34,155 nucleotides of DNA from an uncultured Pelagibacteraceae bacterium (GTDB lineage Bacteria; Pseudomonadota; Alphaproteobacteria; Pelagibacterales; Pelagibacteraceae), in NCBI GenBank assembly GCA_902609235.1, contig CACLRF010000010.1:1-34155 (forward strand), written 5' to 3'. Shown here in pieces: positions 1 to 34,155 of the stretch. A model generated the notes under the pieces. That model saw only the letters and a list, made by a program, of their open reading frames with translations, was not told the DNA's origin and ran no database searches. The position numbers and the translations under genes were made by a program. The first letter of the stretch is position 1. Each line of letters starts with the position of its first letter.

Positions 1-1
1 A

Positions 2-949
2 GTATTTGCAAATACGTTAGTTAAACATGCCAAAAAAGACAGCAAAATAGTAGGAATAACAGCAGCGATGCCAGGAGGGACTGGTATGGATATTTTTGGA
101 AAGGAGTTTCCAAATAGAATGTTTGATGTTGGAATAGCAGAGCAACACGCTGTAACTTTTGCAGCCGGTTTAGCAACCGAGGGATACAAACCATATGCTG
201 CAATTTATTCTACATTTTTACAGAGAGCATATGATCAAGTTGTCCATGATGTTGCCATTCAAAGTTTACCAGTTAGATTTGCTATAGATAGAGCAGGATT
301 AGTTGGTGCTGATGGATCAACACATGCTGGTTCATTTGATATAACTTATTTATCAACTTTACCTAACTTTGTAGTAATGGCAGCAAGTAATGAAGCTGAA
401 CTAGTTAAAATGATTAATACTTCAGTAGATATAAATGACAGACCTTCTGCAATTAGATATCCAAGAGGAACTGGAGTAGGTGTTGATCTTCCATCAACAG
501 AAGAAAAAATTGAAATTGGTAAAGGGAGAATCGTTCAACAAGGTACACAAGTTTGTATTTTAAACCTCGGTACTCGACTTGAGGAGTGTAAGTTAGCTGT
601 AGAGGAATTAAAAGGAAAAGGAGTTTCAACAACTTTGATAGACGCCAGATTTGCTAAGCCTTTAGACGAAGAACTTATACTAAAATCTGCTAAGGAACAT
701 GAGTTTATGATAACTGTTGAAGAGGGATCAATAGGCGGTTTCGGTTCTCATGTTAAAAATTTATTAGCTGAAAAAGGAGTATTTGATAAAGGTTTAAAAT
801 TTAGATCAATGACTTTACCAGATGAATTTATTGAACAAGATGATCCAAAAAAAATGTACGATAAAGCTGGATTAAACAGTTCTCAAATTTCTAAGAAAAT
901 TGCTGATATTTTATTTCAAAAGGAGACAATAAGAGTTGTGAAAAATTAA
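2..949 (+). CDS. dxs: 1-deoxy-D-xylulose-5-phosphate synthase, C-terminal half (partial)
   Basis: DXS condenses pyruvate and glyceraldehyde 3-phosphate to DXP, the first step of the MEP isoprenoid pathway; it is a cytosolic thiamine diphosphate enzyme. The frame is open from base 2, so the gene starts upstream of the window; about 315 of the usual 620-640 residues are present. What is visible is the transketolase-like pyrimidine-binding domain, with the [10 protein letters not shown] motif that carries the catalytic glutamate, the [17 protein letters not shown] stretch typical of DXS rather than of other transketolases, and the C-terminal transketolase domain. The N-terminal diphosphate-binding half lies outside the window. 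The ATG at 68 is internal and not the start. The gene is convergent with aroC, six bases away. The product feeds the prenyl chain made by the polyprenyl synthase at 2687-3709. Confidence 0.96.
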
Positions 950-955
950 TTTAAG

Positions 956-2038
956 CTAACTACATTGGGCTTTATTCATTAAGTAGTGGTCAAGTAAAAC
1001 ACAGTTCATCATAGCTTCACCAATTGGTACAGCTCTAATTCCCACACAAGGATCATGTCTACCTTTAACAGATATTGAAGTATTTTTCCCAAATTTGTTT
1101 ATAGTTTTTCTACTAGTTAAAATTGACGATGTTGGTTTGACAGCAAATGATGCAATAATTTCTTGGCCTGTAGAAATTCCACCAAGAATTCCACCCGCTT
1201 TATTTGAATTGAATTTTAATTTATTTCCTTTTGAAGAAATTTCATCTGAATTTTGTTCTCCACTTAATTGTGCTGAGTTCATTCCCGCACCTATATTTAC
1301 ACCTTTAACTGCATTAATACTCATTAGACTTGAAGCTATGTCAGTATCTAATTTTGAATAAATTGGAGCACCTAAACCAACTGGGATACCTCTTGCTCTT
1401 ATTTCAATCACCGCTCCACATGAGGATCCTGATTTTCTTACACCAAGTAAATATTTTTCCCATAATTTAATCATTGATTTATCTGGACAAAAAAATGGAT
1501 TTTTTGAAATTACATTATCGTTCCATTGATTTGTATCACATCCAAGAATTCCTAGCTGAGTTACTGCACCAATTACTTTAAATTTTTTACCTAATTTTTT
1601 TTGTAGTACAACTTTTGCTATTGCACCGGCCGCAACGCGTGCTGCAGTTTCTCTAGCAGAAGATCTGCCACCTCCTCTATAGTCTCTAATTCCATACTTT
1701 TTAAAGTAAGTAAAATCTGCATGACCTGGTCTAAACTTATCTTTAATATTACTATAATCTTTGGATCTCATATCTTTGTTGTAGATTATGAGAGAAATAG
1801 GTGTTCCTGTAGTTTTGCCCTCAAACACTCCTGATAATATTTGAACTTTATCATCCTCTTTTCTCTGAGTTGTAAATTTAGATTGTCCTGGTTTTCTTTT
1901 GTCTAATTCTATTTGAATATCTTGCTCTTTAAGAGTTATGTTTGGAGGACAACCATCAACAATACAACCAATTGCAGGTCCATGAGACTCTCCCCAAGTA
2001 GTGAAACGAAATAGCTTTCCAAAAGTATTAAATGACAT
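956..2038 (-). CDS. aroC: chorismate synthase
   Basis: Chorismate synthase converts 5-enolpyruvylshikimate 3-phosphate to chorismate, the last shikimate-pathway step, and needs reduced FMN as a non-consumed cofactor. The 360-residue protein has family length and all signatures: GESHG at residues 16-20, RPGHAD around 103-108, [12 protein letters not shown] at 121-132, [28 protein letters not shown] and a C-terminal [18 protein letters not shown] stretch. The start at 2038 is the only one that keeps the conserved N-terminus. It is divergent from pdxH across 33 AT-rich bases (2039-2071) that must hold both promoters, and convergent with dxs. Nothing is odd in the sequence. Confidence 0.97.
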
Positions 2039-2071
2039 TATTTATATTATATAGATTATTTTGTTTAAATT

Positions 2072-2698
2072 ATGAATCAAAAAAACTCTTTAGGTCTTAA
2101 TAGTTGCTTTCTTGATATAGATGATCCAATTCATTTATTTCATGAATGGATGGAGGAAGCAAAGAAAACTGAGCCAAATGATCCAAACGCTGTTGCTTTG
2201 GCCACATCAGATAAAAAAAACATTCCTTCAGTAAGAATGGTTTTACTTAAAGATTTCAACAAAGATGGATTTGTATTTTATACAAACTTAAATAGTCAAA
2301 AGGGAAATGAATTAAAGGAAAATCCGAATGCTGCTATGTGTTTCCATTGGAAAAGTCTTCTAAGACAAATAAGAATTAATGGAAAGGTGTCATTAGTTTC
2401 TGATCAGGTTGCAGATGAATATTATTCATCTAGAGCTTATGAAAGTCGAATAGGAGCATGGGCCTCTAAGCAAAGTGAAGAATTAAATTCTCGAGAACAA
2501 TTATTAAAATCTATACAAGATTACAAAAAAAAATATAGCAACAAATCAGATGTACCAAGACCAAGTCACTGGTCTGGATGGATTTTATCTCCAGATAGTA
2601 TTGAATTTTGGCTAGATGGTGAGAATAGAATCCATGAGAGATTAAAATATAATAAAGATGACTCTGGGAAGTGGATAAAGTCTTTATTAAGTCCTTAA
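2072..2698 (+). CDS. pdxH: pyridoxamine/pyridoxine 5'-phosphate oxidase
   Basis: PdxH oxidises pyridoxamine or pyridoxine 5'-phosphate to pyridoxal 5'-phosphate, using FMN and O2. The 208-residue protein shows the split-barrel FMN domain (PSVRMVLLKDFNKDGFVFYTN near residues 44-65 and FHWKSLLRQIRI near 90-101). It ends in the family's C-terminal PLP/FMN dimerisation segment, with RPSHWSGW, FWLDGENRIHERL and a terminal LSP in place of the usual RL-SP ending. Length is normal for the family (about 200-220). Its last 12 bases overlap the 3' end of the convergent polyprenyl synthase gene. Confidence 0.95.
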   Translation: MNQKNSLGLNSCFLDIDDPIHLFHEWMEEAKKTEPNDPNAVALATSDKKNIPSVRMVLLKDFNKDGFVFYTNLNSQKGNELKENPNAAMCFHWKSLLRQIRINGKVSLVSDQVADEYYSSRAYESRIGAWASKQSEELNSREQLLKSIQDYKKKYSNKSDVPRPSHWSGWILSPDSIEFWLDGENRIHERLKYNKDDSGKWIKSLLSP

Positions 2699-3709
2699 AA
2701 AATTTCTTGATAAACTAAATGATGTTAATCTTTTAAGAATATTTTTTTCTTGAGATTCTTTAAATACACTTAGAGAATTTGAGGCTAAATTTATATAGTG
2801 CTGGGCTTTTTGATAGCATTCCTGAATTATTTTATACTTATTTATAAGCGTAATAATTTCATTAAAGTCATTTTTTGTTCTTAACTCTTTTTTAAATATA
2901 TTTGATACAATTTTCCTTTCATCATTTCCTAATTTTTGAAAAAGTAAAATTATTGGTAACGTAATTTTTCCTTCAAAAAAATCTTGACCATTTTTTTTGC
3001 CAAATAGTTTGAGCTCAGCATTATAGTCTAGCGTGTCGTCTGCTATTTGAAAAGTTAATCCCAAGTTTCTTCCATAAAATTCTAAAGCATCTTTTTCTTT
3101 ATTTTCTGCATCAGATAAAATTGCACCAACTTTAGTTGCTGCTGCAAATAACTCAGCAGTTTTAGCTGAGATAATTTTTAAATATGTTTCTTCTAGCATA
3201 TCAACTTCACCTTTGTGTTGAAGTTGCAAAATTTCTCCTTGTGCAATTTTTGATGAAGTGGACGATAATAATTTTAAAACTTCTAGGTTTCCGTCTTCTA
3301 CCATCATTTCAAAACATCTACTCAATAGATAATCTCCTATTAAAACTGACGAATGATTATCCCAAACTTTGTTTAAAGTTTCTTTCCCTCTTCTAACAGT
3401 GCCTTCATCAATTACATCATCATGCATCAACGTTGCGCTATGAATTAATTCAACACACGCAGCTAAATTTATATCTCTAGAGCCTCTAGAGTAACCGCAT
3501 AATTTTGCACTACCCAATGTTAGTAATGCTCTTAGTCTTTTTCCTCCAGTTTCTATGTGATAATCTGTCATTTTTTGAACCAGCTGTACGTCACTAGATA
3601 ATTTTGATTTTATTTTTTCTTCGGTTAAAACCAGTTTTTCTTCAACCGAGTCTTTAAGCTGAAAATATGAATCATTTATCTGATTTTTAAGCTGTACAAC
3701 TGTTCCCAT
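2687..3709 (-). CDS. ispB: trans-polyprenyl diphosphate synthase (octaprenyl type)
   Basis: This enzyme elongates farnesyl diphosphate with isopentenyl units to make the long chain of ubiquinone. The 340-residue all-helical protein carries the first aspartate-rich motif DDVID at residues 97-101 and the second, DDTLD, at 224-228, with the GGKRLR substrate-binding stretch near 55-60 and HDDVIDEGTVRRG. In short-chain synthases (FPP/GGPP) bulky residues sit just before the first motif; here the stretch is ELIHSATLMHDD, as in IspB-like long-chain enzymes. Exact chain length cannot be read from the sequence. It is divergent from the sohB operon across a 115-bp gap (3710-3824). Confidence 0.88.
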   Translation of the reverse strand: MGTVVQLKNQINDSYFQLKDSVEEKLVLTEEKIKSKLSSDVQLVQKMTDYHIETGGKRLRALLTLGSAKLCGYSRGSRDINLAACVELIHSATLMHDDVIDEGTVRRGKETLNKVWDNHSSVLIGDYLLSRCFEMMVEDGNLEVLKLLSSTSSKIAQGEILQLQHKGEVDMLEETYLKIISAKTAELFAAATKVGAILSDAENKEKDALEFYGRNLGLTFQIADDTLDYNAELKLFGKKNGQDFFEGKITLPIILLFQKLGNDERKIVSNIFKKELRTKNDFNEIITLINKYKIIQECYQKAQHYINLASNSLSVFKESQEKNILKRLTSFSLSRNFLRT

Positions 3710-3756
3710 AACATTTTTTAAATTAGTATAATTTGTTTATATATATTACTTATCAA

Positions 3757-3784
3757 TTGACGCACCAGTTTCTTCAATTATAAG
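3757..3784 (+). promoter_or_regulatory. putative sigma70 promoter for the sohB-glyQ-glyS-ppdK run
   Basis: TTGACG (3757-3762) and TATAAG (3779-3784) are separated by 16 bases, a good match to a housekeeping promoter, and point at the ATG at 3825 with a leader of about 35 bases. It lies in the 115-bp divergent gap between the polyprenyl synthase and the peptidase genes. AT-rich genomes throw up many near-matches, so this is moderate evidence only. Confidence 0.42.
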
Positions 3785-3824
3785 TAGTCTTTATATTCAA
3801 TAAATAATTCTATAAGACTTACCT

Positions 3825-4631
3825 ATGTTCTCTTTTTTTAAAAAGAAAAAAATTGTTGCTCATTTAAAATTAAGTGGGGTTATTGGTAACGCAGGAAAAT
3901 TTAAACAAGGTATTGATTTTGCAGGTCAAGAAGAACTAATTAAAAAGGCATTCTCTCTGAAAAAAGCTGCATGTGTTGCTATATCAATCAATTCTCCAGG
4001 AGGATCACCAGTTCAATCTCATTTAATCTACAGTTTTATTAGACAACAGGCAAAAAAACACAAAAAAAAAGTTATTGTATTCGCTGAAGACGTAGCAGCT
4101 TCTGGAGGTTATTTGATTTCTTGCGCTGGGGACGAAATTTATGCAAATTCAAGTTCAATAATTGGATCTATAGGAGTGATATATTCTTCTTTTGGATTTA
4201 CTGAGTTGATAAAAAAAATTGGGGTTGAAAGAAGAGTTCATACTGCTGGCAAAAACAAAAGCACACTAGATCCATTTTTAGAAGAAAAAAATGAGGATAT
4301 TGAAAGATTAAAAAATATTCAATTGGATCTTCATAAAGACTTTATAGATGTTGTTGAAAAAAGCAGAGGATCGAAATTAAATAAATCTGGTGTAGAACTT
4401 TTTTCAGGTGAGTTTTGGTCGGGCAGTAAAGCAAAAAATTTAGGATTGATTGACGGAATAGGTAACGCACATGAAATATTAAAAGATAAATTTGGTGAAG
4501 ATGTAATTATTAAAAAATATGAAAAATCTAAAGGATGGTTAAGTCAAAAACTTTCTTCATCCAGTAATCAAGTAGATCAAATAGCAACTATTTTAGATGA
4601 AAGATCAATTTGGCAAAGATATGGTTTCTAA
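3825..4631 (+). CDS. sohB: S49 family serine peptidase, SohB/SppA-like
   Basis: S49 peptidases cleave signal-peptide remnants or membrane protein fragments with a Ser/Lys dyad. In this 268-residue protein the clues are INSPGG (residues 55-60), the nucleophile in AASGGY (Ser93) and the candidate general base Lys145 in [11 protein letters not shown]. These are followed by [20 protein letters not shown], which is characteristic of the family's C-terminal part. Unlike E. coli SohB and SppA there is no N-terminal membrane span: the protein opens with MFSFFKKKK and goes straight into the first beta strand, so it may be cytosolic or only peripherally bound. It is the first gene of a tight run with glyQ, glyS and ppdK; its last 11 bases overlap glyQ. 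The symbol is given by similarity only. Confidence 0.82.
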
Positions 4632-5502
4632 AGCAAAAAAAGAAAAAAAAAAAATTCAAACATTCCAAGATACAATTTTAAATCTTCAGAAATTTTGGAG
4701 TAAAAAAGGATGCATTATTCTTCAGCCTTATGATATGGAGGTTGGTGCAGGAACTTTTCATCCAGCTACTACCCTAAGATCACTTGGAAATAAACCATGG
4801 AAAGCAGCTTACGTACAACCTTCAAGAAGACCTACAGATGGAAGATATGGAGATAATCCAAACAGGCTGCAACACTATTATCAATTTCAAGTTTTAATTA
4901 AACCTTCCCCCGAAAATATAAAAAAACTTTATTTAAATAGTTTATCTACTATAGGAATAGATCATAATGATCACGATATAAGGTTTGTTGAAGATGATTG
5001 GGAAAGTCCAACATTAGGTGCTGCAGGATTGGGATGGGAAGTATGGTGTGATGGAATGGAAATTACTCAATTCACCTATTTTCAACAAATGGCTGGATTT
5101 GATTGTAAACCTGTGTCAGTTGAAATCACTTATGGTTTAGAAAGAATTTGTATGTTCACTCAAAAAGAAAAAAACGTTTATGATTTATTATGGAATGATG
5201 AAGGTGTAAAATATCACGAAGTATTTCATCAAGCCGAAAAAGAATTTTCAGCATACAATTTTGAATACGCGAATGTAGAAACACTTTTGAAAATGTTTGA
5301 AATGTATGAGACTGAGGCAAAAGATTTGGTAGAAAAAAAAATTTCTTTACCGGCATATGATCAATGTTTAAAAGCCAGTCATGTGTTTAATATTTTAGAT
5401 GCAAGAGGTGCAATCAGTGTCGCACAAAGGGCAGGTTATATTGCTAGAATAAGAGATATTACAAAATCTGCAGCAGGCGTTTGGTTAGATAGTCAAAAAT
5501 AA
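4621..5502 (+). CDS. glyQ: glycyl-tRNA synthetase alpha subunit
   Basis: GlyQ is the catalytic alpha subunit of the bacterial alpha2beta2 glycyl-tRNA synthetase. Recognisable stretches include [21 protein letters not shown], the [20 protein letters not shown] motif-2 region, [21 protein letters not shown] and [12 protein letters not shown] (motif 3). With the ATG at 4621 the protein is 293 residues, the usual length; an in-frame ATG at 4597 would add eight residues and lie deeper inside sohB, so the later start is preferred. It overlaps sohB by 11 bases. Its stop shares one base with the glyS start (TAATG), so the two subunits are almost certainly translated together. Confidence 0.96.
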
Positions 5503-7568
5503 TGTCAGAGTTTTTTTTAGAATTATTTAGTGAGGAAATACCCTCAAATCTTCAACAAAATTTAAGGGAGGACTTACTTAAAAGTTTTATCGATTTTTTT
5601 TTAGAAAAATCAATTTTATTTAAAAAAAGCTCATCATACTCAACACCAAACAGACTAGTGGTATTGTTTGAAGGAGTTCAAAAAAATGTTGTACTAAAAT
5701 CTGTGGAGATTAAAGGTCCAAATATCAAGTCACCAGAGGTAGCACTAGAAGGGTTTGTTAAGTCAAATAAAATATTAAAAAAGGATCTCTACCAAAAAAA
5801 AACCGATAAAGGAGAATTTTATTTTTTCAAGACAAAATCAAAAAAATTGCATACACATGAATTGCTAGAGGAATTTATCCCAATATTGTTAAGTAAAATT
5901 CAATGGAAAAAATCAATGTATTGGGGAACTTTTGACCTAAATTGGGGGAGACCGTTAAAATCAATTCTAGCTGTATTTGATAAAAAAAAATTAAATTTTG
6001 ATTTTCATCACCTAACATCTTCTAACTCAACTTTTGTTGATAAAGAATTTGAGGAAAATAAAAAGTCATTTTCAGAATTTAAAAATTATAAAAGTTTTTT
6101 TAAAAAAATTGACATTATCGTTGATCACAACGAAAGAAAAAAGTTAATAGAAAAAAAATTCAACAATATATTAAAAAATAAAAATATTAAGATTCAACAT
6201 AATCCTAGATTGCTTAATGAGGTTGTAGATTTAACAGATCAACCAAATATCCTTCTTTGTGAATTTGATAAGAAATTTTTGAATATTCCAGAAGAAATAT
6301 TAATTATTACCATGCAACACCATCAAAAATATTTCCCTATATTTGATAATAAAGAAAATATTACTAATGAGTTTTTAGTAGTTGCAAACAAAAAGGATAA
6401 AAAGGGATTAATTAAATTAGGAAATGAAAGAGTGGTCGAAGCAAGATTAAGTGACGCAGAATTTTTTTGGAAAAAAGACAAATCTCAAAATATGGTAAAA
6501 AAAGTTACTGAATTAAAATCAATAAATTATTTTAGAGGATTAGGAAGTTATTTTGATAAAGCTCAAAGAATGAGAAAATTGGGTGGAATGATATCTGATG
6601 AACTTTTAATCAGTAAAGAAAAAGTTGAATTATCAGCATCAATTTGTAAAGTTGATTTGTTATCAGAGCTAGTGGGTGAATTCCCAGAATTACAAGGTGT
6701 GATGGGAGGTTATTTTGCTATTGCACAAGGTTTTGATAAAGATTTGGCTCTGGCCATAAGAGAGCAATATTTACCCACAGGATCAGGCTCAAGAGTCCCA
6801 AAAAAACCATTTAGCATAGCCCTTTCTTTGGCTGATAAGATAGACACTTTAGTTGGTTTTTTTGGTTTAAATCAAAAGCCAACAAGTTCTAAAGATCCAT
6901 ATGCTCTAAGAAGATTGGCATTAGGAGTAATAAGAATAATAGTTGAAAATAAAAAAGATTTTAAAGTGAAAGATTTAATTAATTATTCTTTAAGCCTCTA
7001 TTTAGATCAAGGTTTTGAAATTGATAATAAATCTTTACAAAATGAGTTATCAGATTTTTTAATGGATAGATTAAAATACCACATGAAGGAAGAAAATATT
7101 AGAAATGATATAGTTCAAGCATCAACCAGTTCTTTTAATTTAGATCAATCTGTTATTATTTTTAATAAAGCTAAACATTTAAATAAAATTATTAATAAAC
7201 CAGATGGTTTAGATATTATTGCAAGCTATAAAAGAGCCTCAAACATTTTAGACGGTGAATTAAAAAAAAATAAAATAGAATTATCAAATACAACTGACCC
7301 TGGTATTTTTAAAACTGAGTTAGAAAAAAACCTATTTAAAAAAATTAGTGAATTAAGGAAATATTTTTCAGGCATTAATAAAGATGAAAATTATGTTCAA
7401 ACATTGGACAATTTAGCTAGTGTTAAAAGAGAGGTTTTTGACTTTTTTGATAATGTAATTGTGAACGAGGATGATCCAGTCGTAAAGAAGAATAGGCTGG
7501 AACTAATCCAAATGATGTGTAAAACGTTCAATAATTATGTTAATTTTTCTCTAATCGACTCCCATTAA
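5502..7568 (+). CDS. glyS: glycyl-tRNA synthetase beta subunit
   Basis: GlyS is the tRNA-binding beta subunit that pairs with GlyQ. The 688-residue protein matches the family in length and begins with the typical FFLELFSEEIPS. Other landmarks are WGRPLKSI, LLCEFDKKFLNIPEEILIITMQHHQKYFP, RVVEARLSDAEFFWKKD, LSELVGEFPELQGVMGGYFA and the HD-like and DALR-type C-terminal region from about residue 500 onward. It is joined to glyQ and to ppdK by one-base TAATG overlaps, indicating translational coupling across three genes. It is more lysine/asparagine-rich than ppdK, as expected of a fast-drifting RNA-binding subunit in an AT-rich genome. Confidence 0.96.
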   Translation: MSEFFLELFSEEIPSNLQQNLREDLLKSFIDFFLEKSILFKKSSSYSTPNRLVVLFEGVQKNVVLKSVEIKGPNIKSPEVALEGFVKSNKILKKDLYQKKTDKGEFYFFKTKSKKLHTHELLEEFIPILLSKIQWKKSMYWGTFDLNWGRPLKSILAVFDKKKLNFDFHHLTSSNSTFVDKEFEENKKSFSEFKNYKSFFKKIDIIVDHNERKKLIEKKFNNILKNKNIKIQHNPRLLNEVVDLTDQPNILLCEFDKKFLNIPEEILIITMQHHQKYFPIFDNKENITNEFLVVANKKDKKGLIKLGNERVVEARLSDAEFFWKKDKSQNMVKKVTELKSINYFRGLGSYFDKAQRMRKLGGMISDELLISKEKVELSASICKVDLLSELVGEFPELQGVMGGYFAIAQGFDKDLALAIREQYLPTGSGSRVPKKPFSIALSLADKIDTLVGFFGLNQKPTSSKDPYALRRLALGVIRIIVENKKDFKVKDLINYSLSLYLDQGFEIDNKSLQNELSDFLMDRLKYHMKEENIRNDIVQASTSSFNLDQSVIIFNKAKHLNKIINKPDGLDIIASYKRASNILDGELKKNKIELSNTTDPGIFKTELEKNLFKKISELRKYFSGINKDENYVQTLDNLASVKREVFDFFDNVIVNEDDPVVKKNRLELIQMMCKTFNNYVNFSLIDSH

Positions 7569-10234
7569 TGAAAAAACTTATATTAAACTTTAATTCTAAG
7601 GATAGTAAAAAAATTAAAAGTCCTAAAAACTTTTTAGGAGGAAAAGGTGCTAATCTCTCTGAAATGGGAAGAATGGGTCTTCCAGTGCCCCCTGGTTTTA
7701 CAATATCTACAAAAGTTTGTGAAATTTTTTATAAGGATAAAAAAAAATTAAATAAAAATTTAATTTCTCAAATTAAAAAAGAATTAAAATTAATCGAAAA
7801 AGATGTTTCTAAGAAATTTGGGGACTTAAAAAATCCACTTTTGTTGTCTGTGCGGTCTGGTGCAAGAGTATCAATGCCAGGTATGATGGATACTATTTTA
7901 AATCTTGGTCTAAACGATAAAACAGTCAAAGCTTTAGCAATTAAAACTTCAAATGGAAGATTTGCCAAAGACAGTTATAGAAGATTCATTCAAATGTACG
8001 GTAATGTTGTAATGGGTGTAGAAGCTTATTATTTTGAGGAATTAATTGAAAATTATAAACTTACGAAAGGTGTTTTGTTAGATACAGATTTAGATGAAAG
8101 TGATTGGGATGGATTAATTGAAGATTTTAAAAGAACAGTAAGAGAAAAGGCAAAAAAAGATTTTCCCCAAGATGTTCATGAACAATTGCTGGGAGCAATA
8201 AGTGCAGTATTTTTATCGTGGGAAAGTAATAGAGCAAAAGTTTACAGAAAACTAAATCAAATCCCAGCCGAGTGGGGAACTGCAGTAAATGTTCAATCAA
8301 TGGTTTTTGGAAATATGGGTGATGATTGTGCAACAGGAGTTGTGTTTACAAGAAATCCATCAGATGGATCAAATGAAATATATGGTGAGTATTTAATTAA
8401 TGCGCAAGGAGAGGATGTTGTAGCGGGTACAAGGACACCTCAATACATAACAAAAAAAGCTAGGAGAGACGCTAAAGTAAAAGAATTATCAATGGAAGAG
8501 TCTATGCCTAAAGTCTTTAAAGAACTTCAAAAAATTTTGAAAAAATTAGAGATGCATTACAAAGATATGCAAGATGTAGAGTTTACAGTTGAAAATAGTA
8601 AACTATGGATGCTGCAAACAAGATCAGGAAAAAGAACAGCAAAATCAGCAGTCAAGATCGCAGTTGATATGGTTAAAGAAAAATTAATCTCTAAAATGGA
8701 AGCTGTATTAAGAATTGACCCAAATTCTTTAGACGCACTTTTGCACCCTACTTTGAATGAAAAAAGCTCAATTAATGTAATAGCAAATGGATTGCCAGCA
8801 TCACCGGGTGCAGTCAGCGGTAAAGTTGTATTTACATCAGAAGAAGCTGAAAGATTAACCGCAATGATGCAAGATACAATTTTGGTTAGAGTAGAGACCT
8901 CTCCAGAAGATATACAAGGAATGCATGCTGCTAAAGGAATTTTGACTGCTAGAGGAGGAATGACAAGTCATGCAGCTGTTGTTGCAAGAGGTATGGGAAG
9001 ACCATGTGTATCAGGATCAAGTGAAATTGATATAAATTATGAAAATAAATCTTTTAAAACTTCTTCAATGGAGATTAAAGAGGGAGACGTAATCACTATT
9101 GATGGATCAACTGGAAGAATTATCGCTGGAAGTGTTTCAACTGTGAAGCCTGAAATATCTGGTGATTTTTCCAAGCTAATGTTTTGGGCAGATAGTTTTA
9201 GAAAATTAAAAGTAAGAACAAATTCTGAAACTCCAAAAGATACCAAAACAGCAAAAGATTTTGGTGCAGAGGGTATTGGATTATGCAGAACTGAACATAT
9301 GTTTTTTGATGAAGAACGGATTTTATCTGTAAGAGAAATGATATTATCTAAAACAAAAGAAGACAGAGCAATAGCATTACAAAAACTGTTACCGCATCAA
9401 AGAAAAGATTTTATAGACATTTTTAAAATCATGAGTGGATTACCAGTCACAATTAGATTGTTGGACCCACCGTTACATGAATTTTTACCACGTACAGAAA
9501 AGGAAATTAATGAGGTTGCTAGTATAGTTAATCTTCCAATTAAAGAGGTTGAGTCAAGAATTGAAGAACTCCATGAGCAAAATCCTATGTTAGGTCATAG
9601 AGGATGTCGTCTAGGAATATCTTTTCCTGAAATTTATGAAATGCAATGCAAAGCAATATTTCAAGCTTTGGTTTACCTTAAAAAAAATAAAATTAAATCT
9701 GCATTTCCTGAAATAATGATACCTTTAGTATCTACAGAGGCTGAGATTAAAATAATGAAAGAATTAGTAATTAGAACTGCTAGTCAAGTTCAACAAGAAA
9801 ATAAATTGAAAATAGAGTTTTTAGTAGGAACGATGATTGAATTACCTAGAGCGGCAATAAAAGCAAAGGAGATCGCTAAGCATGCAGAATTCTTTAGTTT
9901 TGGAACAAATGATTTAACTCAAACTACTTTTGGGATCAGTAGAGATGATAGTGGTAAATTTTTAAATGATTATTTAGAAAACAAAATATTTTCTGTTGAT
10001 CCTTTTGTTTCAATAGATGAAGGAGTTTCAGATTTAGTTGAAATAGCAGTAGAAAAAGGGCGGAAACAAAACAAAAATCTAAAACTAGGTATCTGTGGAG
10101 AGCATGGAGGAGACCCTCGTAGTATATCCTTTTGTTCTAATGCAGGATTGAATTATGTTTCTTGTTCACCTTATAGAGTTCCTGTTGCGAGGTTGGCTGC
10201 CGCTCAAGCTGAAATTAAAAAAAAATTAAATTAA
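7568..10234 (+). CDS. ppdK: pyruvate, phosphate dikinase
   Basis: PPDK interconverts pyruvate, ATP and phosphate with phosphoenolpyruvate, AMP and pyrophosphate. The 888-residue protein has the full three-domain plan. First comes the ATP-grasp domain (FLGGKGANLSEM near 22-33, SVRSGARVSMPGMMDT near 94-109). Next is the swivelling domain with the phospho-acceptor His468 in GGMTSHAAVVARGMG. Last is the PEP/pyruvate barrel with EGIGLCRTEHMF, GTMIELPRAA, SFGTNDLTQTTFG and GICGEHGGDP, which holds the catalytic Cys. In such bacteria it may serve gluconeogenesis or a pyrophosphate-linked glycolysis; the sequence does not say which. The stop codon abuts the duplicated tmRNA tail at 10235, whose GGGGC/GCCCC hairpin could also act as a terminator for this operon. 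Confidence 0.97.
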   Translation: MKKLILNFNSKDSKKIKSPKNFLGGKGANLSEMGRMGLPVPPGFTISTKVCEIFYKDKKKLNKNLISQIKKELKLIEKDVSKKFGDLKNPLLLSVRSGARVSMPGMMDTILNLGLNDKTVKALAIKTSNGRFAKDSYRRFIQMYGNVVMGVEAYYFEELIENYKLTKGVLLDTDLDESDWDGLIEDFKRTVREKAKKDFPQDVHEQLLGAISAVFLSWESNRAKVYRKLNQIPAEWGTAVNVQSMVFGNMGDDCATGVVFTRNPSDGSNEIYGEYLINAQGEDVVAGTRTPQYITKKARRDAKVKELSMEESMPKVFKELQKILKKLEMHYKDMQDVEFTVENSKLWMLQTRSGKRTAKSAVKIAVDMVKEKLISKMEAVLRIDPNSLDALLHPTLNEKSSINVIANGLPASPGAVSGKVVFTSEEAERLTAMMQDTILVRVETSPEDIQGMHAAKGILTARGGMTSHAAVVARGMGRPCVSGSSEIDINYENKSFKTSSMEIKEGDVITIDGSTGRIIAGSVSTVKPEISGDFSKLMFWADSFRKLKVRTNSETPKDTKTAKDFGAEGIGLCRTEHMFFDEERILSVREMILSKTKEDRAIALQKLLPHQRKDFIDIFKIMSGLPVTIRLLDPPLHEFLPRTEKEINEVASIVNLPIKEVESRIEELHEQNPMLGHRGCRLGISFPEIYEMQCKAIFQALVYLKKNKIKSAFPEIMIPLVSTEAEIKIMKELVIRTASQVQQENKLKIEFLVGTMIELPRAAIKAKEIAKHAEFFSFGTNDLTQTTFGISRDDSGKFLNDYLENKIFSVDPFVSIDEGVSDLVEIAVEKGRKQNKNLKLGICGEHGGDPRSISFCSNAGLNYVSCSPYRVPVARLAAAQAEIKKKLN

Positions 10235-10263
10235 GTAGGGGGCGTTCTGTTGCCAGGTGCCCC
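10235..10263 (-). repeat. detached copy of the tmRNA gene 3' end (left outer direct repeat)
   Basis: This 29-base element is the same as 12724-12751 apart from one extra G in a G run. On the minus strand it reads GGGGCACCTGGCAACAG and then a GCCCC closing stem, the conserved 3' end of the alphaproteobacterial coding piece of tmRNA. No tmRNA body is attached: just upstream on the minus strand the similarity fades after a few bases. On the other side comes a T-rich run derived from the end of ppdK, as in an intrinsic terminator. I read it as the original tmRNA 3' end, displaced by insertion of the intervening DNA. Confidence 0.85.
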
Positions 10264-10330
10264 GAACTTTGTTTCAATAATCCTTATATTGCAACAATCA
10301 GCAATAATCAAATCACACAAATTACAGAAT

Positions 10331-10353
10331 AATGCCGACCATAGGCCGACCAA
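10331..10353 (+). repeat. inner 23-bp direct repeat, left copy
   Basis: This 23-base sequence recurs at 12648-12670 with a single mismatch (T versus C at its twelfth base). Each copy contains two tandem GCCGACCA units separated by three bases. It is GC-rich for this chromosome. The two copies bracket the four-gene cassette tightly: this one ends 43 bases before the first start codon, and the other begins inside the last stop codon. It may be a recombinase binding site or an element end; no function is shown by the sequence. Confidence 0.75.
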
Positions 10354-10364
10354 AAATCTGGTCG
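10347..10364. other. hairpin/inverted repeat at the cassette's left end
   Basis: CGACCA, a six-base loop (aaaatc) and TGGTCG form a perfect six-base-pair stem that reuses the end of the left inner repeat. The right inner repeat is not followed by such an arm, so this is unique to the left end. It could be a recombination site arm or simply a transcript hairpin before the first cassette gene. Confidence 0.5.
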
Positions 10365-10396
10365 TCACAGGGTATAGGATTTGATAACCTTTGATC

Positions 10397-11794
10397 ATGG
10401 ATCCATTAAAGTTTGTTAAAGATAACACCTATGGAATTAATAAGTTAAATATTCCACCTGATCAGAAAGTTGATAAATTACTTGTAAGATTTTCAGGTAT
10501 ATGTGCAGCAGTTGCTGTTCAACCAATACCATTTGCAGATATTTTTATTTTAACACCAATACAACTTTATATGGGAACTCTTATTGCAGAGGCAAGAGGA
10601 TACAAATTTTCTATGTCTCAAATTTGTAAAGAAATTTTAGGCCTAATTGGATTAGCTTACTTGGCACAACAAACTGCAATAGGTTTGTATAAGACTGTCT
10701 TACCCTTTTTAGGTGCGATAACAACTATACCTTTAGTGTTTGTTCTAACTTATGCAATTGGGAAAGTAATGAATTACTACTTTGTGGCTAAAACTGAGGG
10801 AAAAAAAATTACTAAAGAAGATTTAATTAAGGCGTTTAAGCAAGCCAGAAAAGATGCAAAGAAAAATTTTAGCAAGGATGAGATTAAAAAGAAAACAAAT
10901 GAAGCAAGAGAAGAAATGAAAAATTACAAACCTAAAGCAAAAGAGTTTGTACAAAAAAATATTGATGAATTAGCAGTAATATCAGTTATGCATAAATTGA
11001 GAGGTGGTCAAAAAATAGTAACAGAGGAAGATAATATTATACTTGAAGCAATGATAAGATCATCAAATAAGATAACTGATTTAGACAGCGCTATTGAATT
11101 TGCAAAAATAACAGCCGCAAAAGGGACAGAATCCTTAATGGGAGCTGCAAATAATATAAAAGGAATTGCTCACGAACTAATTTATGTAAAAACTGAAAAC
11201 GAGGATGGTGATACTGTTTTTGCATTTATGCCTGAAGATACCAACAATCCCCAGTTTGATGTTCTGACTATAAATTTAGAAACAGGTGAACAAAAGTGGG
11301 AGCAGTTAAAAACAACATTAAATTCAGATCATATAAATAATTGGATTGAAAAATATCCTGGGTCTGAGGGTAGTTTAAAAGTAAATACCGAAATGGCTGA
11401 TAAACTTGGATTCGAAAGCTCAGGAGTAAGCGATAAAGAGCTGTCTGTGAATGTTGATAAATTTCTCGATAAACTGATAGAAATGGATCAGAGCACTTTA
11501 TCTAAAATTGTTGAGACATCACCTCCACTTACAATTATTGCTGCATCGTTTGTAGTTTATGGATTACATAAAAGATATAAAAAAAAAGAAATCTCAAAAA
11601 AACAATTTATATATATGTCAGCAAAAATAACTGGAATTAAAGCAGCAAAAATAATCATGTTATTATCGGTGTTAGCACTTCCAGTAGTAGGACAAGTCGT
11701 TGGTGTCTATCTTATTGCTTCACTAATGTTTTCTGTAATAGGAATATTTGAGATAAAAGAAGAAAAATTATTATTACCAGCACCAGTCAAATGA
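10397..11794 (+). CDS. unknown membrane protein: DUF697-like N-terminus, possible PD-(D/E)XK-like middle, C-terminal membrane segment
   Basis: I do not recognise this 465-residue protein as a named gene. Residues 31-129 are hydrophobic, with AVAVQPIPFADIFILTPIQ and TYAIGKVMNYYF, a pattern like the DUF697 membrane domain. Residues 134-185 are a highly charged, probably coiled helix. The soluble middle (about 235-360) has Glu260, FDV with Asp288, and QLK with Lys305, followed by SSGVSDKEL. The spacing E...D...QxK resembles the core of PD-(D/E)XK nuclease folds, but this is inference from motif shape. Residues 375-392 and 415-451 look like membrane segments. The ATG at 10397 is preferred over a TTG at 10391; no clear ribosome site is seen. 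It is the first gene of a coupled four-gene cassette inserted beside the tmRNA gene. Confidence 0.72.
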   Translation: MDPLKFVKDNTYGINKLNIPPDQKVDKLLVRFSGICAAVAVQPIPFADIFILTPIQLYMGTLIAEARGYKFSMSQICKEILGLIGLAYLAQQTAIGLYKTVLPFLGAITTIPLVFVLTYAIGKVMNYYFVAKTEGKKITKEDLIKAFKQARKDAKKNFSKDEIKKKTNEAREEMKNYKPKAKEFVQKNIDELAVISVMHKLRGGQKIVTEEDNIILEAMIRSSNKITDLDSAIEFAKITAAKGTESLMGAANNIKGIAHELIYVKTENEDGDTVFAFMPEDTNNPQFDVLTINLETGEQKWEQLKTTLNSDHINNWIEKYPGSEGSLKVNTEMADKLGFESSGVSDKELSVNVDKFLDKLIEMDQSTLSKIVETSPPLTIIAASFVVYGLHKRYKKKEISKKQFIYMSAKITGIKAAKIIMLLSVLALPVVGQVVGVYLIASLMFSVIGIFEIKEEKLLLPAPVK

Positions 11795-11853
11795 TTGAAG
11801 CGTTAATCATTGTGGAATTAACTTTTTCAGTATGGTATTTTGCAAATAAATAA
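11791..11853 (+). CDS. 20-residue hydrophobic micro-ORF, coupled to both neighbours
   Basis: This small frame starts at an ATG overlapping the preceding stop (ATGA) and ends with a TAA that shares one base with the next start (TAATG). The product begins MIEALIIVELTFSVWYF and ends ANK, one hydrophobic helix long enough to cross or lie in a membrane. Coding potential cannot be shown for so short a frame. However, the two exact overlaps fill the only gap in an otherwise completely coupled operon, which would be a notable coincidence for a chance frame. Role unknown; it could be a membrane peptide or just a translational relay. Confidence 0.5.
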   Translation: MIEALIIVELTFSVWYFANK

Positions 11854-12041
11854 TGGAAACTTGGCAAATAATATTAGCAATAATTATAGTTGGTCTATCA
11901 ATCGTTATGCCAATTTATTATTCATATAAAAAGAAGAAATTAGCTCAGCAATTAAAAGAAGGAAGAGAAGTTACTGAGAGAGAAAAGATTAGGGTTTATA
12001 TGGATAATATAAATCAGAAGTTTAGAGATAAGCATAAATGA
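11853..12041 (+). CDS. small single-span membrane protein, unknown
   Basis: This 62-residue protein has one N-terminal membrane helix (about residues 5-24, IILAIIIVGLSIVMPIYYSY). A positively charged tail follows (KKKKLAQQLKEG ... REKIRVYMDNINQKFRDKHK), which by the positive-inside rule should lie in the cytoplasm and looks helical. It resembles the many short accessory membrane proteins of unknown role. It is coupled upstream to the micro-ORF (TAATG) and downstream to the secreted protein gene (ATGA), so it is probably part of the same envelope-located assembly. Confidence 0.65.
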   Translation: METWQIILAIIIVGLSIVMPIYYSYKKKKLAQQLKEGREVTEREKIRVYMDNINQKFRDKHK

Positions 12042-12649
12042 AAAAACTTTTAGGGGCTATGGTTTTGGGATTATTTGCAAGTTTTAATAACTCAATTGCA
12101 GATCATACTAATGAACACACTATAACTGTTAGTTGCCAGGTAGCTGTAGGACATTCAAGAGGTACAGAAGATATTGGGCCAGTTGACATTAAATTTAATA
12201 AAAAAGATGTACGTATCAGCTGGATGGGAGATATTTCTAAAATTGTAAAATTGCAAAATTTAAGACCTGGTTCTTCATACTTCTCGGTAAAAAAAATATT
12301 TGATAATTATAGAAATGGAAAAAAAACAGATAACTACATGGATTTTTATAAAAAGTATCAACCAGTCTCGTTTATAAATTATGCCATGAGACCTTACAAA
12401 AATATTAGCACAACGGATAGTACTTTAGTCGCATTATCAGAAAAGTATCAAGATGAAGATCCTTTGTTAAGAGATTTATCCTTAATCATTTATTTAAACA
12501 GAGTTGAAGCAGTAGGTCGGATGATACTAAGAATGGAATATAATAAAAATATTAGATATCCAGTGATGAACTATAGTGATGGAACTAAATACTTCGAGCT
12601 ACAAACTTATTTGCTTGAGTATTGCAAATTAAAGAAGAAAAAGTTTTAA
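12038..12649 (+). CDS. secreted (periplasmic) protein of unknown function
   Basis: This 203-residue protein has a convincing Sec signal peptide: MKK, then a hydrophobic core LLGAMVLGLFASF, with likely cleavage after the A of NNSIA near residue 21. There is no lipobox. The mature part has two cysteines, Cys33 and Cys196, near its two ends, which could form a disulfide joining N- and C-terminus. It has no motif I know, and it ends in a lysine-rich tail (KLKKKKF). It overlaps the previous gene by four bases (ATGA) and its stop codon runs into the right inner repeat. Context suggests it works with the three membrane proteins before it. Confidence 0.7.
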   Translation: MKKLLGAMVLGLFASFNNSIADHTNEHTITVSCQVAVGHSRGTEDIGPVDIKFNKKDVRISWMGDISKIVKLQNLRPGSSYFSVKKIFDNYRNGKKTDNYMDFYKKYQPVSFINYAMRPYKNISTTDSTLVALSEKYQDEDPLLRDLSLIIYLNRVEAVGRMILRMEYNKNIRYPVMNYSDGTKYFELQTYLLEYCKLKKKKF

Positions 12650-12670
12650 TGCCGACCACAGGCCGACCAA
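12648..12670 (+). repeat. inner 23-bp direct repeat, right copy
   Basis: This copy is identical to 10331-10353 except for one base, in the same orientation, again with two GCCGACCA units three bases apart. It begins within the stop codon of the last cassette gene. Fifty-three bases separate it from the right outer (tmRNA tail) repeat, against 67 on the left side; those two spacers are not alike. Confidence 0.75.
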
Positions 12671-12723
12671 CTCAGTTGTATTTTTCAAATAACGTTGATA
12701 CTGCAAACTAAATTAACAAATGA

Positions 12724-12751
12724 GTAGGGGCGTTCTGTTGCCAGGTGCCCC
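12724..12751 (-). repeat. tmRNA 3' end, right outer direct repeat (functional copy)
   Basis: This is the true 3' end of the tmRNA gene (minus strand), including the GGGGC (12747-12751 complement) and GCCCC (12727-12731 complement) closing stem. Twenty-eight of 29 aligned positions agree with 10235-10263. The intact copy is the one next to the tag-coding body, and the displaced one abuts ppdK, as expected when DNA enters at the 3' end of an RNA gene and brings its own copy of that end. Confidence 0.85.
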
Positions 12752-12984
12752 AGACCCCGTTTGCTTAATTAACTAAGTTAATTAGGCAGCAAGTGCGTAA
12801 CTTTCGTTAGCAATTATAAATTAGCCCGTTACGGTGGAACAATCCCGAACGAAAGAATAGCCTTTAGTCACCCGTCGAATCTAGTTCACCCCCATAAGTT
12901 GTAATGGTGGAGGTGGTGGGTACTGCCCCCACGTCCGCAATGGTTATTACGAAATTCGTTTATCGTCGTAGTTGGAAAACCAAC
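12725..12984 (-). ncRNA. ssrA: tmRNA, two-piece (circularly permuted), tag ANESYALAA
   Basis: tmRNA rescues stalled ribosomes and tags the product for proteolysis. On the minus strand the acceptor piece comes first. It has a T-arm (stem GTGGG/CCCAC, 12916-12932), then CACCTCC (12909-12915), the discriminator A and CCA (12905-12907). After only 11 bases the coding piece starts at 12893 with GGGGGTGAACTAGATTCGAC, the typical tmRNA 5' end. GGGGGTG pairs with CACCTCC over seven base pairs with G-U at position 3, the alanine identity element. The tag frame runs from the resume codon GCT at 12811 to TAA at 12782 and encodes ANESYALAA. The 3' hairpin is at 12727-12751. The permuted order is the known alphaproteobacterial form. 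The transcript ends are inferred: the 5' end is placed at a GTTGG/CCAAC hairpin (12971-12984). Confidence 0.93.
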
Positions 12985-12990
12985 ATTATT

Positions 12991-13018
12991 AATATAAAAG
13001 TAATTACAACAGATTCAA
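12991..13018 (-). promoter_or_regulatory. putative promoter of the tmRNA gene
   Basis: Reading the minus strand, TTGAAT (13018-13013) and TATATT (12996-12991) are 16 bases apart. The expected start near 12984 coincides with the outer base of the GTTGG-TTTT-CCAAC hairpin at the head of the acceptor piece. The site lies in the short gap between the tmRNA gene and thyX, so the divergent thyX promoter must overlap it (a TATAAA at 12993-12998 on the plus strand is a candidate -10). Confidence 0.5.
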
Positions 13019-13026
13019 TAACAATC

Positions 13027-13974
13027 ATGAAATTAACTAAGGAACAACATGAGGAAATAAAAAATCAACAATCTCAAAGTAATCAAACAAAAAGAGTTAC
13101 TGCTCCTGAGCTTGAAAAAATACTATATGAAGCAATTCCAGCGCTGGATCATGGTTTTGTAAGAGTTGTTGATTATATGGGTGATGACACATCCATAGTT
13201 CAATCAGCAAGAGTATCGTACGGAAAAGGAACCAAACAAGTTTCAACTGACAAAGGTTTAATAAAATATTTGATGAGGCATTGGCACAGCACTCCATTCG
13301 AAATGTGTGAAATTAAATATCATGTTAAGCTTCCAATATTTATTGCAAGACAATGGATTAGACATAGAACTGCAAATGTTAATGAATATTCTGCTAGATA
13401 TTCAATTTTAGACAAAGAATTTTATTTGCCATCACAAGAAAATTTAGCTGCTCAATCAACTAGTAACCGACAGGGTAGAGGAGATGTCTTAGAAGGACAA
13501 CAGGCAGAGGAAGTTTTGGAACTTTTAAAAAGTGATGCAGAGAGAACTTATGATAATTATGAGACTATGCTCAATGAAAAATTTGATGGATCAACTATTG
13601 ACGAAAACAAAAAAGGCTTAGCGAGAGAACTTGCAAGAATGAATTTAACACTAAATACCTATACTCAATGGTACTGGAAAACTGATTTATTAAACTTAAT
13701 GAATTTTTTAAGATTAAGAGCTGATAGTCATGCTCAATATGAAATTAGAGTTTATGCCGACATAATGCTGGATACCGTAAAAAAGTGGGTTCCCACAACT
13801 TATGATGCTTTTATGGATTATAGAGTTGGTGGCACTGAGGTTTCTGCAAAAGGAAAGTTAATTATTCAAAAACTCATTAAAGGTGAGAACGTAGATGTTG
13901 AAAGTTCTGGCCTGTCTAAAAGAGAGTGGAATGAATTAATGACTGCTTTTGATCTTAAAGATAAGTTGATTTAA
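13027..13974 (+). CDS. thyX: flavin-dependent thymidylate synthase
   Basis: ThyX methylates dUMP to dTMP with methylenetetrahydrofolate, FAD and NADPH, replacing ThyA. The signature RHR-x7-S is present as [11 protein letters not shown] at residues 112-122, followed by ARYS. Substrate-site stretches such as [11 protein letters not shown] (83-93) and [21 protein letters not shown] also fit. The 315-residue form starting at the ATG at 13027 is preferred: the same frame stays open back to 12904, but that extension lies inside the tmRNA gene and encodes nothing conserved. The protein is longer than many ThyX (about 220-250), with a lysine-rich C-terminal extension after the core and about 40 extra N-terminal residues. 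Its 3' end overlaps the convergent mrp gene by 20 bases. Confidence 0.94.
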
Positions 13975-14779
13975 TTTTTTCAGCAAAATTTAAATATATT
14001 TTAGAAATTTCATGTTGTGGGTTACTTTCAACAATTGGCTTTCCTTCGTCTCCATTTTTACCGATTTCTGAATTAATTGGAATCTCACCTAAAAATTCTT
14101 TTTTAAATTCCTCCGCAGTTTTTTTAACTCCACCTTCTCCAAAAATTTTATATTTTTTTCCATCGTCTCCAATAAAAAAACTCATGTTATCAACTAAACC
14201 CAAAATCTTAACACCAAGTTTATCAAACATTTTAATTCCTCTTTTAACGTCTAAAAGAGCTACTTCTTGAGGAGTACTTACAATTATTGCACCATCCATT
14301 TTTATTTCTTGAGAAAATGTAAGTTGAGTATCGCCAGTTCCTGGAGGCATATCAACGATAATAAAATCTAAATCTTTCCAATTTACTTTCTGAGTAAACG
14401 TTTTAATAGCACTTGTTACCATAGGACCACGCCATATCATTGGAGTTTGTTGATCAGCTAAAAAACCAATAGACATACATTGAATCCCATATTTGCTTAT
14501 TGGATCTAATTTTTGGCCATCACTTTTTGGTTTTTCATTAATATCAAACATCTTTGGAATAGATGGACCATAAATGTCTGCATCTAAAAGACCCACTTTG
14601 CATCCAATTTTCTTTAGCGCTAAAGCAAGATTCGTTGCAAATGTAGATTTACCAACACCCCCTTTTGCACTAGAGATTGCAATTGTAAACTTAGTTCCAA
14701 GAATAGGATTTTTAGTGAATTTTCTAGGCTCTAACTTACTTTTCATTGCGGCACTAAGTTCAGGTTTTTTATCGGTCAT
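13955..14779 (-). CDS. mrp: Mrp/ApbC-type P-loop ATPase, iron-sulfur cluster carrier
   Basis: Mrp/NBP35-family ATPases bind and hand on Fe-S clusters. The 274-residue protein shows the deviant Walker [11 protein letters not shown] (residues 37-46), the [15 protein letters not shown] switch region, [13 protein letters not shown], and [19 protein letters not shown]. Two things are reduced. There is no N-terminal MIP18/DUF59 domain, only about 30 residues before the P-loop domain. The cysteine pair that many Mrp proteins carry after the NMS motif is absent here ([20 protein letters not shown]), a state I recall from other alphaproteobacterial members. It is divergent from hflK across 51 bases. 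Confidence 0.9.
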
Positions 14780-14830
14780 AAAAGTATCATTACTTGTTTT
14801 TTATAATAAAGACACTATATACTTTGGCAT
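14780..14830 (+). promoter_or_regulatory. divergent mrp/hflK promoter gap with a TATAAT box
   Basis: The 51-base gap must drive both mrp (minus) and the hflK operon (plus). A perfect TATAAT sits at 14802-14807 on the plus strand, giving a start about 17 bases before the hflK ATG, but no good -35 hexamer is seen at the right distance. A second option is TTGTTT (14794-14799) with TATATA (14816-14821). The choice is unresolved. Confidence 0.3.
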
Positions 14831-15928
14831 ATGTCTGACGATTTTAAAGGTCAAAGTCCATGGGGTACACCTCCAGGAGGCGGAAGTGGAAATGGATCGG
14901 GTAGAGGTCCTACACCACCAAATATCGATGAATTAATTAGAGATCTTCAAGATAAAATTAAAAGATTTTTACCTGGTGGAAAAACTTCAGGAGGAAAATC
15001 AATAAGTTTAATTTTATTGGTTTTAGTTTTTGTATGGTTAGCTAGCGGACTTTATAGAGTACTGCCAGATGAACAAGGTGTAGTATTAAGATTTGGTAAA
15101 TTTATTAAAACAACCCAACCAGGTTTGAATTATCATATTCCTTTTCCAGTTGAAACTGTGCAAACTCCAAAAGTCACTAAGGTAAACCGAATGGATATTG
15201 GTTTTAGATCTGAGAGAGACAGTGGTTTTTCTACAGGTGGTGGAGTTGCTGATGTTCCACAAGAAAGTTTAATGTTAACTGGGGATGAAAATATTGTAAA
15301 TATAGACTTTTCAGTATTTTGGGTAATTAAAGATGCAGGTAATTTTTTATTTAAAATTCAAGACCCTGAAGGTACTGTAAAAGCAGCAGCTGAGACTGCT
15401 ATGAGAGAGGTTATTGCTAAAAGTGATATTCAACCAATCTTGACGGAAGGAAGGTCTAAAATTGAGCTTGAAACTCAAGAAATTATTCAAACAATTTTAG
15501 ATGATTATGAAAGTGGAATTCAAATTACACAAGTTCAAACTCAAAAAGCTGACCCACCTGATCAAGTAATTGATGCATTTAGAGATGTACAGGCTGCAAG
15601 AGCAGATATGGAAAGATCTAAAAACGAGGCTGAAGCTTATGCTAACGATGTGATTCCAAGAGCAAGAGGGGAAGCGCAAAAAATTTTACAAGCTGCAGAA
15701 GCTTATAAAAAAGAAGTTGTTGCAAAAGCTGAGGGTGAAGCAAGCAGATTTATAGCTATCTATAGTGAATATAAGAATGCAAAAGCAGTTACTCAAGAGA
15801 GAATGTATCTAGAGACTATGGAAAAAGTATTAGCTGATATAGATAAAGTAATTATAGAAAAAAATGCAGGTTCAGGTGTAGTTCCATATTTACCTTTACC
15901 TGAACTAAAAAAGAAAGCGACAAATTAA
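14831..15928 (+). CDS. hflK: HflK, SPFH-domain membrane protease modulator
   Basis: HflK forms with HflC a large periplasm-facing complex that modulates the FtsH protease. The 365-residue protein has the usual glycine/proline-rich cytoplasmic N-terminus (residues 8-30), one membrane span (about 57-75, SLILLVLVFVWLASGLY), then the SPFH domain beginning RVLPDEQGVVLRFGKF. A long alanine/glutamate-rich helix follows (about 235-310) with IPRARGEAQKILQAAEAY, typical of HflK. It is the first of five close genes on this strand, one base before hflC. Confidence 0.95.
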   Translation: MSDDFKGQSPWGTPPGGGSGNGSGRGPTPPNIDELIRDLQDKIKRFLPGGKTSGGKSISLILLVLVFVWLASGLYRVLPDEQGVVLRFGKFIKTTQPGLNYHIPFPVETVQTPKVTKVNRMDIGFRSERDSGFSTGGGVADVPQESLMLTGDENIVNIDFSVFWVIKDAGNFLFKIQDPEGTVKAAAETAMREVIAKSDIQPILTEGRSKIELETQEIIQTILDDYESGIQITQVQTQKADPPDQVIDAFRDVQAARADMERSKNEAEAYANDVIPRARGEAQKILQAAEAYKKEVVAKAEGEASRFIAIYSEYKNAKAVTQERMYLETMEKVLADIDKVIIEKNAGSGVVPYLPLPELKKKATN

Positions 15929-15929
15929 G

Positions 15930-16802
15930 ATGAAAGGTGGAAAAATATTAGCAGGAGTATTAGTTGCAATTGGTGTTGTAGCTTTTTTATCAGTAATTAT
16001 AGTTAAAGAGGTTAACCAAGCAATTATTCTTCAATTTGGTGATCCAAAAAGAATTATAATGAAGCCGGGATTGAACTTTAAAATTCCATTTATTCAAAAC
16101 GTAGTTTATTTAGATAAAAGAATTTTAAATTTAGATGCTCCGCCGGAAGAGGTAATTGCATCAGACCAGAAACGTTTAATTGTTGATGCATTTGCAAGAT
16201 TTCAGATTGTGGACCCATTAAAATTTTACATTTCAGTTGGGAATGAGAGAGTTGCAAGATCGAGATTATCAACAATTATAAATTCAAGAATTAGAAATGT
16301 ATTAGGTCAAGAGGAATTACAAACATTATTATCTAAAGACAGATCTAAGCAAATGTCTTTAATTAAAGAAGGCGTTAATAACGAAGCACAAAATTTTGGA
16401 ATAAACATTGTTGATGTAAGAATTAAAAGAGCGGATCTTCCTCAAGCAAACAGTGATGCAATTTATAGAAGAATGCAGACTGAAAGGGAAAGAGAAGCAA
16501 AAGAATTTAGAGCAAAGGGTGCAGAGATGGCAGTTACAATTACATCAACTGCAGACAAAGAAGTTACTGTAATTTTAGCAGATGCTCAAAAACAATCTGA
16601 GATTATGAAAGGGCAAGGTGATGGACAAAGAAATAAAATATTTGCTGACGCCTTTGGTCAAGATCCAGAATTTTTTGCCTTCTACAGAGCTATGCAGGCA
16701 TATGAAAAAGCTCTTATTGGCGGTGAAACTTCTTTAATTTTATCACCTGATAGTGAATTTTTTAAATTTTTTGGAAATATAAAACCTGAAATCCAACAAT
16801 AA
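15930..16802 (+). CDS. hflC: HflC, SPFH-domain membrane protease modulator
   Basis: HflC is the partner of HflK. The 290-residue protein has an N-terminal membrane span (about residues 5-24) and the SPFH domain (EVNQAIILQFGDPKRIIMKPGLNFKIPF). The C-terminal helix includes RADLPQANSDAIYRRMQTEREREAKEFRAKG, and DPEFFAFYRAMQAYEKAL is typical of HflC. Length and order match other proteobacteria. It is separated from hflK by one base and from the DUF2065 gene by seven, so one transcript is likely. Confidence 0.95.
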   Translation: MKGGKILAGVLVAIGVVAFLSVIIVKEVNQAIILQFGDPKRIIMKPGLNFKIPFIQNVVYLDKRILNLDAPPEEVIASDQKRLIVDAFARFQIVDPLKFYISVGNERVARSRLSTIINSRIRNVLGQEELQTLLSKDRSKQMSLIKEGVNNEAQNFGINIVDVRIKRADLPQANSDAIYRRMQTEREREAKEFRAKGAEMAVTITSTADKEVTVILADAQKQSEIMKGQGDGQRNKIFADAFGQDPEFFAFYRAMQAYEKALIGGETSLILSPDSEFFKFFGNIKPEIQQ

Positions 16803-16809
16803 TTCTTAA

Positions 16810-16995
16810 ATGCGTGAGCTAGTTATAGCTTTTGGTCTTTTCTTATTTATTGAAGGAATTTTGTACGCCTTATTTCCAGCAAAAATGAAAAGTATGTTGA
16901 AAAGATTAGAACTTGTTAAAGATAGCCATCTTAGATCAGGTGGACTTATTTTTGCATTGATAGGTTTTATAATTATTTATTTGATTAAGAGCTAA
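16810..16995 (+). CDS. DUF2065 family small membrane protein
   Basis: This 61-residue protein has two predicted membrane helices (about residues 3-20 and 43-59) around a short charged loop (PAKMKSMLKRLELVKDSHLRSGG). Pattern and size match DUF2065 (YjeT-like), which commonly sits next to hflC in proteobacteria; its function is not known. The tight spacing (seven bases after hflC, one base before the protease gene) supports a role connected with membrane protein quality control, but that is context only. Confidence 0.85.
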   Translation: MRELVIAFGLFLFIEGILYALFPAKMKSMLKRLELVKDSHLRSGGLIFALIGFIIIYLIKS

Positions 16996-16996
16996 T

Positions 16997-18412
16997 ATGA
17001 ATAAGATTAAACTTATATTCTTAACGCTGGTTATATCATTTGGCTTTTCTATAAATGTAAACTCTAAACCAGTTCCTGCTTCGTTTGCAGATCTTGCAGA
17101 AAAATTAATGCCATCTGTAGTGAATATTTCTACTACAACAACTGTGGTAACTAACACCAATCCATTTCCTTTTCAATTTCCCCCAGGATCTCCTTTTGAG
17201 GATATGTTTAAAGAATTTGGGACACCTCAAGAAAGACAATCAGCTGCACTAGGTTCTGGTTTTATAATTGATGAGAAAGGAATTGTAGTAACAAATAATC
17301 ATGTTATCCAAGATGCTGACGACATTATTGTTAGAGTTAATGGTGATAAAGAATTTAAAGCAAAGGTTTTAGGCGCTGACCCACTTATGGATATTGCGGT
17401 TCTACAATTAGAAACAGATGAAAAGTTTACCCCAGTTGCATTTGGAGACTCTGATAAAGCAAGAATAGGAGATTGGGTGTTAGCAATTGGAAATCCATTT
17501 GGTTTAGGTGGTACAGTCACTGCAGGAATAATATCTGCGAGAAATAGATCAATTGGTTTATCAAGATATGAAGATTTTATACAAACAGATGCATCAATAA
17601 ATTCTGGAAATTCTGGTGGTCCTTTGTTTGATATGGAAGGAAATGTAATTGGAATTAATACAGCAATTCTTGGACGTAATGGATCTATTGGAATTGGATT
17701 TTCTATTCCATCCAATAGTGCACAAATTGTAATTAAACAATTAATTGAATTTGGCGAAACAAAAAGAGGATGGCTGGGTGTTAGAATTCAAGATGTAACA
17801 AAAGAAATTGCTGAAGTTGAAAAATTAGACAAAGCGCGAGGAGCGCTTGTTGCAAGCGTTGCTGAAAATAGTCCTTCAGAAAAAGCAGGAATACAAGCTG
17901 GCGATATTATTTTAGAATTTAATGGAGAAAAAATAAACCAAATGAAAGAACTTCCAGCTATAGTAGCAAGAACAGAAGTTGGAAAAAAAGTTGAAGTTAA
18001 AGTTTGGAGAGATAAAAAAGAGATTATTAAAAATGTTATTTTAGGAAGATTAGAAACTTCAGATGATTTTAAAATAAGTAAAAATCAAGAAACTCAAAAA
18101 CAAAATAATGAAGAAATAATCGAAAGTCTAAAAATTGCAGTTAGACCATTAACTAAAGAAGATATTAAAAATAGAAATTTACCAAATCAAATAACAGGAC
18201 TTGTGATAACAAAAATTGCAAACAACAGCCCTGTAGCAAATTCAATAGAGCTTAACAATATTATTATTGAAGCCCAGAAGAAAAAAATCAGATCAGCTAA
18301 TGACTTAATAGATATTACCAAAGAAGTTCTTAATTCTAATCAAAAGACAGTTTTACTCGCAATCTATAATAATCAAAATCAAAGACGATACATTGGCATT
18401 AAGCTAGACTAA
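16997..18412 (+). CDS. degP: Do/DegP-type periplasmic serine endoprotease
   Basis: This is a periplasmic chaperone-protease of the HtrA group. The 471-residue protein has a signal peptide (about residues 1-23, KIKLIFLTLVISFGFSINVNS), a trypsin-like domain with the triad His102 (TNNHV), Asp132 (MDIAVL) and Ser206 (INSGNSGGPL), and an LA-loop-like segment (PFPFQFPPGSPFEDMFKEFG). PDZ1 follows at about 257-345 (RGWLGVRIQDV ... ENSPSEKAGIQAGDIIL), with a divergent second PDZ at about 375-470. Whether it is closer to DegP or DegQ cannot be decided by eye. It follows DUF2065 by one base and precedes miaA by two. Confidence 0.93.
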   Translation: MNKIKLIFLTLVISFGFSINVNSKPVPASFADLAEKLMPSVVNISTTTTVVTNTNPFPFQFPPGSPFEDMFKEFGTPQERQSAALGSGFIIDEKGIVVTNNHVIQDADDIIVRVNGDKEFKAKVLGADPLMDIAVLQLETDEKFTPVAFGDSDKARIGDWVLAIGNPFGLGGTVTAGIISARNRSIGLSRYEDFIQTDASINSGNSGGPLFDMEGNVIGINTAILGRNGSIGIGFSIPSNSAQIVIKQLIEFGETKRGWLGVRIQDVTKEIAEVEKLDKARGALVASVAENSPSEKAGIQAGDIILEFNGEKINQMKELPAIVARTEVGKKVEVKVWRDKKEIIKNVILGRLETSDDFKISKNQETQKQNNEEIIESLKIAVRPLTKEDIKNRNLPNQITGLVITKIANNSPVANSIELNNIIIEAQKKKIRSANDLIDITKEVLNSNQKTVLLAIYNNQNQRRYIGIKLD

Positions 18413-18414
18413 TA

Positions 18415-19323
18415 ATGGATTTAAAATCCAAGATAATATTAATATCTGGACCCACAGCATCAGGAAAATCAAGTTTTGCAATTAAAGTTGCAAAAAAAAT
18501 TGATGGAGAGATTATTAATGCAGATAGCATGCAAATATACAAGGAGCTTAAAATCTTGTCAGCTAGACCAGACCCAAAAAAATATCAGAAAATAAAACAT
18601 CACTTATATGGTTTTCACAATGTAACAAAAAATTTCTCTACAGGTGATTGGCTGAAGTTAGCAATCAAAAAAATTAGTGAAGTTCAAAAAAGAAAAAAAA
18701 CTCCAATTCTTGTTGGAGGTACAGGCTTATACTTTAAAGCTTTAACTGATGGTTTAGTAAAAATACCAAATATATCATTAAAATTTAGAACTCAAATCAG
18801 AGATTTGCAAAAAAGAATTGGACAAAAGAAATTTTATGAAAAACTATTAAAATTAGATCCATCATCATTAGGAAAAATAAATCCTACTGATACTCAAAGA
18901 TCAATCAGAGCCTATGAAGTAAAAAAATTCACAAATAAATCTCTTAATGAATGGTTTAAAAATACAAAGTCAAATTTTTTAGAAAATGATTTTTATAAAT
19001 TTTATATTGAATACCCTCGGCATGAATTAATTGAGCGTATCAATTTAAGAACAGAGGAGATGATTGAAAACGGAGCAATTAAAGAAGTTAAAAATTTCAT
19101 TAAATTAAACGTTAGAAAAGATAAAAGTGTCAACAAAGCTATAGGGGTGATGGAGATTAATGATTATTTGAATAAAGAAAAAGATTTAAAGGAAATTAAA
19201 GAAAAAATAGCCATAAAAACTAGACAATACGCCAAAAGACAGAGCACTTGGGCTAGAGGGAACATGATGAATTGGATAAAGTTAAAGCCAAAAGACATAA
19301 ATAAATTTTTAAAAAAAATTTAA
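18415..19323 (+). CDS. miaA: tRNA dimethylallyltransferase
   Basis: MiaA transfers a dimethylallyl group to N6 of A37 in tRNAs that read codons beginning with U. The 302-residue protein has the P-loop SGPTASGKSS (about residues 10-19), INADSMQIYKELKILSARP (substrate site), and LVGGTGLYFKALTDGL. RQYAKRQSTWARG near the C-terminus is the tRNA-binding signature. Length is typical. It is the last gene of the hflK run; the next gene starts 52 bases later with its own possible promoter. Confidence 0.95.
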   Translation: MDLKSKIILISGPTASGKSSFAIKVAKKIDGEIINADSMQIYKELKILSARPDPKKYQKIKHHLYGFHNVTKNFSTGDWLKLAIKKISEVQKRKKTPILVGGTGLYFKALTDGLVKIPNISLKFRTQIRDLQKRIGQKKFYEKLLKLDPSSLGKINPTDTQRSIRAYEVKKFTNKSLNEWFKNTKSNFLENDFYKFYIEYPRHELIERINLRTEEMIENGAIKEVKNFIKLNVRKDKSVNKAIGVMEINDYLNKEKDLKEIKEKIAIKTRQYAKRQSTWARGNMMNWIKLKPKDINKFLKKI

Positions 19324-19340
19324 AATTTTCATTCTTAAAC

Positions 19341-19370
19341 TTGACCAATCAGCACAACTTCAGCTAGATT
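19341..19370 (+). promoter_or_regulatory. putative promoter for ilvB
   Basis: TTGACC (19341-19346) and TAGATT (19365-19370), 18 bases apart, sit just before the ilvB ATG at 19376. If used, the transcript would start at or within a base or two of the ATG and be nearly leaderless, leaving no room for an attenuator; no leader peptide rich in Ile/Val/Leu codons is seen. Moderate-to-weak evidence. Confidence 0.3.
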
Positions 19371-19375
19371 GCATA

Positions 19376-21142
19376 ATGCCAAAATTATTAAGTGGAGCAG
19401 AAATTGTATTTAAATGTCTTGAAGATCAAAAGGTAGAGCATATCTTTGGTTATCCAGGTGGCGCAGTATTGCCAATTTATGATGAATTAAAAAATCATCC
19501 TTCCATAAAACATATTTTGGTTAGACACGAACAAGGTGCTGGTCATGCAGCTGAAGGTTATGCAAGGTCATCAGGAAAACCTGGTGTTGTTTTAGTTACA
19601 TCAGGTCCTGGAGCTACTAATGTAGTTACAGCATTAACCGATGCGTATATGGATTCTGTTCCATTGGTTTGCATTTCTGGTCAAGTTCCAACACATTTAA
19701 TTGGAACAGATGCTTTTCAAGAATGCGATACCACAGGAATTACAAGACCTTGCACGAAACACAATTGGTTAGTTAAAGAAGTTAGCGAACTTTCGAATGT
19801 TATTCATGAAGCTTTTAGAGTTGCAACAACAGGAAGACCTGGACCAGTTTTAATTGACATTCCAAAAGATATTCAATTTGCAAAAACAAAATACAAAAAA
19901 CCAAATAAAGAAAAAAAATTAAATGGAAAATCTCATAATAAATTTTCTCAAAATCAAATTGATGAATTGGTAAAATTATTAAGCAAGTCTAAAAAACCAA
20001 TCATCTATAGTGGTGGAGGAGTAATTAATTCTGGTCCAAAAGCAAGTCAGGCTCTAAGAGAATTTGTTGAGCTAACTGGTTTTCCTATAACCTCTACACT
20101 TCAAGGATTGGGTGCGTATCCTGGAGATGATAATCAATTTTTAGGAATGCTTGGTATGCATGGTACTTATGAAGCAAATAATGCTATGCATGATTGTGAT
20201 CTTTTAATTAATATTGGTGCAAGATTTGATGATCGTATTACTGGAAAAATAGATGAGTTTTCACCAAATTCAAAAAAGGTTCATATTGATATAGATCCAT
20301 CATCGATTAATAAAATTATTAAGGTGGATCTTGCAATAGTTGGAGATGTTACGAGTGTCATCAGTAAAATTAATAAGACAATTTCTAAAAGAAAAAATGG
20401 TCATAGCAAATCAAACAAATCAAATATAGCTAAGTGGTGGGAACAAATCGAAAAATGGAGAGAAAAAGACTCTCTTAATTTTGTAAATAGCGATGAAAGT
20501 ATAAAGCCTCAACATGCCGTTCAAAGACTTTATGAATTAACAAAGAATAAAGATACTTATGTTACTACCGAAGTTGGACAGCATCAAATGTGGGCTGCTC
20601 AACATTATAAATTTAATAAACCAAATAGATGGATGACATCTGGTGGCTTAGGAACCATGGGGTATGGATTACCAGCAGCCGTTGGTGTTCAAATTGCTCA
20701 TCCTGAAAAATTAGTAATTGATATTGCTGGCGAAGCTTCAGTTTTAATGACTATGCAAGAAATGTCTACCGCAGTTCAATACAATCTTCCTATAAAAATA
20801 TTTATTTTAAACAATCAATATATGGGAATGGTAAGACAATGGCAGGAATTACTGCATGAAAAAAATTATTCTGAAAGTTATTCCGAAGCATTACCTGATT
20901 TTATGAAAATGGCAGAAGCATATGGATGCAAAGGCCTTAAAGCAGATAACCCAGCTGATCTTGATTATAAGATCCAAGAAATGATTGATTACGATGGGCC
21001 TGTTATATTTGATTGTCATGTTGATCCTAACGAGAACTGCTTCCCAATGATTCCGTCTGGAAAACCTCATAACCAAATGATCCTAGGTCCAAATGATAAA
21101 GAGGAAAATAAAATTAAAGGAAAAGGCAAAGCCTTAGTCTAA
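19376..21142 (+). CDS. ilvB: acetolactate synthase, large (catalytic) subunit
   Basis: This enzyme makes 2-acetolactate or 2-aceto-2-hydroxybutyrate, the first shared step in valine, leucine and isoleucine synthesis. The 588-residue protein has the three thiamine-enzyme domains. The pyrimidine-binding domain has HEQGAGHAAEGYARSSG with catalytic Glu52. The middle FAD-type domain contains INIGARFDDRITGK. The diphosphate-binding domain reads DIAGEASVLMTMQEMSTA ... ILNNQYMGMVRQWQ. The usual GDG-type start of the last motif is GEA here, a variant I take to be tolerated in this group. It is followed after five bases by ilvH. Confidence 0.95.
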   Translation: MPKLLSGAEIVFKCLEDQKVEHIFGYPGGAVLPIYDELKNHPSIKHILVRHEQGAGHAAEGYARSSGKPGVVLVTSGPGATNVVTALTDAYMDSVPLVCISGQVPTHLIGTDAFQECDTTGITRPCTKHNWLVKEVSELSNVIHEAFRVATTGRPGPVLIDIPKDIQFAKTKYKKPNKEKKLNGKSHNKFSQNQIDELVKLLSKSKKPIIYSGGGVINSGPKASQALREFVELTGFPITSTLQGLGAYPGDDNQFLGMLGMHGTYEANNAMHDCDLLINIGARFDDRITGKIDEFSPNSKKVHIDIDPSSINKIIKVDLAIVGDVTSVISKINKTISKRKNGHSKSNKSNIAKWWEQIEKWREKDSLNFVNSDESIKPQHAVQRLYELTKNKDTYVTTEVGQHQMWAAQHYKFNKPNRWMTSGGLGTMGYGLPAAVGVQIAHPEKLVIDIAGEASVLMTMQEMSTAVQYNLPIKIFILNNQYMGMVRQWQELLHEKNYSESYSEALPDFMKMAEAYGCKGLKADNPADLDYKIQEMIDYDGPVIFDCHVDPNENCFPMIPSGKPHNQMILGPNDKEENKIKGKGKALV

Positions 21143-21147
21143 TTATA

Positions 21148-21696
21148 ATGCCGAAATCAAAATCAGCTTATAGCGTACCTACGAAGAAACAAAAACCAGA
21201 TACATACATTTTTGTTGTTTGGGTAGATAATGAGGCTGGAGTTCTCGCAAGAGTAGTTGGTCTCTTTTCTGGTCGAGGATATAACATAGAGTCATTAGCT
21301 GTTGCTGAGGTTGATGCAGATAAAAATATTTCAAGAATAACAATTGTTACCACTGGTACACCTCAAGTAATTGATCAAATAAGACTTCAATTAACTAAAT
21401 TAGTGCCTGTTCATAAAGTTGCTGAGTTTAAAAGAGAAGACAAAGACGTAATATTTAAGGAAATGGCTTTATTTAAAGTAGTAGGAAAAAGAAATAAAAT
21501 TGAAAAATGCTTAAATGCTTGTAAAAAATTTAACCCCGTAATATTAGATGAAACAAAATCTTCAGCAGTAATTCAAATAACCGCTTTAAGAAGAGAAATT
21601 GATGTAATGAATAAAAAATTAAAGCCTTTGGGACTTATAAGTACTTCGAGAACAGGGGCAGTAGCTATGACCAGAGGTGCTAAAATATTTAATTAA
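21148..21696 (+). CDS. ilvH: acetolactate synthase, small (regulatory) subunit
   Basis: The regulatory subunit activates the large subunit and confers valine feedback. The 182-residue protein has an N-terminal ACT domain (YIFVVWVDNEAGVLARVVGLFSGRGYNIESLAV, residues about 20-53) and the C-terminal conserved part (EMALFKVV ... ITALRREIDVM, then ISTSRTGAVAMTRG). About 18 extra N-terminal residues precede the ACT domain. It is coupled with ilvB by a five-base spacing and followed by the broken ilvC after 18 bases that include a strong ribosome site (AGGAGAG). Confidence 0.95.
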   Translation: MPKSKSAYSVPTKKQKPDTYIFVVWVDNEAGVLARVVGLFSGRGYNIESLAVAEVDADKNISRITIVTTGTPQVIDQIRLQLTKLVPVHKVAEFKREDKDVIFKEMALFKVVGKRNKIEKCLNACKKFNPVILDETKSSAVIQITALRREIDVMNKKLKPLGLISTSRTGAVAMTRGAKIFN

Positions 21697-23081
<1,385 letters not shown>

Positions 23082-23186
23082 TAATTATAAGGTTTATATA
23101 TAAAGCGATACATAACTCGTCGATAAATTCATAGATTTACGAAAGTGGGATCGGTCGTCTTTAAATTAACTTTTAAAGGAGGCTTT
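23082..23186 (+). promoter_or_regulatory. leader of the flavin monooxygenase gene, with hairpin and strong ribosome site
   Basis: This 105-base gap is the longest in the putative catabolic run before the binding-protein gene. It contains a possible stem, TCG-a-TAAAT / ATTTA-CGA (about 23118-23142), then a comparatively GC-rich stretch (gtgggatcggtcgtc). It ends with AAAGGAGG (about 23175-23182) close before the ATG at 23187, a much stronger ribosome site than most genes here have. A frame continuing upstream to a GTG at 23145 is less likely to be the start. The element is not recognised as a known riboswitch. Confidence 0.4.
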
Positions 23187-24353
23187 ATGAACTTTGGATA
23201 TTTTTGTAATACTACTAATTGGGATAAAAAACCTTATACCCAGCTTTTAGAAGAAGCTAGGGAGATCACAGAATATTGTGACAAAAATAATTGGAATTCT
23301 ATTTGGTATACTGAACATCATTTTAACCATGAAGGAATGGAGTCTTGTACTAATCCACTAATGATGTGTACAGATGCTGCTGCAAGAACTAAAAATATAC
23401 GTTTGGGGCAAGCTTGTAACGTAATTACATTTCACAATCCCATTAGACTTGCAGAAGATATTGCAACGCTTGACCAAATGTCAAAAGGAAGGGTTGAAGT
23501 GGGTATTGGTAGGGGTGTTTATGGTAGAGAAGCAATCAACATGAATAAAGAAGCTGACTTAAAAGACCAAGCGAAAAATTTTAGACTATTTTCAGAAACA
23601 TTAGACATAATGAAAAAAGCATGGTCTGAAGAGTTCTTTTCTCATCAAGGAGAATTTTATACCTATCCATCTCCTAATTTTATTTGGCAACACGATATGA
23701 GTCCTCCAAAAGAAAATATTGTCGATTTAAAAACTAACGAATTAAAACAAATATCTGTATTACCAAAACCTTATCAGAAACCTTTTCCACCTATATCACA
23801 AGTAGTTGATGGAGAAAGATCAATTCAGTGGGCAGCAGAAAATGGTCTTAATACAATTATGTGGATACCAACTGTAAAAGCCTTAAAAAAAAGATTTGAA
23901 ATTTATAAAGAGGCAAAATCTAAAGCTGAAAATAGAGATGTACCCCTAGGTGAAGGTATAAGTTTGGTTAGAGATATGTTTGTTGCAGAAACTATGGAAG
24001 AGGCTGAAAAAATGGCTGGAGAACATATTGTAAATTATATGAGATGGGTTTGTCATTGGAGAGGATTGGGAAATCATATGGATCCAGATGAAAAGTTACC
24101 AGAGACAAAAAATAAGCTTGATTTATTAAATTATGAATTTCTTCATAAAAGAAATCTTTTATTTGGAACACCTGAGTTTGTAATAGAAAAAATAAAAGAA
24201 CTTCAGCAAGAATTAAATCTTCAAAATTTACAAGTCTGGTCTAACTTTCCAGGTATCAAACATGAGGATTGTATGAGAAGTATCAAATTATTTACAGAAG
24301 AAGTTATTCCAAATATAAATCCAATGGACAGAAATATTCAAAAAGCAAGCTAG
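23187..24353 (+). CDS. LLM (bacterial luciferase-like) flavin-dependent monooxygenase
   Basis: Luciferase-like monooxygenases use reduced FMN, supplied by a separate reductase, to insert oxygen into or cleave substrates. The 388-residue TIM-barrel protein starts MNFGYFCNTTNW and has the family hallmarks WYTEHHFN (near 45-52), IRLGQACNVITFHNPIRLAEDIATLDQMSKGRVEVGIGRG (about 77-116), and a C-terminal LLFGTPEFVIEKIKEL. No flavin reductase gene lies in the window, so one must come from elsewhere. The downstream neighbours (AA_synth protein, alpha/beta hydrolase, aldehyde dehydrogenase) suggest oxidative opening of a small nitrogenous compound. The substrate is unknown. Confidence 0.9.
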   Translation: MNFGYFCNTTNWDKKPYTQLLEEAREITEYCDKNNWNSIWYTEHHFNHEGMESCTNPLMMCTDAAARTKNIRLGQACNVITFHNPIRLAEDIATLDQMSKGRVEVGIGRGVYGREAINMNKEADLKDQAKNFRLFSETLDIMKKAWSEEFFSHQGEFYTYPSPNFIWQHDMSPPKENIVDLKTNELKQISVLPKPYQKPFPPISQVVDGERSIQWAAENGLNTIMWIPTVKALKKRFEIYKEAKSKAENRDVPLGEGISLVRDMFVAETMEEAEKMAGEHIVNYMRWVCHWRGLGNHMDPDEKLPETKNKLDLLNYEFLHKRNLLFGTPEFVIEKIKELQQELNLQNLQVWSNFPGIKHEDCMRSIKLFTEEVIPNINPMDRNIQKAS

Positions 24354-24356
24354 TTA

Positions 24357-24941
24357 ATGGATTTAAAACTAAGAAAATTTACAAAATTTGTAGATAAAAC
24401 TTTTATTGAAGGTGGAAAAAAAGCAAAAGATCCTGTTCTCTTAGTTTCGGTTGCGGCTGTTATAGAAAATCCTTGGGCCGGCAAAGGTTTTGTAGAAAAT
24501 TTAAAACCAGAAATATTAGATCTTGCACCTCAATTAGGAGATCTTTTGGTGCCAGAGTTAACAAAAGAAATTGGATCAGGTGAAAAAATTTTAGCCTATG
24601 GAAAAGCTGCAATGGTTGGATTGAATGGTGAAATTGAACATGCATCTGCATTTATTCATACTTTAAGATTTGGAAATAAATTTAGAGATGCTGTTGGTGG
24701 AACTTCTTATTTAAGTTTTACAAATACCAGGGGACCTGCAGGTGCAAAAATTTCAATTCCAATGATGCATAAAACTGATGCTGGATTAAGACCTTTTTAT
24801 CTTACACATGAATTTACAATTCACGATGCCCCTAATGAAGATGAAATAGTTGTTGCTATTGGAGGTGCTCCAACTGGACGAGCTCATGCAAGAACGGGTG
24901 ATAGATATCAAGACATGAAAGAGATGGGCATAAATAAATAA
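24357..24941 (+). CDS. AA_synth (PF06684, DUF1185) family protein
   Basis: This 194-residue protein matches, by recall, the amino acid synthesis (AA_synth/DUF1185) family, whose solved members have a variant chorismate-mutase (YjgF-like) fold and no proven activity. Diagnostic-looking stretches are VLLVSVAAVIENPWAGKGF (near 27-45), GKAAMVGLNGEIEHASAFIHT (near 82-102), SIPMMHKTDAG and the C-terminal VVAIGGAPTGRAHARTGDR. The start at 24357 is three bases after the monooxygenase stop. The gene position between a flavin monooxygenase and an alpha/beta hydrolase suggests a catabolic step rather than amino acid synthesis; cyclic amide or imine hydrolysis is possible but speculative. Confidence 0.85.
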   Translation: MDLKLRKFTKFVDKTFIEGGKKAKDPVLLVSVAAVIENPWAGKGFVENLKPEILDLAPQLGDLLVPELTKEIGSGEKILAYGKAAMVGLNGEIEHASAFIHTLRFGNKFRDAVGGTSYLSFTNTRGPAGAKISIPMMHKTDAGLRPFYLTHEFTIHDAPNEDEIVVAIGGAPTGRAHARTGDRYQDMKEMGINK

Positions 24942-24944
24942 TTG

Positions 24945-25730
24945 ATGTCTTACAATTTTGATAACAATCAAAATCATTATTATTTTAATAATAAAAATTC
25001 TTTACCAATAATCTTTATTCATGGTGTTGGTTTAAATCAACAAATGTGGAAACCACAAATTGAATTTTTTAAGGACAAATCATTTATAACTTACGATCTT
25101 TTAGGACATGGAAAAACACCCTTTAAAGATCCAAACTTATCAATGGAAAATTTTACTGATCAATTGTCAAATTTAGTAAATAACTTAAAGATAGAGAAAT
25201 TTAATTTGATTGGTTTTTCTATCGGATCTTTGATTGCAATTGAATTTGCCTCAAAATACGAAAATTATTTAAATTCCTTAACTCTAATATCCACTACATA
25301 CCAACGGACAGCAAAAGAAAAACAAAATGTAATCGATAGAGTGAACTTGGCAAAAAAAAATATGCCAATATCTCAAATGGCAATGAAGAGATGGTTTTCA
25401 GATAAATATCTTGAGCAAAATCCTGAGTTATATGATGAGTTTATGAAAATTCTTAATAAGAAAGGAATCGATCAAGAAAATTTTATAAAAGCTTATGAGG
25501 TGTTTGCTAACTATCAGGATAATCTTGAAAATATAAAAAATATAAAAACAAATACCTTAATAATAACAGGATCAGATGATCCAGGATCTACATCTGATAT
25601 GTCAAGAAATTTAAATAAAGATATACAAAATTCAACATATGTTGAAATCAAAAATGGAAAACATCTATGCACTATTGAATATGCAGACAAAGTAAATAAT
25701 GCAATAATGAAACATATAAATAATGCCTGA
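24945..25730 (+). CDS. alpha/beta hydrolase
   Basis: The 261-residue protein has the alpha/beta-hydrolase plan: oxyanion-hole motif IHGVG (residues 25-29), nucleophile elbow GFSIG with Ser92, acid Asp211 or Asp212 (ITGSDDPGS) and His240 (NGKHL). It resembles 3-oxoadipate enol-lactonase and RutD-like small hydrolases, but the substrate cannot be told. It starts at an ATG three bases after the AA_synth stop; an adjacent TTG at 24942 is also in frame. Its last eight bases overlap the aldehyde dehydrogenase gene, so the two are translationally linked. Confidence 0.9.
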   Translation: MSYNFDNNQNHYYFNNKNSLPIIFIHGVGLNQQMWKPQIEFFKDKSFITYDLLGHGKTPFKDPNLSMENFTDQLSNLVNNLKIEKFNLIGFSIGSLIAIEFASKYENYLNSLTLISTTYQRTAKEKQNVIDRVNLAKKNMPISQMAMKRWFSDKYLEQNPELYDEFMKILNKKGIDQENFIKAYEVFANYQDNLENIKNIKTNTLIITGSDDPGSTSDMSRNLNKDIQNSTYVEIKNGKHLCTIEYADKVNNAIMKHINNA

Positions 25731-27204
25731 GTTAAAAAAATATCAAATGTATATAAATGGTCAGTGGGTAGACTCTGATACAAAAAAAACTTTTGAAACT
25801 TTAAATCCAGAAAATAATAAGCCCTGGGCTGTGGTTCCTGTAGCTAGCGCAAATGATGTAGATAGAGCTGTAAAAGCTGCACAAAAAGCTTTTGAAGGTG
25901 AATGGCCAAAAATGCTTGCAAGAGATAGAGCGAAATATTTAAGAGCTATCGGAAATAAGCTAAGAGAAAATTCTGAATTGTTAGGTAAGATTGAGTCAAT
26001 TGATACAGGAAAACTGTACAGAGAAACGTATCAACAAGCAAAATACATTGCCGAATATTATGATTACTATGCAGGTTTAGCTGATAAAGTTGAAGGAACA
26101 GTTCTTCCAATAGATAAACCAAATATTCAAGCAATCACAACAAGAATTCCAATAGGTGTTATTGCAGCTATCATTCCTTGGAATTCTCAAATGTTTTTAA
26201 CTGCAACAAAAGTTGCTCCTGCTTTAGCTATGGGTAATACAGTTGTAATTAAATGTTCTGAATTAGCGCCAGCAACTATGTTTGAGTTTGCAAAGTTAGT
26301 TGAAGAAACTGGAATACCAAAAGGTGTGATGAATGTAGTTTCTGGTTTTGGAGATCCTTGTGGTAAAGCTTTAACTACTCACAACTTAGTTGAGAAAGTA
26401 GCTTTTACAGGAGGTCCTGAAACTGCAAGACATATAATTAGAAACTCTGCAGAAAATTTATCTGAGGTAAGTTTAGAGTTAGGTGGAAAAAGTCCTGTAG
26501 CTGTTTTTGATGATGCTAAACAAGAAAATGCAATTAATGGAATAACTGCTGGAATATTTGGAGCAAGTGGTCAAAGTTGTATAGCAGGTTCAAGGTTATA
26601 CTTACAAAAAGGAATTTATAACGAATTTTTAGATAAGTTGGCATCAAGAGCAGAAAAAATTAAAATAGGTACTCCAATGGACTCAGATACTGAAATGGGT
26701 CCCTTAAGTAACTTAAAACAATTAGAAGTAATAGAAAAAAATATTAAATTAACTGTTGAACAAGGTGGAAAAATTAAATGCGGTGGTAAAAGACATCCTT
26801 TTTCAAATGAAGGTTATTATTTCCCCCCAACAATTATTGAGTGTGAAAATCATAATCTGCCAGCTGCTGAAAATGAACTTTTTGGCCCTGTATTATCAGT
26901 AATGAAATTTGATACTGAAAAAGAGGTAATAGAATTAATGAATGATAATCAATATGGATTATCTTCTGGTGTTTATACTAGTGATCTTGCTAGAGGAATG
27001 AGAGTGTCTAATGCTATCCGAGCAGGAATAACATTTGTTAACACTTATAGATTAATTTCACCATCAGCTCCTTTTGGAGGTATTAAGGATAGTGGATATG
27101 GAAAAGAAGCAGGAATTGAGTCTATTAAAGACTACACCAGAGTTAAAACCACTTGGTTCTACACATCAGATGAGCCGTCTCTGGACCCCTTCTCAATAAG
27201 ATAA
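25723..27204 (+). CDS. NAD(P)-dependent aldehyde dehydrogenase
   Basis: The 493-residue enzyme has all catalytic features of the ALDH superfamily: PWN with Asn154, Lys177 (VIKCSE), the general base Glu252 (LELGGKSP) and nucleophile Cys286 (SGQSCIAGSR). The usual FTGS nucleotide-loop motif reads FTGGPETA. It resembles the broad group of semialdehyde, betaine and aromatic aldehyde dehydrogenases; exact specificity is unknown. It overlaps the hydrolase gene by eight bases and is the last gene of the run. A role oxidising the aldehyde released by the upstream enzymes is the natural inference. Confidence 0.93.
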   Translation: MPELKKYQMYINGQWVDSDTKKTFETLNPENNKPWAVVPVASANDVDRAVKAAQKAFEGEWPKMLARDRAKYLRAIGNKLRENSELLGKIESIDTGKLYRETYQQAKYIAEYYDYYAGLADKVEGTVLPIDKPNIQAITTRIPIGVIAAIIPWNSQMFLTATKVAPALAMGNTVVIKCSELAPATMFEFAKLVEETGIPKGVMNVVSGFGDPCGKALTTHNLVEKVAFTGGPETARHIIRNSAENLSEVSLELGGKSPVAVFDDAKQENAINGITAGIFGASGQSCIAGSRLYLQKGIYNEFLDKLASRAEKIKIGTPMDSDTEMGPLSNLKQLEVIEKNIKLTVEQGGKIKCGGKRHPFSNEGYYFPPTIIECENHNLPAAENELFGPVLSVMKFDTEKEVIELMNDNQYGLSSGVYTSDLARGMRVSNAIRAGITFVNTYRLISPSAPFGGIKDSGYGKEAGIESIKDYTRVKTTWFYTSDEPSLDPFSIR

Positions 27205-27311
27205 TAAGCATCAATTAACCTATCTAATATAGGATAATTTTGTCATTGAATATTGACTATATTCATACTTAAATTAGTTTTTATAAATTGTTAACAATAA
27301 AGAGGAAGATA
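27205..27311 (+). promoter_or_regulatory. promoter/leader region of the ABC binding-protein gene
   Basis: A TTGACT (27253-27258) and TATAAA (27282-27287) are present but too far apart (23 bases) to be a confident pair. A small inverted repeat CCTAT-CTAAT-ATAGG lies near 27217-27231. A strong ribosome site, AAAGAGGAAG, ends just before the ATG at 27312. The gap surely holds the promoter, as the binding protein is normally expressed far above its neighbours, but I cannot fix it. Confidence 0.35.
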
Positions 27312-28493
27312 ATGAAAAAACTATTTATCGCTGCATTTATGTTTGTTTCTATTTTTGGAACAAAAGTAATGGCAGATATTAAAATGGGGATTATTTTAGG
27401 ATTCACTGGTCCTATTGAGTCTCTAACTCCAGCTATGGCTGCATCTGCAGAGCTTGCTTTTAAAGAAGCATCAGACTCAGGCTCGCTATTAGGTGGAAAA
27501 AAAATTGAAGTTATGAGAGCAGATTCAACTTGTGTTGACTCAGCAGCAGCAACAGCAGCAGCTGAAGGTTTAATTTCAGGTGGCGTAGCTGCAATCATGG
27601 GAGCTGACTGTTCAGGTGTAACTGGCGCTATTGCAACAAATGTTGCTGTACCAAACGGTGTAGTTATGATTTCACCTTCAGCAACTTCTCCAGGTTTAAC
27701 AACTCTAGATGATAAAGGGTATTTCTTTAGAACTGCTCCATCAGATGCTAGAGGTGGTCAAATCTTAGCTGACATAACTAAAGATAGAAAAGTAAAAAGT
27801 GTTGCAATCACTTATACTAACAATGACTATGGTAAAGGTTTAGCTGATGTTTATAAAGCAGCAGTTGAAGCTCATGGTATTAAAGTTACAACCGTAACTG
27901 CTCACGAAGATGGAAAAGCAGATTACTCATCTGAAGTAGCAACTCTTGCTTCTGCTGGTGGTGATGCTGTAGCAGTTATTGGTTATCTTGACCAAGGAGG
28001 AAAAGGAATCATTCAAGCTTCTTTAGACTCTGGTGCATTTGATAAATTTGTTTTATCAGATGGTATGATCGGTCAATCTTTAGTTGATGCTTTTGGTAAA
28101 GATTTAAGTAAATCATTTGGATCAATGCCGGGTTCTACTGGTAAAGGTGCAGGTATTTTTGCTGAAGTTGCAAAAGCTGGAGGTGTAGAAGCATCTGGTC
28201 CATACACAGCTGAGTCTTACGATGCAGCTGCTTTAATCGTTCTTGCAATGCAAGCAGGTAATTCTGCTGACAGAGCATCTATTGCAAAAAATGTAATGGA
28301 TGTTGCTAACGCCCCTGGAAAAAAGATTTACCCAGGTGAACTTAAGAAAGGTTTGGATTTACTTGCAAAAGGTAAAAAGATTAATTACGAAGGTGCTACT
28401 GGAGTAACATTTACTGATGTTGGTGAAGCTGAAGGTTCTTTCTTAGAACAAGAAGTTAAAGGCGGAAAATTCAAAACTAAAAAACAAAGATAA
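27312..28493 (+). CDS. Liv-type (branched-chain amino acid/amide family) ABC substrate-binding protein
   Basis: This is the periplasmic ligand-capture subunit of a HAAT-family uptake system. The 393-residue protein has a signal peptide (about residues 1-21, cleavage after VMA), then IKMGIILGFTGPIESLTPAMAASAELAF, typical of LivK/type-1 periplasmic folds. Two cysteines, Cys74 and Cys100, are placed like the LivK disulfide. TYTNNDYGKGLADVY and ESYDAAALIVLAMQ are also family-like. Ligand specificity is not readable; this family also takes up amides, urea and aromatic acids. The start at 27312 is chosen for the signal peptide and ribosome site. It converges with the minus-strand operon carrying livGFHM, which is presumably its membrane partner. 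Confidence 0.92.
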   Translation: MKKLFIAAFMFVSIFGTKVMADIKMGIILGFTGPIESLTPAMAASAELAFKEASDSGSLLGGKKIEVMRADSTCVDSAAATAAAEGLISGGVAAIMGADCSGVTGAIATNVAVPNGVVMISPSATSPGLTTLDDKGYFFRTAPSDARGGQILADITKDRKVKSVAITYTNNDYGKGLADVYKAAVEAHGIKVTTVTAHEDGKADYSSEVATLASAGGDAVAVIGYLDQGGKGIIQASLDSGAFDKFVLSDGMIGQSLVDAFGKDLSKSFGSMPGSTGKGAGIFAEVAKAGGVEASGPYTAESYDAAALIVLAMQAGNSADRASIAKNVMDVANAPGKKIYPGELKKGLDLLAKGKKINYEGATGVTFTDVGEAEGSFLEQEVKGGKFKTKKQR

Positions 28494-28510
28494 TTTTTTA
28501 TCTTAATTCA

Positions 28511-28548
28511 AAAAACCCCAGTAATTTAATTGCTGGGGTTTTTTTTGT
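28511..28548. terminator. intrinsic terminator, bidirectional
   Basis: AAAAAACCCCAG and CTGGGGTTTTTTTT form a stem around an 11-base AT-rich loop, beginning 17 bases after the binding-protein stop. A runs precede and T runs follow, so it can work on both strands. The final codons and stop of the convergent MFS gene lie inside the stem and loop. Confidence 0.9.
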
Positions 28549-29698
28549 CTGCTCTAATAATTGAAAAAAGGATTAAAATTAGAAACGGTATACACATAAA
28601 GTTTATTATTTTCCAACTAGTCATTGAAATTAATATACCTGCTGAGAGACTTCCTATTGCTGTTGCAGAAAAAACCACTAGATCATTAAATCCTTGTGCT
28701 TTGAATTTTTCATGCTGACTATAAGTTGTCACAAGTAAACTTGTCCCTGAAATGTAAAGAAAATTCCAACCAATACCCAAAAAAATAAGAGAAAGAAAAT
28801 AGTTTAAAAATGTTGGTTCAAATAAACTCAGAATAATTGTTAATATATAAAAAAAAACTCCACCATACATAATTTTAGAATAACCAAATTTATTAACTAG
28901 ATTTCCTGTAATCAATGATGGCAAGAACATTCCCAATACATGAAATTGAATAACAATGCCAACTTTATCTACGCTTATATTGTGAACGAAGTGCATACTT
29001 ATAGGTGTTGCAGTCATTAAAAATGCCATAACTACATATCCAAACGTTGCAGCAAACATTGCTTGAATAAATCTTGGATCAGACAAAAATTCTTTATAAC
29101 TTCTCATCTTTAAGTTTGTTTCTTTATCATTGCTCTTTTCTTTTAAATTTTTATAAAAACTTAAGAAAATTGCTGGCATAATTGTTAGACAAGCTAAAGC
29201 TATATATGATCCAACATAAATATAACCACTAATCAGATCTTTAGTGTAATTTGCCAAACTAATTCCAATAAATGCAGATACTATTCCAGCTAATAGCAAC
29301 ATAGAAACAGCTTTGGGTGCTTTTTCTTTTTCAACACTCTCAGCCGCTGCAAACCTATATTGATGAATAAAAGCCATACCTGTTCCAAGAAAAAAACAAG
29401 AAAGAGAAAAAATTATAAAATTATTATTATAAACTGCAAAAGCTGCCAGCAAACAAGATAAAGAACTTCCGATTGATGCAAAAATAAAACCAAGTCGTCT
29501 TCCAATCAATGACATAATTCTGGCTGCAAAAATTGTAGACAGAGCAATCCCAACTACATAAATTGAAGGTGGAAATGTTGACAATGATTTAATTGGAGAA
29601 ATTTGGCTGCCAATAATACCACTTAAAAAAACTGTTACATTTGCTGCTGTAAAGCCAAAAACTTGACTTAAAATAAGTAACGAAAGATTTTTATTCAT
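28526..29698 (-). CDS. MFS transporter
   Basis: This 390-residue protein has about 12 predicted membrane helices in two halves, split by a charged loop near residues 185-205 (YKNLKEKSNDKETNLKMRSYKEF). An MFS-like motif-A region follows helix 2 (ARIMSLIGRRLGF). Another landmark is FLGTGMAFIHQYRFAAAES in the first half. The family suggests drug or metabolite transport; substrate unknown. Its stop codon sits in the loop of the terminator shared with the binding-protein gene. The start overlaps the stop of a 23-codon upstream frame by one base (TAATG), tying it to the liv operon. Confidence 0.88.
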   Translation of the reverse strand: MNKNLSLLILSQVFGFTAANVTVFLSGIIGSQISPIKSLSTFPPSIYVVGIALSTIFAARIMSLIGRRLGFIFASIGSSLSCLLAAFAVYNNNFIIFSLSCFFLGTGMAFIHQYRFAAAESVEKEKAPKAVSMLLLAGIVSAFIGISLANYTKDLISGYIYVGSYIALACLTIMPAIFLSFYKNLKEKSNDKETNLKMRSYKEFLSDPRFIQAMFAATFGYVVMAFLMTATPISMHFVHNISVDKVGIVIQFHVLGMFLPSLITGNLVNKFGYSKIMYGGVFFYILTIILSLFEPTFLNYFLSLIFLGIGWNFLYISGTSLLVTTYSQHEKFKAQGFNDLVVFSATAIGSLSAGILISMTSWKIINFMCIPFLILILFSIIRADKKNPSN

Positions 29699-29769
29699 TA
29701 AAAGAATAAATACTTATCAGCCATATACAAAGCCCAAGCAGCGGCAGCACCCAATATAATATATTTCAT
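29698..29769 (-). CDS. 23-residue hydrophobic micro-ORF between livM and the MFS gene
   Basis: A short frame starts with ATG at 29769, five bases after the livM stop, and ends in a TAA that overlaps the MFS start. The product begins MKYIILGAAAAWALYMADKY and ends in hydrophobic residues: one alanine-rich membrane helix. It fills the only gap between livM and the MFS gene. Short length prevents any statistical support from this sequence alone; conservation across relatives would be the test. Confidence 0.5.
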   Translation of the reverse strand: MKYIILGAAAAWALYMADKYLFF

Positions 29770-29774
29770 TATGT

Positions 29775-31145
29775 TTACTTTATTTCTATTTTTTCAGGAA
29801 GTATACCTTTAGGTCGATACCTCATTATAAATAACAATCCTAATCCCATCATTAAAAATCTAAAATAAGGAACGCTTTCTATTAAGTGAGCTTTAAGTGC
29901 ATTCGTTTCAGGAATTCCAGCAGTGAAAAAGTTTATTAAGAATAAAGATATTGGTGCAGCTTCAATCCATAAGAACCAAACAACAAAACCTCCCAAAATT
30001 GCTCCAAAATTGTTTCCACTTCCTCCAACAATTACCATCACCCAAATCAAAAATGTATATCTCATAGGTCTATAACTTCCCGGCGTAAATAAACCATCTT
30101 GAGTAACTAACATTGCACCAGCTATTCCAACAATTGCTGAGCCTAAAATAAAAATTAATAAGTGTTGTTTTACAACATTTTTACCCATTGCGTTTGCAGC
30201 TTCCTCATTATCTCTTATTGCTCTCATCATTCTTCCCCAAGGAGAATAAAGGGCTTTTTGAGTTAAAATTAGGAGAATAATTACTACTACTAAGAATAGT
30301 CCTGAGTAACAAAGTTTTACAAATACTGATGAACCTTCAATAACAAGTTGGTTTAAAGCAGCTTTTCTATCAGCTAAATTCTCAATTATACTTAATTTTC
30401 CTGAATTAAAATTTTCAACTAATTTTATAAACCAATCTGTCGTTTGAAGATCTACTTCATAAGGTGCTGGTCTTTTTAATCCAATAACATTTTTGACTCC
30501 TCTTGTGAGCCAGTCTTCGTGTTTAATAATCGCAATAACAATTTCAGAAATAAGAAGGGTAGCAATTGCTAAATAGTCTGCTCTAAGACCAAGTGCAACT
30601 TTTCCAACTATAAAGGCTAAACCTCCCGCAAATAGGGCCCCAACTATCCAAGAAAAGATAATTGGTAATCCAAATCCTCCTAGGAAACCGGTTTTAGCAG
30701 GATCAACTGCTTCAATAGCTTCTATGCCTGGCTCTGCAGAAAATCTAATAAGTAAAATACCTGAAATTATTATTGCAGCTATGCTGTATGTTCTGATTTT
30801 TGATTTTTCAAATCTTTTTAAAATAAACCTTATAACTAATATCATTACTACTATGAGCCATAATGACATTAGAATGTCGAAACCTCCTGCCCTCCAGGCC
30901 TCTTGAACAGGGTCGACAGATATTAATACTGCAGCCAAACCACCTAAAGCTGTATAACCCATAATTCCAAAATTAATTAAACCAGCATATCCCCATTGAA
31001 TATTTGCACCCATTGTCATAACTGCAGAAATTAAACAAAGATTGAATATTGATAATGCTATGTTCCAAGACTGAAATATCCCAACCATCAGAATGAGCAC
31101 CATCATGATACTGTAAGCTGCAATTACATTCAGGTTCTTTCTCAC
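29775..31145 (-). CDS. livM: Liv-type ABC transporter permease, LivM
   Basis: This is the second integral membrane subunit of the Liv (HAAT) transporter. The 456-residue protein has about ten membrane segments and the family marks MGANIQWGYAGLINFGIMGYTALGG (residues about 44-68), GLRADYLAIATLLISEI and SPWGRMMRAIRDNEEAANAMGKN, the coupling-helix region that meets the ATPases. It ends in YRPKGILPEK. It is longer than many LivM proteins because of the stretch between the membrane parts (about residues 225-275). Its start overlaps livH by four bases. Confidence 0.93.
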   Translation of the reverse strand: MRKNLNVIAAYSIMMVLILMVGIFQSWNIALSIFNLCLISAVMTMGANIQWGYAGLINFGIMGYTALGGLAAVLISVDPVQEAWRAGGFDILMSLWLIVVMILVIRFILKRFEKSKIRTYSIAAIIISGILLIRFSAEPGIEAIEAVDPAKTGFLGGFGLPIIFSWIVGALFAGGLAFIVGKVALGLRADYLAIATLLISEIVIAIIKHEDWLTRGVKNVIGLKRPAPYEVDLQTTDWFIKLVENFNSGKLSIIENLADRKAALNQLVIEGSSVFVKLCYSGLFLVVVIILLILTQKALYSPWGRMMRAIRDNEEAANAMGKNVVKQHLLIFILGSAIVGIAGAMLVTQDGLFTPGSYRPMRYTFLIWVMVIVGGSGNNFGAILGGFVVWFLWIEAAPISLFLINFFTAGIPETNALKAHLIESVPYFRFLMMGLGLLFIMRYRPKGILPEKIEIK

Positions 31146-32152
31146 AATACTTTCCCCTTAAATATTCCCGAAGGTCGATAAATTAAAACAATTACAAGAA
31201 TAGAGAACGAGACTGCAAACTTATAATCTGTAGATAATAACTGAACTAAACTATTTGGCTCCATATTTTCTGGTAAAATATACATAAAGAATTTTTTATA
31301 TGCATAAGTGAGTAATATTTCAGAAAAAGCTATTACATATCCGCCTAAAAAAGCTCCAAATGGATTTCCAATTCCTCCAACAATTGCAGCAGCAAAAATT
31401 GGAAGCATATTATTAAAGTAAGTAAATGGTTTAAAACTTTTATCTAAACCATACAAAGCACCACCAATAGTTGCTAAAATTCCAGCAATAACCCAAGTAA
31501 CTAAAACTATTCTTTTTGGATCAATACCTGACAACAAAGCAAGATCTTCATTATCAGAATAAGCTTTCATACTTTTTCCGGTTTTTGTTCTATTTAAAAA
31601 CCAAAACAATAAAGAGACTAGAACTATCGTTACAAAAATAGTTATTACTTGAGTTGATTTCAATGCAAGACCTTCGTTTAAACCTGTCATCTCCTTAAAT
31701 TCACGAGCTTTAATAATAAATTTTTCTCCATCAAAAAATCTTCTATCACTAGGTCCAATAATAATTCTTACCACTGCTTGTGTTACAAACATTACTCCAA
31801 TGCTTACCATTGCAAACTGAACTGGAGGGCTTTTTTGATGTCTATAATATTTGAAGACAAATTTATCTATTAAAAGCATGTAAAGAATCATGAAAATAAT
31901 TCCAAATGGGATAGCTAATAAAGCAGTAGGTAAAACACCTAAAGAGACTCCTAATGATTGAAAATACCATGTAAATATAATCGTTGCCATGGTTCCAAAA
32001 GACATCATGTCACCAGTTGCGAAGTTTGCAAATCGTAAAATTCCATAAATAAGTGTTACAAATATTGCACCCAGTGCTAACTGAGAACCATAAGTTAATG
32101 CAGGAATGAAAATATAATTTAATAAAAGAATTATTGCATTTACAAAATCCAT
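31142..32152 (-). CDS. livH: Liv-type ABC transporter permease, LivH
   Basis: This is the first integral membrane subunit of the Liv transporter. The 336-residue protein has roughly eight membrane helices, and YGSQLALGAIFVTLIYGILRFANFATGDMMSFGT near the N-terminus is the LivH pattern. The coupling region is TKTGKSMKAYSDNEDLALLSGIDPKRI, and GGIGNPFGAFLGGYVIAFSEILL lies late in the chain. It overlaps livM by four bases and follows livF after one base, so it belongs to a single polycistronic unit livG-livF-livH-livM. Confidence 0.94.
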   Translation of the reverse strand: MDFVNAIILLLNYIFIPALTYGSQLALGAIFVTLIYGILRFANFATGDMMSFGTMATIIFTWYFQSLGVSLGVLPTALLAIPFGIIFMILYMLLIDKFVFKYYRHQKSPPVQFAMVSIGVMFVTQAVVRIIIGPSDRRFFDGEKFIIKAREFKEMTGLNEGLALKSTQVITIFVTIVLVSLLFWFLNRTKTGKSMKAYSDNEDLALLSGIDPKRIVLVTWVIAGILATIGGALYGLDKSFKPFTYFNNMLPIFAAAIVGGIGNPFGAFLGGYVIAFSEILLTYAYKKFFMYILPENMEPNSLVQLLSTDYKFAVSFSILVIVLIYRPSGIFKGKVL

Positions 32153-32153
32153 A

Positions 32154-32861
32154 TTACCCTCCCAAAAAAGAGCTTCTTACTCTTGGATCGTCTAATAATT
32201 CTTTTCCAGTTCCTGAATAACGATTTTCTCCAGTCACTAGTACATAGCCTCTATCTGAAATGCTTAAGGCTTGTTTTGCATTTTGTTCTACCATTAAGAT
32301 AGCAACGTTTGTTCTTTTTACTTTTACAATATGATCAAATAATTCGTCCATCACAATTGGTGATACACCAGCAGTTGGCTCATCTAACATTAAAACAGTA
32401 GGCTTAATCATTAAAGCCCGACCTAGAGCTACTTGTTGTCTTTGACCTCCAGAAAGTTCTCCAACCATTTGATTTCTTTTCTCTCTTAAAATTGGAAACA
32501 AGTCGTAAATTTCTGCAATAATATTTTTAATTTCATCTTCAACAAGAAATGCACCCATTTCTAAATTTTCTTCAACAGTCATCCCCGCAAAAACATTTTT
32601 AGTCTGTGGAACAAAAGAAATACCTTGTTTAACTCTATCTTGAGGAGATAATTTTGAAATATCTTTACCATCAATCTTTACTGACCCAGATTTTAAATTG
32701 AGTAAACCTAACATTGCTTTCATGGCGGTTGATTTACCTGCGCCGTTAGGCCCTAGAATAGAAACTATTTCACCCTTATTTACATTCACTGAACACGAAC
32801 TAATAATGTCAGGACCATTACCATAGCCACCTGTCATTTCTATTCCTTCAAAATATGCCAT
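32154..32861 (-). CDS. livF: Liv-type ABC transporter ATP-binding protein, LivF
   Basis: LivF is one of the two ATPase subunits. The 235-residue protein has Walker A GPNGAGKS (residues 37-44), signature LSGGQRQQVALGRAL, Walker B VLMLDEPTAGVSP and the switch His replaced by the family's VEQN-type stretch (MVEQNAKQAL), as is normal for LivF. Its ATG shares one base with the livG stop. Confidence 0.95.
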   Translation of the reverse strand: MAYFEGIEMTGGYGNGPDIISSCSVNVNKGEIVSILGPNGAGKSTAMKAMLGLLNLKSGSVKIDGKDISKLSPQDRVKQGISFVPQTKNVFAGMTVEENLEMGAFLVEDEIKNIIAEIYDLFPILREKRNQMVGELSGGQRQQVALGRALMIKPTVLMLDEPTAGVSPIVMDELFDHIVKVKRTNVAILMVEQNAKQALSISDRGYVLVTGENRYSGTGKELLDDPRVRSSFLGG

Positions 32862-33649
32862 TAGTTTGTATCCTTTAATTTTGATCCTCTACCAAGATAA
32901 CTCTCAATAACTTTTTCATCTTTTTTTGCTTCTTCAACACTTCCCTCAAATAAAACTGATCCTTCAGCCATTACAATCACTGGATCACACAATCTTCCAA
33001 TAAAATCCATATCATGTTCAATCATACAAAAAGTATAACCTTTTTCTTTATTTAACTTTTCTATTGCAGTTCCTAGATCTTTTAGCAAAGTTCTGTTAAC
33101 ACCAGCTCCTACTTCATCTAATAGTACTAATTTTGCATCAACCATCATGGTTCTTCCAAGTTCTAATAATTTCTTTTGACCACCTGAAAGATTTCCAGCA
33201 AGCTCGTTAGATAGATGTCCTAGATTTAAAAACTCAACAACTTCTTTTGCTTTTTCTTTAACCACAGCTTCTTCTTTTGCAACTAAACCTGGTTTAAATA
33301 ATGCAGTCATTATTTTTTCACCAGATTGATTTCCAGGAACCATCATTAAATTTTCTAAAACAGATAAATTTGAAAACTCGTGTGCAATTTGAAATGTTCT
33401 TAACAACCCTTTAGAAAATAACTCATATGATGGTACATCTGTAATGTTTTCATCATCAAAAACAACATTGCCACTTGAGGATTTTAAGTTTCCAGCAATT
33501 AAATTAAATAAAGTTGTCTTACCAGATCCATTTGGTCCAATTATGCCAGTGATTGTTCCTCTTTTAACTTTTATTGAACAATCCGAAACTGCAGCTAATC
33601 CACCAAAATATTTACTTAAATTATTAATCTCTAAAATATTTTTAGACAT
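32861..33649 (-). CDS. livG: Liv-type ABC transporter ATP-binding protein, LivG
   Basis: LivG is the other ATPase. The 262-residue protein has Walker A GPNGSGKT (residues 38-45), RTFQIAHEFSNLSVLENLM (Q-loop region), signature LSGGQKKLLELGR and the H-switch in MIEHDMDFI. The Walker B stretch is LVLLDEVGAGVN: the catalytic Glu is kept, but the usual Pro after it is Val. It lies five bases downstream of the ProC-like gene, which is probably transcribed with it. Confidence 0.93.
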   Translation of the reverse strand: MSKNILEINNLSKYFGGLAAVSDCSIKVKRGTITGIIGPNGSGKTTLFNLIAGNLKSSSGNVVFDDENITDVPSYELFSKGLLRTFQIAHEFSNLSVLENLMMVPGNQSGEKIMTALFKPGLVAKEEAVVKEKAKEVVEFLNLGHLSNELAGNLSGGQKKLLELGRTMMVDAKLVLLDEVGAGVNRTLLKDLGTAIEKLNKEKGYTFCMIEHDMDFIGRLCDPVIVMAEGSVLFEGSVEEAKKDEKVIESYLGRGSKLKDTN

Positions 33650-33654
33650 TTTAT

Positions 33655-34155
33655 TTATTTGTTTAGTCTTTTGTGAATACTATTTAAAGTTTTTTCTAGA
33701 GACTTATAAAAACCTGCTTTAGTTAATTCCTTTACACCTTGTTCATTTAACCCTTTTGGCGTTTGAGACTCTTTTACTAAATTCATTAAATTTTCTTTTG
33801 AATTTACTACAGCATCTTCAGATAAAGCTAAAAATAAAGAAGTAATATATTTTTGAGCATTATTTCTTTTTACCCCTCTTTTTACCAACCAATCAGTCAT
33901 CACTCTCAACATCTCATAAAAGGGCGCCATCATGCCAGAGGTTGACCAAAAATTTATAGACGATTTTTCATTCTTAATTTCTACAGTTATACCCAAGTTA
34001 TTGAAAAACGCTTTAACTTTTGAATTAGGAGGACAAATAGGCACTGGACCTTTCTTTAATGAAATTGGAGGTAGAGGTATTGCTCTTACAATTTTTGCTT
34101 TTACTTTAATTGCTTTTTTTAATTGAGATAAAGTAATTGTCGAAATAAAACTAAC
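33655..34155 (-). CDS. pyrroline-5-carboxylate reductase-like protein, C-terminal part (partial)
   Basis: The frame is open to the window edge, so the N-terminal NAD(P)-binding part lies beyond 34155. What is visible (about 166 residues) looks like the C-terminal half of ProC: IVRAIPLPPISLKKGPVP (end of the Rossmann half), then the helical dimerisation domain with TSGMMAPFYEMLRVMTDWLVKRGVKRNNAQKY and ESQTPKGLNEQGVKELTKAGFY. The usual SxPGG-type motif reads SQTPKG here, and the segment that in ProC often reads SGSGPAY is TSGMMAPFY. It is thus a divergent paralogue and may reduce another cyclic imine. A GTG at 34044 is internal, not the start. It sits at the head of the liv operon. Confidence 0.8.
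   Translation of the reverse strand, partial: VSFISTITLSQLKKAIKVKAKIVRAIPLPPISLKKGPVPICPPNSKVKAFFNNLGITVEIKNEKSSINFWSTSGMMAPFYEMLRVMTDWLVKRGVKRNNAQKYITSLFLALSEDAVVNSKENLMNLVKESQTPKGLNEQGVKELTKAGFYKSLEKTLNSIHKRLNK

Follow-up and report, generated by a model that had tools for sequence, protein, structure and literature searches.

In the window, a 34,155-nt stretch of DNA from an uncultured Pelagibacteraceae bacterium, three open reading frames lie between a complete tmRNA gene and a displaced copy of its 3' end (Table 1). The 25-nt core of that end, GGGGCGTTCTGTTGCCAGGTGCCCC (hereafter R), is found exactly at both borders; no further copy occurs in the window with up to three mismatches, and none is expected by chance (no match in 100 shuffles). 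The left repeat reaches 10235 with one extra G, as the first-pass annotation had reported for the 28-base tmRNA end, and this copy abuts the stop of ppdK and lacks a tmRNA body according to ARAGORN and Rfam, both as previously described. The name ppdK is that annotation's and is used here presumptively. A second direct repeat, TGCCGACCAYAGGCCGACCA, lies just inside each copy of R, at 10333 and 12650, where none is expected. This second repeat had been overlooked in the first reading. The Rfam alpha_tmRNA model matches the minus strand from 13022 to 12723 with 225 bits, and ARAGORN calls a tmRNA gene at the matching position, with the tag ANESYALAA. By its place in the Rfam alignment, R is the tail of a permuted two-piece gene, in what we take to be the coding-RNA piece and not in the tRNA-like part.

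Table 1. Features of the cassette and its flanks, in window coordinates.
Feature	Position	Strand	Basis or remark
ppdK	7568..10234	+	distal flank of site; ORF; adjoins tmRNA end in relatives
left R (predicted attachment core), a displaced copy of the 3' end of the tmRNA gene	10239..10263	.	exact 25-nt repeat
left arm, GAACTTTGTTTCAATAATCC... type	10264..10332	+	common to cassettes with other cargo
left direct site pair GCCGACC, 11 nt apart (predicted integrase arm-type sites)	10333..10352	+	repeat and pair searches
possible third, inverted half-site TGGTCG	10359..10365	-	read by eye
cargo gene 1, 465 aa from ATG, predicted membrane protein	10397..11794	+	ORF
cargo gene 2, 62 aa, predicted small membrane protein	11853..12041	+	ORF
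cargo gene 3, 203 aa, probably secreted (by eye)	12038..12649	+	ORF
right direct site pair GCCGACC, 11 nt apart, sequence equal to left pair	12650..12669	+	
right arm TTGTATTTTTCAAATAACGTTGATA...AACAAATGAGTA	12670..12726	+	common to other cassettes
right R, 3' end of tmRNA gene proper	12727..12751	.	Rfam match and exact repeat
tmRNA gene (ssrA), permuted two-piece, alphaproteobacterial type	12723..13022	-	Rfam RF01849, ARAGORN
thyX	13027..13974	+	proximal flank of site; Pfam Thy1, synteny

Four genes had been counted between the repeats. We find three plausible ones (~465, 62 and 203 aa, all on the plus strand) and discount a 65-aa frame on the minus strand (10231-10428) that covers the repeat itself. 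Pfam searches place none of the three in an integrase family, in line with the first-pass annotation, and no PF00589 match occurs in the assembly from which the window comes (63.5% complete).

We examined the ppdK-tmRNA junction in 36 fetched loci, the window included, where a single contig carries both ppdK and the tmRNA end. The gap is shorter than 200 nt in four loci, a second R abuts ppdK in five (window included) and lies further inside in seven; nadC-nadA is present in 15 loci, once with a second R and 14 times without, and the remaining five hold other sequence and no second R. When joined, the flanks of the window cassette (425 nt) match the empty sites of three relatives over nearly their full length (94.1%, 92.7% and 85.1%), and 415 nt of them match that of a fourth at 84.1%; empty sites of this kind are those of L056, L090 and L070. 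Other cargo occupies the junction at L189, L192, L202, L187 and L186. The first-pass annotation had predicted that relatives would show empty sites or other cargo between the same repeats if foreign DNA had entered at the tmRNA 3' end; both are present, and the window cassette is an insertion between two copies of that end. Nor are the same genes and both repeats common to all relatives, as the 465-aa gene is unmatched at E 1e-20 in 299 other genomes of the genus, many of them incomplete. A GTDB scan located it at three loci, in the single cells AG-447-D04 and AG-435-B08.

R is widespread in the genus, being present in 169 of 201 genomes and in all 29 near-complete ones, while the reversed control gave 0 in every row. 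(The 3' end of tRNA-Leu, tried as a control for repeated tDNA ends, was uninformative, as it occurs in only 2 of the 201 genomes.) Two or more copies are found in 19 of the first 60 relatives (G001-G060). We mapped 62 distinct R-to-R intervals, some as tandem arrays with up to five R in a row (L167), at the tmRNA gene and also next to convergent gene ends such as those of rnhA and pnp; 48 of the 62 span 0.5-3 kb. Open reading frames of at least 100 aa in these intervals lie on the strand of R in 71 cases and on the opposite strand in 18, a gene-then-R bias with exceptions, and in many maps R sits between convergent genes or downstream of genes. Seven fetched genomes have an ACCCGG core, with 18 of 19 copies carrying ACCCGG or one further change; this core is seen in none of 44 other multi-copy genomes. 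Single, cargo-free copies of R are seen at rnhA, and 22 of the 29 near-complete genomes have no R near the end of that gene. Thus R has also arrived at sites where no R stood before, and simple R x R integration does not account for this.

Cassette ends were analysed in the 37 intervals with a recognisable arm; the other 25 of 62 were dropped as shorter than 400 nt or having no recognisable left arm, and since some of these have a gene on the other strand, not all copies of R need be cassette ends. A pair of 7-8-nt sites is found in 57 of 74 end zones and is spaced by exactly 11 nt in 55 of the 57, although the search admitted spacings of 8-20 nt. In control zones from the interior of these cassettes, pairs occur in 25 of 72, 11 of 70, 16 of 62 and 12 of 58 cases, with scattered spacings and at most 2 at 11 nt. 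The site sequence varies between cassettes and tends to agree at the two ends of one cassette. At the group level, the best left-right match within a cassette averages 13.5, compared with 9.66 (sd 0.51, maximum 12.27) when right ends are permuted within arm families, and none of 20,000 permutations reached the observed value. For 27 cassettes the own right end is among the best 6 of 37, and 10 of the 37 have no good match. Pairs were detected at both ends in only 24 of 37 cassettes, four of these having unlike pairs (L170 twice, L176 and L178), and at L201 the best match falls outside the site pair. The 465-aa gene has differing site pairs in the window and in AG-447-D04 despite 95% DNA identity, so that an exchange between cargo and ends apparently took place fairly recently. 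The ends of L059 and L073 are broken. By eye, inverted copies resembling the TGGTCG half-site are also visible at the left ends of several other cassettes. A role for IHF sites was dropped from consideration: none of the 37 cassettes has an exact match to the IHF consensus in its arms, and 7 of 37 right arms match with one mismatch.

What enzyme could read such ends? In the first 46 genomes, a search for PF00589 genes found none near R. Tyrosine recombinases with frames of 310-327 aa occur in 31 of these 46 genomes and never near R, and we found no evidence for host Xer as the mover. Across 399 genomes of the genus, we found only two intact integrases next to R, plus one remnant, against many cassettes. 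At L186 the reading frame of a 343-aa integrase (PF00589, E 6.7e-21) starts 66 nt from the R of the tmRNA gene, inside a 6.1-kb R-flanked element that also encodes a DUF5906 protein. Likewise, the frame of an integrase at L237, 52% identical to that of L186, starts 55 nt from the tmRNA R. Among 60 retrieved homologue loci from the genus and the class, R lies in the stretch only at these two and at a short N-terminal remnant (L231/L243); the remaining 57 are without R, and 29 of them hold a tRNA gene. Further integrase fragments lie away from R, at L238 and L239. Five residues are invariant in 18 integrase sequences and fit R-H-R-H-Y, which we take to be the catalytic set of these enzymes. The CCGACCA site type of the L186 element, an imperfect pair there (5 of 7), recurs free of integrase in the window, at L196 and at the left end of L170. 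The GACGCC type of L237, of which only the right end is seen, recurs in the same way at L049, at L203 (as AACGCC) and at the left end of L059.

A viral helper was also considered. The 17-nt core occurs in 46 IMG/VR stretches, some with flanks that look like phage-carried tmRNA genes (compare PMC9004378). Eleven of the 46 records carry a tyrosine integrase, and in 10 of these the match lies some 140 nt away from the core. The GAACTTTGT arm is absent from the 43 nt past the core in all 46 stretches, a search with the L186 integrase found no relative in viral contigs (an alignment of its family gave matches of 25-33% among the 80 listed), and the 45-nt end is unmatched in INPHARED phages. From these searches we rejected a viral origin of the helper.

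The first-pass annotation had left three possibilities: a remnant, a passively mobilised unit, or movement by an unknown enzyme. The matching ends of the window cassette, together with tmRNA-adjacent tyrosine integrases inside elements with like ends in the genus, make passive mobilisation in trans the best reading. We consider it quite probable, judging from sequence, that the segment 10235-12751 is a recombinase-free three-gene cassette whose paired sites were recognised in trans: a tyrosine integrase specific to tmRNA, like those of rare elements in related genomes, would have bound them with its arm-binding domain. The SAR11 cassettes as a group, nearly all recombinase-free, are likely non-autonomous integrative cassettes mobilised in trans by the integrase of rare elements. 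R would be the crossover core and the 11-nt pairs the arm-type sites, and an integrase would move cassettes of matching site type. Circles integrating at any resident R could build the tandem arrays, and excision could leave the single, cargo-free copies at rnhA. More tentatively, with chances somewhat short of even, there would be a genus-wide, address-coded traffic, in which the tmRNA tail, placed at further convergent gene ends too, is a docking sequence shared by all cassettes and the 11-nt-phased end pair an exchangeable address for whichever integrase has the matching arm-binding domain.

The cassettes might instead be dead remnants: satellites or islands in decay, whose integrase was lost once they had inserted and which are now immobile, the arrays being a fossil record of integrase-bearing elements. 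The rarity of integrase-bearing copies, the integrase fragments beside R and elsewhere, the broken ends and the failure to find a helper in the window's incomplete assembly all fit this account. However, random decay would erase the left-right matching, which is far above chance in 37 cassettes of differing cargo, and the apparent recent reshuffling around the 465-aa gene also speaks against it; we regard it as unlikely.

A different proposal is that R mainly serves as a compact transcription terminator working in both directions and spreading among convergent gene pairs, with cargo differences arising by ordinary homologous recombination. Folding gives a stable R hairpin on both strands, which bears out that part of the terminator suggested by the first-pass annotation, and the position of R in many maps would suit this role. 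The terminator scan makes no call at R, although it accepts loops of 3-8 nt only and may exclude the 15-nt loop of R. A terminator would need neither a conserved 15-nt loop, nor a loop change common to tmRNA and cassettes in one lineage, nor 11-nt-spaced sites matched between two ends, and 25 nt is short for RecA-dependent exchange. We think this proposal improbable. That R resembles attC, folding as a single strand on which an integron integrase acts, seems very improbable: the arrays, the gene-then-R order with its strand bias and the imperfect palindrome of R recall integrons, but PF00589-type genes (a general profile, not IntI's own) are absent from the window, its incomplete assembly and the R loci of the first 46 genomes, the R-adjacent integrase found later lies inside an R-flanked element in a phage-type position, and many cassettes have arms on both sides, which integron cassettes are not known to have.

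Several known systems are similar. Additive flexible genomic islands are described at tRNA genes in Ca. Methylopumilus (fGI-2, PMC10872708) and Ca. Actinomarinales (fGI1, PMC7771536); as there, one site holds differing cassettes in related strains, bordered by direct repeats of the gene end. Unlike in those islands, the SAR11 target is a tmRNA gene, and the available passages of the two accounts mention no internal site pairs, end-to-end match or gene-end copies at unrelated convergent junctions. In the Dehalococcoides account (PMC3146451), tandem islands follow the ssrA gene, with 20-bp repeats of its 3' end as borders; 15 islands lack an integration module and are suggested to be cis-mobilisable. 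Those islands use a serine recombinase, DsiB, and enter the T-loop region, whereas the SAR11 elements pair a tyrosine integrase with the coding-RNA tail of a two-piece tmRNA, and their intervals are mostly 0.5-3 kb, many with their own paired sites. As in the classical tyrosine-integrase islands of Islander, among whose targets the tmRNA gene shows stronger enrichment than every type of tRNA (PMC4383910), a displaced tDNA 3' fragment lies at the distal end of the window cassette in the right orientation; the integrase gene inside the element is missing. Islander filters for such a gene and accepts tandems only if each member has one, so the SAR11 cassettes would be filtered out. Tycheposons of Prochlorococcus, as outlined in PMC10872708, likewise bring cargo to tRNA genes of streamlined marine bacteria, but they span 4-200 kb with a tyrosine recombinase, whereas SAR11 cassettes hold a single gene to a few and that of the window has 2.5 kb, no recombinase and a tmRNA site. 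With R, arms and site pairs at both ends and no recombinase of its own, the window cassette has the make-up of a non-autonomous element. Among the open-licence papers listed in topic searches, no title or opening of an abstract describes this SAR11 tmRNA-end cassette site. The cassettes are best read as a variant of additive islands and cis-mobilisable elements, the variant itself being new.

SAR11 are among the most abundant cells on Earth, and gene exchange in their streamlined genomes is poorly known. If our reading is right, one cassette site is common to much of the genus, and a few rare integrase elements could mobilise large integrase-free cassette pools, some with likely phage-defence cargo. 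The address code would predict which cassettes move together, cargo could change address by recombination, and lateral transfer in SAR11 would become testable from 20 nt at each cassette end. Island finders that depend on an integrase would overlook cassettes of this kind, and comparable traffic may therefore go on at further tRNA and tmRNA genes. For bacteria that resist engineering, the integrase with its paired sites might also serve as a site-specific tool.

As for the cargo, relatives of gene 1 are named YcjF or DUF697 family by their sources, and its product matches PADLOC PDC-M72B (E 8e-8) and has a predicted structure with a mean pLDDT of 57.7. Genes 2 and 3 match no Pfam family over the cut-off; gene 3 has 6 homologues. 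Surveying the 97 proteins that the 62 intervals encode in frames of 90 aa or more, we saw no serine recombinase among the 25 of 69 Pfam families listed. The families listed there and among 25 of 163 from PADLOC include trypsin-like proteases, methyltransferases, type I restriction genes, MADS-like proteins and other candidate defence families. PHROGs flagged one integrase among the cargo proteins, located in L186.

The 3' end of the tmRNA gene was proposed to be repeated beside the ppdK stop, and our search bears this out: a 25-nt sequence, R, occurs in both places and in none of the shuffled control windows. Three plus-strand genes lie between the repeats. The host is a SAR11 bacterium: across 9.1 kb it shares 95.8% identity with AG-447-D04, a Pelagibacteraceae single cell. 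We screened same-genus genomes for R and retrieved the surrounding stretches. ppdK and tmRNA shared a contig in 36 loci, window included, while 29 further tmRNA loci stop short of ppdK. The gap was below 200 nt in four of the 36; nadC-nadA filled it without a second R in 14 and with one in a single locus; R directly abutted ppdK in five, the window among them, and lay deeper in the gap in seven; in the remaining five, other sequence was present and a second R was not found. Thus, the comparison of this junction across SAR11 put forward in the first-pass annotation reveals both cassette-free and differently filled sites. Joining the window flanks by script gave a 425-nt virtual empty site, which matched relatives over practically its full length (L056, 94.1%; L090, 92.7%; L070, 85.1%) or across 415 nt (L065, 84.1%). 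These loci represent the empty site, and the L056, L090 and L070 matches uphold the earlier claim that foreign DNA was inserted at the tmRNA 3' end. Of 300 genus genomes, only the window's own yielded the first cargo gene, which encodes 465 aa; the single cells AG-447-D04 and AG-435-B08 have it too.

Locations of the features discussed (L numbers are stretches retrieved from relatives or viral contigs)
Feature	Location	Strand	Remark
R beside ppdK	window 10239-10263		directly past ppdK stop
R of tmRNA, GGGGCGTTCTGTTGCCAGGTGCCCC	window 12727-12751		within tmRNA gene 3' end
tmRNA gene	window 13022-12723	minus	alphaproteobacterial two-piece type (Rfam; also called by ARAGORN)
Direct repeat TGCCGACCAYAGGCCGACCA	window 10333 and 12650		immediately internal to R at either end
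465-aa gene	window 10397-11794	plus	first cargo gene
Short R unit	L045:9653-10019; L068:2352-2719		80-aa minus-strand ORF (L045)
DUF5906 gene	L186:8028-10226		733 aa
Integrase fragment	L238:9940-10286		residues 168-232 of L186-type family
Viral contigs, core and tyrosine integrase	L094, L095, L103, L108, L115, L125, L128, L131, L132, L134, L135
Viral contigs, tmRNA gene body-like sequence past R	L091, L102, L107, L110, L112, L117, L121, L122, L127, L130, L133, L136		by eye

R is widespread in the genus: with up to 3 mismatches it occurs in 169 of 201 genomes, and none of the 29 near-complete genomes lacks it. Reversed R gave 0 matches throughout. A search for its exact 17-nt core, a stricter criterion than up to 3 mismatches, gave no hit in 40 genomes from a different family within the order. 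With as many as 4 mismatches tolerated and gaps limited to 7 kb, we called 62 distinct R-R intervals in 98 stretches, one of which (L167) holds five consecutive R copies. Arrays are over-represented in this set, since the second batch of stretches was picked for multiple copies; among the first 60 relatives, which were unselected, 19 had at least two. ORFs of at least 100 aa in the intervals lie mostly on the R strand (71 versus 18 opposite). Two stretches share a near-identical short unit flanked by two R copies without the usual arm, which is a second type of R unit.

R also occurs elsewhere, with or without cargo: next to rnhA, where the gene on the other side encodes a redoxin or threonine synthase; in the gap separating a fabI-like gene from pnp; and in the vicinity of an M23 peptidase gene. 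At a tolerance of up to 6 mismatches, 7 of the 29 near-complete genomes have R no farther than 1.5 kb from the rnhA gene end, and 2 have it equally close to the pnp gene end. In many others the neighboring genes directly adjoin, indicating that R was gained at the rnhA and pnp places. Recombination between R copies does not account for its first arrival there.

The arms, the sequences just inside R, fall into few types at the left, many starting GAACTTTGT or AGACCGTGCTTCT, and into few at the right. Farther inward lies a pair of 7-8-nt direct sites, predicted to be arm-type sites of an integrase. For 37 cassettes, we examined the 74 end zones for pairs at any spacing from 8 to 20 nt; the other 25 of the 62 intervals, shorter than 400 nt or without a recognizable arm, were left out. 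Pairs were present in 57 zones, 55 of them at exactly 11 nt spacing, whereas interior control zones of the same cassettes had pairs in 25/72, 11/70, 16/62 and 12/58, with scattered spacings and at most two at 11. Pairs tend to sit about 60, 70 or 80 nt from R at the left end and about 65 or 76 nt from it at the right, in steps close to one helical turn. The site sequence varies among cassettes, yet tends to match between both ends of one. The mean best left-right match was 13.5, versus 9.66 (sd 0.51) when right ends were permuted inside arm families; none of 20,000 shuffles scored as high, and interior controls scored 8.1 to 8.4. In 27 cassettes the own right end ranked sixth or better out of 37; the other 10 failed. 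Pairs were detected at both ends in 24 of the 37, four of these with unlike pairs. AG-447-D04 has the same cargo gene (DNA 95% identical) and arm start, but another, ACGTAC-like pair; 43 nt ending in R match the window right arm plus R at 97.7%, a pattern as would be left by tandem insertion.

In one genome group the tmRNA ends in TTACCCGG in place of TTGCCAGG. In seven fetched genomes of this group, 18 of 19 R copies have the TTACCCGG version or one more change, the exception being a decayed copy with 4 mismatches; the version was in none of the R copies from 44 other multi-copy genomes. Tyrosine recombinases require identical overlap sequences in both partners, a requirement that cassette cores tracking the host tmRNA would fit.

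A search for PF00589 near R gave no match in the first 46 genomes. In genome G247, a 6.1-kb R-flanked element (L186) encodes a 343-aa integrase (PF00589, E 6.7e-21) whose ORF starts 66 nt from the tmRNA R; its N-terminal region, by family, is predicted to be an arm-binding domain. The element also encodes a DUF5906 protein, which suggests a phage-satellite-like replication gene. Searching 399 genomes of the genus and 385 of the class for relatives of the integrase gave 67 matches, 60 with a locus retrieved and 7 without. R was in the stretch for only three loci: L186 itself; L208/L237, whose 52% identical integrase lies immediately beside tmRNA; and L231/L243, with a short N-terminal remnant. 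The remaining 57 had no R in the stretch; each was a short fragment or showed no more than 35% identity. A tRNA gene was present in 29 of them (for example Met, Val, Leu, Pro, Ser, Arg). The L186 element has an imperfect CCGACCA-like pair, a type also seen on integrase-free cassettes: those of the window and L196, and L170 at its left end. The L237 element, only the right end of which is on the contig, has GACGCC; integrase-free cassettes with this type are L049, L203 (as AACGCC) and, at the left end, L059.

We propose that a cassette circle would bear right arm-R-left arm, and that an integrase, acting in trans and bound to the site pairs and R, would join it to any resident R. Repeated integration would build tandem arrays, and excision would leave one R. 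The window cassette is predicted to behave like a cis-mobilizable element; it lacks the integrase of Islander-type islands, and its membership among integrons is not supported. The nearest systems are additive islands with tRNA-end repeats (PMC10872708, PMC7771536), the ssrA islands of Dehalococcoides, of which some lack an integration module (PMC3146451), and tDNA islands (PMC4383910). In Pelagibacterales, a transferred phn operon has been noted to have tyrosine recombinases and tRNA genes next to it (PMC12416821), so integrase-linked transfer at SAR11 tRNAs is already suspected. Within the literature searched, matched cassette-specific site pairs, secondary R places and a lineage-matched core appear new.

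Of the 46 viral records that contain the tmRNA-end core, 11 encode a tyrosine integrase (frames of 353-460 aa). For 10 of these, the integrase match ends roughly 140 nt away from the core; the same tmRNA tail is therefore likely used by a further group of integrases. Twelve viral contigs with tmRNA-like sequence agree with published two-piece tmRNAs of pelagiphages and their relatives. In L238 an integrase fragment lies directly against a duplicate thyX C-terminus, which suggests a former element whose site was the thyX 3' end. Finally, tRNA-Leu(tag) lies near integrases with 436-447 aa frames (G150:C5 and G275:C10); as its 3' end was found in only 2 of 201 genomes, this tRNA-Leu is probably carried by the element.
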